Assembly (NCBI GenBank): GCA_002707155.1
Contig: PAME01000014.1
Span: forward strand, 1-64,000
Length of the DNA: 64,000 nt
Source of the DNA: Crocinitomicaceae bacterium
GTDB taxonomy: Bacteria; Bacteroidota; Bacteroidia; Flavobacteriales_G; Salibacteraceae
Reading direction: 5' to 3'
This document shows, in pieces, positions 1 through 64,000 of the stretch (position 1 is the first letter of the stretch; each line of letters starts with the position of its first letter). Under the pieces are notes generated by a model. It was not told the origin of the DNA, ran no database searches, and saw only the letters and a program-made list of their open reading frames with translations. A program made the position numbers and the translations under genes.

Positions 1-381
1 TCCAGCCAAATTCGTTCCAGCAACCGTTGTTCGGACATTATCTGTATACACAGTGCCAGATGTTGCATTTAGGATACCATCAGATCCATTGCCATAATCT
101 GAATCTTTAATAAACCAGCCTGCGGTTGAAGTGTTAATTGGTTTATCTTTATAATAAATACCATAGGCTCCGGCACCATTTGTTATCGCTCCGAAATCCT
201 TAATGATAATATCAGATCCACCAGCGCCGACGTTAAATGATATTCCCGCTTGACTGTTATTTTTGTACAAAGGTGGAGTGTTGATAATACGTTTAGTTTG
301 ACCAAACCCCACTGAACAATAGACAATCATTAACACTAATGATTGCAATATTTTTGTTTTTATTGAAAAAAACTTTGTCAT
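1..381 (-). CDS. Secreted protein, N-terminal part only
   Basis: The window edge cuts this gene; 127 codons of its start are visible. The ATG at 381-379 opens a reading frame with a clear signal peptide: basic start (MTKFFSIKTK), hydrophobic core, then GFGQ as a likely cleavage point near residue 28. The mature part is rich in Gly, Asn, Thr and Ser, as in beta-rich exported proteins of Bacteroidota, for instance T9SS cargo, adhesins or right-handed beta-helix proteins. The C-terminus is missing, so a sorting domain cannot be checked. I do not recognise the family. It is transcribed away from the Nudix gene, with 278 bp between them. Confidence 0.7.
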   Translation of the reverse strand, partial: MTKFFSIKTKILQSLVLMIVYCSVGFGQTKRIINTPPLYKNNSQAGISFNVGAGGSDIIIKDFGAITNGAGAYGIYYKDKPINTSTAGWFIKDSDYGNGSDGILNATSGTVYTDNVRTTVAGTNLAG

Positions 382-659
382 ATTTCTATTCTTCTGTTTT
401 ATCAGGCTCAAATAAAACCTAAATTAAATTTGATTTAAGTTTTAAAAACTGCGTATCTCTCTCCTTTACAGTTAACTTTTTGAATTATCCATTATACGGT
501 AACCTGCATAAATCAATTAGTTAAACGATAAAAACTTAATTGAAAATAAAAATGTAAAATAACCAAAAAATATTAACATCTCAGTATTTTAATTACAGTA
601 ATTACAAGGTTAAATACTACTGTACTAAACCCTGAAGAACCTCAGGATGTAATTAGCTT

Positions 660-1295
660 CTAGATAGAAAAGTATTTCTGAATTAAGCTATAAATACTCC
701 TATACGAAACCTCCTTAAAAAGAATTAGAATTTCTTCTGTACTTTTCCATTCAACTTTATCAATTCCCTCTTCAGATTGAGGCAATAAATTTCGCACATT
801 GGTTTTACTTTTCATTATATACCAATGAGTCGATTTTAGAATGAAGGCTTTTTTATGAAAATAGACATGATAGGTAATATCAAAATTAGTTTCAGAACAA
901 CTGGATACAGAAACGGCAGTCTCCTCTTCAACTTCTCGAACAGCACACTCGTTTATCTCCTCCCCTTTTTCGAGTTTCCCTTTTGGCAAATCCCATTTTC
1001 CATTTCTAAAAATTGCAAGTAATTCTTCGTTTTGATTAACCACCAATCCACCTGCCGCTTTTACGATTTTAAAGTAAGTTTTAAAATGCTCAAAAGCTCG
1101 ATCGACATCTTTTACGGCCCAAAGAATAGTCTTGCTTTCAGCTTTTAGCCAATCTTCCCAATTACTGCTATTGCAGATGTCATGCTCTAGCATTAAAATA
1201 GTGCCATCTGAGCGTTGTGCTAACTCATCAGTATCTTCGATTAAAACCAAAACATTGTTGAAGAAAACTTTATATTTTTGAGCGCTCACGTTCAT
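660..1295 (-). CDS. Nudix hydrolase with N-terminal extension
   Basis: This 211-residue protein should hydrolyse a nucleoside-diphosphate-linked compound in the cytoplasm; the substrate is unknown. The Nudix box lies at about residues 106-128 (GKLEKGEEINECA, then REVEEETAV), with the catalytic REVxEE core intact. The box normally ends EExGU, but here the Gly position is Ala. About 80 residues precede the Nudix fold and match no domain I can name; similar long Nudix proteins sit beside pyrE in other Flavobacteriia (known context). The ATG lies only 11 bp from the divergent pyrE start, so its promoter must lie inside pyrE. No strong -7 box was found there. Confidence 0.85.
   Translation of the reverse strand: MNVSAQKYKVFFNNVLVLIEDTDELAQRSDGTILMLEHDICNSSNWEDWLKAESKTILWAVKDVDRAFEHFKTYFKIVKAAGGLVVNQNEELLAIFRNGKWDLPKGKLEKGEEINECAVREVEEETAVSVSSCSETNFDITYHVYFHKKAFILKSTHWYIMKSKTNVRNLLPQSEEGIDKVEWKSTEEILILFKEVSYRSIYSLIQKYFSI
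1273..1280 (+). promoter_or_regulatory. -7 promoter box for pyrE
   Basis: TATTTTTG matches the Bacteroidota -7 consensus TAnnTTTG exactly and ends 26 bp before the pyrE ATG. It lies inside the 5' end of the divergent Nudix coding region. TTG triplets stand 12 and 15 bp upstream rather than the ideal 19, so the -33 half is weak. Confidence 0.45.
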
Positions 1296-1306
1296 ATTGA
1301 TAGTTA

Positions 1307-1948
1307 ATGGTTATTTCTAATGATGTATCGCTAAACGTAAGCGAATTTCTCTTGCAAATTAAAGCAATAAAACTCCAGCCTAATGAACCTTTTACTTGGG
1401 CTTCTGGAATCAAATCACCCATTTATTGTGATAACCGAAAGATACTTTCTTACCCCAAAATTCGAACGTTTATTCGGCAAGAAATGGTTAAAATGTTAGA
1501 GGGTAATTTCGGAAAGCCTGATGTTATTGCAGGCGTGGCAACTGGTGGCATTGCGCTGGGTGCTTTGGTAGCTCAAGAATTAGGTCTCCCATTTGTTTAT
1601 GTGAGATCAAAACAAAAAGAACATGGTCTTTCCAATCAAATTGAAGGGCATTTAGAACCCGGTCAAAGTGTAATTGTAATTGAGGACTTAATTTCGACTG
1701 GAAAAAGTTCTTTAAATGCTGTCGATGCACTTAGAGAATTTGGCTGCAGTATTAAAGGTATGGTGGCTATTTTTTCATACGGTTTAGATGAATCTAAAGA
1801 AAACTTCAAAAAAGCGAAATGTCCATTAGTGACTTTGGCACATTACGACACAATGTTAACCAAAGCCGTAAAAACTAACTATATAAATCAATCCGAGGCA
1901 AAGCTCCTTCGCGATTGGAAAAAAGACCCTAAAAACTGGATGAAATAA
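1307..1948 (+). CDS. pyrE: Orotate phosphoribosyltransferase
   Basis: PyrE joins orotate to PRPP to give orotidine 5'-monophosphate, the fifth step of pyrimidine synthesis, in the cytoplasm. The 213-residue length is normal. The PRPP-binding motif is visible as VIVIEDLISTG at residues 122-132, with the acidic pair E126-D127; the family usually has ED(V/L)xTTG, so Ser replaces the first Thr. The conserved early segment GIKSPIYCDNR (about residues 34-44) contacts the base. The gene begins a two-gene unit with the SRPBCC protein; its TAA overlaps the next ATG (TAATG). The Nudix-pyrE-SRPBCC-birA order is common in Flavobacteriia (known). Confidence 0.97.
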   Translation: MVISNDVSLNVSEFLLQIKAIKLQPNEPFTWASGIKSPIYCDNRKILSYPKIRTFIRQEMVKMLEGNFGKPDVIAGVATGGIALGALVAQELGLPFVYVRSKQKEHGLSNQIEGHLEPGQSVIVIEDLISTGKSSLNAVDALREFGCSIKGMVAIFSYGLDESKENFKKAKCPLVTLAHYDTMLTKAVKTNYINQSEAKLLRDWKKDPKNWMK

Positions 1949-2352
1949 TGACGCATATTGAAAGTGATAAAGTAACTATCAAAACCACTCCGAAAGAGGC
2001 GTTCGATTTCGTTTTAAACATGAATAATATTCTTGAACTTTTACCTCAAGAAAAAGTAGAAAACTGGAAAGGCGGTGAAGATAGTTGCTCCTTCACTATA
2101 AAGGGTTTAGCTGGCATAGGAATGAAGAGAGAGTCTAGTGAAGAACCCGTTAAAATAACCATAGTGTCACATGGCAAAAACCCTTTTGATTTTACTATGA
2201 ATGTACTTATTAGGGAACTTACAGAAAACGAATCAGAAGCCCTTCTAGAGTTTGATGCCAATATGAATATGATGATTGAAATGATGGCTAAAGGCCCATT
2301 GACCAACCTCTTTAATATTATGGTTAATAAACTGCAGGAAAAATTTAGTTGA
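1948..2352 (+). CDS. SRPBCC-fold (START/Bet v 1-like) protein
   Basis: This is a 134-residue soluble protein with the SRPBCC pattern: an opening strand (IESDKVTIKTTPKEAFDFV), a helix over the pocket and a long C-terminal helix rich in Met and Leu. Such folds bind hydrophobic ligands; the ligand here is unknown, and no catalytic residues are evident. The start overlaps the pyrE stop by one base, so the two are co-translated. The gene is convergent with birA, whose stop lies 8 bp beyond. Homologues keep this place next to pyrE in the phylum, which suggests a housekeeping role, but none can be named from sequence. Confidence 0.8.
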   Translation: MTHIESDKVTIKTTPKEAFDFVLNMNNILELLPQEKVENWKGGEDSCSFTIKGLAGIGMKRESSEEPVKITIVSHGKNPFDFTMNVLIRELTENESEALLEFDANMNMMIEMMAKGPLTNLFNIMVNKLQEKFS

Positions 2353-2360
2353 CTATGAAG

Positions 2361-3092
2361 TTAATCGAATAGGAATCGAATTTGCTTTTGTTCAAAAAGC
2401 TGTTCCTTTCCTTCTATTAGCACCCTCAGGTTTCCATTGGAGCTTACACCTAAAATTTTACCAGAAACCTCAATACCTTTTACCTCAAATTTTCTATTTT
2501 CATTTAAGCCCAATAGCAAATCCAAAAATCTTGTTTGCAAAAGGGCGGGTCTATTAATGAAATCTTGAATTTTTCGGAGGTAACTAATCAACTCTTGCGC
2601 TATTACTTTTATTTGAAAATACTCTTGCAGTTCATTAGAGATGCTCGTAGAATTGCTGTTTGACTCAATTCTTGACTGATTCACATTCACTCCTATTCCA
2701 ATTATAGATTCCAACAGTTCATCTTTACTTAAGATATTTTCAATTAAAACACCACATACCTTTTTTTCGTTTACCATAATATCGTTAGGCCATTTTACCT
2801 GGACATTAGTCAATCCGATACTTTTCAAGAAATCTGCAATTAATATTGAAACTGCTTGGTTTAATTTAAAGGCATCCATCACTTTTAGGTTATTCGGCTG
2901 AAAATAAAAACTAAACGTCAAATTATCACCAGCACTAGACTCCCATTTAGCCTCTCGTTGGCCTTTTCCATTTGTTTGAAAATTTGCGACTACAGCATCA
3001 TAATTTTCCAAAGAATTTTGGTGTTTCAACCTTCTTTTCATCTCTTCGTTCGTAGAATCCACCGAATCCAACCAAATAACGCTCCCCTTCAC
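2361..3092 (-). CDS. birA: Biotin--[acetyl-CoA-carboxylase] ligase
   Basis: BirA attaches biotin to carrier proteins such as acetyl-CoA carboxylase BCCP by way of biotinyl-AMP. The 243-residue protein has only the catalytic domain, without the N-terminal DNA-binding winged helix of Enterobacteria, so it should not act as a biotin repressor. Motifs: DSTNEEMKRR at about residues 11-20, the ATP/biotin loop NGKGQREAKW at about 41-50, and KWPNDIMV with the catalytic Lys downstream (VCGVLIEN). The loop is usually GRGRxGRxW, and here it is divergent. Translation starts at GTG (3092); an in-frame TAA lies just upstream, and no earlier ATG exists. Confidence 0.93.
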   Translation of the reverse strand: MKGSVIWLDSVDSTNEEMKRRLKHQNSLENYDAVVANFQTNGKGQREAKWESSAGDNLTFSFYFQPNNLKVMDAFKLNQAVSILIADFLKSIGLTNVQVKWPNDIMVNEKKVCGVLIENILSKDELLESIIGIGVNVNQSRIESNSNSTSISNELQEYFQIKVIAQELISYLRKIQDFINRPALLQTRFLDLLLGLNENRKFEVKGIEVSGKILGVSSNGNLRVLIEGKEQLFEQKQIRFLFD

Positions 3093-3171
3093 TACTAATA
3101 TATGTTAAGCTTTATGCAAATTTGGGGCTTTTTACCCCTTTGGTATCGTTATTCTTCCCTTATAAAATGGT

Positions 3172-3179
3172 TACTTTTG
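3172..3179 (+). promoter_or_regulatory. -7 promoter box for rsfS-ftsH run
   Basis: TACTTTTG is a perfect TAnnTTTG element ending 16 bp before the rsfS ATG. No well-placed -33 TTG is seen. It predicts a leader of roughly ten bases. Confidence 0.55.
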
Positions 3180-3195
3180 CACACTACAATTTTTC

Positions 3196-3573
3196 ATGGA
3201 TAAAACTACAGAAATCACGGATTCAAGAAGACTCACAAATTCAATCCTCAAAGGCCTTTTAGATAAAAAAGGTAATAATATTATTGAAATGGATCTTCGT
3301 GAAATTGAAAGCGCGGTTTGTGATTATTTCGTAATTGCCTCCGGAGGGTCCAATAGACAAGTTAATGCATTAGCCAATGCCGTTAAAGATACTGTTATTG
3401 AAGATTTAGGAGAAAAGCCATGGCACATTGAAGGAATGGATAATTGTTCTTGGGTGCTTTTGGACTATGCTAATGTAGTAGTTCATGTTTTTCAAGAAGA
3501 AACTCGAGAATTTTACAAATTAGAAGAACTTTGGGCCGACGCAACTGTTAAGTCTATAGAAACAATTGACTAA
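3196..3573 (+). CDS. rsfS: Ribosomal silencing factor RsfS
   Basis: RsfS (YbeB, DUF143) binds ribosomal protein L14 on the 50S subunit and blocks subunit joining when nutrients run low. The 125 residues match the family from end to end: a central CDYFVIASG strand and loop (about residues 40-48), PWHIEG (about 75-80), then WVLLDYANVVVHVF and FYKLEELW near the C-terminus, all hallmark segments. It heads a run with ftsH eight bases downstream; the rsfS-ftsH pairing is usual in Bacteroidota (known). Confidence 0.96.
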   Translation: MDKTTEITDSRRLTNSILKGLLDKKGNNIIEMDLREIESAVCDYFVIASGGSNRQVNALANAVKDTVIEDLGEKPWHIEGMDNCSWVLLDYANVVVHVFQEETREFYKLEELWADATVKSIETID

Positions 3574-3581
3574 TTACAAGA

Positions 3582-5762
3582 ATGTCAGAAAATAAAAAAC
3601 AAACAGGCGCTAATAAAGCGCCGAAACTTCCGAAAAAAGGCGATAAAAAACCTTTTAATTTTTACTGGATTTACGCAATTATTGGGGTAGTGCTGCTCTC
3701 TCAATTGCTCTTTAGCTGGAACTCAGCTCTTCCGGCAATAAGCCCTCAAGAATTTAGGGCCATGGTTGAGAAGAGCGAGGTAAAACAAGTTTTGGTGATT
3801 AATAAAGAATCGGCAAGAATTTACCTTAAGAGTGATGCGGTTGGAAATTATAAAGACAAATTAAAAAGCACTACTACCGGAGAAGGACCAAGTTATGGTC
3901 CGCATTTTAAACTGAATATCGGTTCTCCAGAGCGTTTTGATGAAGAATTAGCCGATTTTAGTAAAAAGTACGATTTTAAGTACGAATACAGAACTGAAGA
4001 AAATTGGGGCCGAGATGCTTTAGGTTGGCTAATTCCAATTGCAGTTATGGTTGCTATTTGGTTATTTATTATGCGCCGAATGGGTGGTGGAGCCGGAGGT
4101 CCAGGTGGGCAGATATTTAACATTGGAAAATCAAAGGCTCGATTATTTGATGAAAATGAGAATGTAAAAATAACTTTCGATGATGTTGCTGGACAAGAAG
4201 AAGCAAAAGAAGAAGTTAAAGAAATCGTGGACTTCCTTAAAAACCCTAAACGTTACACTGATTTAGGTGCAAGAATCCCTAAAGGTGCTTTGTTAATAGG
4301 TTCGCCAGGAACGGGAAAAACGCTTTTAGCTAAGGCCGTTGCAGGTGAAGCTCAAGTTCCGTTTTTCTCATTATCAGGTTCTGATTTCGTGGAGATGTTT
4401 GTAGGAGTTGGAGCATCTCGTGTGCGCGATTTATTTAAACAAGCCAAAGAAAAATCGCCTAGTATCATTTTTATCGATGAAATAGATGCTATTGGTCGAG
4501 CCAGAGGAAAAAATGCAATGCAAGGTTCGAATGATGAACGCGAGAATACTTTAAACCAGTTGTTAACCGAGATGGATGGTTTTGGCAATAATACTGGCGT
4601 AATTATTTTAGCAGCAACAAACAGAGCTGATGTATTAGATAAAGCTCTACTAAGACCAGGTCGTTTCGACAGACAAATTATTGTTGATATGCCGGATTTA
4701 CATGGACGAAAAGCAATTTTTAAAGTGCATTTAAAACCACTCAAAAAAGATGATTCTCTAGATGTTGATTTGCTAGCGCGTCAAACTCCGGGATTTTCTG
4801 GAGCAGATATAGCCAATGTTTGTAACGAAGCTGCCCTCATTGCTGCAAGAAACAAAAAGAAGCAGGTTACTAAGCAAGACTTTATTGATGCTGTAGATCG
4901 AGTAGTTGGCGGACTTGAGAAAAAGAATAAGATTATCACTCCTTCTGAGAAAAAAACAATTGCATATCACGAAGCTGGACATGCCACGGTTAGTTGGCTT
5001 TTAGAACATGCGCATCCGCTGGTAAAAGTAACAATTGTACCTCGTGGACAGTCATTAGGCGCAGCTTGGTACTTGCCCGAAGAAAGACAAATCACAACTG
5101 AAGAGCAATTGAACCACGATATTTGTGCAGCCCTTGGAGGACGAGCGGCTGAGCAAATTGTCTTCGGAAAAATTTCTACCGGTGCTTTAAGCGATTTAGA
5201 AAAAGTATCAAAGCAAGTATACGGTATGATTGTCTATTATGGCTTAAACGAGAAAATTGGTAATGTTTCTTACTACGATTCTTCGGGGCAAAATGAATAT
5301 TCCTTTCAAAAACCTTATTCTGAAAATACAGCACAACTTATTGACCAAGAAATAAGTAAGTATATAGAAAAGGCCTATCAAGACACTTTAACACTACTAA
5401 AAGCCAATAGAGATAAGCTCAATACGGTTGCTGAACAGCTGCTCGAGAAAGAAGTTATCTTTAAAGAAGACATGGAAACCATTTTTGGTAAAAGAACATT
5501 TGACCGGGATATCGAACGCGAACAAGAAGAAAAAGAAATAGATGAACGCAGATCTAAAGAAGCAGAAGAGCGCATAATAAAGAAGGAAAAAGCTGCTGCT
5601 GACGAAAAAGAAAACGCTAACCCGAGAGTGAAACCTGAAAATAATGCTTCTAGTGCAGGTGAAGAACAGAAAAAATCATCTGAAAATGGAAAGGCAGTTA
5701 AAAACGTTGAAAACAATTCTGCAACTTCCGAAAATGTAACTCCCTCCGAAAAAAAGGATTAA
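3582..5762 (+). CDS. ftsH: ATP-dependent zinc metalloprotease FtsH
   Basis: FtsH is a membrane-anchored AAA+ protease that removes misassembled membrane proteins and selected regulators. The 726-residue chain has two membrane segments (about 28-46 and 147-164) flanking a periplasmic region, an AAA module with Walker A GSPGTGKT (240-247; Ser replaces the more common Pro), Walker B IIFIDEIDAIG and the second region of homology ending RPGRFDR, then the zinc site HEAGH (463-467). The last 80 or so residues are a highly charged Lys/Glu/Asn tail, longer than in E. coli FtsH and typical of this phylum. It lies 8 bp after rsfS and 20 bp before the DUF2007 gene. Confidence 0.97.
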   Translation: MSENKKQTGANKAPKLPKKGDKKPFNFYWIYAIIGVVLLSQLLFSWNSALPAISPQEFRAMVEKSEVKQVLVINKESARIYLKSDAVGNYKDKLKSTTTGEGPSYGPHFKLNIGSPERFDEELADFSKKYDFKYEYRTEENWGRDALGWLIPIAVMVAIWLFIMRRMGGGAGGPGGQIFNIGKSKARLFDENENVKITFDDVAGQEEAKEEVKEIVDFLKNPKRYTDLGARIPKGALLIGSPGTGKTLLAKAVAGEAQVPFFSLSGSDFVEMFVGVGASRVRDLFKQAKEKSPSIIFIDEIDAIGRARGKNAMQGSNDERENTLNQLLTEMDGFGNNTGVIILAATNRADVLDKALLRPGRFDRQIIVDMPDLHGRKAIFKVHLKPLKKDDSLDVDLLARQTPGFSGADIANVCNEAALIAARNKKKQVTKQDFIDAVDRVVGGLEKKNKIITPSEKKTIAYHEAGHATVSWLLEHAHPLVKVTIVPRGQSLGAAWYLPEERQITTEEQLNHDICAALGGRAAEQIVFGKISTGALSDLEKVSKQVYGMIVYYGLNEKIGNVSYYDSSGQNEYSFQKPYSENTAQLIDQEISKYIEKAYQDTLTLLKANRDKLNTVAEQLLEKEVIFKEDMETIFGKRTFDRDIEREQEEKEIDERRSKEAEERIIKKEKAAADEKENANPRVKPENNASSAGEEQKKSSENGKAVKNVENNSATSENVTPSEKKD

Positions 5763-5782
5763 CTACATTTGGACCTTAGCCT

Positions 5783-6004
5783 ATGAAAGTAAACTGGACT
5801 AAGGTATATACGACGAGTAACTCAATTCAAGCGGAATTGATAAAAGCTCGCCTTTCAGAAGATGACATACCTGTTGCTTTTGTTAATAAGCAAGATTCTA
5901 TGCACCTGCATCTTAACATGCAATTTGGTGTAGAGCTATTTGTTGCTAAGGAGAATGCCTTTAAGACCGTTCAGATCATCGAAAAAATGGACTTTGATGA
6001 GTGA
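5783..6004 (+). CDS. DUF2007-type small protein
   Basis: This 73-residue protein matches the DUF2007 (putative signal-transducing) pattern: an opening strand WTKVYTTSNSIQAELIKARL, a short loop and a closing GVELFVAKENA with a helix. It has no signal peptide or membrane segment. DUF2007 domains resemble small ACT/PII-like modules that bind a ligand, but no function is proven. It sits between ftsH and cdsA, and its end overlaps the chosen cdsA start by 8 bp, so it is translated with the lipid genes. In many flavobacteria I recall an LUD-domain gene near this spot; that comparison is from memory. Confidence 0.75.
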   Translation: MKVNWTKVYTTSNSIQAELIKARLSEDDIPVAFVNKQDSMHLHLNMQFGVELFVAKENAFKTVQIIEKMDFDE

Positions 6005-6824
6005 TTTGAAACAACGGCTTTCAACTGGATCAATATTTATAGTTGTACTTTTCGGCTCTACAATAGCTAGCCCCTACACGTACGCTTGCATATTTTTATT
6101 GGCCAGTACCCTAGGACAAATTGAGTTTTATCGATTAATTAAAAAAACTGGAGGAAATCCACAAACGCTTACGGGCGTAATTGTTGGTATTCTTCTATTT
6201 GCCACGAACTTTCTGTTTGTTCAAAGTTCCTTTGAGAATATTAGCATTTTGGTTTACAACATGCCATTGCTCTTCTTAGTGTTTTTAATTGAACTATTCC
6301 GAAAAGATAAAAATCCATTTTTTAACATCTCATACACCATATTAGGAGTTATTTATATCGCCCTACCATTTGCCTTGTTGAATTACATGATGATGGATCC
6401 AAGGTACTTTCCAAATTATCAATTTTATCCGCACATTACCGCTGGAGTTCTATTCTGTATGTGGGCCAATGATAGTTGGGCTTATTTGATTGGGAAAAAA
6501 TTTGGGAAAACTAAACTTTTTGAAAGTGTTTCGCCTAAAAAAACATGGGAAGGCTTTATCGGAGGAATGGTATTTAGTGTCGGATTCGCAATTATTATAA
6601 GTTTTATCGCTGACGCGCTTTCAATGTTAGACTGGATAGTTATTGGTTTAATCATATCAATAATAGGAACAGCTGGAGATCTCATTGAATCAAAATTAAA
6701 GCGAAGTCTTAATTTAAAGGACTCTGGCAACATATTACCTGGTCATGGTGGAATACTCGATCGTTTTGATGCGCTTATTTTAGCAATTCCTTTTATTATT
6801 GTTTACTTATTCATTAGATTCTAG
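5997..6824 (+). CDS. cdsA: Phosphatidate cytidylyltransferase
   Basis: CdsA makes CDP-diacylglycerol from phosphatidate and CTP, the branch point of phospholipid synthesis, in the inner membrane. I chose the ATG at 5997 (MSDLKQRLSTG), giving 275 residues: it follows the DUF2007 stop closely in an ATGA-type overlap. The frame is open further upstream, but that would overlap DUF2007 by 65 bp. About seven hydrophobic helices are visible. The family signature is complete near residues 232-260: KLKRSLNLKDSGNILPGHGG followed by ILDRFD, together with the upstream SPKKTWEGFIGG. It is followed by psd eight bases on, so two steps of one pathway are encoded side by side. Confidence 0.95.
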   Translation: MSDLKQRLSTGSIFIVVLFGSTIASPYTYACIFLLASTLGQIEFYRLIKKTGGNPQTLTGVIVGILLFATNFLFVQSSFENISILVYNMPLLFLVFLIELFRKDKNPFFNISYTILGVIYIALPFALLNYMMMDPRYFPNYQFYPHITAGVLFCMWANDSWAYLIGKKFGKTKLFESVSPKKTWEGFIGGMVFSVGFAIIISFIADALSMLDWIVIGLIISIIGTAGDLIESKLKRSLNLKDSGNILPGHGGILDRFDALILAIPFIIVYLFIRF

Positions 6825-6832
6825 ATAAGATT

Positions 6833-7486
6833 ATGAGGTTACACAAAGAGGGTTCCAAAATCATGATATTTACCTTTATAGGTCTGTTGGTTTTTAACTT
6901 AGCCCTAACGCCGTTTCTTTCAGGAAGTCCCATAATTAGAGGTGCATTTGGGTTGTTTTCCCTTTTTATTTTCGGAGTTGTAGTCCAGTTTTTTCGAGTA
7001 CCAAATCGAAAAGTTGAAATTAAAGACGGGCAAATAATCAGCCCCGCAGATGGAAAAGTAGTTGTTATCGAGAAGGTATTTGAAGATGAATATTATAAAG
7101 AAGAAAGGATTCAAGTTTCGATATTCATGTCTCCTTTTAATGTGCACATTAACTGGGCGCCATTAAGCGGCCTAGTTAAATACGTCAAATATCACCCCGG
7201 TAGATTCCTTGTTGCTTGGCATCCAAAATCCTCTACCGAAAACGAACGCACAACGTTTGTATTTGAAAACAATAAAGGTTCGATTTTAGTTCGACAGATA
7301 GCAGGATTCCTCGCTAGAAGAATTGTGTTTTTTGTGAAAGAGGAGGACAAAATTGATAAAGGTGATGAATTCGGTTTCATTAAATTTGGTAGTCGGGTCG
7401 ATTTATTATTGCCAACAAATGCTAAAATAAAAGTCAACTTAGATCAAAAAGTTATTGGTAAACAGACAATTATCGCTGAACTATAG
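6833..7486 (+). CDS. psd: Phosphatidylserine decarboxylase proenzyme
   Basis: Psd turns phosphatidylserine into phosphatidylethanolamine. This 217-residue short form (PSD-B type) cleaves itself at Gly-Ser to make a pyruvoyl cofactor: KFGSRVD places the cut between G186 and S187. NVHINWAP (about residues 103-110) is the conserved His-containing segment. Two hydrophobic helices at the N-terminus (about 10-45) anchor it in the membrane. It is the last gene of the rsfS-ftsH-DUF2007-cdsA-psd run; a 106-bp gap with a new promoter follows. Confidence 0.95.
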   Translation: MRLHKEGSKIMIFTFIGLLVFNLALTPFLSGSPIIRGAFGLFSLFIFGVVVQFFRVPNRKVEIKDGQIISPADGKVVVIEKVFEDEYYKEERIQVSIFMSPFNVHINWAPLSGLVKYVKYHPGRFLVAWHPKSSTENERTTFVFENNKGSILVRQIAGFLARRIVFFVKEEDKIDKGDEFGFIKFGSRVDLLLPTNAKIKVNLDQKVIGKQTIIAEL

Positions 7487-7517
7487 CAAGCCGCTGTTAA
7501 ACTATTGTTAAAGCATT

Positions 7518-7547
7518 TTGAAAACCACTTTTAAGCTTCCAACTTTG
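7518..7547 (+). promoter_or_regulatory. Bacteroidota-type promoter of tlpA-like gene
   Basis: A -33 TTG (7518-7520) is separated by exactly 19 bp from CAACTTTG (7540-7547), one mismatch from TAnnTTTG. Spacing matches the Bacteroidota consensus. The leader would be about 40 nt. Confidence 0.55.
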
Positions 7548-7592
7548 AGGCTCGTAAATTGATGTTACGTGCATTAAAAAAAACAAATAATT

Positions 7593-9095
7593 ATGAGTTT
7601 AAAAAATCTTTCAGTTACTTTTTTGATAGTAATGCTATTCAGCCTAGTTACAAGTGCTGCTAAAAAAGAAAAAGCTAGTGTTGCCAAAAAATATCAGTTT
7701 GAATTTACCATTTCTGACTCAGACGATAGTTTGGTTTTTCTTGCAAACTATTATGGTAAAAAGCAATATTATTACGATACTGCTTTCGCGGTAGAAAAGG
7801 GAAAATTCAAATTTGAAACCGATTCTATTCCGGGTGGAATTTACCTAATTGTAATGCCTGATAAATCACAATACTTTGAAATTGTTGTGAGTGGAACCGA
7901 GCCTAGTGTTGTATTGAGCACCACAAGAGCGAATATGGTAGGAGATATGAAAGTTTCTGTGTCTGAAGAAAATAAATTATTCTATGAATTTCAGCAGGAA
8001 ATGAGTAAAAAGGGAGAACAGGCAGCCCCTATTCAGAAAAAAATTCAAGCATTAAAAGCAGATACCGTAAATCCTAAAGTTGATGAAATTAAGGCTGAGC
8101 AAGAAAAATTAGAGGCCGTAAACAAAGAAGCAAATGAATTCAAAAAGCAATTCATAAACACACACAAAGGAACGTTTACAGCAAAACTATTCCTAACATC
8201 ACAAGAACCAGATGTACCCGAAAATCCTGAATTACCAGAAGGAACTAATCTCGACCTATGGAAATTTCAAGAGTACAAAAGACAATATTTAGAAAATGTT
8301 GATTTTACAGACGAGAGATTGCTGCGCTCCCCTGTTTTCGCCAAAAAACTAGAATACTATATGACCAAATTGGTTATTCAAATGCCGGACTCTATAACCA
8401 AAGCAGCCGACGAGTTAGTTGCACGTACAAGACCAAATAAGGAAATGTTTAAGTATGTTGTGCACTGGAATACCAATCATTTTGAGCGATCAAAAATCAT
8501 GGGCATGGACGGCGTTTTTGTACATATGTCAGACAACTATTATACAAAAGAACAAGCACACTGGGTAGATAGTGCCGGTCTTGCAAAAATTAATGATAGA
8601 GCGGCAACGCTTCGCCCACTTTTGTTAGGTAAAGTAGCGTCAAATATAATTTTACCCGATACTACAGGAAAATGGCATGATTTACACAAGTTACCTGCAG
8701 AGTATACTATTCTTTATTTCTGGAGCCCCACTTGCGGCCATTGTAAAAAATCGACTCCTAAGTTGGAAAGCTTTTACAAAGACTATAAGTCTAAAGGTAT
8801 AGAGGTTTTTGGGGTATGTACTGAATTGGAAACTGATGGAATGAAAACGTTTGTAAAAACACATAAACTGACGTTTATAAATGTTTCTGATACTCCTGAA
8901 ATTAATAAAAACGCTTACGACTATTTAGACAAAACAACAGTCAATAGCCTAAATTTCAGAACGATATACGATATTTATTCAACTCCACAAGTGTATGTAT
9001 TAGATAAGAACAAAAAGATAATTGCAAAGAAGTTAGGTGTTGAGCAATTGGCCGATTTTATCGACAATTACTCAAAAGACAAAGGAAGCAATTAG
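7593..9095 (+). CDS. TlpA-like thioredoxin with DUF4369/DUF5106-type N-terminus
   Basis: This 500-residue periplasmic redox protein has a signal peptide (MSLKNLSVTFLIVMLFSLVTS), an N-terminal beta domain of DUF4369 type (about residues 30-130), a helical middle region and a C-terminal TlpA/ResA thioredoxin domain. The redox motif is SPTCGHCKK with C381 and C384, and the cis-Pro loop is STPQVYV. Such proteins reduce disulfides in exported proteins or cytochrome c apoproteins; the partner is not known. The gene has its own promoter. Its stop overlaps the convergent lipoprotein stop by four bases. Confidence 0.88.
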   Translation: MSLKNLSVTFLIVMLFSLVTSAAKKEKASVAKKYQFEFTISDSDDSLVFLANYYGKKQYYYDTAFAVEKGKFKFETDSIPGGIYLIVMPDKSQYFEIVVSGTEPSVVLSTTRANMVGDMKVSVSEENKLFYEFQQEMSKKGEQAAPIQKKIQALKADTVNPKVDEIKAEQEKLEAVNKEANEFKKQFINTHKGTFTAKLFLTSQEPDVPENPELPEGTNLDLWKFQEYKRQYLENVDFTDERLLRSPVFAKKLEYYMTKLVIQMPDSITKAADELVARTRPNKEMFKYVVHWNTNHFERSKIMGMDGVFVHMSDNYYTKEQAHWVDSAGLAKINDRAATLRPLLLGKVASNIILPDTTGKWHDLHKLPAEYTILYFWSPTCGHCKKSTPKLESFYKDYKSKGIEVFGVCTELETDGMKTFVKTHKLTFINVSDTPEINKNAYDYLDKTTVNSLNFRTIYDIYSTPQVYVLDKNKKIIAKKLGVEQLADFIDNYSKDKGSN

Positions 9096-9775
9096 TAAAC
9101 TACTCTTAGTGCTTTTATGTCGCTAGAGAATTGTTCCCAACCTCCAAATTCGCCTTCTTCATCGTAATACTCCATTTCGAGAACTAAACAATTTGGTTCT
9201 CCGTCAATAAAATAAATACTATCGTTAGATTCCGCTTGGTACACGAATATCAAACCTGAATCAAATTGTTTAACTCTGCTACAGTTGTAATTCTTACTGT
9301 ACAAACGCTTTTCGCCCATATCAACTTTTAAAGACAGCAATATACCATGATTGTGACTATCTACATTATTTGAGTCCAATATGGCATTCCAATCCTTTAC
9401 AGTGTCTAGAGTAAAAGATAAACTATGATGATCAATTCGAGTCAACTCCTCTGGTGTTCCAAATCGCTCCTCAAAAGCAGAAATCGTTAAACACTCCCCA
9501 TCTTCTAATCCGTCATCATAGCAAACTGAATCTGGCGTTTTGGTTAGAGAAAGCATGGAGTGATCATTACAATACAGCTCATACTCCTGATTTTTGTTAA
9601 CCATATTCTCGTAAAAATATCTCGTATAACAGGCCTTTTTCGCCAAATAAAACTCATGAGGCCATTCGTTTTTGATGAGTTCGGAAGAGTTTTCACAACC
9701 AACTAAACCGATAAAAAACACAAATATTAGCGACTTAAAGCCTGTTGTCAAAAAACGTGTTCTATAAGAATTCAT
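9092..9775 (-). CDS. Predicted lipoprotein, unknown function
   Basis: This is a 227-residue protein whose N-terminus ends in the lipobox IGLVGC (Cys27), so it should be lipid-anchored. The mature part has several Cys residues, one notable run being CYDDGLEDGEC, and many acidic and aromatic residues. I recognise no domain. It stands alone on the minus strand, convergent with the TlpA-like gene through a four-base overlap of stops, and divergent from the TonB-type gene with 183 bp between them. Disulfide formation is plausible given the Cys content, which is an inference only. Confidence 0.72.
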   Translation of the reverse strand: MNSYRTRFLTTGFKSLIFVFFIGLVGCENSSELIKNEWPHEFYLAKKACYTRYFYENMVNKNQEYELYCNDHSMLSLTKTPDSVCYDDGLEDGECLTISAFEERFGTPEELTRIDHHSLSFTLDTVKDWNAILDSNNVDSHNHGILLSLKVDMGEKRLYSKNYNCSRVKQFDSGLIFVYQAESNDSIYFIDGEPNCLVLEMEYYDEEGEFGGWEQFSSDIKALRVVY

Positions 9776-9958
9776 TACCTGAGTATTTATTTCTGCTAAG
9801 GTAAAATTTCAAATTGAAACTCATGTGGTATTCATAAACGAAGGACCCTGTTATTTGGTTATATTATCAACATGTTAAATACCTGTATTTCAATATATTA
9901 AACCAAAACCCGATTAGATTGCTGTAAAACTTTATGTACTCCGCTAAATCAAAAAAAC

Positions 9959-12376
9959 ATGCGACATTTGCCAACCATTATTCAACAAAATAGAACCTTG
10001 AATTTTTTAAAAACGATATTTTCACTTTGCCTAATTACTGCTGTCTCTGCAGTTGCCAGTGCTCAACAAAGCGAAATTCAATTAACGGGTAAAGTTATCG
10101 ATGAATTAAGCGGTTCTCCGGTTCCTTTCGCTACGGTTGCGCTTATTTCAAAAACAACCCTAAAACCTTTTACAGGAACTATAACAAGCGAAAGCGGAAA
10201 TTTCAATCTGCAAACTGACTCCACCAATTTTTTGGTAGAAATTAATTTTATGGGTTATGAAAACCTGCGCGTTTCTGAGCTCGATTTAAGTAAGGGAAAA
10301 GTATCTTTAGGAGCACTAAAGCTTACTCAAAACTCAAAAAATTTAGAAACTTTTACCGTAACCGAAGAACGGTCAACGGTAGAGTTTAAATTGGATCGAA
10401 GAGTCTTTAATGTGGGAAGTGATATAAGCAATCAAGGACTTGGAGCGCTGGATGTTTTAAATAATGTGCCTTCAGTAAACGTTGACATTGAAGGCAATAT
10501 TAGCTTACGTGGAAATGCTGGAGTGCAAATTTTAATTGATGGCAAACCTTCTGTAATGTCAGATGAAGGCGCCAATGCCTTAGGTAGTATTTCGTCAGAT
10601 ATGATTGAACGTATTGAAGTAATTACAAATCCATCTGCACAATACTCAGCTGAAGGCAGCTCGGGAATAATAAATATTGTACTCAAAAAAGATGAGAAAA
10701 AAGGATTCAATGGCTCTGGTTCGGTAAACGTTGGCTACCCGCACAATAACAGTATTGGAATAAGTCTAAATCGACGTACCGAAAAGTTCAATTTATTTAC
10801 GCAAATGGGTGCTGGATATCGCTCCTTACCGCGATACAATGAAAGCGTAAATTACAATAAAACTACAGGAACAACTATTTTGAGTGAAGGCATAGAATAC
10901 CGCAATGAAAAATTCTACAACATTACCTTAGGAACCGATTATCACATCAACAAATACAATGTATTGACGCTATCGGGCAGGTATGCATTTGAAGATGAAG
11001 ACCAACCCTCGTCTACCGACTTCACATTAACAGACGCCAATAAAAACGTAATTGGACGTTATACAAGAGACGAAACTACCACTGCAGCAAACCCAAAGTA
11101 CCAATACGATTTACAGTACGAAAAAGAATTTAAAAATGACAAGGAGCATACCTTACAATTGAGTACGCTGGGAAAATTCTTTGGAAAAGAGCAATCTTCT
11201 GAATTTAACAACATTCCTATTGAAGGATTAATAACTGACCCGAACCAAAAAACAGCCACCAACTTTTATCAACGAGACTTTACCTTCAAAGCAGATTACA
11301 GCAATCCCATTTCCACAAAAGTGACCCTCGAAACTGGTGGTATGTATGAGATGAATGATGTGGGAAACGACTATTCAGTGCTCAATGAAATCGATAAGGT
11401 ATTTGTGATTGACCCTGCTACCACTAACAATTTCGAATTTGACCAAAAGGTGCTTGGGATTTATGGAACGGGTTCTTACGAAGGAGAAAAGTGGGGAGCA
11501 AAGCTGGGGCTACGAGTTGAAAACACCGATTTGAATACTATCCTAACAACCACCAATGAAAACAATACGCAAGACTACACTAACCTTTTCCCATCGGTGC
11601 ACACTTCTTACAAACTTACTAAAATGGTTTCGTTTCAGGCGGGATATTCAAGGCGTATTTATCGCCCGAGACTCTGGGACCTAAATCCTTTTTTTAACAT
11701 TAGAAATATCTACAATATACGCCGTGGAAACCCGAACTTACAAGCCGAATATGCCGATTCCTACGAAATAACCGGAATCTTTATTCTGGAAAAAATATCA
11801 TTGAATGCGAGTATCTACAACCTGTACACCACCAATGTCATAGAACGTATTTCTTTTTTCGAAAACAACGCAAACGTTACTGTTCCTGAGAATATTGGAC
11901 AACGCAACAAAACAGGACTAGAGGTCAATGGTAAATACACTCCAATAAAGTGGTTCACCTTAAACGGAGATTTTAATTTTGGTTACTTCATGCGTCAAGG
12001 TAGTTTTCAGAATCAAAATTTTGATTTTACTGGCGATCAATGGTCTACTCAGCTCACCACAAAGTTTAAGCTACCTGCAAAAATTGATTTTGAACTTAGA
12101 GGCGATTACCAATCCCGAGTGAAAACTGTTCAAGGAAAACAGTCTGGATTTGCAGTTTTAAATATCGGCATTCGCAAAAAAATTGGAGAAGGAAAAGCCG
12201 TCATTAGTGCAGGAGTGCGCGATGTGTTTGCCTCTAGAAAACAAGAGAACTATATAAGTCAACCTAACTTTTACTTGTACAACAATTCCATTCGAGAACG
12301 CTTTTTTGTGCTTGGGATCAGCTACAGTTTTGGAAAAGGTGAAGCTATGACTTACAGTGGTGGAAGGCGCCATTAG
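9959..12376 (+). CDS. Outer-membrane beta-barrel TonB-type receptor
   Basis: The 805-residue protein has a signal peptide ending in ASAQQ (about residue 36), a carboxypeptidase-regulatory-like domain (LTGKVIDELSGSPVPFATV, about 42-120), a plug-like domain (ALDVLNNVPSVNVD, then SLRGNAGVQILIDGKPSV) and a long beta-barrel. It belongs to the outer-membrane barrel family close to TonB-dependent receptors that ends in SFGKGEAMTYSGGRR. It probably sits in the outer membrane and imports or senses an unknown ligand. No SusD or other partner lies next to it. The upstream 183 bp hold no perfect -7 box. Confidence 0.9.
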   Translation: MRHLPTIIQQNRTLNFLKTIFSLCLITAVSAVASAQQSEIQLTGKVIDELSGSPVPFATVALISKTTLKPFTGTITSESGNFNLQTDSTNFLVEINFMGYENLRVSELDLSKGKVSLGALKLTQNSKNLETFTVTEERSTVEFKLDRRVFNVGSDISNQGLGALDVLNNVPSVNVDIEGNISLRGNAGVQILIDGKPSVMSDEGANALGSISSDMIERIEVITNPSAQYSAEGSSGIINIVLKKDEKKGFNGSGSVNVGYPHNNSIGISLNRRTEKFNLFTQMGAGYRSLPRYNESVNYNKTTGTTILSEGIEYRNEKFYNITLGTDYHINKYNVLTLSGRYAFEDEDQPSSTDFTLTDANKNVIGRYTRDETTTAANPKYQYDLQYEKEFKNDKEHTLQLSTLGKFFGKEQSSEFNNIPIEGLITDPNQKTATNFYQRDFTFKADYSNPISTKVTLETGGMYEMNDVGNDYSVLNEIDKVFVIDPATTNNFEFDQKVLGIYGTGSYEGEKWGAKLGLRVENTDLNTILTTTNENNTQDYTNLFPSVHTSYKLTKMVSFQAGYSRRIYRPRLWDLNPFFNIRNIYNIRRGNPNLQAEYADSYEITGIFILEKISLNASIYNLYTTNVIERISFFENNANVTVPENIGQRNKTGLEVNGKYTPIKWFTLNGDFNFGYFMRQGSFQNQNFDFTGDQWSTQLTTKFKLPAKIDFELRGDYQSRVKTVQGKQSGFAVLNIGIRKKIGEGKAVISAGVRDVFASRKQENYISQPNFYLYNNSIRERFFVLGISYSFGKGEAMTYSGGRRH

Positions 12377-12770
12377 GTAGTGCAGAAACTAAAGGATTAG
12401 GCTATTTACAAAGCAATAAAGTACCGAAAATCTTCCACTGTTATCCGCTTTTAATATGGATAAAATGGCGATGCTATAATATCAGATTTGCAGAAAAAGA
12501 AAACAACATCTACTTTGTAAGAAATATGAATTTTAAAAGATTGATGGACTGATAATAGTTTAAGAAGATTAGTTATTTCTCTAATTATCATATACCTTAT
12601 TTTCATTTATATCGTCAGTTCGAATCTTTTTTATTTTGAAAATCAATTTCCAATGTAATAATAACCCGTTTGTTACATTTGTAGAAGTGGTGATTATCCA
12701 TGTTGGATTAGTTTGAAAAATGAGTCAAACCAAATTATTGATTTAATATCGGTTATTAGTTAAAAGGCAT
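12377..12770 (+). other. 394-bp intergenic stretch with one -7 box
   Basis: No credible gene is seen. A frame running from 12373 to 12552 stays open for 59 codons but has no usable start until its last eight codons. A perfect 6-bp inverted repeat (TTATCC 12441-12446, GGATAA 12458-12463) with an 11-nt loop is present, with no T tract after it. A promoter box for the next gene is at 12674-12681. Confidence 0.6.
12674..12681 (+). promoter_or_regulatory. -7 promoter box for YdeP-type gene
   Basis: TACATTTG is a perfect TAnnTTTG element 89 bp before the ATG. No -33 TTG is found at 19 bp. It predicts a leader of about 80 nt. Confidence 0.4.
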
Positions 12771-15080
12771 ATGACGACAAATAATTTTAAAAAGCGCTCC
12801 GTTACAGCTGTTCCTGCTGATAAATATGGCAAAATCAGGCTAACAGGAAGGAAAAATTATGCAGCCGGAATACCCGCTGTCATTTCTTCTTTGAAACATT
12901 TGAAGCGTGAAGTCGGAATTTTTAAAGGGATTAAGGTCCTTAACCGAATGAACAAAAAAAATGGCTTTGACTGCCCCGGTTGCGCTTGGCCAGATCCCGA
13001 CGGAAAGCGCTCAACTCTTGGTGAATATTGTGAAAATGGCGTAAAAGCCATTGCTGAAGAAATTACATTAAAGCGCGTTGATGCTGAGTTCTTCAAAAAA
13101 AACAACATCGAAGATTTGAGTAGGCAATCTGATTTTTGGATCGGAAAGCAAGGCCGAATAACGGAACCTATGATTCTAGAAGCGGGATCAAACAACTACA
13201 CCCCTATTTCATGGGAAGCGGCTTTCAATAAAATTGGAAGTCAACTGAAATCACTCAGTAGCCCTCATGAGGCTGTTTTTTACACATCGGGCAGAACGAG
13301 TAATGAAGCGGCGTATATGTACCAATTGCTTGCTCGTCAAATTGGCACAAACAATTTACCCGATTGCTCCAATATGTGTCACGAATCAAGTGGCGTTGGA
13401 TTGGGCGAAACTGTTGGCATAGGAAAAGGCTCAGTAACACTTGAAGATTTGCATGAAGCCGAGGTAATTGTTGTTATGGGCCAAAACCCGGGCACAAATC
13501 ACCCTAGAATGCTGTCTGCATTGGAAAAGTGCAAAAAAAATGGAGGGAAAATAGTAAGTGTAAACCCTATTCCCGAAGCCGGCAATGAAGCCTTTGCAGA
13601 TCCGCAAGATCCAATGGCCATGTTAAAAGGTGGTGAGAAGTTAACCGATTTGTACTTACAAGTAAAAATAAACGGTGATGTTGCAGTATTAAAAGCTGCT
13701 TGTGTACTAATGCTTGAAGCCGAAAAATCCAATCCTGGAAAAGTATTTGACCTTGACTTTATTAAAAAACACTGTGACGGTTACGAAGAATTAATAGCTG
13801 ATCTTGAAAAAACAAATTTTGAAGAATGCATTCAGCAATCAGGAGTTGATGGAGCTCAAGTGCGACAATTTGCCGAACTATTAATCAAGAACAAAAAGAT
13901 AATTATTTGCTGGGCAATGGGCATTACGCAACAGCAAAATGGTGTTGAAAATGTGCGTGAAATCGTAAATACTCTGCTACTAAAAGGAAGTATTGGAAAA
14001 CCAGGCGCTGGCACTTGTCCTGCCCGTGGACATAGCAATGTGCAAGGCGATCGAACTATGGGGATTTGGGAAAAACCAAAACCAGAATTTCTTGAAAGTT
14101 TGGATAAACATTTTGGGATCAATACCCCAAAGGAAGCTGGTTATGATGTGGTTGACTGCATTGAAGCTATGCACAACCAGAAGGTAAAAATCTTTATGGC
14201 TATGGGCGGTAACTTTGTATCTGCAACGCCAGATACTAATTATACGGCTGAAGCTTTGCAAAATTGTGTACTAACTGTTCATGTTTCTACCAAGCTAAAT
14301 CGATCGCATCTTATTCCGGGAAAAGAGTCTATTCTTTTACCTTGTATATCAAGAACAGAAGGTGATACACAAGAAAGCGGGTTGCAATTTATCTCGGTGG
14401 AAAACTCAATGGGAGTGGTTCATAGAAGTACGGGTAAATTCCCGCCGGCATCAAATAATCTTAAAAGTGAACCTGCAATAATCGCAGGAGTAGCTAACTC
14501 CACTTTTGGTGAAAATTCTCCAATAAATTGGTCAGAAATGATCCTAAATTATGACTCGGTTAGAAACCACATTGAAGCTACCATAGCCGGTTTTACTGAT
14601 TATAACGAAAGAGTTAGACAGTCGGGAGGCTTCTATTTACCAAATGGTGCTCGAAAGGGTTTGTTTAAAACAGCTACGGATAAAGCTCGATTTACGATAA
14701 ACCCCTTGCCAAATAAGCAGGTTAAAAAAGGACATTTAATCATGATGACGATTCGGTCACACGATCAATACAATACCACAATTTACGGTATTGACGATCG
14801 CTACAGAGGCATTTATAATGAGAGACGAGTTGTATTGGCAAACCCAATAGACATGAAAGAACTGGGTCTCAAAAAACTCGACGATGTGCATTTAAAAAGC
14901 CACTTTTATGGGGAAGTCCGTGAAGCATTAAACTTCAAGATGATCCCCTACGATATTGCTCAAGGTTGCATTGCAACCTACTTTCCTGAAGCTAATGTGC
15001 TGGTGCCTTTAAAAAGTGTGGCGAATAAAAGTCAAACTCCAGTTTCAAAATTTGTAGAAGTAGAAATAATTAAGGCCTAA
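12771..15080 (+). CDS. FdhF/YdeP-family molybdopterin oxidoreductase
   Basis: The 769-residue protein belongs to the YdeP branch of the formate dehydrogenase-like molybdopterin superfamily. A CPGC pair (C68, C71) in GFDCPGCAWPDP is the N-terminal family mark; the full four-Cys iron-sulfur ligand set of FdhF is not evident. C203 in NMCHESSG sits where formate dehydrogenases carry the Mo-ligating Cys or Sec. The C-terminal segment MTIRSHDQYNTTIYG and the following domain bind the cofactor. There is no Tat or Sec signal, so it should be cytoplasmic. The E. coli relative is linked to acid resistance, but the natural substrate is unknown. A heme-c lipoprotein gene follows seven bases on. Confidence 0.9.
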   Translation: MTTNNFKKRSVTAVPADKYGKIRLTGRKNYAAGIPAVISSLKHLKREVGIFKGIKVLNRMNKKNGFDCPGCAWPDPDGKRSTLGEYCENGVKAIAEEITLKRVDAEFFKKNNIEDLSRQSDFWIGKQGRITEPMILEAGSNNYTPISWEAAFNKIGSQLKSLSSPHEAVFYTSGRTSNEAAYMYQLLARQIGTNNLPDCSNMCHESSGVGLGETVGIGKGSVTLEDLHEAEVIVVMGQNPGTNHPRMLSALEKCKKNGGKIVSVNPIPEAGNEAFADPQDPMAMLKGGEKLTDLYLQVKINGDVAVLKAACVLMLEAEKSNPGKVFDLDFIKKHCDGYEELIADLEKTNFEECIQQSGVDGAQVRQFAELLIKNKKIIICWAMGITQQQNGVENVREIVNTLLLKGSIGKPGAGTCPARGHSNVQGDRTMGIWEKPKPEFLESLDKHFGINTPKEAGYDVVDCIEAMHNQKVKIFMAMGGNFVSATPDTNYTAEALQNCVLTVHVSTKLNRSHLIPGKESILLPCISRTEGDTQESGLQFISVENSMGVVHRSTGKFPPASNNLKSEPAIIAGVANSTFGENSPINWSEMILNYDSVRNHIEATIAGFTDYNERVRQSGGFYLPNGARKGLFKTATDKARFTINPLPNKQVKKGHLIMMTIRSHDQYNTTIYGIDDRYRGIYNERRVVLANPIDMKELGLKKLDDVHLKSHFYGEVREALNFKMIPYDIAQGCIATYFPEANVLVPLKSVANKSQTPVSKFVEVEIIKA

Positions 15081-15087
15081 TTTTTAT

Positions 15088-15561
15088 ATGCGTATTAAGT
15101 CGTTTCTTGTTTTAAGTCTCTGTTTCTTACTTGCATTTTTGAATGCTTGTAATGATTCAACGAATGAAGAAAAAGAAGAAATCCTAGATGTTTCTAAAGC
15201 TGTAAGGATTAATAACCCCAATAAGCAAAGTGAACTTTCGGTGCTCATGCGAACACTCTATAACGACACTAAAGCTGAGAGAATACTTCTTTTAACTGGG
15301 GAACATTCGGCCATAGATTGGACATCTAAATATGAAAATTTACTAATTGCCAAACAAACAGATGAGTCTAATAAAGGAGAAGTATTTGATGCATATGGAA
15401 ATGGGTTTCTTATCCAATTAAAGGAGTATCAAAACACAAGTGAAAAGGAAAGAATATCAAACTACAATCGCTTAATAACCAACTGCAAGAACTGCCATGA
15501 GGCATACTGCCCTGGGCCACTAGTTGTTATTAATAAACTTCCATTAAAAGATTTAAACTAA
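15088..15561 (+). CDS. Heme-c lipoprotein (CxxCH near C-terminus)
   Basis: This 157-residue protein starts with a signal peptide and lipobox (LAFLNAC, Cys at about 21). Near the C-terminus is NCKNCHEAYCPGPLVV, with C133, C136 and H137 forming a CxxCH heme-attachment site. A single heme site at the end of a mainly helical protein recalls the cytochrome c' layout, and CHxxYCPGP is a pattern I recall from other Bacteroidota. It should sit outside the cytoplasm, lipid-anchored. It follows the YdeP-type gene by seven bases and precedes dtd by three, so it is probably co-transcribed. Direct electron exchange with YdeP would need a membrane carrier. Confidence 0.75.
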   Translation: MRIKSFLVLSLCFLLAFLNACNDSTNEEKEEILDVSKAVRINNPNKQSELSVLMRTLYNDTKAERILLLTGEHSAIDWTSKYENLLIAKQTDESNKGEVFDAYGNGFLIQLKEYQNTSEKERISNYNRLITNCKNCHEAYCPGPLVVINKLPLKDLN

Positions 15562-15564
15562 GTC

Positions 15565-16017
15565 ATGCGAGGAGTAATTCAACGTGTGAGTAGCGCCTCA
15601 GTTTCGGTGAACGGTAAAAGCATTGCCAACATAAAAAACGGCTTGGTTATTTTGCTTGGAATTGAACAAGAAGACACTATTGAAGATGCCAAATGGTTTG
15701 CAGGAAAAGTTAGCAAACTGCGCATATTTTCAGATGAAAACGAAAATGTCAATTTTTCAATAAATGAAGTGAAGGGAGATATTATTTTAGTATCACAATT
15801 TACCCTGCATGCAAAAACAAAAAAAGGAAATCGCCCTTCTTTTATTAGGGCTGCCTCGCCAGATTACGCCGAAAAACTGTACTTAGAAACAAGAGATTTG
15901 TTTGCTTCTCTTATCCAAGGAAATGTTCAAACCGGCGAGTTTGGGGCCAATATGAATGTTGAGCTGGTAAACAATGGGCCGGTAACCTTAATTATTGATA
16001 CTAAAAACAAGGAATAA
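15565..16017 (+). CDS. dtd: D-aminoacyl-tRNA deacylase
   Basis: Dtd removes D-amino acids and glycine wrongly loaded on tRNA. The 150 residues cover the whole family, from MRGVIQRVSSASVSVNG. The two active-site motifs are SQFTLHAKTKKGNRPSF (about 77-93) and the Gly-cis-Pro loop NNGPVT (about 137-142). The gene directly abuts the MBOAT gene: the dtd TAA is followed at once by its GTG start. Confidence 0.97.
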   Translation: MRGVIQRVSSASVSVNGKSIANIKNGLVILLGIEQEDTIEDAKWFAGKVSKLRIFSDENENVNFSINEVKGDIILVSQFTLHAKTKKGNRPSFIRAASPDYAEKLYLETRDLFASLIQGNVQTGEFGANMNVELVNNGPVTLIIDTKNKE

Positions 16018-17409
16018 GTGCTTTTTAACTCCGTTCAGTTTCTTGTTTTTTTTCCGCTAGTTATTGCGGTATATTATTTAGTTAACTACAAATGGCGTTG
16101 GCTATTACTGCTGGTTGCTAGTTATATATTTTACGGATCTTGGAAAATTGAATTTCTTAGCCTAATCGTCATTTCAACCTTGGTTGACTTTTATGTGGCA
16201 AAACAATTGAGCCAGACAGATAACACGCATAAAAGATGGAAATATTTATTAGTGAGTTTATCCTGTAATTTGGGTATGCTTCTGTTTTTTAAGTACGGTT
16301 CATTTTTAGCTAACCTCACTTTACCCTTCGCTCCAATTCCCGATTGGCGAAAAGAACAATTATTGGGTTTTTTATCCTTCGACTTGCCCGTAGGAATTTC
16401 ATTCTACACCTTTCAAACTATGGGTTACACCATCGATATTTTTAAAAACAAAATCAAACCAGAAAAACATTTGGGGAAGTTTACACTTTACGTTAGCTAC
16501 TTTCCACAATTAGTTGCCGGACCAATTGAACGGTTCGATCACCTACAACCCCAACTCACCTCAAAACATATCTTGACGTATAAAAATCTTTCTCATGGGG
16601 CTCGATTAATGCTATATGGCTTCTTTATGAAAATGGTAATTGCTGATAATCTAGCACCTTTAGTGGATTCAATTTTCGAGACTCCGCTCTCCTATTCTTT
16701 GTCCACTAAATGGGCGGGTATTTTAGGCTTTGGATGGCAGATATATGCTGATTTTTGTGGCTACTCATTAATTGCAATTGGAGCAGCTAAATGCATGGGC
16801 GTTGAATTAATGACGAATTTCAAAACCCCCTATTTTGCTAATTCGATTCAAGACTTTTGGAGAAGATGGCACATTAGTTTAAGCACTTGGTTTAGAGATT
16901 ATGTTTTTGTTCCACTAGGCGGGAGCAAGGTGAATCAGTTCATTTGGATTCGCAATATTCTTGTGGTATTTATTTTAAGCGGAATTTGGCATGGTGCAAA
17001 TTATACCTTTTTAATTTGGGGAGCGATTCACGGAGTTTTCTATCTGTTGGAGCGGTTTGTTCGCCTCCCAAATAGCCCCTTTTTAAAACCGATTTACTGG
17101 CTTAAAACTTACCTAGTGGTTTCATTTGCTTGGCTATTCTTTAGAGCAAGTGATTTAAATAATGCATGGGATGTCCTTTTAGGTGTGAACATTTCAAAAG
17201 CACCTAAAATCATAGAAACTCCTATTGAACTCATCTTGGCATTTGCACTTTTTGTTCTGCTAGAAGTAGTATTCAGAAAAGAAAAAATTAATCAACTTTT
17301 GGATAGAACACCTTTTGTTATTCGTTGGTCCGGTTACGCTGTTGTTCTCTTTTTCATCCTTTCGTTTTCGGGAACTACGAATCACCCTTTTATCTATTTT
17401 CAATTCTAA
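16018..17409 (+). CDS. MBOAT-family O-acyltransferase
   Basis: The 463-residue integral membrane protein is of the AlgI/DltB type and moves acyl groups onto an extracellular acceptor such as a polysaccharide. It starts at GTG (16018) immediately after dtd. About eleven hydrophobic segments run through it. Family marks: FDLPVGISFYTFQTMGYTID, VAGPIER, the segment with H285 (WHISLSTWFRDYVFVPLGG) and the catalytic His325 in LSGIWHGANY. The next gene overlaps its stop (TAATG) and encodes a membrane-anchored extracellular protein; AlgI-like enzymes usually act with such a partner. No polysaccharide gene cluster is nearby, so the acceptor is unknown. Confidence 0.92.
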   Translation: MLFNSVQFLVFFPLVIAVYYLVNYKWRWLLLLVASYIFYGSWKIEFLSLIVISTLVDFYVAKQLSQTDNTHKRWKYLLVSLSCNLGMLLFFKYGSFLANLTLPFAPIPDWRKEQLLGFLSFDLPVGISFYTFQTMGYTIDIFKNKIKPEKHLGKFTLYVSYFPQLVAGPIERFDHLQPQLTSKHILTYKNLSHGARLMLYGFFMKMVIADNLAPLVDSIFETPLSYSLSTKWAGILGFGWQIYADFCGYSLIAIGAAKCMGVELMTNFKTPYFANSIQDFWRRWHISLSTWFRDYVFVPLGGSKVNQFIWIRNILVVFILSGIWHGANYTFLIWGAIHGVFYLLERFVRLPNSPFLKPIYWLKTYLVVSFAWLFFRASDLNNAWDVLLGVNISKAPKIIETPIELILAFALFVLLEVVFRKEKINQLLDRTPFVIRWSGYAVVLFFILSFSGTTNHPFIYFQF

Positions 17410-18404
17410 TGGAAATAGCAAAAAAAATAGCCCTTCGTCTATTGCTTATAGCTATTATTATAAGTGCTACGGCACTTATCTACAAACGCTATTTTCATTA
17501 TAATTTTTTAAAAAAAGAAGGAATACTGCTATCCAGATTAAATCATTCCATAAACGCTGATTACTTGTTTTTTTCAGCAAGTAGCGATTATACGTTTGAC
17601 CCAATTAATGATGCAGACACCACTAGGGTTAGTATTTTAGCAATGAACTACTGTGATAAAAGTATTAAATCTATTGCAGAAGGAGCGCACCATGCTGGAG
17701 TATTCAAAGAATTGATTAAGCACATTCCGAAGCATCAAATTGAAGGAATTATTGTGGCTATGAACATAAGAAGCTTTAGTCCCGAGTGGTTAACTGATAT
17801 TAATGAAAATGCATTACAACAGTTCGCTGCGTTGTATAAGCCAAATCCGCCTCTGATGGCGCGATTAAATGTTGCGTTAAAAAACTATCCAATAAAAACT
17901 AAAAGGGAATTAGAAAAAAAACGATTCGAGTACTTTTCCAATTGGAAACTCCCTTATGATTTCCCTAAAAACAATATAGAAAATTGGTGTGCGGTAGAAA
18001 AGTATGGTGATTGGAGAAACCCTAAAAGGCAATTGGCAGATCACTATATTAAGAGTTACGCTTTTGTAATCGATGAAAAACATCTTAGGCTAAGAGATTT
18101 TGACAAAATTGTAGAACTAGTAAAACTGAAAGAACTTAACTTAATATTTCACATACTACCCGAAGATGTTCAAGAAGCTCAAACGCTAATAGGGACTGAA
18201 CTGACTGATTTAATGAGCGCAAATCGTGATTTTCTCATAAATCGGTACCATTTTCCTAAGAAAAATGTCTGGGTAGTGGATAACCTTGAAAAGGTTGACC
18301 ATATGGATTTTACTGATCGAGACTTCCCAACAGAACACTACAATCAAAATGGTAGAACTATTATTGCAAAATCGATTGCCGAACAATTAAACGCTATAAA
18401 ATGA
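17409..18404 (+). CDS. Membrane-anchored SGNH-like partner of MBOAT
   Basis: I chose the ATG at 17409 (MEIAKKIALRLLLIAII), overlapping the MBOAT stop by one base, which gives 331 residues. A single N-terminal helix (about 6-24) anchors an extracytoplasmic domain. The segment YLFFSASSDYTFDP resembles the GDS-Ser block of SGNH hydrolases, and FPTEHYNQNGR near the end resembles the His block of that fold, though the spacing is loose. Its position right after an AlgI-type acyltransferase suggests a role like AlgJ, AlgX or DltD in handing over or accepting acyl groups. The family assignment is tentative. Confidence 0.6.
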   Translation: MEIAKKIALRLLLIAIIISATALIYKRYFHYNFLKKEGILLSRLNHSINADYLFFSASSDYTFDPINDADTTRVSILAMNYCDKSIKSIAEGAHHAGVFKELIKHIPKHQIEGIIVAMNIRSFSPEWLTDINENALQQFAALYKPNPPLMARLNVALKNYPIKTKRELEKKRFEYFSNWKLPYDFPKNNIENWCAVEKYGDWRNPKRQLADHYIKSYAFVIDEKHLRLRDFDKIVELVKLKELNLIFHILPEDVQEAQTLIGTELTDLMSANRDFLINRYHFPKKNVWVVDNLEKVDHMDFTDRDFPTEHYNQNGRTIIAKSIAEQLNAIK

Positions 18405-18727
18405 CAATAGAAGAAGCACAAAAAACGGTTGATGAATGGATAAACACCATTGGTGTTCGGTACTTTAATGAACTGACCAATATGGCTCAGTTAACTGAAG
18501 AAGTTGGAGAAGTTGCGCGGATTATAGCCCGGCGATACGGTGAACAAAGTGAAAAAGAGTCCGACAAGGACAAAGATTTAGGAGAAGAATTTGCAGATGT
18601 ATTGTTCGTGCTAATTTGTCTGGCAAACCAAACTGGAATTGACCTTACAAAGGCCTTCGAAAAACGCATGGATAACAAAACGAAACGGGATAAAGATCGA
18701 CATAAAAACAATGAAAAGTTAAAGTAA
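18401..18727 (+). CDS. MazG-like nucleotide pyrophosphohydrolase
   Basis: This is a 108-residue all-alpha NTP pyrophosphohydrolase of the MazG/dUTPase superfamily. The metal-binding motif is EExxE (E33, E34, E37 in TEEVGEVAR) and EExxD (E62, E63, D66 in GEEFADVLF), the usual ExxE...ExxD arrangement. It probably hydrolyses non-canonical nucleoside triphosphates; substrate not predictable. It overlaps the preceding gene by four bases (ATGA) and ends 7 bp before the convergent DUF6089 gene. Confidence 0.88.
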   Translation: MTIEEAQKTVDEWINTIGVRYFNELTNMAQLTEEVGEVARIIARRYGEQSEKESDKDKDLGEEFADVLFVLICLANQTGIDLTKAFEKRMDNKTKRDKDRHKNNEKLK

Positions 18728-18734
18728 GAAGGAG

Positions 18735-19679
18735 TTAGAATTTAGCCCTACTTCCTCGTTTTTTAAAGGAATGCTTTCCTCCCGGTCGCTTTGTCTTTTT
18801 GCTCACCAAATTACCAAAATTGTAACTCACAATAGCTGAAATACTAAAGTAGTGATCATTATTCTTTGGGTTTCCTCTAGGAGCTCCTTTAGAACTCCAG
18901 TCCGGATTACTTCTATCCGTTCTATCAGCATATTGAGCTGATGCTGCACCAAGCTCTTGACTCAATTTTGCATTATCATAATATACCGTGCTAGCATCAT
19001 CAATGTAATCAGTTAGCGTATATCGGTAACTAAAATCTAACCCAAACTTCAACCACATTTTATAGGTATAATTCACTTGAATACCAGCTGGAAAAGAAAT
19101 AGAAAATGGAGCGTATGGAGCAGATCCTCCTTCAAGCCCCTGACCTTCGGTGCGCAAAGGCAGTAGAGCATTTCCATCGGCTGTTGAATTGAAATAGAAG
19201 AAAGCCGCCCCGCCATATGCAATAACATCTATGGGAAAGGAACGCATTCCTTGAATGCCCTTGATATTGTACAAATGGCCCGGTTTTGCTCTTAGAATAT
19301 AAAAGTCATAGAGAAATCCTCCTTCATAAATTTTAGACTGAAATGACAGATTTCTATATTTTCTTGTTACATCATCCGAAAGTGCGTCAGAACCTCTGAC
19401 ATTTCCATAAAAACCAGAAACCCTAAGGGCAGACCTATACGCAATATTGAATCGGTACGATAAACCATAACAGACTCTAAATTGAGAAAACTCCATATCC
19501 AATAGCCAAGGTTTACCTTCTCCAGACCCTCCGCCTAATTCACCTAAATAATTTGAAAGTCCAATACCCCCAATTAATTCATGACGATACTTTTTCCAAT
19601 ACTGCTGTTTATCAAAATGTTGGGCATCAACAAATTGAGATAACAAAACCGCAATAAATATGAAAGTATACTTTTTCAC
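18735..19679 (-). CDS. DUF6089-type outer-membrane beta-barrel
   Basis: The start chosen is GTG at 19679, giving 314 residues beginning with a good signal peptide (KKYTFIFIAVLLSQFVDAQ). The frame extends six codons to a TTG, but that would put acidic residues before the signal. The mature part begins HELIGGIGLSNYLGELGG, the hallmark opening of DUF6089 proteins, and alternates beta strands with aromatic ends, finishing YFSISAIVSYNFGN. A basic, Gly-rich tail follows (KKTKRPGGKHSFKKRG). It should be an outer-membrane barrel of about eight strands with unknown role; relatives are widespread in the phylum. Confidence 0.83.
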   Translation of the reverse strand: MKKYTFIFIAVLLSQFVDAQHFDKQQYWKKYRHELIGGIGLSNYLGELGGGSGEGKPWLLDMEFSQFRVCYGLSYRFNIAYRSALRVSGFYGNVRGSDALSDDVTRKYRNLSFQSKIYEGGFLYDFYILRAKPGHLYNIKGIQGMRSFPIDVIAYGGAAFFYFNSTADGNALLPLRTEGQGLEGGSAPYAPFSISFPAGIQVNYTYKMWLKFGLDFSYRYTLTDYIDDASTVYYDNAKLSQELGAASAQYADRTDRSNPDWSSKGAPRGNPKNNDHYFSISAIVSYNFGNLVSKKTKRPGGKHSFKKRGSRAKF

Positions 19680-19745
19680 TTCGAAGTAAAGATACAAATG
19701 AAAAACAAATCATAGGTACAAGTGCGATTTACTGCATCTCTTATC

Positions 19746-20393
19746 CTAATAACAATTGCAGTCATTTGAGAAGTGCATTACACAATTGGGCAGGTACTCC
19801 TGAAGTTCTTCTTGAACTTCGCGTTTCACAGGATTAACCCGCATATCAATCTCTTTTAGAGTCTTTAAATCTTGCAGGGTCTCTGGTAGAATTATTAATC
19901 GATTAGCCCATAAATCTAGTATTTCCAGTCTTTTTAAATTCCCTATGGATTTGTCAATTTCCCATAAATAATTATTACCAGCTCGAAGAACAATAAGGTT
20001 GGTTATGTTTCCTATCGCTTCTGTCAAATAATTCAGTTCATTTCTGCTCAAATTAAGAACCTGCAAATAAGTAAGCTCAGCCAATTGAGCAGGAAAAGTG
20101 TCTATTTTATTTTTGGAAAGGTCTAGGTATTGCAGGTTTTTAAATTGATAAATCTCAGAAGGAATTTCTTTTAGCTTCTCTTTTTTCAGCTCAAGACGAT
20201 ATACCTCTAGGGGTCGCTTAGTAGCCTCTTCTATTGAAGTAAACACCCTTACCGTGTCGAGTTGATCGAGGGTAAGTAATTCTTGCCCAAAGCTTTGAAT
20301 TGAAAGGAGAAATGCTAGCGCACTAAGATAAAATAGCTTCGCATTTCGCTTTGTCAAATTCCAATTGTTGCTTAAGTAAATCAATGTTTTCAA
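19746..20393 (-). CDS. Secreted leucine-rich-repeat protein
   Basis: The 215-residue frame contains a signal-like segment (LFYLSALAFLLSIQSFGQ) and then five leucine-rich repeats of about 23 residues, each with the LxxLxLxxNxL pattern (LQYLDLSKNKIDTFP, LQVLNLSRNELNYL, LEILDLWANRLIILP). The C-terminus has three Cys residues (CVMHFSNDCNCY), likely a cap. It probably binds another protein outside the cell. The ATG at 20393 lies 71 bp inside ribF; a TTG at 20357 gives a shorter and more usual signal peptide and may be the true start. It follows ribF in the same direction. Confidence 0.75.
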   Translation of the reverse strand: MKTLIYLSNNWNLTKRNAKLFYLSALAFLLSIQSFGQELLTLDQLDTVRVFTSIEEATKRPLEVYRLELKKEKLKEIPSEIYQFKNLQYLDLSKNKIDTFPAQLAELTYLQVLNLSRNELNYLTEAIGNITNLIVLRAGNNYLWEIDKSIGNLKRLEILDLWANRLIILPETLQDLKTLKEIDMRVNPVKREVQEELQEYLPNCVMHFSNDCNCY

Positions 20394-21252
20394 ATTTCTT
20401 TTCCTCTCTAATTTTCTCTAATAAACTTACACTTATTTCAAGACCATACAAATCTTCATCCATTTCAAAAATATGCACCTCTATTGACCGCCCACCAGCA
20501 TCTTTTATAGAAGGTCGAACTCCGATATTCAACATTCCTTTATAACTCGTTCCCTTGATATTTAAAAGTACAGCATAAACGCCATTATCTGGAATTATTT
20601 TAAAGCGATCCTTTATTCCAATATTAGCTGTTTTAAAACCAAGAGTGCGGCCAATACCAGCACCTCGAACAACTTTACCCGAAATCATAAAAGGATAGCC
20701 CAAAAAATGTCTGGCCGTTTTCATATCGCCTTCCTCAATCGCAGTTCTAATCTTTGTTGAACTTACTTGAGTGTCCTTAAATTCCTGCGCTTCTATCTGC
20801 TCAACTTCAAAGTCGTATAAATTTGCTAATTCTAACAAGTCCTCAAAAGTTCCTTCACGGTTTCTTCCAAAATGATGATCGTAACCAATTATAAGTTTTG
20901 AAATTCCAATTTGATTCACCAAGACATCTCTAACAAATTCAACTGAATTTAATCTTGAAAATTCTCGACTAAAAGGGTGAATAATCAAATGATCTAAATC
21001 AGACCGGTCCAACAATTCAATTTTCTCCTCTTGCGTGTTCAGCATTTTCAAATCGTTATTCTCTGGGAATAACACCATCCTTGGGTGTGGATAAAAAGTC
21101 AATAAAACCGACTCTCCATTAATTTTTTCTGACTCGGCTTTGAGACAATTTAAAATGTAAGAATGGCCAAGATGAACACCATCGAAAGTACCTACTGTGG
21201 CTACTAAATTCTCCCTTGGCTCAAATTCTTCAATATTCGAGTAGACTTTCAA
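20323..21252 (-). CDS. ribF: Bifunctional riboflavin kinase/FAD synthetase
   Basis: RibF phosphorylates riboflavin to FMN and adenylates it to FAD. The 309 residues include the N-terminal nucleotidyltransferase domain with TVGTFDGVHLGH (about 19-30) and the C-terminal flavokinase domain beginning GKVVRGAGIGRTLGFKTANI (about 191-210). Translation starts at TTG (21252): the usual RibF opening MKVYxxIEEF begins exactly there, and an in-frame TAA lies six bases upstream. The LRR gene overlaps its 3' end. Confidence 0.95.
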   Translation of the reverse strand: MKVYSNIEEFEPRENLVATVGTFDGVHLGHSYILNCLKAESEKINGESVLLTFYPHPRMVLFPENNDLKMLNTQEEKIELLDRSDLDHLIIHPFSREFSRLNSVEFVRDVLVNQIGISKLIIGYDHHFGRNREGTFEDLLELANLYDFEVEQIEAQEFKDTQVSSTKIRTAIEEGDMKTARHFLGYPFMISGKVVRGAGIGRTLGFKTANIGIKDRFKIIPDNGVYAVLLNIKGTSYKGMLNIGVRPSIKDAGGRSIEVHIFEMDEDLYGLEISVSLLEKIREEKKFENIDLLKQQLEFDKAKCEAILS

Positions 21253-21403
21253 ATCTTAAAGTAATGTTATTTGTTAACGATACAAATTACATATAATACT
21301 GATTTACAGAACTATAATAAAGTAATTAACATCAATAAATTAGTCCGCAAAAATAGACATATATAAATATTGAAAGTCCTTTAAATTTTAGGTTTGGATT
21401 TTA

Positions 21404-21411
21404 TACTTTTG
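21404..21411 (+). promoter_or_regulatory. -7 promoter box for atpD-atpC
   Basis: TACTTTTG, a perfect TAnnTTTG, stands 46 bp before the atpD ATG. No well-spaced TTG is seen upstream. Confidence 0.5.
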
Positions 21412-21439
21412 CCGCTGATTTTAACACACGGATTTTTAA

Positions 21440-22963
<1,524 letters not shown>

Positions 22964-22993
22964 TCGTTTATACGCTAACTAGCATATTTAATT

Positions 22994-23227
22994 ATGGAAA
23001 TAGAAATATTAACAGCAGATAAGAGTATTTTCAGTGGTGAGGCTTCACTCGCAAATTTTCCAGGAAAAGATGGTTCTTTTGGAGTAATGAATAACCACGC
23101 TCCAATGATTGCTGCTCTCAAAAAAGGCAATATTATTGTTACAACAACAGCAGGTGAGCAATCTTTTGAAGTACAAGGTGGAGTAGTTGAGGTGCTGAAA
23201 AACAAGGTAATGGTACTTGCGGAGTAA
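22994..23227 (+). CDS. atpC: F1 ATP synthase subunit epsilon, short form
   Basis: This 77-residue protein is the N-terminal beta-sandwich of the epsilon subunit: MEIEILTADKSIFSGEA, GSFGVMNNHAPMIAAL and FEVQGGVVEVLKNKVMVL are its typical strands. The C-terminal two-helix domain that brakes ATP hydrolysis in E. coli epsilon (about 138 residues) is wholly missing, and the TAA follows the last strand directly. A good terminator stands just downstream, so this is not a truncation by frameshift. The chain should still join gamma to the c-ring, without the helical inhibitory clamp. Confidence 0.93.
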   Translation: MEIEILTADKSIFSGEASLANFPGKDGSFGVMNNHAPMIAALKKGNIIVTTTAGEQSFEVQGGVVEVLKNKVMVLAE

Positions 23228-23265
23228 TTTGTTTTTGTAGTTAGTAATTTATTAATTCCGCATTT

Positions 23266-23291
23266 AAAAGGGACCCTTAGGTCCCTTTTTT
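23266..23291 (+). terminator. Rho-independent terminator after atpC
   Basis: A perfect 10-bp stem (AAAAGGGACC at 23266-23275 with GGTCCCTTTT at 23280-23289), a CTTA loop and a short T tract (23286-23291). It closes the atpDC unit. Confidence 0.85.
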
Positions 23292-23346
23292 CATCTCAAA
23301 GGTTTCATTCCCATTTAATGAACTTCATTATACTTGCGCTTCCATT

Positions 23347-24171
23347 ATGAAGGAACGAGAAACAACGCAATTACAAAATAAAATTCACGAAATAATTTTC
23401 GGCCACACAACAGCAGCGGGAAAGGCTTTTGATATTATTTTATTGTTTTTTATACTAGCTAGTGTTGCTGTATTAATGATCGATAGCGTTGGTTCTATTG
23501 CAAACAAATATGGATTTATTTTAACCAGTTTAGAATGGGGCTTCACATTTTTTTTTAGTGTCGAATATTTACTAAGAGTTTATTCGGCCAGAAATCCATT
23601 AAAATATATTACTAGCTTTTTTGGCATCATAGACCTACTCTCCATTCTACCAACATATCTCGGTATTTTTATGACCGGTTCTCATTACCTGCAAACCATT
23701 AGGACTTTTAGGTTACTTAGAGTCTTCAGAATATTAGGTCTTTCTACGTATGTAGGTCAGGCAACTGCTCTTTTAGAGGGCTTTCGGTTAAATCGACAAA
23801 AAATTACCGTCTTCTTTGGTGTTGTTTTGAGTATTAATATTCTCATTGGTACATTAATGTTTTTGGTCGAAGGTCCAGAGCATGGGTTTACCAGTATTCC
23901 TAGGAGTATTTATTGGGCGATTGTAACGATGACAACAGTTGGATATGGCGACATTGCTCCGCAAACTACCTTAGGGCAGTCTATTGCTGCCTTTGCAATG
24001 ATAATAGCTTATGCAATAATAGCTACAGGAATTGTATCCTTAAATTTGCAAGCACCAACAGAACAAATTGAAGCTAAACCTAAGGAAGGATTAAAAGAAT
24101 GCAATTCATGCAAAAAAACTACCATAGAGCCAAACCAAAAATTCTGTTCAAATTGTGGAGATAAACTTTAA
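23347..24171 (+). CDS. Voltage-gated-type K+ channel with C-terminal zinc ribbon
   Basis: This is a 274-residue ion channel of the six-helix Kv type. The fourth helix holds regularly spaced arginines (RTFRLLRVFRILGL, about 118-131), the pore has TTVGYGD (G199 in the filter), and the last helix follows to about 230. The C-terminus carries two CxxC pairs (C252/C255 and C267/C270; CNSCKK and CSNCGDKL), a small zinc ribbon exposed to the cytoplasm, in place of the RCK domain many bacterial channels have. A weaker box, TATACTTG (23329-23336), stands just upstream. The trkA and trkH genes lie 1-2.5 kb downstream. Confidence 0.9.
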   Translation: MKERETTQLQNKIHEIIFGHTTAAGKAFDIILLFFILASVAVLMIDSVGSIANKYGFILTSLEWGFTFFFSVEYLLRVYSARNPLKYITSFFGIIDLLSILPTYLGIFMTGSHYLQTIRTFRLLRVFRILGLSTYVGQATALLEGFRLNRQKITVFFGVVLSINILIGTLMFLVEGPEHGFTSIPRSIYWAIVTMTTVGYGDIAPQTTLGQSIAAFAMIIAYAIIATGIVSLNLQAPTEQIEAKPKEGLKECNSCKKTTIEPNQKFCSNCGDKL

Positions 24172-24230
24172 CTTTATAAACCTTTTGCAATGAGTTTATT
24201 ATAATTGATGGTTTCAACGAACTAAGTAAC

Positions 24231-24238
24231 TACATTTG
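24231..24238 (+). promoter_or_regulatory. -7 promoter box for T9SS-type secreted protein
   Basis: TACATTTG, a perfect TAnnTTTG, is 23 bp before the ATG. A TTG at 24205-24207 stands 23 bp upstream of it, longer than the ideal 19. Confidence 0.5.
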
Positions 24239-24261
24239 ATGAAAATATAAAATAAAAAACT

Positions 24262-24963
24262 ATGAAAAAAATATGTTTACTCACGTTGGGCGTAATCTTC
24301 GCCATGAATATTTCAGCTCAAGATTTGGGTGTGGAAAGCATCATGGTAAAATCAAAAGTTGACACTGGTTGGGCAGCAGTTACAAATGACACCATCTTTA
24401 CAAATGATACCGTTTATCTAGGTGTATTATTTAAGAATCATGGAAGTAGATTTATTGACATCACAGACTCTATAGCTTTTGCAGTTTCGATTAACGGAAC
24501 CCCTGCAGGTACTTATGGAGTGGTAGTAGGTAAAAATGTTACTCCACTAGCAGGTGACAATACTGCAGAACTTATTATAAAGAAAGATCAGCTATTTCCT
24601 ACACCTGTTGCAGGAGCCGAAATATGTGCTTGGCCTGTGTTCTGGTCTAAGGGAAATATGGGTGGTTCAACAGCAAATGATACCGCTTGTAGCACATATG
24701 AAGTAATAGTTCGTCCAGAAGACAACGTCTCTATTGAGAATGTTCAAAAAATCTCTTCATTCATTGGTTTTTCTAGTACTGAATTGACTTTTACAACGGG
24801 TAAAACGGTTTCAGATTTGAAAATATTTGATTTAACAGGAAAAGTAGTTTCAACTTCATTTGAAGTACCTTCAAATACGATCTATTCTCACGATATTAGC
24901 GAATTACAGTCAGGAGTTTATATTGCAACTTTTGGCACAGAATATTACAAATTCTCCAAATAG
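24262..24963 (+). CDS. Secreted protein with T9SS type A-like sorting domain
   Basis: The 233-residue protein has a signal peptide (MKKICLLTLGVIFAMNISAQ), a beta-rich domain (about 25-150) and a C-terminal domain of the Por secretion type A pattern: LKIFDLTGKVV at about 185-195 and a closing LQSGVYIATFGTEYYKFSK. T9SS would carry it over the outer membrane and attach or release it. The central domain is unrecognised; it resembles CARDB/Ig-like domains on proteins that extend from the surface. It has its own promoter and terminator, so it is a single-gene unit. Confidence 0.8.
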   Translation: MKKICLLTLGVIFAMNISAQDLGVESIMVKSKVDTGWAAVTNDTIFTNDTVYLGVLFKNHGSRFIDITDSIAFAVSINGTPAGTYGVVVGKNVTPLAGDNTAELIIKKDQLFPTPVAGAEICAWPVFWSKGNMGGSTANDTACSTYEVIVRPEDNVSIENVQKISSFIGFSSTELTFTTGKTVSDLKIFDLTGKVVSTSFEVPSNTIYSHDISELQSGVYIATFGTEYYKFSK

Positions 24964-24984
24964 GAATTCAGAAATATTTGCTTT

Positions 24985-25019
24985 AAAAAAAGCCTCTCGA
25001 ATTTCGAGAGGCTTTTTTT
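24985..25019 (+). terminator. Bidirectional Rho-independent terminator
   Basis: A nine-base GC-rich stem (GCCTCTCGA 24992-25000, TCGAGAGGC 25004-25012) with a three-base loop is flanked by A7 (24985-24991) and T7 (25013-25019), extending the stem to sixteen pairs. It can stop transcripts from either side. Confidence 0.9.
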
Positions 25020-25206
25020 ATTTCAGTGTTTCGTGAAATCATTAAACCTTTATATAGTGCTCTAAGGTGTTTAAAACGAAATGGAACTCAACTAATAAAT
25101 GAATCGTTGACAACAGGTGTTTTTGCAATTTTCATTTTGGCCTTTAAAGGGTGTAAAATTTAAAAACTTATTTCGTCGATAAAGTATTGAAAACAAACAA
25201 ACCATT

Positions 25207-25214
25207 TAGATTTG
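25207..25214 (+). promoter_or_regulatory. -7 promoter box for trkA
   Basis: TAGATTTG, a perfect TAnnTTTG, 22 bp before the ATG; a TTG (25187-25189) lies 17 bp upstream, close to the consensus spacing. Confidence 0.6.
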
Positions 25215-25236
25215 CAGCACAATTGAAGAAAGCTAA

Positions 25237-26577
25237 ATGAAAATTATTATTGCTGGTGCTGGTGAAGTTGGTGTTCACTTAGCTAAACTTCTTTCTAACG
25301 AATCGCTAGACATTATCTTGGTTGATCTTGATAAGAAGCGTCTCAAATATGCGGAATCTCATACTGATGTACTTATCTTTCGAGGGGATGCAACTTCTGT
25401 AGCTATTTTGGAAGAGGCCGGTATAAAAAATGCCGACCTTTTAATTGCGGCGACAGATTCAGAAACCACAAATATTACAATTTCAATATTAGGAAAAAGA
25501 CTTGGCGCAAAGAAAACTATTGCGCGTATTTCCAATACTGAGTTAATTACCAATTACGATCGTCTAAAGTTTGACACTCTAGGAATTGACTCTTTGATTT
25601 CTCCTGAAAAACTTGCGGTGGAAGAAATCGAGTTTTTAGTAAAACAGTCGGCCTTTACAGATGCTTTTCAGTTTGAAAAAGGTAAATTAAATCTAATTGG
25701 AATTCACCTAGGAGATAAAGCTCCAATAATTCAAAAAACCATTCGTCAAGCTGCTGATTTAAACCCAAGTTTAAATTTCATGGCGGTTGCTCTGCATCGG
25801 AACGGTGAAACAATTATCCCTAGGGGGGATACTTTGATACAGAAAGGAGATGATTGTTATTTCATTGCTCAAAAAGAAGGCATTCAACCTGTCCTTAACC
25901 TCACTGGAAATAAGTCGGTTGCATTTAAAAATGTAATGGTATTAGGCGGCAGTAAGATTGGAGTTAAAACGTGCAAAGCGTTATGTAAAGACTATAATGT
26001 AAAGTTGGTTGAACAAGACAAGGAAAAAGCTTTTGAGCTAGCTGATCAATTAAACAATGTTCTAGTTATTAATGGCGATTGCAGAGATGTAGAGCTTCTT
26101 GAAGAAGAAAACATCGAACAAATGGGTGTTTTTATAGCAGTTACCGGAAACAGTGAGACCAATATCATGTCCTGTTTAGTAGCCAAAGCGCATGGTGTCG
26201 CAAAAACCATTGCGTTAGTAGAAAACATGGAATACATACATCTGTCCAAAACGGTTGGAATTGATGTATTTATCAATAAAAAAATAATTGCTGCTAGTAG
26301 CATATTCCAACATGTCAGGAAAGGAAATGTGATTAGCTCAACAATGCTCAGGGGCCTAAATGCTGAGATCTACGATTACGAAGTAATGCCAGGGTCTAAA
26401 ATTACGCGTAAGAGTATTCGAGAATTGAATTTCCCAAAATCTGCCGTAATCGGAGGAGCTGTTCGAAAAGGGAAAACCCTGATTACTATGGGCGAATTTA
26501 AGGCTGAGCCCCACGATAAATTAATTGTTTTTTGCCTTCCAGGCTCAGTTAAGAAAGTTGAAGCTTTTTTCAAATAA
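25237..26577 (+). CDS. trkA: Trk K+ uptake regulatory subunit TrkA
   Basis: TrkA is the cytoplasmic gating ring of the Trk potassium uptake system and senses nucleotides. The 446 residues hold two RCK_N-RCK_C repeats: the first opens with a Rossmann GAGEVG (6-11) binding NAD(H) or ATP, the second begins VMVLGGSKIG at about 232. Each RCK_N is followed by its RCK_C domain. trkH starts four bases after the trkA stop, so both subunits are made together, and membrane and cytosolic halves are encoded as one unit. Confidence 0.96.
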   Translation: MKIIIAGAGEVGVHLAKLLSNESLDIILVDLDKKRLKYAESHTDVLIFRGDATSVAILEEAGIKNADLLIAATDSETTNITISILGKRLGAKKTIARISNTELITNYDRLKFDTLGIDSLISPEKLAVEEIEFLVKQSAFTDAFQFEKGKLNLIGIHLGDKAPIIQKTIRQAADLNPSLNFMAVALHRNGETIIPRGDTLIQKGDDCYFIAQKEGIQPVLNLTGNKSVAFKNVMVLGGSKIGVKTCKALCKDYNVKLVEQDKEKAFELADQLNNVLVINGDCRDVELLEEENIEQMGVFIAVTGNSETNIMSCLVAKAHGVAKTIALVENMEYIHLSKTVGIDVFINKKIIAASSIFQHVRKGNVISSTMLRGLNAEIYDYEVMPGSKITRKSIRELNFPKSAVIGGAVRKGKTLITMGEFKAEPHDKLIVFCLPGSVKKVEAFFK

Positions 26578-26581
26578 TACG

Positions 26582-28033
26582 TTGCTAAATTGGGGAGTTG
26601 TCCTCAATGTGCTTGGATTGCTTTCGGCCATCAATGGATTATTTATGTTGCTGTGTATTCCTGTTTCCATTATTTATGGTGAACCTGTAATTTACGCCTT
26701 CATTAAATCGGGTTTAGTCTGTTTTGGATTAGGCTCAATACTGCTTTTCATTACTCGCAAGCATCAAAAAGTAATTAAAAAAAGAGAAGGTTACCTTATT
26801 GTAACATTGGGTTGGCTCATGTTAGCTTTCACAGGCTCTCTCCCCTACTTCATCTCAGGATATATACCTCTATTTACTGATGCCTTTTTTGAAACAATAT
26901 CTGGATACACGACAACTGGAGCAACGATATTGAATGAAATAGAAACTTTACCTAAGTCCATTTTGTTCTGGCGCTCAATAACGCATTGGATTGGAGGAAT
27001 GGGCATTATCGTTCTTACTATTGCCATATTGCCTATTCTTGGGATTGGCGGAATGCAGCTTTTTGTAGCAGAGTCTCCAGGTCCAAGTGCCGACAAATTA
27101 CACCCTAGAATTAAAGAAACTGCAAAGCGACTCTGGGCAATTTATGTGCTATTAACTGGGCTGCAAACTGTGCTTTTAATAGTTGGAGGGATGACAATAT
27201 TTGATGCAATTAATCATGCAATGTCAACCGTTTCTACTGGAGGCTTTTCCACAAAAAAGGCAAGTATTGCGCACTATGAATCGCTTTACATACATTGGAT
27301 AATTACCATTTTCATGTTTATTGCAGGGGTAAATTTTACGGTGACGTATTTCGCTTTAAAAGGGAATTTTAAACGACTTGTAAATAATGAAGAATTCAAG
27401 TATTACGCATTAGCGGCTATCGGAAGTAGCTTAATGGTGTCGGTTTTAATTTATACACTAAATGATTACAGTATTTCATCAGCAATAACTGAAGGGTTTT
27501 TCATGGTTCTTGCTATTGGAACTACAACAGGTTTTGTAACTGCCGATTACACAACTTGGACTCCGGTAGTAACTGTAATTTTCTTTTGGTTAATGTTTAT
27601 GGGAGCATCTGCGGGAAGCACCTCAGGCGGAGTTAAAGTTGTCAGGCATTTAGTAATACTTAAAAACAGTATTCTAGAACTCAAAAAACTAATTCACCCC
27701 TCCGCAATTATACCAGTAAAACTCAACAATAAGGCAGTTTCAAATGATATAGTTTTCAATGTACTTTCTTTCTTCTTGTTGTACTTGATTATTTTCATTT
27801 TTGGAGCAGTATTTATGGCTAGTTTGGGTTTAGACTTCAAAACCGCAATTGGCGCTTCAATAGCTTGTATTGGCAATATTGGACCTGGTCTTGGTGATGT
27901 GGGACCCGTTCACAGTTACGCTAGTATTCCTTCAGTTGGCAAGTGGTTTTTATCGTTTCTTATGCTATTAGGTCGCTTAGAGTTGTTTACCGTTTTAGTG
28001 CTTTTGACTCCTTTCTTTTGGAAAAAAAGCTAA
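26582..28033 (+). CDS. trkH: Trk K+ uptake membrane subunit TrkH
   Basis: TrkH is the K+-conducting membrane subunit. I chose the TTG at 26582 (LNWGVVLNVLG), four bases after trkA, giving 483 residues; the frame is open further upstream to a TTG inside trkA, which would add 19 residues without a hydrophobic start. Four pore loops with filter glycines are visible: ETISGYTTTGATIL, MSTVSTGGFS, IGTTTGFV and CIGNIGPGLGDVGP. About ten membrane helices flank them. The stop is one base before the convergent barrel gene's end. Confidence 0.94.
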   Translation: MLNWGVVLNVLGLLSAINGLFMLLCIPVSIIYGEPVIYAFIKSGLVCFGLGSILLFITRKHQKVIKKREGYLIVTLGWLMLAFTGSLPYFISGYIPLFTDAFFETISGYTTTGATILNEIETLPKSILFWRSITHWIGGMGIIVLTIAILPILGIGGMQLFVAESPGPSADKLHPRIKETAKRLWAIYVLLTGLQTVLLIVGGMTIFDAINHAMSTVSTGGFSTKKASIAHYESLYIHWIITIFMFIAGVNFTVTYFALKGNFKRLVNNEEFKYYALAAIGSSLMVSVLIYTLNDYSISSAITEGFFMVLAIGTTTGFVTADYTTWTPVVTVIFFWLMFMGASAGSTSGGVKVVRHLVILKNSILELKKLIHPSAIIPVKLNNKAVSNDIVFNVLSFFLLYLIIFIFGAVFMASLGLDFKTAIGASIACIGNIGPGLGDVGPVHSYASIPSVGKWFLSFLMLLGRLELFTVLVLLTPFFWKKS

Positions 28034-28034
28034 A

Positions 28035-28778
28035 CTATCTTTTCTTCTTTCTTTTTATTTTTTTTTCAGGGTCTTCATGAAAGAAATATCTAAAATCAAG
28101 AGTTAAGTAGTTGCCATTTACGATTTGATTCAATCGAACAGGTTCAACAAGAGGATCTTGGGCATCGTAATCGTATTCCATTAAGAAACTATAAATAGGA
28201 ATAAATGGCCGGTGAAAAGTTCCTCCAATATAAAAAATTCCCGATTTAGGAGTCCGATACTCCCAACCAATATTCGCCGATAAAAAAGCTACTATCCAAC
28301 TATTTCTGCGACCTTCCATTATAACTTGATTTCCTTCTGAAAACAAGGCTACATCACTGGGGAAAATATCCAATCCCCCGCCAAACGATGCATCCATGAA
28401 AATTCGTTGATCCAGCTGGATATAAACTAGGCCTAGAACTGGTATTTCATAACCAACAACTCCAAAATCTTGTTTGAAGTCAAAATTTCTATCTTCCTCA
28501 GTTAACTGAAGCGAAAAATTTCTCTGCGTATAGGTAATCCCTGTTTCTAAGCTAAAAGTTCTATTAAAACCCTTGCGAATAACCATTCCAAGGTTGTATC
28601 CAAATTGCTTTGGAACTAAATACTCCACACCACTTTCGCTTGTAACGTTATCACTTTCATTTATAAATCCACCTGACAACATTGGCTTATAAGTAATGCC
28701 AAAAGTGGTAATTGCCTCTTGACCTTTCGAACTGAGCGTTACCGATAAAAATAATAAGAATAGACTTAAATTTTTCAT
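28035..28778 (-). CDS. Outer-membrane beta-barrel protein, unknown role
   Basis: This 247-residue protein has a signal peptide (MKNLSLFLLFLSVTLSSKGQ) and alternating beta strands with aromatic girdle residues (FSLETGITYTQRNF, YLTLDFRYFF). It resembles the PorT-type/outer-membrane beta-barrel proteins that are common in the phylum. It ends with a short basic tail (KKIKRKKKR), unusual for a barrel whose last strand should end in an aromatic residue. No function can be given. Convergent with trkH, one base apart; divergent from the AddA-like gene with 74 bp between. Confidence 0.75.
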   Translation of the reverse strand: MKNLSLFLLFLSVTLSSKGQEAITTFGITYKPMLSGGFINESDNVTSESGVEYLVPKQFGYNLGMVIRKGFNRTFSLETGITYTQRNFSLQLTEEDRNFDFKQDFGVVGYEIPVLGLVYIQLDQRIFMDASFGGGLDIFPSDVALFSEGNQVIMEGRRNSWIVAFLSANIGWEYRTPKSGIFYIGGTFHRPFIPIYSFLMEYDYDAQDPLVEPVRLNQIVNGNYLTLDFRYFFHEDPEKKIKRKKKR

Positions 28779-28852
28779 TGAGTAGAAAACGAAATTAATG
28801 AATTTGAACAGCTAGAAAACTTATATTAGCGGACGATTAATTTATCGTTCAA

Positions 28853-31800
28853 ATGCAGCTATCAGTATACAAGTCATCGGCAGGTTCAGGTAAAACTTTT
28901 ACTCTAGTAAAGGATTTTTTAACACTTGCTTTAATATCAGATAAGCCAGAGTTGGTGAGAAATATACTGGCGCTAACCTTTACTAATAAAGCAGCACAAG
29001 AAATGAAAGACAGGATCTTGGATAGCTTGCATGCATTCGCCAATGGACCTATTTCTGGGAAGAACTTAGCATTACTTGAATCGCTCTGCGCATCAAAAAA
29101 ACTAAAACTCTCAGAAGATGAAATAAAAAAACGGTCAGAAAAGTTACTGAAATATATCCTGCATAACTATTCGAGTTTTTCTGTGAGTACCATTGATAAA
29201 TTCAATTATCGACTGATCCAAACTTTCGCGCAAGATTTAGGGGTATCGTCTAGTGCCGAAGTTGAGTTAGATGAGCTTGAATTATTAGAAGAAGCGATAA
29301 ATAATTTACTTGAAGAATCTGCCACAAACGACTTGCTTGCCGAGTGGCTTACTGACTTCCTTATTTCGCAACTCAATGAAGATAAAAGTTGGAACATTAA
29401 AAGACATTTTATTGACTTTTCCAAAATCACTTTAAATGAAAACGATCAGTATTTAATCGATCAGCTGAGTGAATTAGAGCTTTCAGACTTTAAGAATATC
29501 CTTAAAAACACAAGAAAAAGAATTTCCATAATCGAGACCGAAGCAAAAGCGATAGCTAAAACTGGATATGACGTGCTGAGAAATCACGATATTGATTCAG
29601 ATAATTATTTTGGTGGAAAAAATAGCGTGACCATATTCCTTAGAATTCTTCAAGAATCGACACTAGAAAAGTTTCCAAATCCGGCGATTCTTACAATGCT
29701 AGATAAAGAGGACTGGTCCAAAGGAGGCGCTCCTACAGATCAAAAAAACAAGATTGAAGCCAGTAAAGAAGAGTTCATTCATATTATCAACAAAGGATTA
29801 GAATTTGGTGATCGAGAAGTTGAAAAATGGATTCTACTAAAGGCGCTATTAAAAAACATTCACGGAGTAGGTTTACTTTCTGAAGTCAGAAAAAAGTTCA
29901 AATTACTAACGGAAGAACTCAACGTAATTCCCATTAGCACCTTTAACAAGAACATCGCAAATGTTGTGCGCAATGAACCATCGCCCTATATATATGAGCG
30001 ATTAGGGAATCGCTACCGAAACTTTTTATTGGATGAATTTCAAGATACCAGCAAAATGCAATGGCATAATTTATTGCCGCTCGTTGAAAATGGATTATCA
30101 ACACTGGGGAATAGTCTTATTGTAGGTGATGCCAAACAAGCTATTTACAGGTGGCGGGGTGGTGATGCTGACCAGTTTGTTTACCTGCCTAAAATAACTG
30201 ACCCTAACGCAGATGAACTGACTTTGGAAAGAAGTAAGCTGTTGGAACAATACATCAATAATCAGACTTTAACCTCCAATTGGCGATCGAGTGCCGAAAT
30301 TGTAAAATTCAACAACAATTTCTTTTCGAAATTGGTTAAAATAAAAGGAGGATTGATAGCAGATGTTTATCAATCTGTTGAGCAAGAACCGCAGCTAAAA
30401 GATGTAAGCGGTTATATCAATTACGAGCTAATTCCTGTAGAAGGTAAAGAACCTGAATTGGAAGAATCTGTAACTCAAGAAGAGCGTTTATTGAATGCTG
30501 TTTTCGCTAGAATTCAGGATTTGCTTAATAAATGTTATCAAAAAGGAGACATTGCTATTCTTTGTAGAAGCAATAAGCAAATAAGCGCTTTGAGTCAGTA
30601 TCTAGCACCAAAAATTGACATTGTAACTAGCGAAGGCTTACTGCTCTTTAGCCATCCAAGTTCACTTTTATTGCATACTGCTTTCAAGCATGCGCAACTA
30701 TCCCGCAACCTTACCAAAGATGAGCAAACGACAAAAACCAATTTATCGGTTCAAATAATCCTTTTACTAAGTAAACTAGGGAAAATCACTCAGGAGGATT
30801 TGCATGAATTTTTAAGCAGTGTTGCGGAAGATAAATCAGACATTAATTTAAACCTAATGCTTTCTTCTTTGGGAATCGATTATAAAACTGAAGAAATAGA
30901 GGGCTTAACCATCTACCAGCAAATAATGGGACTTGCTAGAATGTTTGGATTATCTAACCATCCTTCTCCCTATATAATCTTACTGCTGGAAAAAACACTA
31001 GAATACTCCAAAAAGTACCCAGCAAAAACAGCGTCTCAATTCATAAAATGGATAGAGCTAAAAGGAGAAAAAACAAGTCTGGCACTACCTGAGAATATGG
31101 GAGCTGTAAAAATCATGACCATTCACAAAGCAAAAGGGCTTGAATTTCCGGCCGTTATTTTTCCTTTTGCCAATACTGTGGTAAAATCAGACACGAAGCT
31201 ATGGGTGAATTCCAATTATCTAGATGTTGGTTTGCCTTTCGGTTTAATTAATTCTTCTTCCACTCTTGAACGCACTAAATTCTCGGAGATTTATAACTCT
31301 GAAAAATCTAAAACTTGGCTCGATACAATTAACACGTACTACGTTGCATTTACTAGAGCAGAAAACGCGCTGTTTATTATTGCGCATGAATATAAACGGT
31401 CGAAAACAGACATGCGGTCAGTTTATCAGCCAATATTAGAGGAGTATTCTGAATTCAATAAAGAAAAAAATTCGCTTGAATTGGGCGTTTTGGCTCCGCC
31501 AGAACGCAGAAAAGAAGTTGATTCACCATTAAAGCAGTCTGTTTTTTTAGAAAAAATATATTGCGAAAACTGGTTGGAAAACATTGCATTTGCGCCAGTT
31601 TTCAGGAATGATTCCTCAAGTTTATCCCCATCAGCTTATGGAGACTTAGTGCATGAGTTATTGCGTTCAATAGTAAATTCCAGTCAATATGCAGAGCAAC
31701 TTGAGCCAAGGCTGTCTTTAATGAACATTGAGGCTAATACCAAGCTAAAAATTGAATCTGAATTTAAAGCCTTGTTTGAGCATAAAACTTTTAGGAAGCT

Positions 31801-32050
31801 TTTTGACTCACCCGGCAAAAGGTATCTTGAACGCGATATGATTGCTTCAAACGGGAAAATTATTCGGCCCGACTGCGTCATTCTTGGAAGTGAAAAAAAT
31901 ATTCTTTTTGACTATAAAACGGGGACGCCTGAACTAGCGCATGAAAAACAAATTTTAGAATACAAAAACAACCTAGAAGTAATGGTTAATAAACCAGTAG
32001 AAGCATATCTAGTTTATACCGAAAATGCGCAACTTAAAAAAGTGAACTAA
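28853..32050 (+). CDS. AddA-like UvrD/Rep helicase-nuclease
   Basis: The 1065-residue protein joins an SF1 UvrD/RecB-type helicase to a C-terminal PD-(D/E)XK nuclease, as in AddA, and should process DNA double-strand ends for recombination. Motif I is SSAGSGKTFTLVKDF (Walker A at 10-15), motif II DEFQDT from D394, motif III VGDAKQAIYRWRGGD, motif V MTIHKAKGLEFPAVIF and motif VI YVAFTRAENAL. The nuclease core reads RPDCVILG then LFDYKTG near residues 1005-1025. The AddB partner is not next to it, which is noteworthy. A GNAT gene overlaps its stop (TAATG). Confidence 0.92.
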   Translation: MQLSVYKSSAGSGKTFTLVKDFLTLALISDKPELVRNILALTFTNKAAQEMKDRILDSLHAFANGPISGKNLALLESLCASKKLKLSEDEIKKRSEKLLKYILHNYSSFSVSTIDKFNYRLIQTFAQDLGVSSSAEVELDELELLEEAINNLLEESATNDLLAEWLTDFLISQLNEDKSWNIKRHFIDFSKITLNENDQYLIDQLSELELSDFKNILKNTRKRISIIETEAKAIAKTGYDVLRNHDIDSDNYFGGKNSVTIFLRILQESTLEKFPNPAILTMLDKEDWSKGGAPTDQKNKIEASKEEFIHIINKGLEFGDREVEKWILLKALLKNIHGVGLLSEVRKKFKLLTEELNVIPISTFNKNIANVVRNEPSPYIYERLGNRYRNFLLDEFQDTSKMQWHNLLPLVENGLSTLGNSLIVGDAKQAIYRWRGGDADQFVYLPKITDPNADELTLERSKLLEQYINNQTLTSNWRSSAEIVKFNNNFFSKLVKIKGGLIADVYQSVEQEPQLKDVSGYINYELIPVEGKEPELEESVTQEERLLNAVFARIQDLLNKCYQKGDIAILCRSNKQISALSQYLAPKIDIVTSEGLLLFSHPSSLLLHTAFKHAQLSRNLTKDEQTTKTNLSVQIILLLSKLGKITQEDLHEFLSSVAEDKSDINLNLMLSSLGIDYKTEEIEGLTIYQQIMGLARMFGLSNHPSPYIILLLEKTLEYSKKYPAKTASQFIKWIELKGEKTSLALPENMGAVKIMTIHKAKGLEFPAVIFPFANTVVKSDTKLWVNSNYLDVGLPFGLINSSSTLERTKFSEIYNSEKSKTWLDTINTYYVAFTRAENALFIIAHEYKRSKTDMRSVYQPILEEYSEFNKEKNSLELGVLAPPERRKEVDSPLKQSVFLEKIYCENWLENIAFAPVFRNDSSSLSPSAYGDLVHELLRSIVNSSQYAEQLEPRLSLMNIEANTKLKIESEFKALFEHKTFRKLFDSPGKRYLERDMIASNGKIIRPDCVILGSEKNILFDYKTGTPELAHEKQILEYKNNLEVMVNKPVEAYLVYTENAQLKKVN

Positions 32051-32487
32051 TGATTGAAAAGTACACTTACGCCGAATTATCAAAAGAAGACTTATATGAA
32101 ATATTAAGACTGCGCACCGAGGTTTTTGTTGTGGAACAAAATTGCCCTTATCAAGAATGCGATAATTTAGATCAGCTTTCAATGCACTATTTAGTTAGAA
32201 AAAACGGAGCGATTGTAGCCTATTTAAGAATGCTCCTTCCAGTAAATAACATTGTAAAAATTGGTCGTGTTGTTGTGCATAAGTCAGAAAGACAAAACGG
32301 TTTTGGAATTGATATTATGCAAACAGCTATTGCAGACTTCAATGAACAATTTGACGCCTGCACGTTAAAAATTTCTGCTCAACAATATTTGGATAAATTC
32401 TATTCCGATCTTGGCTTTTATTCCACTGGCAAGAAGTACTTAGAAGATGATATTCCTCACCAAGAAATGATTTTCAAAAAAGATTAG
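32050..32487 (+). CDS. ElaA-like GNAT acetyltransferase
   Basis: This 145-residue protein of the ElaA branch of GNAT acetyltransferases opens with the typical ELSKEDLYEILRLRTEVFVVEQ and carries the acetyl-CoA loop at about residues 80-95 (VHKSERQNGFGIDIM). C-terminal QQYLDKFYSDLGF is the usual beta-alpha end. The substrate is unknown. It overlaps the AddA-like stop by one base (TAATG), so it is co-translated with it. Its end overlaps the next, opposite-strand small gene by four bases. Confidence 0.88.
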   Translation: MIEKYTYAELSKEDLYEILRLRTEVFVVEQNCPYQECDNLDQLSMHYLVRKNGAIVAYLRMLLPVNNIVKIGRVVVHKSERQNGFGIDIMQTAIADFNEQFDACTLKISAQQYLDKFYSDLGFYSTGKKYLEDDIPHQEMIFKKD

Positions 32488-32720
32488 TCCAGCTTTAAAG
32501 ATCTTATTTTAAGGTATTCCTCCTCCGCGATAGGCACCCAATAGTTATTTTCATTTTTGATCATCTCCTGAATCCGCACTTTATCGGGGTAAATTTCTGC
32601 TTTAAAAAGAAAGATATCGTATTTGTTTCCAATTACGGTAATTTCCTCAAATTCAGAGTCAGACAAAATCTTGAAAAAATGTTTCTCGTTTTCAAATTTC
32701 AAATAAACAGGAAAGTCCAT
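32484..32720 (-). CDS. Small conserved-looking protein, unknown function
   Basis: This 78-residue cytoplasmic protein (starts MDFPVYLKFENEKHFFKIL, ends IRSLKLD) has alternating beta and alpha segments but no motif I recognise. It looks like a real gene: codon use is normal, it has its own ATG, and it fills the gap between two genes with four bases of overlap at its end. It shares a 30-bp divergent region with rdgB, where a -7 box for rdgB is seen. No function can be assigned. Confidence 0.6.
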   Translation of the reverse strand: MDFPVYLKFENEKHFFKILSDSEFEEITVIGNKYDIFLFKAEIYPDKVRIQEMIKNENNYWVPIAEEEYLKIRSLKLD

Positions 32721-32732
32721 CTTTCAAAAATA

Positions 32733-32740
32733 TACCTTTG
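32733..32740 (+). promoter_or_regulatory. -7 promoter box for rdgB
   Basis: TACCTTTG is a perfect TAnnTTTG element ending only ten bases before the rdgB ATG, predicting a leader of a few nucleotides. Confidence 0.55.
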
Positions 32741-32750
32741 AACGCGTATT

Positions 32751-33341
32751 ATGGAACTCATTTTTGCCACAAACAACAAACATAAGCTGGAAGAAATTCA
32801 AGCTATTATTGGATCAAGTTTTAAAATACTGAGCCTAAACGATATTGGCTTTAGCGGAGACATCCCAGAAACACAGCCTACGATTGAAGGCAATGCACTG
32901 CAAAAAGCAGAGTATATTTTCGAGCGTTTCAACAAACCTGTTTTTGCCGATGATACAGGATTAGAAGTAATTGCCTTAAATGAAGCTCCGGGAGTTTACA
33001 GTGCCCGATACGCAGGCCCTGATTGTTCGTTTAGCGATAACGTAAATCTGTTGCTGAAAAATCTGTTGGGTCATACTGATCGAAGCTCAAGATTTAAAAC
33101 TGTAATCGCTCTAAAACTTTCAGAAAGTCATTTAAAATTGTTTGAGGGTATTATTGAAGGCGTAATTACCGAAAAAATCTTGGGGGAAGGAGGGTTTGGA
33201 TATGACCCCATTTTCAAACCCAAAGGATTTTCTGAAACCTTTTCTGAAATGAGCACTGAAACTAAAAACAGAATTAGTCATCGAGGCTTAGCTACTCAAA
33301 AACTCGTCTCCTTTCTCAAAGAACTGAATGAAAAAATTTAA
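32751..33341 (+). CDS. rdgB: Non-canonical purine NTP pyrophosphatase
   Basis: RdgB (Ham1 family) hydrolyses XTP and dITP to keep deaminated purines out of DNA and RNA. The 196 residues show the full set of marks: FATNNKHKLEEI (4-15), ADDTGLEV (about 65-72), GVYSARYAGP and GGFGYDPIF (about 147-155). Normal length. It is followed by a small membrane protein whose start overlaps by 14 bp. Confidence 0.97.
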   Translation: MELIFATNNKHKLEEIQAIIGSSFKILSLNDIGFSGDIPETQPTIEGNALQKAEYIFERFNKPVFADDTGLEVIALNEAPGVYSARYAGPDCSFSDNVNLLLKNLLGHTDRSSRFKTVIALKLSESHLKLFEGIIEGVITEKILGEGGFGYDPIFKPKGFSETFSEMSTETKNRISHRGLATQKLVSFLKELNEKI

Positions 33342-33792
33342 AATAATTTTTGTTTTTATCCTACTTCTCGCCCTTAGCGGAGGAGTCTACTATTTATTTT
33401 TCGCTTCCTACAGCAGTGGATATCGCGTAGGAACAATAATAAAAATGAGTAACCGTGGCGTTGTATTTAAAACACACGAAGGTCAGCTACATACCGGAGG
33501 AGTAACTGCTGGAGCTGAGGGAGAACTGGCTTCAACCATATGGGACTTTTCGGTTAAAAGAGAAAATGAAGTGGTTTTAAACAGCATAAGTAAAGCTGCG
33601 GACGAGCAAAAACGAGTGAAACTATTTTACGATGAAAAATTCCATCAATGGTCCTTCTTTGGCGATACAAAATATTTTGTCACAGAAGTAGAAATTTTAA
33701 AACCCAACAAAGACAGCGAACCAAAGCCAGAAATAAAGGAAGAGGTAGATCCGGACGACTATCAACCTAATAATGAAAATACTATGTTCTAG
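33328..33792 (+). CDS. Single-pass membrane protein, unknown function
   Basis: This 154-residue protein begins with one hydrophobic helix (KIIFVFILLLALSGGVYYLFF, about 4-24), then SGYRVGTIIKMSNRGVVFKT, a pattern shared by small membrane proteins of Bacteroidota that databases sometimes label 6-phosphogluconate dehydrogenase. Nothing in it resembles that enzyme: no Rossmann motif and too short. The beta-rich soluble part should lie outside the cytoplasm, ending in a Pro/Glu/Asp-rich tail. It starts 14 bp inside rdgB. Its end overlaps the convergent DUF4301 gene by four bases. Confidence 0.78.
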   Translation: MKKFKIIFVFILLLALSGGVYYLFFASYSSGYRVGTIIKMSNRGVVFKTHEGQLHTGGVTAGAEGELASTIWDFSVKRENEVVLNSISKAADEQKRVKLFYDEKFHQWSFFGDTKYFVTEVEILKPNKDSEPKPEIKEEVDPDDYQPNNENTMF

Positions 33793-35207
33793 TCTAAATG
33801 GTTTGGTTTTAATAAATCCAATACCGTTTTAACCGGATTAAAAGTTTGCAATGGAACTTCAACAAAAAACGTAATCCAGTCTGCCATAGCACCATTCCAA
33901 AGCCCCGGAAGCTCCATAGCTTTTATAGTTTCACCTCGGAACGATTTTTCTGTTATAAAGCCCGTTTCATCATCGCGATATTTCAGCAAATCGAAGGCAT
34001 TTCCCTTATAATCCGTAACCCAACATGCAAGATCCACCGGATTAAAATGAGTACTTCTTTGCAGTATTTCTTTTTGTTCTGAATTACTAGTATCAATTTG
34101 AGCTTTCTCTACAATCTGTAAGGAAACTTTTCCGTTATTATTCCTAACCCAAAATGGACCACCACCAGGTTCGCCTGTATTTTCAACCATTCCACAAACT
34201 CGAATTGGTCGATTCAAAAAAAGTTGCAATTCTTCAACGTTATCCATATGTAGCCCTAGCTCCTCTTTTACAAAATTACTAGCAGCTTCAGAATTGCCCA
34301 ACTCCAATTCTTCTAGAAGCTGAAAAATCTCCTTCTTCTTTTTTAGTAATAACCCTCCCAATAGTTTTTTGTACCTAGAATTCTCAGGCTCTAGATTTGG
34401 CTTTACAACATTGTCAATGTTTTTAACAAATACTAAATCTGCTTGAAGCGTATTCAAGTTTTCTAACAACGCCCCGTGACCAGCTGGCCGCATAAAAAAC
34501 TCACCTTCAATTTTGACCGGAACGTTATCCGAATTTACCGCCACGGTATTCGTTTCTTCTAATTGATTTGAAAAGTGAATGTTAAAATCAACACTCGGAA
34601 AATGACGTAAATATTTGTCGACTAATTCATTAAACAATTCTTCGTGCTCATTAGAAATAGTAAAATGTATCTGAACCTTATTTCCTAGAGATGCGTAGGA
34701 AATTCCTTCCAAAAGGTGATCATAAACAGGAGTCTCGCCAATACCATTAACCTTATGAAATGGAATAGCGCCTTTTGGTTTAATCCCAAACCCAAGGCCT
34801 TCAGCAGCTAACAAGGTTTTTAAAATGATTAGTTGGATTGTTGTTTGATTTGAGTTTGCAATTGCATCTTCAATGTTTTCCAAAAGCTCTTGGAGTTCTC
34901 GATAAAAAACAAAACTTGAAAGGTTATCGATAAATTTTTTGGCTCCAGTATTTAAAGACTTACCATTTTCCAACTCATTAATACCAGCAAATAAATCCTT
35001 AAACATTCGAGTTGCAGCGCCACTTGCAGGAACAAACTTTAAAATCTTAAAATCCTTATTTATCCTGTCATAGAAACTAATCAAAGACTCTATTTCAGAT
35101 TCAGAAAAAGAAAGAATTCCATCTCCTATTATAGCCGGTCGGTCCAAATTAATAAATGGAAAGCCTATTTTAAACCGATCTATTTGTGCCTCAATGTTCG
35201 AATTCAT
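33789..35207 (-). CDS. DUF4301 family protein
   Basis: The 472 residues match DUF4301, a family confined mostly to Bacteroidota, with the landmark VPASGAATRMFK (about 60-71) that looks like a nucleotide- or phosphate-binding loop, and later GEFFMRPAGHGALLENL and CGMVENTGEPGGGPFWVR. These segments recall sugar nucleotidyltransferase-like folds, but the activity is unproven. No signal peptide, so cytoplasmic. It has its own promoter and no partner gene. Confidence 0.85.
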   Translation of the reverse strand: MNSNIEAQIDRFKIGFPFINLDRPAIIGDGILSFSESEIESLISFYDRINKDFKILKFVPASGAATRMFKDLFAGINELENGKSLNTGAKKFIDNLSSFVFYRELQELLENIEDAIANSNQTTIQLIILKTLLAAEGLGFGIKPKGAIPFHKVNGIGETPVYDHLLEGISYASLGNKVQIHFTISNEHEELFNELVDKYLRHFPSVDFNIHFSNQLEETNTVAVNSDNVPVKIEGEFFMRPAGHGALLENLNTLQADLVFVKNIDNVVKPNLEPENSRYKKLLGGLLLKKKKEIFQLLEELELGNSEAASNFVKEELGLHMDNVEELQLFLNRPIRVCGMVENTGEPGGGPFWVRNNNGKVSLQIVEKAQIDTSNSEQKEILQRSTHFNPVDLACWVTDYKGNAFDLLKYRDDETGFITEKSFRGETIKAMELPGLWNGAMADWITFFVEVPLQTFNPVKTVLDLLKPNHLD

Positions 35208-35226
35208 CCTTACTTTTTTGTGATTT

Positions 35227-35234
35227 CAAACCTA
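35227..35234 (-). promoter_or_regulatory. -7 promoter box for DUF4301 gene
   Basis: Reverse strand reads TAGGTTTG, a perfect TAnnTTTG, 19 bp before the ATG. No -33 TTG at ideal spacing. Confidence 0.5.
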
Positions 35235-35387
35235 AAGTTTTGAATTAAACTAGGCCTAAAAAACTGTCAGGAATTTACTTTCCTAAAATTGGCTTTGAAT
35301 AACAGACGATTAAAAAACATTTCGCAAATTCGCGCTTTGTTAATCTAGAGTTATTTTGCTCTATAATTGAATTGATAAAAATTGAAA

Positions 35388-37271
35388 ATGAATAATTTAA
35401 GCTGTTTAGTTTTAGTCCTAACTTTATTTACTGGTTTAACTTCGTGCAACTCAGATAAGCCGGTAAAAGAAGATAAAGTAGAAATACAAAAAGAAACAAT
35501 GAATTTTGAGGACAAGCACACTTATGCCAAACCGAAAGAAGCTGTAATTACCCATCTTGATTGGAAAGCAACGGTTGATTTTGAAACCAAAACTATAACT
35601 GCGACAGCTGCTTACAATATCAAAAGAGCTGCATCGGCTTCTAAAATTATTTTTGATACAAAAGATAGCTTAGACATTTTAGCAGTTCGCATTGATGGAA
35701 AACCAGCGAATTTCGAAATTGGCGCTACTGATAAATTCTTAGGTGCTCCTTTAACAGTTGAGCTTACAAAAGAAGCAAAACAAGTAGAAATTGATTACAA
35801 AACGAATCCAAGTGCAGCAGCAGTGCAATGGCTAAGTCCACAACAAACCGCAAATAAGACTGCGCCATTTCTATTTACACAATCGCAAGCAATTTTAGCG
35901 CGTAGTTGGTTTCCTATTCAAGACGGTCCGGGCATTCGCTTTACCTATAATGCTGAAGTCACCGTGCCTAAAGGCATGATTGCTTTGATGAGTGCTGAAA
36001 ACCCAACCGAGAAAAATGAATCTGGAGTTTACACCTTCTCAATGAAACAACCAGTTCCTGCCTATTTAATGGCTTTGACTATTGGAGATGTTGATTACAA
36101 AAAACTAGGCGCCCACACCGGAATCTACGCAGAATCTTCCTTAATGGAAAAAGCTGCTTATGAATTTGCGGAAATGGAAGATATGCTGGTTGCAGCAGAA
36201 AAGCTATATGGCAAATATCAGTGGGAAGTGTACGACATGATTATCCTCCCTCCTTCTTTTCCTTTTGGTGGAATGGAAAACCCTAGACTAACTTTTGCAA
36301 CACCTACAATTATCGCTGGTGACCGATCTTTAACTGCTTTAGTTGCCCACGAGTTGGCGCACAGCTGGAGTGGAAACTTGGTTACTAATGCCACTTGGGA
36401 TGATTTCTGGTTGAATGAAGGGTTTACCGTTTACTTTGAAAGAAGAATAATGGAATCATTGTATGGTAAAGACTACGCAGAAATGTTAGCGCAATTGGGT
36501 TACCAAGACTTACTAGAAACGGTTGATGGGTATATGGAAGATGGCCAACCTAAAGACACACATTTAAAATTAGATTTAAATGATCGTAATCCAGATGATG
36601 GAATGTCTGACATTGCATACGAAAAGGGATATTTCTTTTTAAGATTGGTTGAAAATACGGTTGGAAGAGAAAAATTCGATGTGTTCCTAAAGGATTATTT
36701 CCAAGGAAATGCATTTAAAGTAATGACTACAGAAGCATTTATAATTCATCTGAAAGCTAATCTATTAGACTCGACAACTTACAACTCAATTGGCGCAGAT
36801 AACTGGATTTACGGTGAAGGTCTTCCCGATAATTTACCAGCTCCAAACAGCAATAAATTTGAACTCGTAAATGCACAAATTGAAGCGTGGAAAGAAGGAA
36901 CAGCTGCTAATACATTAACTGTAGTTGACTGGACTTCACACGAATGGTTGCACTTTATCAGAAATCTACCAATGGGATTATCATTTGACAAAATGAAAGA
37001 ACTAGACAATGCGTTCAAATTCACAAAGTCTGGAAATTCTGAAGTATTAGCTGCTTGGTTTCAGCATACCATTAAAAACAATTATGTTCCAGCAAACCAA
37101 GTAATGAAAGACTTTTTGATTTCTGTTGGTAGAAGGAAGTTTTTAACTCCAACTTACACAGCGCTTAAAGAGTCCGGTAAAATGGCAATGGCTAAGGAAA
37201 TCTATAAAGAAGCCAGACCTAATTACCATAGTGTTAGCAAACAAACTATGGACGAATTGTTGGGATTCTAA
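35388..37271 (+). CDS. M1 family aminopeptidase, lipoprotein
   Basis: This 627-residue zinc aminopeptidase of the leukotriene A4 hydrolase type starts at ATG 35388; a TTG two codons before is less likely. The N-terminus is a lipoprotein signal (LVLTLFTGLTSC, Cys near 20). The zinc site is HELAHSW (H321, E322, H325) with the third ligand E344 in NEGFT, exactly 18 residues after H325. The exopeptidase motif FGGMENP precedes it at about 296. The C-terminal helical domain typical of LTA4 hydrolase is present. It should cut N-terminal residues from peptides in the periplasm or at the surface. Proline dehydrogenase follows in the same direction, 9 bp on. Confidence 0.95.
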   Translation: MNNLSCLVLVLTLFTGLTSCNSDKPVKEDKVEIQKETMNFEDKHTYAKPKEAVITHLDWKATVDFETKTITATAAYNIKRAASASKIIFDTKDSLDILAVRIDGKPANFEIGATDKFLGAPLTVELTKEAKQVEIDYKTNPSAAAVQWLSPQQTANKTAPFLFTQSQAILARSWFPIQDGPGIRFTYNAEVTVPKGMIALMSAENPTEKNESGVYTFSMKQPVPAYLMALTIGDVDYKKLGAHTGIYAESSLMEKAAYEFAEMEDMLVAAEKLYGKYQWEVYDMIILPPSFPFGGMENPRLTFATPTIIAGDRSLTALVAHELAHSWSGNLVTNATWDDFWLNEGFTVYFERRIMESLYGKDYAEMLAQLGYQDLLETVDGYMEDGQPKDTHLKLDLNDRNPDDGMSDIAYEKGYFFLRLVENTVGREKFDVFLKDYFQGNAFKVMTTEAFIIHLKANLLDSTTYNSIGADNWIYGEGLPDNLPAPNSNKFELVNAQIEAWKEGTAANTLTVVDWTSHEWLHFIRNLPMGLSFDKMKELDNAFKFTKSGNSEVLAAWFQHTIKNNYVPANQVMKDFLISVGRRKFLTPTYTALKESGKMAMAKEIYKEARPNYHSVSKQTMDELLGF

Positions 37272-37280
37272 ATCTAAGAA

Positions 37281-38468
37281 ATGAGTAATATTCCTTCGTT
37301 TAGCAATACCGAAGTTGCCTTTAAAGCAAAATCAAGCGGTGAATTAAAGTTTACAAGCTTAATTTTTAAGATGATGGGAAGCCCAGGTTTGGTGAATAGT
37401 CTCACTGGGTTAACCACTTTCGCTTTAAAAATTCATTTACCAATTCAATGGATAATTAAAAAAACAATTTTCAAACAATTTTGTGGAGGTGAAAAAATCC
37501 AAGAATGCAGCAGCACCTATGAATCATTGCGTAAAAACAATATTGAAGCAATATTAGATTACAGCGTAGAAGGACAATCAAAAGAAGCTGATTTTGATAA
37601 AGTACGAGACGAATTATTACAATTGGTTTCAAATGCTAAAAAACACGCTAAAGTTCCTACTACTTGCATGAAAGTAACTGGGATTGCAAGCTTCTCAATA
37701 TTGGAAAAAGTATCAGCAAATACTGAATTAAAGGAAATAGAGAAACAAGAATATAATCGAGTAATTCAGCGATTAGAAGCCATTTGTGCAAAAGCCTTCG
37801 AAAATGGCGTTAAAATTTATATTGACGCCGAAGAAACCTGGATTCAAGTAGCTATCGATCGTTTGGCTGAAGTCATGATGCAAAAGTATAATGGCAAAGA
37901 AGCAATCGTTTATACAACGCTCCAAATGTATCGTCATGACCGCCTAAACTATCTACAAGTTTTAATTGAAAAAGCCATCAATCATAATTTTTTCCTTGGA
38001 GTCAAAATAGTGCGAGGCGCATATCTGGAAAAGGAAAATGAAAGAGCAAATCAAAAAGGATATAATACTCCTATGCAACCAAGCAAACTTTCTACGGACA
38101 ACGATTACAACGCAGCTTTAAAGTTGATTATGAATAATATCCAAAAGGTGGAATTGTGTGCTGGAACGCACAATGAGGAAAGTGCTAAATTGCTGTGCGA
38201 ATTGATGCAAGAAAAAGGGTTGGACAATTCTTATAAGGGTATATTCTTTTCTCAGCTCTATGGTATGTCTGATAATATTAGCTTTAACCTTGCTCATGCA
38301 GGTTATAATGTTTCAAAATATCTTCCATATGGCCCTGTTCGTGACACACTTCCATACCTAATTCGTAGAGCACGAGAGAATACCTCAATTGCAGGTCAAA
38401 TGGGGCGCGAGTTAACCCTAATAACCAGCGAGTTATTAAGAAGAAAAAATCAGCCAACTAAAAAATAA
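37281..38468 (+). CDS. Proline dehydrogenase
   Basis: This 395-residue FAD enzyme oxidises proline to pyrroline-5-carboxylate and is of the stand-alone type, without the P5C dehydrogenase part of PutA. Motifs: CMKVTGIASF (about 130), YIDAEETW, KIVRGAYLEKENERA, GTHNEESAKLL (His for FAD contact) and the end PYLIRRARENTSIAGQ, where the paired Arg residues bind the proline carboxylate. It lies 9 bp after the aminopeptidase, so peptides trimmed outside and proline burned inside may be linked, an inference from position. Confidence 0.93.
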   Translation: MSNIPSFSNTEVAFKAKSSGELKFTSLIFKMMGSPGLVNSLTGLTTFALKIHLPIQWIIKKTIFKQFCGGEKIQECSSTYESLRKNNIEAILDYSVEGQSKEADFDKVRDELLQLVSNAKKHAKVPTTCMKVTGIASFSILEKVSANTELKEIEKQEYNRVIQRLEAICAKAFENGVKIYIDAEETWIQVAIDRLAEVMMQKYNGKEAIVYTTLQMYRHDRLNYLQVLIEKAINHNFFLGVKIVRGAYLEKENERANQKGYNTPMQPSKLSTDNDYNAALKLIMNNIQKVELCAGTHNEESAKLLCELMQEKGLDNSYKGIFFSQLYGMSDNISFNLAHAGYNVSKYLPYGPVRDTLPYLIRRARENTSIAGQMGRELTLITSELLRRKNQPTKK

Positions 38469-38550
38469 AACTCACGTCTTACATTGTAAAGCTTAAGGCT
38501 TTAGTTTAAAAGCTTTGCTTATTGTATTTTTACTGAAAATTTTGAAAATA

Positions 38551-41043
38551 ATGCGTTTATTAATTACCCTCATAACTCTATCACTACTTGCTCATATTGC
38601 ACCTGCACAATATTGCACACCTGTAGGAAATTGCGTGTTTGATGATAACATCGATGACTTTCAATTCAACACTATTTCCAATTTAAATTCAGGAGGTTCA
38701 AATTGTGGTTCAAGGTTTGCCCCAAGGAATGCCTATTCCAACACCGGAATTAGAACAACCGTAACACAGGGTCAAAAATATTATATGCGTGTTGCATCCA
38801 ATGCTATTGCTAATCGTGAACAAGGGTTCGGGATATGGATTGACTTTAATAACGATAACGATTTTGAAGATCTTGGCGAGTTTGTGTGGAATTCAGCAGG
38901 TGCTGATTCAGCGTTCACCGATTCAATTCTCATTCCTTTTTCTTCCTCAACCGGGTTAACTAGAATGCGTGTAAGAAGTCAAAGAAATGCGACAATTAAC
39001 TCGACACAATCGTGTTCAACGATTAACCGAGGAGAAACTGAAGACTATCTAATTGATATTCAAGCGGCTAGAATTGCTCCACTTACAGATTTTACTTCAA
39101 ATACGACTTTTACCTGCGACGGAATCGTGAAGTTTGAAGATACTACTCCCAATCAAGTCACCTCTAGATTATGGGATTTTGGGGATGGAGGCACTTCTAC
39201 TCTATCCAACCCAACACACAACTATACCTCTACTGGAGTTTATACCGTAAAACTAACTTGTACAAATAGTTTTGGTTCCAAACAAGAAGTTAAAACTAAT
39301 TTAATCACCTACAATGCAAGCGGCTTAAAACGTGCCTCTTGCTCCCCTAATACCAGTTCTGTAAATGCTGGTTTTGGTATATCCAACTTTTCTTTCACCA
39401 CCATTAACAATCCTAGTGCTGACGCTACAGTTGGATTTGAAGACTTGTCCTGTATACAAGGAACAGCAAAGCAAGGAGTAGTATACCAAATGACAATTTC
39501 TGCGCCAAATGCACCTGCAAATCAAAATTTTAGAGCTTGGATTGATTATAACAACGATGGGCTTTTTAGTAATTCTACAGAACTCGTTTTATCGCAGGAC
39601 GATCAAAAATCGGGAATAGTAAGCTTGAGAATTCCTTCGAACATAGTTATTGGAACTCCATTGAGAATTAGAGTTGCTGCTGTTTACACTTTAAGTGCTC
39701 CAGCATCTGCAAGTTTTAATGCATGCTCTAATCTTAGTTATGGTCAAATGGAAGACTATAGCATTGTCTTTTCATTAAATACAAGTGCACCGGCAGCTGA
39801 ATTTGAAGCGGGTAATATAAAATCATGTAACGGAACGGTTGAATTCTCTGATCTCTCAACAAACGTTCCTACGACGTGGGCATGGGATTTTGGAGATGGG
39901 AATACTAGCATATTGCAAAATCCAAGACATACTTATGCAGCAAGTGGAGATTATACGGTAAGTTTAACTGCATCAAATCTTTACGGTTCGAATAAAACGA
40001 CAAAAACGTCTTATATCTCGGTTAAATTGGCTGATGCTGTAAAAAGCGCTTGTATTCCTACAACTAATGCACATCGAGAGGATTATGGAATTCGCTCTGT
40101 CTTATTTGAGTCCATCAACAATTCAACTGAAGATGGTCGAGTTGGGTACGAAGATTTTAGTTGTGATAAGCAAGTTATTGTTGAAGAGGCCAAAACGTAT
40201 AATATTGAAATCAAAACGGGGTCTTTAAACCTTGAAGACGTTTATGTGTGGATAGATTACAATAATGACGGATTGCTCGACCCAACGAATGAACAAGCTT
40301 TTTTCTCTAGCAGTGATAGCATTCATAAAGGAACCATTACAATTCCTTCGGCCAGTATTAAATTCAAACCGCTAAGAATGCGAGTTATGAGCGATATATT
40401 AGGGACGAATCCTAATGCTTGCACAAATCCAAATTATGGGCAGGCTGAAGATTATGGGCTAATTATTACTGGAGATACTACAGGTCAACCTCAGGCTCCA
40501 AACGCAAACTTTAGCGCAGATTCCATTCAATCTTGCTTAGGTTTAATAAAGTTTACCGATAACTCCAGTAATTCTCCAACGAATTGGAATTGGGATTTTG
40601 GCGATGGAAATACTAGCACATTACAAAATCCAAGTCATCAATACAGCTCAGCGGGTGTTTTTACAATAAAGCTAACGGCCAGCAATAGTATAGGGAACGA
40701 TGTAGAAACCAAAATGAGTTACTTAGAAGTTGATGAACGTTTTTGCCCACCTGGCGCTAAGGATGGCGAAGTTGGTATTGAAGCATTTACATTTGAAAAA
40801 TCCATATTAGTTTATCCTAACCCCGCTCAAGATATTGTAAACATTGAGTTTCCAGTATATGCTGTTCAAAAGTTTGAAGTTGCTTTAATTTCAGTTCAAG
40901 GACAAGTTTTATATTTGAACGAAATAGAAGTTGGACAAACTGAAAAAATTCAATTGAGTCTAGAAGGTTTCTCTACTGGCCTTCAATTCATACAAATAAA
41001 AATGGGTGAATCAACTTTCACAAAAAAGCTGATAGTAAAGTAA
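38551..41043 (+). CDS. T9SS type A surface protein with three GEVED-PKD modules
   Basis: I chose ATG 38551 (MRLLITLITLSLLAH, signal peptide), giving 830 residues; a TTG 36 bp upstream is less likely. Three GEVED domains, each with WID(F/Y)NND, at about 95, 329 and 566 alternate with three PKD domains, each with WDFGDG, at W208, W445 and W681; each pair is about 236 residues. A type A sorting domain (LVYPNPAQDIVNIEF from about 752) ends the chain, so T9SS should place it on the surface. GEVED and PKD folds are often seen in adhesins and surface enzymes, but no enzyme domain is present. The next gene begins right at its stop. Confidence 0.92.
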   Translation: MRLLITLITLSLLAHIAPAQYCTPVGNCVFDDNIDDFQFNTISNLNSGGSNCGSRFAPRNAYSNTGIRTTVTQGQKYYMRVASNAIANREQGFGIWIDFNNDNDFEDLGEFVWNSAGADSAFTDSILIPFSSSTGLTRMRVRSQRNATINSTQSCSTINRGETEDYLIDIQAARIAPLTDFTSNTTFTCDGIVKFEDTTPNQVTSRLWDFGDGGTSTLSNPTHNYTSTGVYTVKLTCTNSFGSKQEVKTNLITYNASGLKRASCSPNTSSVNAGFGISNFSFTTINNPSADATVGFEDLSCIQGTAKQGVVYQMTISAPNAPANQNFRAWIDYNNDGLFSNSTELVLSQDDQKSGIVSLRIPSNIVIGTPLRIRVAAVYTLSAPASASFNACSNLSYGQMEDYSIVFSLNTSAPAAEFEAGNIKSCNGTVEFSDLSTNVPTTWAWDFGDGNTSILQNPRHTYAASGDYTVSLTASNLYGSNKTTKTSYISVKLADAVKSACIPTTNAHREDYGIRSVLFESINNSTEDGRVGYEDFSCDKQVIVEEAKTYNIEIKTGSLNLEDVYVWIDYNNDGLLDPTNEQAFFSSSDSIHKGTITIPSASIKFKPLRMRVMSDILGTNPNACTNPNYGQAEDYGLIITGDTTGQPQAPNANFSADSIQSCLGLIKFTDNSSNSPTNWNWDFGDGNTSTLQNPSHQYSSAGVFTIKLTASNSIGNDVETKMSYLEVDERFCPPGAKDGEVGIEAFTFEKSILVYPNPAQDIVNIEFPVYAVQKFEVALISVQGQVLYLNEIEVGQTEKIQLSLEGFSTGLQFIQIKMGESTFTKKLIVK
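39883..39930 (+). repeat. 48-bp PKD-encoding direct repeat, copy 1
   Basis: Matches 40591-40638 with five mismatches in 48 bases (about 90 percent), in the same reading frame, covering the WDFGDGN segment of the second PKD domain. The equivalent first PKD segment (from 39172) is more diverged. Confidence 0.8.
40591..40638 (+). repeat. 48-bp PKD-encoding direct repeat, copy 2
   Basis: Partner of 39883-39930; encodes the WDFGDGN segment of the third PKD domain. Separation is 708 bp, one 236-residue module. Confidence 0.8.
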
Positions 41044-44000
41044 ATGAGGAATAAAATATTAACCCTTGTTTGCTCTTTAAGCTTGTTTTTAGCTTTTAAC
41101 AATCAAGTCAACGCATTTCACCTTTACGGAGGAGATCTCTCTTATGCATACGTAAGGTCAACAATGGGTGGTACTATGCATGAATACGAAGTTACTTTAA
41201 CATTGTATCAAGATTGCGCTGCATCAAATTGGCTTTCTGCCCATCCGCAAAGTTCCGTTCAAATTAGCGTTCACGAAGGTGCTTTAAATGCAACGGCGCT
41301 TCCTCTTTCGACTCAAAGAGCCACTTCTACATTGCTTTTAACAGATTCATTTAAGCTTGAAAGCAACCTGCCAAATGGCTGCGTAATAGGTGGGCCTTGC
41401 ATTTACAAAACCACATATTTTGGTACTGTTACCGTACCAACTACGTTTGTCGGATATCATTTTATATACGATAGATGTTGTCGAACTTCTGCTCCGGCTA
41501 ACTTAAACATCCCAGGCGGTTCAACTGTAGACGGAACAATTATAACGAGCTGGACGGCCTCAACTTCTATTAAAAATACATCTCCAAAATTTAGGGATTT
41601 TGATTTTCCATTTATCTGTATAAACAAAACAAATAGTGTTCTCAATATCGCCCAGGATGCTGATGGGGACCTACTCAATTATTCTTTTTATAGTCCTTTC
41701 GATGGTTTGGCAAGCCCAGGAGATTATACTGGTGGCTATGCTACTGCATTTCCACCTAGTCTAGCGCCATATAGAACTGGGTTTTCAGCTCAACAACCGC
41801 TGGGAGGAGGAACTATTTCTATAAACGGTCTAACGGGGTTTACAACCATGAATACAACTGTTGCTGGGGATTACGTGGTAGGCATTAAGGTCATAGAAAT
41901 AGATAAGAACGGTCAAACCGTAGGTGTCGTCCATAGAGAATATCAGTTTCCTTTTGTTAATTGTAACGACACAAATAATACGCAACCTCAACTAGCTGGA
42001 AGCGGAAAATCAGATTATGAAATTGACGCTGGCGATACACTTTGCTTTGATATTGAATTTGAAGATAAGGGTGGCTCACCACTCGATTATTTATATCGAG
42101 TTGAAGGTTTGATTTTCGATACTAATTTCACAAAACCAGCGGCAAATCTATCTACTCCAATTTTTACTCCTGGAAAATCAAAACAAGAATTTTGCTGGAC
42201 TACAAGTTGTGAACAAGGAAGACCAACGAAATATTATTTCTCTGCTACAGTTGCAGACTCGGCTTGTGTTCCAAATCAAAATAGTGTCGTATTTTCTGTT
42301 TTAGTAAATCCAGCTAAAACTCCAAAGGTAATTAACGGGCCTTCAAGTTTATGCGCTGGTGCATCGAATGTTGTGTATACTACGGACACCATACCTGGAC
42401 TAATTTACAATTGGACAGTGACAGGTGGAAGTATAGTTTCTGGTGGAACGGGACCTTCTATTACTGTTAATTGGGGCAATGGTCCCGGAGGAAATATTCA
42501 AGTTTCAGGAGTAAACTCGAATGGTTGCCAGGGTGATACTATTGACAAAGCAGTATTCGTGGCAACATTCCCTATAAATGCGGGAAGAGATACATTGCTT
42601 TGCTCTGGGGATACAGTGATTCTAGGCGGAACTGCATCAAACCCAACAGCACCCAATGGCTATACTATCCGTTGGAGTTCTGGTAGCTTTCTCAATATCG
42701 ATACGATAGCTAATCCGAGAGCATTTCCCAATATTACTACTGACTTTATATTATCGGTTACCGATACTACTGGTAATTGCACCGTTGTTGATACGATAAC
42801 TGTTCGCGTAGGAGTTAATCCATCTGCTAGCATAAGTAATGACACAACTTTGTGCGAGGGTAATCAAACGTCTCTATTAGCTAGTGGCGGCACAAAATAT
42901 ACTTGGTCTCCAGGTATCTTATTGAATGATAGTACTATTGCAAATCCTATAACTAATATCACATCCGATCAACTGTTTATTGTAAAAATTGAAGACCCCG
43001 GTAATGCTTGTTTAACTTTAGATTCTGTTTTGGTTGCCGTTGATGAACAAAGAGATCTAGACCCAGGAACGGATTCTTCAATTTGTTTTGGGTTAACACA
43101 CATTTTGGGAGGAAGGCCAACAGGTGTTCCAAATGCAACTTTTAATTGGACACCTTCAGCTAATCTGAGCAGCGCAACTGATACCAATCCCATTTATACT
43201 CTTTTAGGAATCGACACCACTACCTTTTTCGTTACAATGACCACGCCTGCAGGTTGTGTTTTCAATGATTCCATAGAAGTAAGAGTTGATAGTATTCCAA
43301 TTGTTGATTTACTTTTTGGTAGAGATACCATTTGTCAGCAAGACACAACGTTTATTGAGGCTACAGGAGGTGTTTCATATACCTGGAATGTTACCGGAAT
43401 TACTGGAGCTGGACCGCATATAATTACTCCAAATGCTGGTTTGATGTACAAGGTCATTGGAACAGATTCAAATTTCTGCTCAGCGCAAGACAGTCAGTTT
43501 ATTCAAGTAAAAACTATACCTCAAATTTCGATTTCTCAAGACACTATTTTCCTATGTAATTTAGATACTATTAAGTTATCTACTCCATTAGGTGCTGCAA
43601 GCTATGCATGGTCACCCAACTACAATATACTGCCTGACACAACTGTTGCTGAGCCTAGTGTTTTCCCTCGTGTAGACACAACTTATGTTGTAAGAGTTTC
43701 TAATTTTGATGGTTGCGACGGTGTCGATTCTATTCGTATAGAAGTAGATAGTATCGTTCCTACTGAAGCGGGTCCAGCAATTACATTTTGCGCACCCGAT
43801 ACAATACAAATTGGCGGAAACCCAACTTCACCAACTTTCAACACAACCTATTCTTGGTCTCCAAGCATTGGATTGAGTAATTCTACAATAGCAAATCCAA
43901 ACACCTTTTCTGACACCACCACTATGTATACTGTCAATACTTCGAACGGAAGATGTATTGGCGCAGATAGTGTGCTGGTAACAGTAAAAAATAGACCTAC

Positions 44001-45468
44001 TGTAACTTTTGCTAGAAACCCTTACGAGGTTTGTATTGGTGATACCATTGAAATCGATACGCTCAGCTCAACAGGAACATTAGCCAGTGTTTTAATTAAC
44101 CCTATTCCTACAGTTCTTATTGGTGGAAGTGGCTTTAAACTTAACATTGCTCCATTGACCAGCAACTCATATGACGTAATTCTAACGGATACAAATGGCT
44201 GTATTGATACTTCAAAACTTACTATAAATGTTGTTGCACCACCAAATGTAAATGCTGGTAAAGATACTTTTGAATGTGCAGGAACCCCAGTTCAACTGGT
44301 TGCAACAGGAGCAAGTACTTACTCTTGGTCACCGTCAAATGTATTGGACAAGCCGAATAGCCCAACTCCAGTGGCAAATGCCGATACACTTACTCAATTT
44401 ATTGTAGTAGGTACAACGCAAAATGGTTGTAAGGCTACGGATACTGTAATTATAGATGTTAGAGCCTTACCAATTGTCGATGCTGGAAACCCGCTCATTG
44501 TTTGTTCAGATACAGTTACAACTATTAGACTTGGCGGCAATCCAACGGGAGACCCAACAACACGATTTGTATGGAGCCCGAATATTGACTTGGACAATCC
44601 TAGTTCTCCAAACCCAATTTGCACCTTTACATTGCCAAGAACATATCTATTGCTGGGAATCGACACAAGTGGTTGCGTTAATTCCGATACAGCAGATATT
44701 CGCTTGTATTCTTTTAAAGTGAACAATGTAGCTATTGACTGTTCTAATGATACTATTCAATTGAACTTGTACGATACCTTCGGAACTCCTCCATTTATTT
44801 ATGAATGGTCACCTTCTATTGGACTTTCAGATCCTTCAATTCCAAATCCTAAAGTAACCACCGATACTAGTATTACCTATCAGGTAAAAGTTACAGATAC
44901 TATTGGATGTACAGACAGTGCTTTGGTTGAAGTGTTTGTTAAAGGTCTTGTAAAATCTGCTTTTGAACTTCAAATTCAAGCAGATTGTGATAACACGACG
45001 GTAACAGCCCTAAACCGATCAGAGAATGCAAGCGAATTCAATTGGACGCTTAATGGCGAGAGTATTAGTACTGAAGAATCTCCTGTATTTACATTTCCCT
45101 ATGAAAGTAGTTTTAGTATTGCTTTAACAGCAAAAAGTGATGAAGGTTGTGTTGCCGTTAATTCATCAGATACGGCTACTGTAAAGTTCGATGACTATTT
45201 TACAGGCAAAATTCCTAACATTTTCACTCCCAATGATGATGGAATAAATGACTTATTTGATTTTAGACTGGGTAACCGCCTTGAACAATGTTCAGAAATA
45301 AAAATCTACAATCGTTGGGGAGCGCTTGTTTTCGAATCTCGCGAAAATTCTCATATTTGGGATGGTCGTACTTTTACTGGTGACTTATGTTCTGAAGGTG
45401 TTTATTTCTTCACACTTTCAGTTAATGGAACCAGCTACAAAGGAAATGTTACCCTTATCCGCAACTAA
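41044..45468 (+). CDS. Giant T9SS type B (gliding-motility CHU_C) surface protein
   Basis: The 1474-residue protein starts exactly after the stop of the previous gene. A signal peptide (MRNKILTLVCSLSLFLAFNNQVNA) is followed by an N-terminal domain opening HLYGGDLSYAYVR with a YDRCCR segment, as in gliding-associated proteins of the phylum. Residues about 540-1300 hold about ten repeats of 75-82 residues, each with a WSP-type motif and an ANP-like end (W544, W621, W702, W781, W856, W938, W1095, W1177, W1255; one degenerate unit near 1016). The C-terminus is a CHU_C/type B sorting domain (NIFTPNDDGINDLFDF, then KIYNRWGALVFES). It should be a long stalk at the cell surface. Confidence 0.92.
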   Translation: MRNKILTLVCSLSLFLAFNNQVNAFHLYGGDLSYAYVRSTMGGTMHEYEVTLTLYQDCAASNWLSAHPQSSVQISVHEGALNATALPLSTQRATSTLLLTDSFKLESNLPNGCVIGGPCIYKTTYFGTVTVPTTFVGYHFIYDRCCRTSAPANLNIPGGSTVDGTIITSWTASTSIKNTSPKFRDFDFPFICINKTNSVLNIAQDADGDLLNYSFYSPFDGLASPGDYTGGYATAFPPSLAPYRTGFSAQQPLGGGTISINGLTGFTTMNTTVAGDYVVGIKVIEIDKNGQTVGVVHREYQFPFVNCNDTNNTQPQLAGSGKSDYEIDAGDTLCFDIEFEDKGGSPLDYLYRVEGLIFDTNFTKPAANLSTPIFTPGKSKQEFCWTTSCEQGRPTKYYFSATVADSACVPNQNSVVFSVLVNPAKTPKVINGPSSLCAGASNVVYTTDTIPGLIYNWTVTGGSIVSGGTGPSITVNWGNGPGGNIQVSGVNSNGCQGDTIDKAVFVATFPINAGRDTLLCSGDTVILGGTASNPTAPNGYTIRWSSGSFLNIDTIANPRAFPNITTDFILSVTDTTGNCTVVDTITVRVGVNPSASISNDTTLCEGNQTSLLASGGTKYTWSPGILLNDSTIANPITNITSDQLFIVKIEDPGNACLTLDSVLVAVDEQRDLDPGTDSSICFGLTHILGGRPTGVPNATFNWTPSANLSSATDTNPIYTLLGIDTTTFFVTMTTPAGCVFNDSIEVRVDSIPIVDLLFGRDTICQQDTTFIEATGGVSYTWNVTGITGAGPHIITPNAGLMYKVIGTDSNFCSAQDSQFIQVKTIPQISISQDTIFLCNLDTIKLSTPLGAASYAWSPNYNILPDTTVAEPSVFPRVDTTYVVRVSNFDGCDGVDSIRIEVDSIVPTEAGPAITFCAPDTIQIGGNPTSPTFNTTYSWSPSIGLSNSTIANPNTFSDTTTMYTVNTSNGRCIGADSVLVTVKNRPTVTFARNPYEVCIGDTIEIDTLSSTGTLASVLINPIPTVLIGGSGFKLNIAPLTSNSYDVILTDTNGCIDTSKLTINVVAPPNVNAGKDTFECAGTPVQLVATGASTYSWSPSNVLDKPNSPTPVANADTLTQFIVVGTTQNGCKATDTVIIDVRALPIVDAGNPLIVCSDTVTTIRLGGNPTGDPTTRFVWSPNIDLDNPSSPNPICTFTLPRTYLLLGIDTSGCVNSDTADIRLYSFKVNNVAIDCSNDTIQLNLYDTFGTPPFIYEWSPSIGLSDPSIPNPKVTTDTSITYQVKVTDTIGCTDSALVEVFVKGLVKSAFELQIQADCDNTTVTALNRSENASEFNWTLNGESISTEESPVFTFPYESSFSIALTAKSDEGCVAVNSSDTATVKFDDYFTGKIPNIFTPNDDGINDLFDFRLGNRLEQCSEIKIYNRWGALVFESRENSHIWDGRTFTGDLCSEGVYFFTLSVNGTSYKGNVTLIRN
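42599..44940 (+). repeat. Tandem protein-coding repeats of about 235 bp
   Basis: WSP-type tryptophan codons at 42673, 42904, 43147, 43384, 43609, 43855, 44326, 44572 and 44806 recur at 225-246 bp, with one 471-bp gap equal to two units. Repeats are diverged at the DNA level. Limits are approximate. Confidence 0.7.
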
Positions 45469-45566
45469 GCTTTTTTCCTATTACTTGATATTCAGATAGT
45501 TCTTCTTACTTTTAGGGTTGAATGTAAGGACTGTATTATATAGTCGTTTTCAAACTACAAGAAGTT

Positions 45567-45845
45567 ATGGACAATATTAAATCAGAAGGGCTTTCGCGAA
45601 ATAATGAAGTTTTTTTTGAGCAAATAGTAAGAGCAGGAAAACGAACCTATTTTTTTGATGTTAAAGCCACTAGAAGCAATGATTACTATCTAACAATGAC
45701 AGAAAGTATAAAACGATTTAAAGATGATGGGACTTATACTTTTCAAAAGCATAAAATTTTTCTTTACAAAGAGGACTTCGATGAATTTGAAGCCGCCCTT
45801 AAAAATTGTCTCAATAAGATTCAAGAATTGCAATTGGATAATTAG
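45567..45845 (+). CDS. PUR-alpha-like nucleic-acid-binding protein (DUF3276)
   Basis: This 92-residue protein matches DUF3276, the bacterial version of the PUR repeat that binds single-stranded, purine-rich DNA or RNA as a dimer. The pattern FEQIVRAGKRTYFFDVKAT (about 18-36) followed by DYYLTMTESIKRF is the PUR fold strand set, and DEFEAALKNCLNKIQ is the helix. In Bacteroidota these act on nucleic acids, with roles not well known. A 98-bp upstream region has no clear -7 box. Confidence 0.85.
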   Translation: MDNIKSEGLSRNNEVFFEQIVRAGKRTYFFDVKATRSNDYYLTMTESIKRFKDDGTYTFQKHKIFLYKEDFDEFEAALKNCLNKIQELQLDN

Positions 45846-45867
45846 GACAAATTAGTTCCTATTCATT

Positions 45868-47481
45868 TTAAACCTCACTATCCATCACATCAGTCATAAC
45901 ATGATATCTAGGATCATCAATTGAAGTTTCAATTACTGATTCTAGGCCAGGGTTAGCCTTAAGAAGTAGCACCTTACATTCCGGGCTTAAATGGGTAAAC
46001 CTCAGTTCTTTTCCTAAACTTAAGTATTTCTTTGCTAAATTATCAACTGCCTCTATGCCTGAATGGTCCGTAACCTTACTTTCGATAAAGTCTATTTCAA
46101 CTCTATTTGGATCATTTTTAGTATCGAACTTTGCATTAAAGTTTTGTATAGAACCAAAAAATAATGGCCCCCAAATCTCATAAACCTTTGTACCATCCTC
46201 TTTGATCCTCTTTCGAGCCCTAATCATAGTTGCGTTTTTCCAAGCAAAAACCAAAGCAGACATTATAACGCCTGCAATAACAGCAATAGCCAAATCTTGC
46301 CAAACGGTTATTGCTGAAACCGCAATTAATACAAAGGCATCAGACTTAGGTATTTTATGTAATATCCTAAAACTACTCCATGCAAAAGTTCCAATTACTA
46401 CCATAAACATAACTCCAACCAATGCAGCAAGTGGGATTTGCTCGATTAATCCAGCTCCGAATAAAACAAAAGCTAGTAGAGCTAAAGCCGCAACTATTCC
46501 TGAAAGTCGACCACGTCCTCCTGAGTTAACATTTATGATAGATTGACCTATCATGGCACAACCGCCCATACCACCAAATAATCCATTAAGGATGTTAGCT
46601 CCACCTTGAGCTATACACTCTCTATTTCCACTTCCTCTCGACTCAGTTATTTCATCTACTAGGTTTAGCGTCATTAGAGATTCAATAAGGCCTACAGACG
46701 CCAACAAAAAGGCAGTCGAAATAACTAATCCCCAATGACCTTGCAGGGTATCTAATAGGCTAAAAATTTGAAATTGGAAAGTAGGTAAACCACCTTGTAA
46801 ACCAGACCCACCGCCATCTTTAATGAAACTACCTACTGTACCTACCTCTATTCCACCAAAAATAGTAATACAAGCAACCACAATAATTGCCGTTAAAGCA
46901 GCAGGAATTTTATCAGTGAGTTTAGGCAAAAAATGCATTATAGCCATAGTAAGGCCAACGAGCCCGAGCATTATAAACATTGCATTACCTTGCAACCATT
47001 GAGTGTTTCCATTGCTAGTTTCAGTAAACAAACCCAATTGAGATAAGAAAATTACAATTGCCAAACCATTTACAAAACCCATCATCACTGGATGTGGGAT
47101 AAGTCGGACAAATTTACCAAGCTTGAAAACACCTGCTGATATCTGTATCAACCCTACGATAGGAAGAGCTATAAAGAGCCATTGTAATCCAAGATTTTCG
47201 ATAGGTTGATCTAATGCCAAGCCAACTTGATTTCCTTGTTGAATCATATGCACCATAACTACAGCCATTGCTCCAGTTGCACCAGAAATCATTCCTGGAC
47301 GACCACCAAATAATGCCGTAACGATTCCCATCATAAAGGCACCATATAGACCAACTAGAGGATCTATTCCGGCTACAAACGAAAATGCAACCGCCTCAGG
47401 AACCAATGCAAGAGCAACTGTAAGACCAGATAAAATATCGTTTTTCGGATTAAGGGTAAAGTTGTGTATGACTTTTCTCAT
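45868..47481 (-). CDS. SulP-family anion transporter with STAS domain
   Basis: The 537-residue transporter moves an inorganic anion (sulfate or bicarbonate) across the inner membrane. Twelve or so hydrophobic helices fill residues 15-410; the first carries GLTVALALVPEAVAFSFVAG, and the core has GGMGGCAMIGQSIINVNSGG. A STAS domain runs from about 440 to the end (VEIDFIESKVTDHSGIEAV). The bicarbonate branch of this family often has a carbonic anhydrase next to it; none is seen here, so the anion is undecided. Confidence 0.92.
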   Translation of the reverse strand: MRKVIHNFTLNPKNDILSGLTVALALVPEAVAFSFVAGIDPLVGLYGAFMMGIVTALFGGRPGMISGATGAMAVVMVHMIQQGNQVGLALDQPIENLGLQWLFIALPIVGLIQISAGVFKLGKFVRLIPHPVMMGFVNGLAIVIFLSQLGLFTETSNGNTQWLQGNAMFIMLGLVGLTMAIMHFLPKLTDKIPAALTAIIVVACITIFGGIEVGTVGSFIKDGGGSGLQGGLPTFQFQIFSLLDTLQGHWGLVISTAFLLASVGLIESLMTLNLVDEITESRGSGNRECIAQGGANILNGLFGGMGGCAMIGQSIINVNSGGRGRLSGIVAALALLAFVLFGAGLIEQIPLAALVGVMFMVVIGTFAWSSFRILHKIPKSDAFVLIAVSAITVWQDLAIAVIAGVIMSALVFAWKNATMIRARKRIKEDGTKVYEIWGPLFFGSIQNFNAKFDTKNDPNRVEIDFIESKVTDHSGIEAVDNLAKKYLSLGKELRFTHLSPECKVLLLKANPGLESVIETSIDDPRYHVMTDVMDSEV

Positions 47482-47506
47482 GCTATTGGGGCTTCAAAAA
47501 TGGCGG

Positions 47507-47514
47507 CAAAAGTA
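47507..47514 (-). promoter_or_regulatory. -7 promoter box for SulP gene
   Basis: Reverse strand reads TACTTTTG, a perfect TAnnTTTG, 25 bp before the ATG. Confidence 0.5.
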
Positions 47515-47563
47515 ACCTTAAAAATCACCCTACATTATATATTAAAATACCCTTCTTTGTTCT

Positions 47564-48169
47564 GTGGTATTTCTTGAAGGCTATTTAATTGGATTGGCAA
47601 TGATCGTTTTCATTGGCCCCGTATTTTTCACCTTACTTCAGAGTGCTTTTCGGTTTGGTAAATTATCTGGCATCATGGTCGCCATTGGCATTATTGTAAG
47701 CGATATCGTATGCGTTCTAATCTACTATTTTGGATTAAATAGAATTGAATTACCAGCCTCTTCAAATTATATTATAGCGTTAACTGGTGCTATAATTCTA
47801 ATCGGGTTGGGTATCAAATACCTACTTCAAAAACCGCCAAATAGTGAAGTCTCATTTGCTTCAAATCTGAATTTAGTTTCCTCGTTTACAAAAGGTTTCG
47901 CCGTTAATTTCGTAAACCCATTCGTATTTGTGGTTTGGGCAGGGATATTTGTATTTGCAAAAGAATCTTATTCAACCCAAACTGAAGTTCAATACCACTT
48001 GATAGCAGTATTAGCTGGTATCTTAACAACTGATCTACTGAAGGTGCTTTTGGCGGATAAGATCAAACCCTTTTTAAAGCCAAAAATTCTTGAAAAAACC
48101 ACGAAATTTTTTGGAATTGTAATGATAGGATTTGCCTTTAGACTTATTCTATATTTGTATACATTGTAA
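47564..48169 (+). CDS. LysE-family exporter
   Basis: This 201-residue membrane protein of the LysE/RhtB type exports an amino acid or related small molecule. It starts at GTG (47564, GTGGTATTTCTTGAAGG), the first in-frame start consistent with the typical LEGYLIGLAMIVFIGPVFFT opening. Six hydrophobic helices are visible, and GFAVNFVNPFVFVVWAG is the conserved fourth segment. The substrate cannot be predicted. Divergent from the SulP gene with 82 bp between. Confidence 0.85.
   Translation: MVFLEGYLIGLAMIVFIGPVFFTLLQSAFRFGKLSGIMVAIGIIVSDIVCVLIYYFGLNRIELPASSNYIIALTGAIILIGLGIKYLLQKPPNSEVSFASNLNLVSSFTKGFAVNFVNPFVFVVWAGIFVFAKESYSTQTEVQYHLIAVLAGILTTDLLKVLLADKIKPFLKPKILEKTTKFFGIVMIGFAFRLILYLYTL
48150..48157 (+). 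promoter_or_regulatory. Perfect -7 box at 3' end of LysE-type gene
   Basis: TATATTTG is a perfect TAnnTTTG lying inside the end of the LysE gene, pointing into the ORF-less stretch that follows. No -33 TTG at 19 bp. It may be chance in AT-rich coding DNA. Confidence 0.3.
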
Positions 48170-48534
48170 ACATAAAGCACTGTAATTTAATTACTTAAAC
48201 GCGATCGGAGCAGCGTTAATTCCTGGGATTTGGTTATTATCATCCGAAAGTGGCTGGCACCGCATGAATGGAAGCATCTGGAATGCCAAATGAAAAGGTT
48301 AAAGGTGGCAACATGCCATGTTTGAAAGACGACGCTTTAAATACATTTTAATTAATGCAGGATATTGGAATTTAACTGTCGCACTTACGGGTGTTGTTAT
48401 TTACTAATGGGCATAGGGTAGTTTTTAGTTAGGCGTAAATAGTTGCATGTTGTAGAAACTATTTACTGCTTTGTAGTTGAAGACATGATGAATAAAAATT
48501 TAAAACGGTCGGCAATAAATGCTGATTTTTTTTT
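48164..48534 (+). ncRNA. Candidate structured non-coding transcript
   Basis: About 350 bp hold no credible open frame on either strand. A perfect -7 box lies just upstream (48150-48157), a T9-tailed hairpin ends the stretch (48509-48534), and inside is a perfect 10-bp stem (GTAAATAGTT 48435-48444, AACTATTTAC 48457-48466) with a 12-nt loop, plus a 5-bp stem AACGC/GCGTT (48198-48202, 48213-48217). This could be a regulatory RNA or the eroded remains of a gene; I cannot tell which. No known RNA family is recognised. Confidence 0.3.
48509..48534 (+). terminator. Rho-independent terminator
   Basis: Stem TCGGCA (48509-48514) pairs with TGCTGA (48520-48525) with one G-T wobble, loop ATAAA, then nine T residues (48526-48534). 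It reads best on the plus strand. On the minus strand it lies just after the broken Kazal gene. Confidence 0.6.
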
Positions 48535-48736
48535 ATTGGCATTTACCTTCTGAGTATTGTTTTATCCCTGACCGTTCTGCATAATAGTTGTTTCAATACG
48601 TTTCTCCATCACAGCCACAAACCGGTTCGTAAATATCTAAACAACTATTGTTAAGCGTTCGTTTCTCATTACAATCATTTTTGCAACCTATAATGACTAG
48701 AAAGAGTAACCCAACTACGAGATACTTTAAATTCAT
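48533..48736 (-). pseudogene. Kazal-type protease-inhibitor lipoprotein broken by TGA
   Basis: From the ATG at 48736 the frame reads a lipoprotein signal (LLFLVIIGC, Cys18) and then a Kazal domain: CLDIYEPVCGCDGETY, codons 32-47. Codon 48 is TGA (48595-48593). Reading on, the same frame continues the Kazal pattern (NNYYAERSGIKQY, then EGKCQ) to a TAA at codon 68. Kazal domains normally read T-Y-x-N-x-C-x-A; here the x after Tyr is a stop and the Cys is Tyr (codon 51). The domain is thus disrupted twice. An intact version would inhibit serine proteases at the cell surface. It lies 14 bp after the YdjM-like gene in the same direction. Confidence 0.75.
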
Positions 48737-48750
48737 GTATTAAAGATAAA

Positions 48751-49758
48751 TTAGTTTCCCTTTATTCGAGTCCACAGAACAGAGAACATCTCTTTAGCGT
48801 TCTCAATTTCAGGTTGCCGCTGAGATACAGTAAGTGTACCGTCAACGTAAACCAAGTCGTATCGAAATACAAACTCTTCGGTTGCATCACCAAATGAAAA
48901 CATACCAAAGCGCAAATCATTGAATGCGTATCCTTCTTCTGTCTTTTTAATTATGTACCAACCCTTGCAAAGCTTAATTAATCGCTGTACCATTTCCTCT
49001 TGCATAATTTCTTCAAACTCGCCTCGATTTTTATCTATTTGATTAAAATAGATTTGATCCTGAGTATCAAAAAGGGAATAATAACCAATAAAATAGCTGC
49101 TATCGGCGTCCACGTTTGCAGTCCACAAAACAGTATTTAAAGGAGTCGGACGATTTGAAATCTCGTTGAATTCAATATCCTGTGCTTTTAAACTATCCTC
49201 AAATTTAAAATAGGTATATCCCTTTATTCCTATAGTCAATACCATGTAAATTGTACTTAGAATTATTCCAAGTTTATTGATGGAACTTCGCCTTGGGTTA
49301 GTTCTGTGATAAAACATAGCAGCAGCTGTGCACACCAAAAATGGAATAGTATAAAGCGGGTCTGCAACAAAAATATTTTGGTAAGAGACCTTTAATTCAA
49401 GTGGCCAAAAAAGTTGTGTTCCCCAAGTAGTATGTGCATCTAGCAGAGGGTGTGTAATCAAACTCCAAAAGAATAACCACGACCATTGTTTCCAATTAGC
49501 TTCTTGAGATTTTCGGTAAATTTTACTAACCAACCAGCCAAAAATAGGCGCAGCTAAAACACTAAATAATATAGAGTGTGAAAACCCCCGATGCATTTCA
49601 TTGGCAGTTACAATATCAGTAAACTGCTTAGCCAAGACATCTAAATCGGGAATCGTTCCAGCAATTGCTCCCCAAAGCATTGCTTTATTCCCTATTTTCT
49701 TACCTAGCGTTACCTCAGCAACAGCAGCTCCAAGTACAATTTGTGTTAACGAATCCAT
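48751..49758 (-). CDS. YdjM-like metal-dependent hydrolase, membrane
   Basis: The 335-residue inner-membrane protein begins MDSLTQIVLGAAVAEVTLGK, typical of the YdjM/DUF457 family, and has the conserved acidic/His residues GTIPDLDVL, HRGFSHS (about 55-61) and HPLLDAHTTWG, likely metal ligands. Four to five hydrophobic segments lie in the N-terminal half; the C-terminal part is soluble. In E. coli the relative is part of the LexA regulon; no LexA box was looked for with confidence here. The start overlaps the preceding GNAT stop (TAATG on the minus strand). The broken Kazal gene follows. Confidence 0.88.
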   Translation of the reverse strand: MDSLTQIVLGAAVAEVTLGKKIGNKAMLWGAIAGTIPDLDVLAKQFTDIVTANEMHRGFSHSILFSVLAAPIFGWLVSKIYRKSQEANWKQWSWLFFWSLITHPLLDAHTTWGTQLFWPLELKVSYQNIFVADPLYTIPFLVCTAAAMFYHRTNPRRSSINKLGIILSTIYMVLTIGIKGYTYFKFEDSLKAQDIEFNEISNRPTPLNTVLWTANVDADSSYFIGYYSLFDTQDQIYFNQIDKNRGEFEEIMQEEMVQRLIKLCKGWYIIKKTEEGYAFNDLRFGMFSFGDATEEFVFRYDLVYVDGTLTVSQRQPEIENAKEMFSVLWTRIKGN

Positions 49759-50963
49759 TAGCCAAAGGTAAAGTTTGCCTTGAAAGGGTTTCTCAATTCA
49801 AACGCACTTGGATTTATCGAGGAAATGATAGGTTTCAACAACTGATTCGATAATTTATTTCTATGTCGAATGTATAATTTCATATCCAGTGGTACTGCAC
49901 CTAGTGTACTTTTCAGCTCTTCTGCAGTTCGGCCAAAATGGATCTTAATTAAGTTCTTCTCTATCGCAAAAGCAACCATATCATACAACATTCTTTGGTA
50001 CAGGGCCTTTGATCTATTCACTTCGTAATCTAATCCGACATAATTAGCTTCAACGCTCCGATTGCTTAAAATAGTAGCACAACAAAAACCAACTAGTTTT
50101 TCATTTAAATAGTAACCTGTAAACTTCAATTTATCGCCAATAGCTCTCTTTAACTCTATGAATGTACTCGCCTTTAATTCACCCAAACTAAATTCAGATT
50201 GATCCACTACGTTATCGAACAGTTCCTGAATTCTTGCGCTGCTTTCCTCTATTTCAGTTGCTGTTAGCTGACGATGTGTAAGTTCCACAGATTTCTTAAA
50301 AGCACTTTTTGCCTTGGTTCTGAATTTGGCAGTCATACTAGCAAGGTAATCATCAAAGGATTTCCACTCTTCATGAATGGGCAAAACCATATTCACATCA
50401 ATCATAAAACCCTTGAAATCGTGTTTTTTAAGCAGATCGCTATTTGTAAAGGATTCTGGCCAAAATTCCTTGAGTAAATAATACGAAACTTGATTATCGT
50501 TTATATTCTCAGACTCACGAATCCGCTTTAAACCTGTGTTTAACATTGCCATGGCATCTTTCGGAGAAGTCGAATCTGAAAAAGCATATCCATTTTCTCC
50601 ACAAGAAAAAAGATTGCCACACACAAGAACCTTGGCGTTAATGGTTTTCAATAATTTTTTCCGAATATTCTCAGCTACTTTGCAAAAGATCTCTTCGTGG
50701 TTTTCAATGTTGTCTTTGATTGAAACAATTTGCACAACGGCGATACCTATAGGATCGTTTTTTTGATTGTAAAATTGAAGGTATCGAAAGCTGAGCTCTG
50801 AAGAAAGTGTTTCTTCTATCGCTTTTAAATAAGATATAGAAAGATAAATATTTTCTTCAAAATTTGCGTCATTCCACAATTCAGAATTCACTAAATCTAT
50901 AGAATCAAATACCCCGATTTTGAATTCACTTTTTTCTTTAACACAAACTGGTTTCCATACCAT
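49758..50963 (-). CDS. GNAT-fold acyltransferase-like protein
   Basis: This 401-residue protein has a C-terminal GNAT-like domain (about residues 180-380) with the segments FTGYYLNEKLVGFCCATIL and VGLDYEVNRSKALYQRMLYDMV, a pattern of the peptidogalycan-biosynthesis/DUF482-like acyltransferase families. The N-terminal half is beta-alpha with no named domain. No signal peptide, so it should act inside the cell. It is co-transcribed with the YdjM-like gene, whose ATG overlaps its stop by one base. The substrate is unknown. Confidence 0.7.
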   Translation of the reverse strand: MVWKPVCVKEKSEFKIGVFDSIDLVNSELWNDANFEENIYLSISYLKAIEETLSSELSFRYLQFYNQKNDPIGIAVVQIVSIKDNIENHEEIFCKVAENIRKKLLKTINAKVLVCGNLFSCGENGYAFSDSTSPKDAMAMLNTGLKRIRESENINDNQVSYYLLKEFWPESFTNSDLLKKHDFKGFMIDVNMVLPIHEEWKSFDDYLASMTAKFRTKAKSAFKKSVELTHRQLTATEIEESSARIQELFDNVVDQSEFSLGELKASTFIELKRAIGDKLKFTGYYLNEKLVGFCCATILSNRSVEANYVGLDYEVNRSKALYQRMLYDMVAFAIEKNLIKIHFGRTAEELKSTLGAVPLDMKLYIRHRNKLSNQLLKPIISSINPSAFELRNPFKANFTFG

Positions 50964-50981
50964 AAAAATATTTTACAAGCA

Positions 50982-50989
50982 CAAATCTA
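50982..50989 (-). promoter_or_regulatory. -7 promoter box for GNAT-YdjM unit
   Basis: Reverse strand reads TAGATTTG, a perfect TAnnTTTG, 18 bp before the ATG. Confidence 0.5.
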
Positions 50990-51058
50990 ACCTACAAGAA
51001 AAGCACCTTTTGCTTAATAAATGGTAAGAATTATTTAATGACCGAACTAACCATTAAA

Positions 51059-52174
51059 TTACTGAACCCACCACTCTTCTTTTGGCAAATCAACACCAAT
51101 GGCAAACCGTCCTCCTATTACCGGGGTGACATAATTTGCGTTTTCTTCAATCGCTTTTTTGGTAAACCTAAGAATTGGATCTTGCCAAACGTGTGGAGCT
51201 AAATCAAATGCCCCCCAATGAATAGGCATTAGGATTTTTCCTTGTACATCCATTCCCGCTTGTACCGATTCTTCAGGCATCATGTGAATTGCAGCCCAAT
51301 CTTCATTGTACTGTCCACATTCCATCATAGCAAAATCAAATGGCCCTAGTTTTTCCCCAATTTCTTTAAAATGAGGTCCGTAGCCGCCATCACCACTGAA
51401 ATAAATATTGTCTTTGCTTCCTTTAATTACCCAACTCGCCCATTGGGTTTTGTTTCTGTCGTTAATCGCTCTACCAGAGAAATGTCTAGACGGAGCAGCA
51501 GTAAAAGTTAACCCGTCAAAATCTGCATTTTGCCACCAGTCCAATTCAGTAATATTTTCTGCAGGAACACCCCAAGATTTTAGATGAGAACCTACTCCAA
51601 GCGCTGTAAAAAAGTGATCGGTTTTGTCTTTTAATTTCAAAATCGACTCATGATCCAAATGATCGTAATGATCGTGCGAAATTATAATGGCGTCAATATG
51701 CGGAAGCGCTTCAAAATTTATGGGTTCTTCATAACCAAATCGCTGCGTCATAAAACTAACCGGTGCAGATGAAGGGCCTAACATGGGGTCTATAAGTATA
51801 ACTTTTCCATCTATTTCTAGCATTACCGCAGAATGGCCATACCAAGTTATGTAACTCAAAGAGTCTACGTGCGTTTCGTTGCCTTCGTTCCAGTCTGTAG
51901 GTAAAGGTTTACTTGGGTTTTTTCCTTTAGGTGGTGATAGAAAACCCCATAATAATCCGGGCATATTAGAAAGCTTCAAATCCATGCTGGTTTCAATAAG
52001 ATTTACAAAACCACCTTCGGTGTAATGCTCAGATTGTTTTACCCGCTCTAAATCTGCTCCTTCAGGCTTTTGACCAAACTGGGGAGCAAAGGACACAAAT
52101 AGGGAAATTCCTATTGCAAAAAATATAATTACAAATAGAATAATCATGAGAAGACGTTTAAATAGTTTAAGCAT
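51059..52174 (-). CDS. MBL-fold hydrolase, NAPE-PLD/UlaG-like
   Basis: The 371-residue protein carries one N-terminal membrane helix (about 4-28) and a metallo-beta-lactamase fold. The metal site HDHYDHLDH is at about residues 160-168, and further ligands are expected in PSRHFSGR, FSGDGGYGPHF and the late MPIHWGAFDLA. TWYGHSAVMLEIDG is the usual opening strand of the UlaG/NAPE-phospholipase D branch. It may cleave a phosphodiester in a lipid or sugar; the anchor suggests a periplasmic action. A weaker box TACTATTG lies upstream on the minus strand (52197-52204). Confidence 0.88.
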   Translation of the reverse strand: MLKLFKRLLMIILFVIIFFAIGISLFVSFAPQFGQKPEGADLERVKQSEHYTEGGFVNLIETSMDLKLSNMPGLLWGFLSPPKGKNPSKPLPTDWNEGNETHVDSLSYITWYGHSAVMLEIDGKVILIDPMLGPSSAPVSFMTQRFGYEEPINFEALPHIDAIIISHDHYDHLDHESILKLKDKTDHFFTALGVGSHLKSWGVPAENITELDWWQNADFDGLTFTAAPSRHFSGRAINDRNKTQWASWVIKGSKDNIYFSGDGGYGPHFKEIGEKLGPFDFAMMECGQYNEDWAAIHMMPEESVQAGMDVQGKILMPIHWGAFDLAPHVWQDPILRFTKKAIEENANYVTPVIGGRFAIGVDLPKEEWWVQ

Positions 52175-52305
52175 AACAATTACATTTTTAACCGTGCAAT
52201 AGTATTGATTTACAGAGGAGTAAAATCAACACTAATTAAGGTTCATATAATTACATGATAAATTAAAGAAGGGAAAAGTGTTATTTGACCTAAAAAATAA
52301 AGGGA

Positions 52306-54054
52306 TTAAAACCTAACGGAGTCACCCTTTGCTGCTTTACAAACATCATGAATGTGATCCCCTAGCTTTTCAGCTGAAGAAAGTAAATCCACGTAAATAA
52401 GTCCAGCCTTAATGTTGTAATCTCCCTTTTCAATGCTCTTTAAATGTTGCTTTCTGAACTTAGCATGTAACTCATCTATTTCATTTTCCACAGCTTGAAT
52501 ATCTGTCAAGTTTCCAGTAGAATAATCTTTTTCCAGAATGTCTTCCATTATTACAAAGGCCTCTTTTACTTTTTCAAAAAGCTCCAAAACCTTTTCACGC
52601 TGAGACGGAGTAAACCAAATTTTGGCATCTACTTTTCGCTCAAAAGTTCGTGACATTTGGTAAATAACATCTCCTCCACGCTCAAGGTCGTTTATGATGC
52701 TCAGCATTGTTCGAATTTTTAACGAGCTTTTTTCTGATAATTCCGTTTCAGAAATTTTAATCAAATATTGACCTACAGCCAATTCCATTTGATCAGAGAT
52801 ATCCTCATATGTCTGAATTTTTTTAAGCCTTTTCTTGATTTTACCGGGGTTCTTTTCTAGAATCAACCCATTCATGGTATTCATCATTTTGAACACAACA
52901 TTTCCAAAATGCGAAATCTCTTTTTGAGCCTCCATTAAAGATAATTCTACCGAAGCTGTAACTCCAGAGCCAATGTACTCTAGGTTGAACTTTTCATCTT
53001 CTTCATCTTTTGGTTTAATCATTTTCTCCGCCAAGCGAGCTAATTGAGGGGCAAACCAAACTAGCATAAGCATATTGGTTACGTTAAATATTGTGTGAAA
53101 CGTAGAAAGCCCGTAGGTTACAGCAGTTTCTCGAGTATGCAACTCTTCGGCAGTAAAACCATCCAGTTCAGTGTTTAAACCCCAAAGCAACGGCGATTGA
53201 AACCCAAGAGAAATCAAAACTATATCGACCAGCTGCAAGAAAAACGGGAAAAGTAACATCATCCATGTTACTCCAATTACATTAAACATAGAGTGGATTC
53301 TTGCCGCTCGTTTAGCATGCACATTTCCTACTAAAGCAGCTAATTCTGCAGTAACCGTTGTGCCAATATTTTCACCCAAAACTAAAGCAGCAGCTACATC
53401 AAAAGTAATCCAGCCTTTAGCTACTAGTACAAGCGTAATAGTCATTGAGGCGCTAGACGATTGCACTATAATGGTTATGAAGGTACCAATGAGGATGAAA
53501 ATAAAGTAGGATAAGTAGCCAAGGTTGGCAAAACCCCTTAAAAACTCAAGAATTTCTGGGTGCTGATCGATCTCCGGCACACTATCTTTTAAAAACTTTA
53601 ACCCTAAAAATAGTAAGGCAAATCCAATTAAAAACTCAGCCCAAAATCGCCAATTCCCTTTTCGAACAAAAAGCATGGGCAACGCTACAGCGATTATAGG
53701 TAAAGACATGGCTGCAATATTCACCTTGAATCCAAAAAAGGAAACCATCCATGCAGTTACCGTGGTGCCAATATTAGCGCCCATAACTATACCCGCAGAT
53801 TGTAACAACGAAAGAAGCCCTGCATTTACAAAACTTACCGTCATAACGGTAGTAGCTGAACTCGACTGGACTAAAAGTGTAATGAGAAATCCTGATAGTA
53901 CACCAAGAAAGCGATTTCTAGTCATGGTATTCAGAACCTGCTTAAGCTGATCGCCCGCTGCCTTCTGAATCCCTTCACTCATTACTTTCATTCCGTAAAT
54001 GAAAAATCCGAGTGCACCTAGTGCTTCAATTAAATCAAATAAGCTGAAATTCAT
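52306..54054 (-). CDS. Na/Pi-cotransporter family protein with PhoU-like tail
   Basis: This 582-residue protein belongs to the NptA/YjbB group of Na+-coupled phosphate transporters. Two inverted repeats each hold a QSSSA motif (about 61-66 and 200-205: LVQSSSATTVMTVSF and IVQSSSASMTITLVLV). Eight to nine hydrophobic helices end near 340. The C-terminal 200 residues are helical and charged, with the PhoU-like spacing of Glu and Asp seen in relatives. It should move phosphate across the inner membrane; direction is not predictable. Confidence 0.9.
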   Translation of the reverse strand: MNFSLFDLIEALGALGFFIYGMKVMSEGIQKAAGDQLKQVLNTMTRNRFLGVLSGFLITLLVQSSSATTVMTVSFVNAGLLSLLQSAGIVMGANIGTTVTAWMVSFFGFKVNIAAMSLPIIAVALPMLFVRKGNWRFWAEFLIGFALLFLGLKFLKDSVPEIDQHPEILEFLRGFANLGYLSYFIFILIGTFITIIVQSSSASMTITLVLVAKGWITFDVAAALVLGENIGTTVTAELAALVGNVHAKRAARIHSMFNVIGVTWMMLLFPFFLQLVDIVLISLGFQSPLLWGLNTELDGFTAEELHTRETAVTYGLSTFHTIFNVTNMLMLVWFAPQLARLAEKMIKPKDEEDEKFNLEYIGSGVTASVELSLMEAQKEISHFGNVVFKMMNTMNGLILEKNPGKIKKRLKKIQTYEDISDQMELAVGQYLIKISETELSEKSSLKIRTMLSIINDLERGGDVIYQMSRTFERKVDAKIWFTPSQREKVLELFEKVKEAFVIMEDILEKDYSTGNLTDIQAVENEIDELHAKFRKQHLKSIEKGDYNIKAGLIYVDLLSSAEKLGDHIHDVCKAAKGDSVRF

Positions 54055-54070
54055 CAGGGGGTATTTTCGT

Positions 54071-54078
54071 CAAAAGTA
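54071..54078 (-). promoter_or_regulatory. -7 promoter box for Na/Pi gene
   Basis: Reverse strand reads TACTTTTG, a perfect TAnnTTTG, 16 bp before the ATG. Confidence 0.5.
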
Positions 54079-54142
54079 TTTTAATCAAGCACCATGAAAT
54101 GCAGCGCCATGTTAACGAATTGTTAGCAAATATAGAGCTAAC

Positions 54143-54697
54143 TTAAATGCCATTTTTTTTCTCAAACATTTCAATCAATTCTTCATCTGAAAGTGTGAGT
54201 GTTTTTATAGCAACGCGCGCATCCTGCGCCAAAACATGTTCAGGGTGCTTGTCTATTACTTCTTGGTATTTTGCTTCCGCAATTCCTAAGTTCCCCATAT
54301 GATTGTGATAAATAAAAGCAATCAAATATTTAGTTTCTACCAGCTTGTCATGTGCTGGAAAACTTCTATTCAACTGCTCAAAAATTTCGATACTCTTTAC
54401 AAACTGTCCAACACCCATCCGCAATTCACCAGATTTGAACATAAATTCAGAGGAAATACTATCCTTCAAATTATTCAGCGCGTATGAAAAATATAATTTG
54501 GAGAGTTTAGTCGCTTTAATTGTATCCAAAATGCCACTTTGAACGGCCATCATAGATTTCTCCATGGCCATTATTTCATCAAAAGCCTCTTGTTTAATTT
54601 CCTCGGCCGAAAGTTGTTTAGGCTTTGAGGGTTCTTCCGTGTTACAAGCAGCAACTGTCAAAGAAATTACTACTAAAAAAAATATTCTTTTCATCAT
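54143..54697 (-). CDS. TPR-like lipoprotein
   Basis: This 184-residue protein starts MMKRIFFLVVISLTVAAC, a lipobox with Cys18. The mature part is helical: the segment KFLIAF-type helices with YLIAFIYHNHMGNLGIAEAK resemble tetratricopeptide repeats (about 115-160), similar to outer-membrane assembly or periplasmic TPR proteins. It overlaps the def stop by four bases (ATGA), so it belongs to the ruvX-def unit. The partner is unknown. Confidence 0.75.
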   Translation of the reverse strand: MMKRIFFLVVISLTVAACNTEEPSKPKQLSAEEIKQEAFDEIMAMEKSMMAVQSGILDTIKATKLSKLYFSYALNNLKDSISSEFMFKSGELRMGVGQFVKSIEIFEQLNRSFPAHDKLVETKYLIAFIYHNHMGNLGIAEAKYQEVIDKHPEHVLAQDARVAIKTLTLSDEELIEMFEKKNGI

Positions 54698-55284
54698 TTT
54701 ACAAATCTCATTTTATAACCCGGCTCAATATTACCTTTCTTAATGTTCAACAGCTTCCTTTGCAGCAACCTTTTTTTAATCGGGCTAATTTTATCTGTGA
54801 ACAGCACACCTTCAATGTGATCGTATTCGTGCTGAATAACCCTCGCAGCAAAGCCATCGTAAGTTTCTTCTTTTAATTCCCAATTTTCATCAAAGTATTC
54901 TATCGTTACATTTTCTTGCCGACTTACATCTGCACGAATTTCTGGAATACTTAAACAACCTTCCTCAAATGCCCAGTCATCGCCAGTTTCTTCAATAATA
55001 ATTGGGTTGATGAAAACCTTCTTAAAATCCTTAAGATTTTCATATTCTTTGCGCTCTTCTGGATCTTTAGAGTTTTTGTAATCATCGGCATACCGGGTTG
55101 CATCGACAATAAATATTCGGATATTCATCCCAACTTGAGGGGCCGCAAGCCCAACTCCATTTGCGCCGTACATGGTTTCAAACATATCCTTTATTACTTG
55201 CTTTACAGCAGGATCTTTCTCTTCTAAATCCTCACATTCTTTTCTAAGAACCGGGTGTCCGTAGGCATAAATGGGCAATTTCAT
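54694..55284 (-). CDS. def: Peptide deformylase
   Basis: Def removes the formyl group from new proteins and needs a metal ion. All three family motifs are present in this 196-residue protein: GVGLAAPQVG (motif 1, about 44-53), EEGCLSIPE with the metal-binding Cys (motif 2) and QHEYDHIEG with both metal-binding His residues (motif 3). Length is slightly above the E. coli enzyme, as usual in this phylum. It overlaps ruvX by four bases upstream and the TPR lipoprotein by four downstream. Confidence 0.97.
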   Translation of the reverse strand: MKLPIYAYGHPVLRKECEDLEEKDPAVKQVIKDMFETMYGANGVGLAAPQVGMNIRIFIVDATRYADDYKNSKDPEERKEYENLKDFKKVFINPIIIEETGDDWAFEEGCLSIPEIRADVSRQENVTIEYFDENWELKEETYDGFAARVIQHEYDHIEGVLFTDKISPIKKRLLQRKLLNIKKGNIEPGYKMRFVK

Positions 55285-55700
55285 ATTGTATTTTTTGCAG
55301 ATAAATAAGATTGTAAAATTATAGTAGCACTTACTTCGTCAAGCAGCTCTTTTTTTCGCCTGTCTTTTTTCTTTACTCCACCAGTAATCAAACTGTCCAT
55401 TGCTAGACTCGAAGTAAAACGTTCATCAACCCTCTTAACAGGAAGGTCGGGCAGTAGCTTTCTTACTTTGCTTAAAAAAGATTGAATGTCTTTTTCAATT
55501 TCGTTGTATTCGTTATTCCAACGCCTTGATTCGCCAACCACGAGGGTTTCTAATTCTTCTTTTTGGGAGTAATCCAAGATAAATTGGGGGGCTTCTGAGG
55601 CAGAAATAGTTGTTAAACCAGTGGCAATAATTTGCAAAGCATCTGTAACCGCTATTCCAACGCGTTTCGTCCCATAATCTATTGCCATTACTCTTGCCAT
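55281..55700 (-). CDS. ruvX: RuvX/YqgF Holliday junction resolvase-like protein
   Basis: The 139-residue protein has the RNase H-like opening MAIDYGTKRVGIAVTD and the later segments VVGESRRWN and VDERFTSSLA, standard for the YqgF/RuvX family. Members trim rRNA 5' ends and may resolve Holliday junctions; D7 in the opening motif and the acidic D in VDER are metal ligands. A Met four codons after the annotated start is a possible alternative start. The gene begins the ruvX-def-TPR unit. Confidence 0.94.
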   Translation of the reverse strand: MARVMAIDYGTKRVGIAVTDALQIIATGLTTISASEAPQFILDYSQKEELETLVVGESRRWNNEYNEIEKDIQSFLSKVRKLLPDLPVKRVDERFTSSLAMDSLITGGVKKKDRRKKELLDEVSATIILQSYLSAKNTI

Positions 55701-55711
55701 AATTTACTTTG

Positions 55712-55719
55712 CAAAGATA
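55712..55719 (-). promoter_or_regulatory. -7 promoter box for ruvX-def unit
   Basis: Reverse strand reads TATCTTTG, a perfect TAnnTTTG, ending 11 bases before the ruvX ATG. It predicts a very short leader. Confidence 0.55.
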
Positions 55720-55763
55720 TATAGTAAACTTAAGATTACTATTCGAATATGAGCTTCAAATCC

Positions 55764-55771
55764 TACTTTTG
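55764..55771 (+). promoter_or_regulatory. -7 promoter box for dapD unit
   Basis: TACTTTTG is a perfect TAnnTTTG ending 18 bp before the dapD ATG. It is divergent from the ruvX box, 44 bp away. Confidence 0.6.
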
Positions 55772-55789
55772 CCAAAACAATTAGCAACA

Positions 55790-56599
55790 ATGCGAGAAAA
55801 AATAGAATCTGCTTGGGAAAACCGAGAATTACTGCAAAATTCAGAATATCAAGAAGCTGTTAGAACGGTAGTTGCGCAGCTTGACGAAGGCGAGTTAAGA
55901 GTTGCTGAACCAAAATCTGATGGCAGCTGGCAGGTAAACGAATGGGTTAAAAAAGCAGTGGTAATGTATTTTCCAATTCAAAAAATGGAAACGATTGAAG
56001 TTGGCCCGTTTGAATTTCACGATAAAATTGCCCTAAAAACCAATTACAAAGAAAAAGGTGTACGCGTTGTACCTCATGCAATTGCACGTTATGGTTCTTA
56101 TGTAGCTTCTGGTGTCATTATGATGCCATCTTACATCAATATTGGCGCTTATGTCGATTCTGGAACCATGGTAGATACTTGGGCAACAGTTGGTTCTTGT
56201 GCTCAAATAGGCAAAAATGTGCACCTAAGTGGTGGTGTTGGAATTGGTGGTGTTTTAGAACCCTTACAAGCCGCTCCAGTAGTGATTGAAGACAATGCAT
56301 TCATTGGCTCAAGATGTATCGTAGTAGAAGGTGTTCGTGTAGAATCGGAAGCAGTATTGGGTGCAAATGTTGTTTTGACTGCAAGCACAAAAATTATTGA
56401 TGTGAGCGGTAATGAACCAATAATTTACACAGGTCGTGTACCAGCTGGTTCAGTTGTAATTCCAGGTACGATACCAAAGAAATTTAATGCTGGGGAATAT
56501 CAAGTTCCATGTGCATTAATCATTGGAAAAAGAAAAGAAAGCACTGATAAAAAAACATCTTTAAACAATGCGTTAAGAGAATACGACGTCGCGGTATAA
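55790..56599 (+). CDS. dapD: Tetrahydrodipicolinate N-succinyltransferase
   Basis: DapD moves a succinyl group to tetrahydrodipicolinate in the diaminopimelate/lysine pathway that also feeds peptidoglycan. I chose ATG 55790 (MREKIESAWENRELL), 269 residues, since the promoter box lies only 18 bp upstream and the frame upstream overlaps it. The left-handed beta-helix of hexapeptide repeats runs from about residue 100 to 220 (ARYGSYVASGVIMMPS, VGSCAQIGKNVHLSGG, VGIGGVLEPLQAAPV, GSRCIVVEGV). Normal length. The next gene starts directly at its stop. Confidence 0.96.
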   Translation: MREKIESAWENRELLQNSEYQEAVRTVVAQLDEGELRVAEPKSDGSWQVNEWVKKAVVMYFPIQKMETIEVGPFEFHDKIALKTNYKEKGVRVVPHAIARYGSYVASGVIMMPSYINIGAYVDSGTMVDTWATVGSCAQIGKNVHLSGGVGIGGVLEPLQAAPVVIEDNAFIGSRCIVVEGVRVESEAVLGANVVLTASTKIIDVSGNEPIIYTGRVPAGSVVIPGTIPKKFNAGEYQVPCALIIGKRKESTDKKTSLNNALREYDVAV

Positions 56600-57709
56600 A
56601 TGAATCTAGGATTTGATGCAAAACGGGCATTTCACAATGCAAGCGGTCTAGGGAATTACAGTCGGTTCGTTATACGAACCTTAGCTGATAATTTCCCTGA
56701 GTCTTCTTACCTGTTGTTTAATCCAAAAGCCAGCGATAAATGGGAATTGAACACGAACGAATCAATTCAAGAAGTATTGCCGCCAAAAAACACCTGGGGC
56801 TCCTATTGGCGTTCTTTTCAAGGGAATAAAAAAGTAAACGAATTCAAGCTGGATGTTTACCACGGATTGAGCAACGAACTTCCATTTGGAATAAACTCCA
56901 GCAAGGTGAATAAGGTAGTCACTATTCACGATTTAATTTTCAAAAGATATCCTGAGCTGTACCAAGCTGCCGATCGCCTGATTTACGACAAGAAATTTAA
57001 ACATGCCGTTAATGCAGCGGATACTGTTGTTGCGATAAGTAAAACTACCAAGCTAGATATTATCAATTTCTATGGTATTCCAGAAGAAAAAATCAAGGTG
57101 GTTTATCAAGGTTGCAACCCTTTATTTTATCAAAAATCAACGGAAGAAAGTCTGCGGCAAACACAAGAAAAATTCAAACTACCCGCAAACTTTATTATTT
57201 GTGTTGGAACAATTGAAGCGCGTAAAAATGGCTTACAAATTCTTAAAGCAATTGAGCATTCAAACCTAGATATTCCAATAGTATTTGTTGGTAAAACAAC
57301 TAAATATAAAGAACGACTACTTGCCGAAATTGGAACTACTGAAAAGTCAAAAAACAAAGTCATTTTTATTGAAAGCGCTAATAATGAGGAAGTCAACAAT
57401 CTTTACCAATTGGCGTCAATCAGCATTTACCCTAGCATTTTTGAAGGTTTTGGAATACCCGTTTTGGAAAGCATTGCAACTGGAACTCCGGTCATAACAA
57501 ATAAAGCAGGTTGCTTTAAAGAAGCTGGAGGTGATGCGGCTTATTATGTTGACCCAGCTAATCTTGAAGAGTTTGGGGCAGCAATTAAATTACTAACCGA
57601 AAATACCGTTGAACTTCAACGGTTAAAAGCACCCGCATTCAAGCATTTAGAAAATTTTAAAGAAGCTGAGCTAGCGCAAAAGCTTATGTCAATCTACAAA
57701 GGGGTTTAA
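56600..57709 (+). CDS. GT4-type glycosyltransferase
   Basis: The 369-residue protein is a glycosyltransferase of the GT-B fold, family 4. The acceptor half begins MNLGFDAKRAFHNASGLGNY. The donor half has the conserved FEGFGIPVLESIATGTPVIT (about 285-304) with the second Glu binding the sugar-nucleotide, and IYPSIFEGFG before it. No signal peptide, so cytoplasmic. It begins right at the dapD stop and overlaps tsaC by one base. The sugar and acceptor are unknown. Confidence 0.88.
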   Translation: MNLGFDAKRAFHNASGLGNYSRFVIRTLADNFPESSYLLFNPKASDKWELNTNESIQEVLPPKNTWGSYWRSFQGNKKVNEFKLDVYHGLSNELPFGINSSKVNKVVTIHDLIFKRYPELYQAADRLIYDKKFKHAVNAADTVVAISKTTKLDIINFYGIPEEKIKVVYQGCNPLFYQKSTEESLRQTQEKFKLPANFIICVGTIEARKNGLQILKAIEHSNLDIPIVFVGKTTKYKERLLAEIGTTEKSKNKVIFIESANNEEVNNLYQLASISIYPSIFEGFGIPVLESIATGTPVITNKAGCFKEAGGDAAYYVDPANLEEFGAAIKLLTENTVELQRLKAPAFKHLENFKEAELAQKLMSIYKGV

Positions 57710-58278
57710 TGGAACTTAAAGAAGAAATTCGTTCAACAATCACCGCGTTAAAGGAAGGAAAGGTCATCCTCTATCCTACCGACACTATTTGGGGTTTGGG
57801 CTGCGATGCAACAAATCAAAAAGCTTGCGATAAAACTGGAACCATTAAACAAAGAAATGCTTCAAAAAGCTTAGTTTGTTTGGTTAGTTCTGACGCAATG
57901 TTGAATAGAGTTATTAAGGATGTTCCTGAAATAGCTTGGGATTTATTTGATGAAGCAGTTGAACCGCTCACGTTAATTCTTCCAGACGCAAAAGGATTAG
58001 CAAAAGGTGTTGCTGCTGAAGACGGCACCGCAGCTTTTAGAATGATTAAAGAAGGGCCTTTACATCGGATTATTCATCAATTTGGAAAGCCAATTGTAAG
58101 TACCTCAGCTAATGTTTCAGGAAATGCACCTGCCCTTACATTAGAAGAAGTTGATCAAGAAATAAAAAAACAAGTTGACCATATTGTTAATCCTGAAGGA
58201 TTTCCAAAAGGAACAAAAAAGCCTTCATCGATGATTAAAGTTGGATTGGGAAGTGAAATTCAAATTATTCGACCCTAA
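57709..58278 (+). CDS. tsaC: Threonylcarbamoyl-AMP synthase (TsaC/YrdC)
   Basis: This enzyme makes threonylcarbamoyl-AMP for the t6A base of tRNAs. The 189 residues hold only the YrdC domain, without the extra Sua5 C-terminal domain. The motif YPTDTIWGLGCDATNQKA (about 22-39) is standard, as are KQRNASKSLVCLV, STSANVSG (about 130-137) and PSSMIKV. The related YciO is a less likely alternative. It overlaps both neighbours by one base (TAATG). Confidence 0.94.
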   Translation: MELKEEIRSTITALKEGKVILYPTDTIWGLGCDATNQKACDKTGTIKQRNASKSLVCLVSSDAMLNRVIKDVPEIAWDLFDEAVEPLTLILPDAKGLAKGVAAEDGTAAFRMIKEGPLHRIIHQFGKPIVSTSANVSGNAPALTLEEVDQEIKKQVDHIVNPEGFPKGTKKPSSMIKVGLGSEIQIIRP

Positions 58279-59687
58279 TGAATCTAAAACACAAACTGCA
58301 TAACCCAGTTTTTAAGGTATTGCATAAGACTGCAATTGAAACCGGAACTAAGGCATTTGTTGTTGGAGGCTTTGTTCGAGATATTCTCTTGAAAAGACCA
58401 AATAAGGATATTGACATTGTAGTTGAAGGAAATGGGATTGACTTCGCTAAAAAAGTCGCCAATAAACTAGAAAATGTCCGGGGACTCTCCGTATTCAAAA
58501 ACTTTGGAACGGCCATGATTAAATTGGACGACTACGAACTGGAGTTTGTAGGTGCAAGAAAAGAATCTTACCGAGCAGAAAGCAGAAAGCCAATCGTCGA
58601 AGATGGAAGCATAGCAGAAGATCAAGAACGACGAGATTTCACAATTAACGCCATGTCCATCAGCTTAAATGATGCTGATTTTGGGGAATTAATAGACCCT
58701 TTTGACGGACAAAAAGATGTAGTTAACGGTATTCTCAAAACACCATTGCACCCCGACCAAACCTATTCTGACGATCCTCTTAGAATGATGCGGGCTATTC
58801 GTTTTGCAAGTCAATTGCACTTCAGAATAGAAGAAGGTTCTTTCGATTCAATTAAAAAGAATCAAGAACGACTGTCTATAGTTTCTGCTGAACGCATAAA
58901 CATCGAGTTAAATAAAATAATGGAATCTCCCCAGCCGTCGGTTGGATTAGAGTTACTTTATTTAACGGGTATTATGAAGCAGGTTTTGCCCGAAGTTCAC
59001 GCACTGCAAGGCGTAGACGAAATTGATGGACAAACACACAAAGACAACTTTTACCATACCATAGAGGTAGTAGATAACGCCGCTGAAACTAGCGATAACC
59101 TATGGTTGCGTTGGGCTGCACTTTTACACGACATTGGCAAACCACCAACAAAACGGTTTGATCCAGAAATAGGCTGGACATTTCACGGCCATGAAATGAA
59201 AGGTGCGAAAATGGTTCCAGCTATTTTTAAGCGACTGAAGCTACCCATGAACGACAAAATGAAATACGTAAAAGAACTCGTTTACCTCAGTTCTAGACCC
59301 GCTGCCTTATCAAAGGATATTGTTTCGGACAGCGCCGTAAGGCGCTTGTTACATGATGCTGGAGACTACATTGATGACCTTATGCTGTTGGTAGAAGCAG
59401 ACATTACTTCAAAAAACAAAGAGCGCGTAAAACGCTATAAGAAGAACTTTAAAGAAGTTAGAGTAAAACTTAAAGAGATAGAGGAAAAAGACCAAGTTCG
59501 CAATTTCCAACCGCCAGTTAGCGGTGAGCAAATTATGGAAACATTCAACCTAAAACCTTGCAGGGAAATTGGGGTCTTAAAGGCCGCAATAAAAGAGGCT
59601 ATTTTAGAAGGTGAAATTCCTAATGAGCGTGAGGCCGCTTTTGATTTTATGTTGAAGAAAGGAAAGGAATTAGGGTTGGAACAATAA
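58278..59687 (+). CDS. cca: tRNA nucleotidyltransferase with HD domain (CCA-adding type)
   Basis: The enzyme adds or repairs the CCA end of tRNAs. The 469-residue chain has the nucleotidyltransferase core VGGFVRDILL (about 29-38), the metal pair DIDIV (about 44-48), RRDFTINAMS for the neck helix, and an HD domain with WAALLHDIGKP (about 277-287). The HD part is phosphohydrolase-like. Its start overlaps tsaC by one base, so two tRNA-modifying enzymes are co-translated. The opposite-strand DUF1853 gene ends two bases away. Confidence 0.95.
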   Translation: MNLKHKLHNPVFKVLHKTAIETGTKAFVVGGFVRDILLKRPNKDIDIVVEGNGIDFAKKVANKLENVRGLSVFKNFGTAMIKLDDYELEFVGARKESYRAESRKPIVEDGSIAEDQERRDFTINAMSISLNDADFGELIDPFDGQKDVVNGILKTPLHPDQTYSDDPLRMMRAIRFASQLHFRIEEGSFDSIKKNQERLSIVSAERINIELNKIMESPQPSVGLELLYLTGIMKQVLPEVHALQGVDEIDGQTHKDNFYHTIEVVDNAAETSDNLWLRWAALLHDIGKPPTKRFDPEIGWTFHGHEMKGAKMVPAIFKRLKLPMNDKMKYVKELVYLSSRPAALSKDIVSDSAVRRLLHDAGDYIDDLMLLVEADITSKNKERVKRYKKNFKEVRVKLKEIEEKDQVRNFQPPVSGEQIMETFNLKPCREIGVLKAAIKEAILEGEIPNEREAAFDFMLKKGKELGLEQ

Positions 59688-59689
59688 GC

Positions 59690-60547
59690 TTATTTAAACC
59701 AAGCATCAGAAATGAGCCACAGTCTAGAATGTTCCAACAGCGTATCTCCATCTCTAATCACCGAAGCTAACATCATGGGTTGTTGCTCTTGCCTAAACAC
59801 ACACAAAACCTGTGCATTGGTCAATACACTTTCTTCAGAATAACTGTTCATGCTGAGCAGGAATGGCTTTTTAAGCACCACAAAAAGCCCTTCTTCTATT
59901 CTGCTCCATTCCGATTGATACATCCAAACTCCTTTCGCTGAAAACGCATTCAGTTGCTCGTTTTTGAATTGCCCCAATTTTGCGTGATAGAAAATCATTC
60001 CTTTTAGCAATCCTCTGCTTTTTTCAACTGAAACTTCAATTTTATTGAGTGCTTCAATTCCTGCTTCGGATTGACTTAATTGAAGCTGATGGTCCTTTAG
60101 TTTTGAAATTTTATTCTGAAACACATCTTTTAATTGTGTTCCACAACAACCTTCCAACTCCAATTTCGGGTTATGACACAAGTAAAATTTAATGCTTACT
60201 TCCCAGTGCTCAAAAGTTTCAGCTTCTAGATTTTTCAGAATAAAATCGAATTCTCCTAAGGTTGTTTTGTCTTTTTGAACTTGAAGGTTCGCGACTTTAA
60301 GCACATAGTTCTCCGAAACTTCAATGTATAATCGAATCAGTGCCTCAAAATAAAATCCGAGCTTGTATGATTTTAATTCTAGTGGTCCAAGTTGAAGAAT
60401 TCTAAGCTCCTGTTCAGATGTCAGCGGCTCCAATTCTATTTCACCTAATACTTCTATATTAAGAAGACTTGGATTGTTAATTACCCAAGTAAGGTCTTGG
60501 ACAAGTTGCTTGGTTGAAATTTGAAGTGGTTGCTTTTTGCTAATCAA
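59690..60547 (-). CDS. DUF1853 family protein
   Basis: The 285-residue protein fits DUF1853: LVQDLTWVINNPSLLN near the start, LGFYFEALIRLYIEVS, and the middle EFDFILKNLEAETFEHWEVSIKFYLC which resembles a PD-(D/E)XK nuclease core (E/D...ExK-like). Whether it has nuclease activity is not known. There is no signal peptide. It is the last gene of the minus-strand run and overlaps the MORN-like gene by eight bases; its end lies two bases from convergent cca. Confidence 0.82.
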   Translation of the reverse strand: MISKKQPLQISTKQLVQDLTWVINNPSLLNIEVLGEIELEPLTSEQELRILQLGPLELKSYKLGFYFEALIRLYIEVSENYVLKVANLQVQKDKTTLGEFDFILKNLEAETFEHWEVSIKFYLCHNPKLELEGCCGTQLKDVFQNKISKLKDHQLQLSQSEAGIEALNKIEVSVEKSRGLLKGMIFYHAKLGQFKNEQLNAFSAKGVWMYQSEWSRIEEGLFVVLKKPFLLSMNSYSEESVLTNAQVLCVFRQEQQPMMLASVIRDGDTLLEHSRLWLISDAWFK

Positions 60548-61253
60548 CCGCTTTTACTTCGTTTAGTTTTCCATTAACGTAAGCTTCGGTTTTAATGTGC
60601 TTACCGGCCTTATCGTAAACTTTCCACTCATCAATTTTTCGGTAATCACCGATTAATGCAAAGAAATGAATTAGACCTTCGGCAGCCATTGTTCCATCTT
60701 CATGGTATTCTTTTTTAAAGTAGGTGTGGTCTTTTTTATTTTCAAACTTCATAGTTGTCTGCGGGTTGCCGTTTTCATAATAGGAATCCCTAAAAATCAC
60801 AAACTCAAAATTTTTATCAAACTTCTCTTCATACTCTACATTTCCGTTTTCGTAATAATCTACCCATTCCTTTACGTTACCATAACTGTATTTTACCTCA
60901 GATTTTTTTGCTCCACTTTCATAAAACACTTGCAGTTTACAGTGATTTTCATCAACAATTCCAAGTTTTCGTTCCATTTCACCGTTCGGAAAATAGTTTT
61001 TAAAACTTTGCAATTGTCCATTTACATAAAACCCTTTGTGCAGCAATGCTCCAGTGGTATAAAAATCTTCAACATAACCAGAACACGGGGCACCATCGCA
61101 TGTTCGCACAGAATCTCCATTTATAGATGCCACCATCGATTCATAGCCCTGAATTCCATAGGCAGGATCAATAGCTTTTTTGGGGTCAACTTGCCCTAAA
61201 ACTGAATAAGTAAAAAGTAAGAAAAGTATTAGATGTAATGCAGAAGTTTTCAT
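60540..61253 (-). CDS. MORN-like repeat (YwqK-type) secreted protein
   Basis: This 237-residue protein starts with a signal peptide (ALHLILFLLFTYSVLGQ, about 4-20) followed by several copies of a short YYENGN-type MORN variant (KNYFPNGEMERKLG, YYENGNVEYEEKF, YYENGNPQTTMKF, EYHEDGTMAAEG). The repeats are like those in YwqK antitoxin-like proteins, but export and context argue for a structural role outside. Disulfide bond is possible between the Cys residues of VRTCDGAPCSGY (about 50-59). The ATG overlaps the DUF4249 stop by one base. Confidence 0.8.
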   Translation of the reverse strand: MKTSALHLILFLLFTYSVLGQVDPKKAIDPAYGIQGYESMVASINGDSVRTCDGAPCSGYVEDFYTTGALLHKGFYVNGQLQSFKNYFPNGEMERKLGIVDENHCKLQVFYESGAKKSEVKYSYGNVKEWVDYYENGNVEYEEKFDKNFEFVIFRDSYYENGNPQTTMKFENKKDHTYFKKEYHEDGTMAAEGLIHFFALIGDYRKIDEWKVYDKAGKHIKTEAYVNGKLNEVKAVD

Positions 61254-62101
61254 TATTCCTTAGTTGTAAATGCAATTCTTTCAGAAGCCGCGACAAAATA
61301 TCCCAATGCTCCATTATCAAAATTACTAGAAATATTTGCAGGAGGACCATCAAAAAGCCCTCCTCTAAAAACTTGTTTGCCTAAACCATCTAAAAAATCA
61401 TAGTATCCTTTTGAAATACCAAACATTTGAACTCTAACAGTGCTGCCAGAAACTATTTCAGATGTAGGAATACGTTCAAAAATTGGCCAACCGTCAACTG
61501 GAGATCTTCCATCTACAAATTCGTCCGAAGAAAATGTCCAGTCCCTATATGTTGGACTCAAGTCTTTGTAGGCTGTATCCGGTTTTTTGACTTGGAGTTT
61601 CCACAAATAATGATCGCCTAAACCAGGGCTCTCCTGAGCCTCCATAATAACTGAAGCTAACAACTCTTCTTGACCGGATTGAAAACTAAACTCCTCCGAC
61701 TCCGTGGTACGAATAGTATCAATTTCAATGGTACTATTCATGTAGTCGTTTGCAGTATAAGTAGTACCCTCATAGTCAATTGTAAGCGAATAGTTTTTGT
61801 CAGCTTCAAAAGCCAATTCAGCTGTATAGTAATGTCCAGGAGTTTCTTCGATACACAAATAAGTGTTTGTGCCATCAGATACGACCACATTTGCGTTTTC
61901 AGCGGCAGGTGCATCTACATAAGTTTTAAAAAAGGTAGTAGTTTTTGTAATTCTAATCAAGTGCTTCTGCTTCACGTTCGTGATTAAAGCATCTACCACT
62001 ATTCGCTCTTGCTCTTCATTTAAGTCAAAATCAATATCCTTTGTGCATGATGAAGATGCAATCACAAATGCAAAGGCCGATAAAAACAGTCTAATTTTCA
62101 T
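61253..62101 (-). CDS. DUF4249 lipoprotein, TonB receptor partner
   Basis: I chose ATG 62101 (MKIRLFLSAFAFVIASSSC, lipoprotein signal, Cys19), 282 residues; the frame also runs upstream to a TTG at 62116 that would overlap the receptor. DUF4249 landmarks are ERIVVDALITNVKQKHLIRI and the later NYSLTIDYEGTTYTANDYM. Such proteins are surface lipoproteins paired with TonB-dependent receptors in Bacteroidota and may help capture ligand. The start is 4 bp after the receptor stop. Confidence 0.88.
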   Translation of the reverse strand: MKIRLFLSAFAFVIASSSCTKDIDFDLNEEQERIVVDALITNVKQKHLIRITKTTTFFKTYVDAPAAENANVVVSDGTNTYLCIEETPGHYYTAELAFEADKNYSLTIDYEGTTYTANDYMNSTIEIDTIRTTESEEFSFQSGQEELLASVIMEAQESPGLGDHYLWKLQVKKPDTAYKDLSPTYRDWTFSSDEFVDGRSPVDGWPIFERIPTSEIVSGSTVRVQMFGISKGYYDFLDGLGKQVFRGGLFDGPPANISSNFDNGALGYFVAASERIAFTTKE

Positions 62102-62105
62102 AAAT

Positions 62106-64000
62106 CTAAAATTCAAAATTCCAAGTTATTGAAGGTATTATGGAGAACAAATAAGTCATTCTTGCAGTTGGCAGATTAACTTCATTGTTTACAAAATTGA
62201 TTGCGAAAGCGTTCTGTCGGGCATAAACATTATAAATCGAGAAGTTCAAAGAGTTTTTCCAGCGTTTATCGTCATCGCTTATTTTCCAGTTCAAACCTAC
62301 ATCGGCGCGATGATAGTCTGGCATTTTAGAAGCATTTCGATCCGAATAAACCGGAATCAACTCACCACCATAATTAAACCGACCGGTAGGAGCAGTAAGT
62401 CGAGTACCCGTATTATACACCCAAGTAGCCGATAAATCCAATTTTTTATTCAGGGCATATGTAGCAACAATACTCACGCTATGAGGACGATGATAATTGG
62501 CCAAATAGGTGTTACCGTCATTAATTCCTTCCACCGTTCTCGTTGCTCGACTTAAGGTATATGAAACCCAACCTGTAAGTTTTCCAGTTTGCTTTTTGAC
62601 ATAGAATTCAGCTCCAAAAGATTCCCCTCCCCCTTGTCTGATAACACCTTCTAATTGTTTATTTAATAAGATATTGGCATTATCTGCAAAATCTATTTGA
62701 TTTTGCAACACCTTATAATACACCTCAACAGAGGTCTCGAACATATTCTTATTCAAATTGCGGAAGTAGCCCAAGGCAATCTGATCCGCAATTCCAGGAG
62801 CAGTATTGGTAGAACTTGGCATCCAAACATCTAAAGGAGCACCTCCAGTTGAGTTGGTCGCTAAATGCAAATATTGGGTCATTCTGTTGTACGACGCCTT
62901 CACCGAACTTACGTCATCTATGGTAAATTTAGCCGCTAATCGAGGTTCTAAATTTGCAAATGTGTTGTATACATCACCTGACTCATAGGCATCAAAGCCC
63001 GTGTTGTTGTATTCTTCGTCATAGGTATAAACTGTATCTCTTCCCACATTGCTAAAAGAAGATAAACGCAAGCCATATTGAAGGGTAAATCGACCACCAA
63101 TCTTTTGCTCGTTACTGACATAAATGCCATTTTCCCAAGCATAACGATTAAAAAACTCAATCTTATTGAAAGCGTCATTTATTAAACCGGGCTCAATTAT
63201 CGCTGGCTTAAACGTATGATAGGTGGACTGTATTCCAAACTTAACTGTATTGTTAGTGTTCGCATAAAAGGTGTAGTCGTTTTTAAAACTATAATTCAGG
63301 ATTTTACTCGTCCACACAAACTCGTTTGGACCGGAAGGCACTCCGAGATTGTAGTTAAAGTTAGAGTAAATTCCAGTGAAATTTGAAAACAATCTATCGC
63401 TAAAAATGTGATTCCAGCGAGCAGAAACAGTTTGATTTCCCCAACCCAACTTAAATAAATCGCCGGCACCTAAAACGTCTCGTCCAGTATATGCGGAAAT
63501 AAACACTCGATTTTTATCGTTGATACGCCAATTAACTTTTCCATTTAAATCGTAGAAAAATAATTCAGCATCACTTGCCGGGTTGTCTGATGGCAGGAGC
63601 TTCAAAAATAAATCTCCGTAAGTTCTTCTACCCGATATTACGTATGAAATCTTGTCTTTAACAATTGGACCTTCAATGGTGAGTCGCGAGCTAATGAGGC
63701 CTATTCCTCCGCTAACTTTAGTCTTTTTCGAATTCCCTTCCTTCATCCGAACATCTAACACACTGGAAAGTCGTCCACCATATCGTGCTGGAATTCCACC
63801 TTTATAGAGCTCTGCATTTTTTATGGCGTCTTGATTAAAAACACTGAAAATTCCGAATAAATGAGAGGCATTATAGACAGGTGCTTCATCCAAAAGAATT
63901 AAGTTTTGATCTAGCCCTCCGCCACGAACAAAGAATCCAGTGCTGCCCTCTCCTCCACTTTGCACACCAGGCAATAACTGAATAGCTCGTATTACATCAA
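62106..64000 (-). CDS. TonB-dependent receptor, 5' end beyond window
   Basis: Only the last 630 residues are visible. The frame stays open to the edge and reads DVIRAIQLLPGVQSGGEGS then FFVRGGG, the core of the TonB plug domain, so the N-terminal signal, carboxypeptidase-regulatory domain and TonB box region lie outside. The barrel follows: LSSVLDVRMKEGN closes the plug and aromatic strands run to the final SIIPSITWNFEF, whose terminal Phe is the barrel-insertion signal. The ligand is unknown. It starts a unit with DUF4249, MORN-like and DUF1853 genes. Confidence 0.93.
   Translation of the reverse strand, partial: DVIRAIQLLPGVQSGGEGSTGFFVRGGGLDQNLILLDEAPVYNASHLFGIFSVFNQDAIKNAELYKGGIPARYGGRLSSVLDVRMKEGNSKKTKVSGGIGLISSRLTIEGPIVKDKISYVISGRRTYGDLFLKLLPSDNPASDAELFFYDLNGKVNWRINDKNRVFISAYTGRDVLGAGDLFKLGWGNQTVSARWNHIFSDRLFSNFTGIYSNFNYNLGVPSGPNEFVWTSKILNYSFKNDYTFYANTNNTVKFGIQSTYHTFKPAIIEPGLINDAFNKIEFFNRYAWENGIYVSNEQKIGGRFTLQYGLRLSSFSNVGRDTVYTYDEEYNNTGFDAYESGDVYNTFANLEPRLAAKFTIDDVSSVKASYNRMTQYLHLATNSTGGAPLDVWMPSSTNTAPGIADQIALGYFRNLNKNMFETSVEVYYKVLQNQIDFADNANILLNKQLEGVIRQGGGESFGAEFYVKKQTGKLTGWVSYTLSRATRTVEGINDGNTYLANYHRPHSVSIVATYALNKKLDLSATWVYNTGTRLTAPTGRFNYGGELIPVYSDRNASKMPDYHRADVGLNWKISDDDKRWKNSLNFSIYNVYARQNAFAINFVNNEVNLPTARMTYLFSIIPSITWNFEF

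Follow-up and report, generated by a model that had tools for sequence, protein, structure and literature searches.

A Kazal-type lipoprotein gene at positions 48533..48736 (minus strand) of the window, the whole stretch of 64,000 nucleotides that was analysed, is very probably a second copy, confined to this lineage and recently inactivated, of a small lipoprotein of the Bacteroidota type. No other reading of this locus comes close to that of a recent pseudogene derived from a non-essential extra copy, which is supported by two independent lesions, by sense codons in the intact relatives, by recoding machinery that was not found in the genome and by another decayed gene at the same site. The first-pass annotation had argued that two lesions in one small domain point to a recent pseudogene rather than to a sequencing slip; the pseudogene is upheld, but the gene has proved to be a second copy and not the genus's own Kazal gene.

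An interrupted frame that remains Kazal-like

Read on the minus strand from 48736 to 48533, the sequence translates as MNLKYLVVGLLFLVIIGCKNDCNEKRTLNNSCLDIYEPVCGCDGETY-stop-NNYYAERSGIKQYSEGKCQ-stop, which amounts to 67 residues when the TGA is passed over. The ATG at 48736 opens a 47-codon open reading frame that is closed by the TGA at 48595..48593, beyond which the same frame continues for 19 more codons to a TAA at 48535..48533. Residues 14-18 form the lipobox-like motif VIIGC of a lipoprotein signal, and Pfam Kazal_1 (PF00050) matches residues 26-49 of the read-through sequence, in which the stop was written as X, at 22.6 bits against a cut-off of 21. The open reading frame, the lipobox and the Pfam match bear out the initial observation that a TGA at codon 48 cuts off a frame encoding a lipoprotein signal and most of a Kazal domain, owing to which no complete open Kazal domain is present.

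It had also been claimed that the frame stays Kazal-like up to the TAA, and this proved correct: a profile of 56 relatives, from which the window sequence was excluded, gives the 19 residues that follow the TGA a score of 20.6 bits, whereas the top score among 5,000 shuffled post-stop peptides is 9.4 bits and, when 7,505 in-frame continuations beyond stop codons of the window were scored, the next best reached 5.6 bits. These two comparisons rule out chance as the source of the homology after the stop. Leave-one-out scoring against 45 intact six-cysteine relatives, with the parts before and after the stop treated separately, showed that the pre-stop part is normal (36.5 bits versus a median of 38.5), while the post-stop part scores 18.0 bits versus a median of 24.1, which is under 41 of the 45 relatives yet inside their range, suggesting that the decay is slight and that either the lesion is recent or selection has been relaxed only recently.

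Two lesions in one small domain

The in-frame TGA at codon 48 (48593..48595, minus strand) is a disabling change when set against intact homologues, as all 57 aligned relatives have a sense codon at the corresponding position, mostly for Ser (30) or Gly (11). The intact relatives that had been sought were therefore found as regards codon 48, although no intact orthologue was found at the site itself.

The second lesion is a TAT (Tyr) at codon 51 (48584..48586, minus strand), a position that holds a cysteine in the six-cysteine class. The earlier statement that Tyr replaces a cysteine of the family is right about the codon, but it needs to be qualified, because this cysteine is present in 45 of the 57 aligned relatives and is not universal: there is an intact subgroup without Cys 51, which is also without Cys 32. 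The absence of Cys 51 gains its significance solely from the retention of its likely partner, Cys 32, in the window copy. Among 63 relative domains, taken ungapped from the VC motif and scored for a cysteine 8 residues before C40 and another 11 residues after it, C32 and C51 agree in their presence or absence in 62 (both present in 49, both absent in 13), the sole discordant case being a multi-domain protein (Fisher P about 1e-12, with domains counted without correction for relatedness). The classical Kazal fold has a C2-C4 disulfide, and such co-presence is what this disulfide predicts, so that C51 is the likely partner of C32. The window copy has C32 and a Tyr at 51, and thus falls outside both natural classes; judged from these sequences, the retention of C32 in the absence of C51 suggests damage and not natural variation. 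A natural variant lacking the C2-C4 pair was considered and rejected, as intact relatives without C51 are, apart from the multi-domain exception, also without C32.

An extra copy at a decaying site

The Kazal open reading frame sits between a gene for a LysE-type translocator (47564..48169, plus strand) and one for a YdjM-type inner membrane protein (48751..49758, minus strand), both of which are intact syntenic neighbours; the Kazal ATG lies 14 bases downstream of the end of the latter. Three congeners have a YdjM of 86-90% identity and a conserved gene order, indicating that the contig is native to this genome. The same gap holds the remnant of a DUF1761 membrane-protein gene (48223..48413, plus strand), its middle deleted and with stops inside. 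This gene is intact in the same gap of two relatives, G003 and G008 (98.8 bits; loci L119 and L120, with records L032 and L033 looking like the same places), and is a remnant with stops in G001 and G002 as well as in the window, the large internal deletion having been noted in the window. Taken as a whole, the gap between the LysE-type and YdjM-type genes is a site in decay. No Kazal match was obtained at the syntenic site at E<=1 in G001, G002, G003 or G008, and an intact orthologue at this site was consequently discarded as a candidate in these four genomes. When copies of the region were sought at the DNA level, its own genome and seven related ones gave chance matches only. Positions 48414-48532, about 120 bases, likewise have matches in seven related genomes that are no better than chance, and this stretch may have been acquired along with the Kazal gene.

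An intact Kazal lipoprotein is encoded elsewhere in the same genome (G000:C3:74621; L111:4553-4801). Gene by gene, its flanks correspond to the surroundings of the Kazal genes in G001 and G002, mostly at 79-97% identity, which indicates that it is the copy shared within the genus and, as two congeners have it, that the window copy is extra and lineage-specific; in G003 no Kazal match was found in the whole genome. The two copies share size and general design, but the genus copy is intact, belongs to the subgroup in which C32 and C51 are both missing, and has only 36% identity to the window copy. Closer likenesses are seen among the small Kazal lipoproteins of Bacteroidota (PF00050/PF07648; L156, L003 and L004), which carry a lipoprotein signal and the PVCGCDG-TY-N motif as the window copy does, L156 and L003 also having the same cysteine spacing. 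All three have intact frames, with C32 and C51 both present in L156 and L003 and both absent in L004, whereas the window copy is stopped and has lost only C51. Its nearest relatives are about 40-56% identical and no close orthologue was found. A tree of 48 domains does not place it firmly, the domain being too short: its nearest grouping, with the family members L004, L154 and L155, has a support of 94/72, which is below threshold. Viral contigs scanned with L004 yielded no relative. L154 (G032:C14:185353), a Kazal relative from a different genus, shows a drop in domain similarity after residue 50 and is possibly, to judge from its sequence, a second frame-damaged Kazal copy.

The notion that Kazal inhibitors are uncommon in bacteria does not hold for this group, in which 34 of 60 sampled related genomes gave a match at E<=0.01. 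Among the titles listed by literature searches, none dealt with Kazal lipoproteins of Bacteroidota. Classical Kazal inhibitors are secreted animal proteins, whereas the bacterial type has an additional cysteine in the VCGC motif; one of the former, the leech-derived tryptase inhibitor (PDB 1an1, 2kmo), aligns with residues 31-66 of the window copy, that is, across the stop.

Gene decay and its rivals

The history of the locus would have begun with the gain of a Kazal copy, either transferred or duplicated, immediately downstream of ydjM, in the gap where the ancestral DUF1761 gene has decayed. Inactivation would have followed as codon 48 became a stop codon and codon 51 ceased to encode Cys, the latter change being expected to unpair the C2-C4 disulfide. 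That gain preceded loss is inferred from the absence of the gene in the four relatives, and the order of the two lesions is likewise an inference; loss of a Kazal gene from all four relatives, instead of a gain here, would be a less economical alternative. Cells might still synthesize and export the truncated lipoprotein, although its 47 residues, with two C-terminal half-cystines missing, would presumably have no function. That this truncated form is the one that functions is very improbable: its start codon, its lipobox and the stretch from C2 to past C3 are all intact, and the open reading frame, lying so close behind ydjM, could be co-transcribed with it, but truncation removes positions 51 and 66, leaving C32 and one other cysteine unpartnered, and the C-terminal Cys 66 is carried by 56 of 57 relatives.

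Somewhat less remote, yet still improbable, is that the gene is intact and that errors of sequencing or assembly account for its apparent lesions. The genome has an estimated contamination of 6.58% and the frame is otherwise little damaged, but this explanation would need two independent errors, in the form of substitutions three codons apart of which one hits a structurally paired cysteine, and neither codon shows a frameshift or a low-complexity run; moreover, a contig syntenic with those of relatives is not a contaminant. The least probable alternative of all is that the TGA is recoded, as selenocysteine or by readthrough, to give a full-length protein. The frame is intact after the stop up to the normal end of the domain, and TGA rarely serves as a stop in this setting, closing 2 of 42 long open frames. 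The genome, however, has no match to SelA (the control was positive in E. coli) and no true tRNA-Sec was found in it, the four tRNA-Sec-like matches all being below the cut-off and assigned by ARAGORN to Ser, Leu, Leu and Tyr tRNAs, while RF2 is present (474 bits, cut-off 370). With selenocysteine machinery missing and RF2 at hand, recoding was rejected; the residues found at codon 48 in relatives are Ser, Gly and others, not Cys, and a Kazal lipoprotein made in the cell by passing over the TGA, which is hardly to be expected, would still keep an unpaired cysteine.

In conclusion, the fate of this gene is ordinary gene decay. A Kazal protein of this kind may shield surface proteins from proteases, as can be suggested at the level of the family. 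Beyond annotation the case adds little: it illustrates how small Kazal lipoproteins come and go in marine Flavobacteriales, in a pattern of one conserved copy and one dispensable extra, and the near-strict co-presence of C32 and C51 supports, at the sequence level, a classical C2-C4 disulfide in Kazal proteins of the bacterial type.
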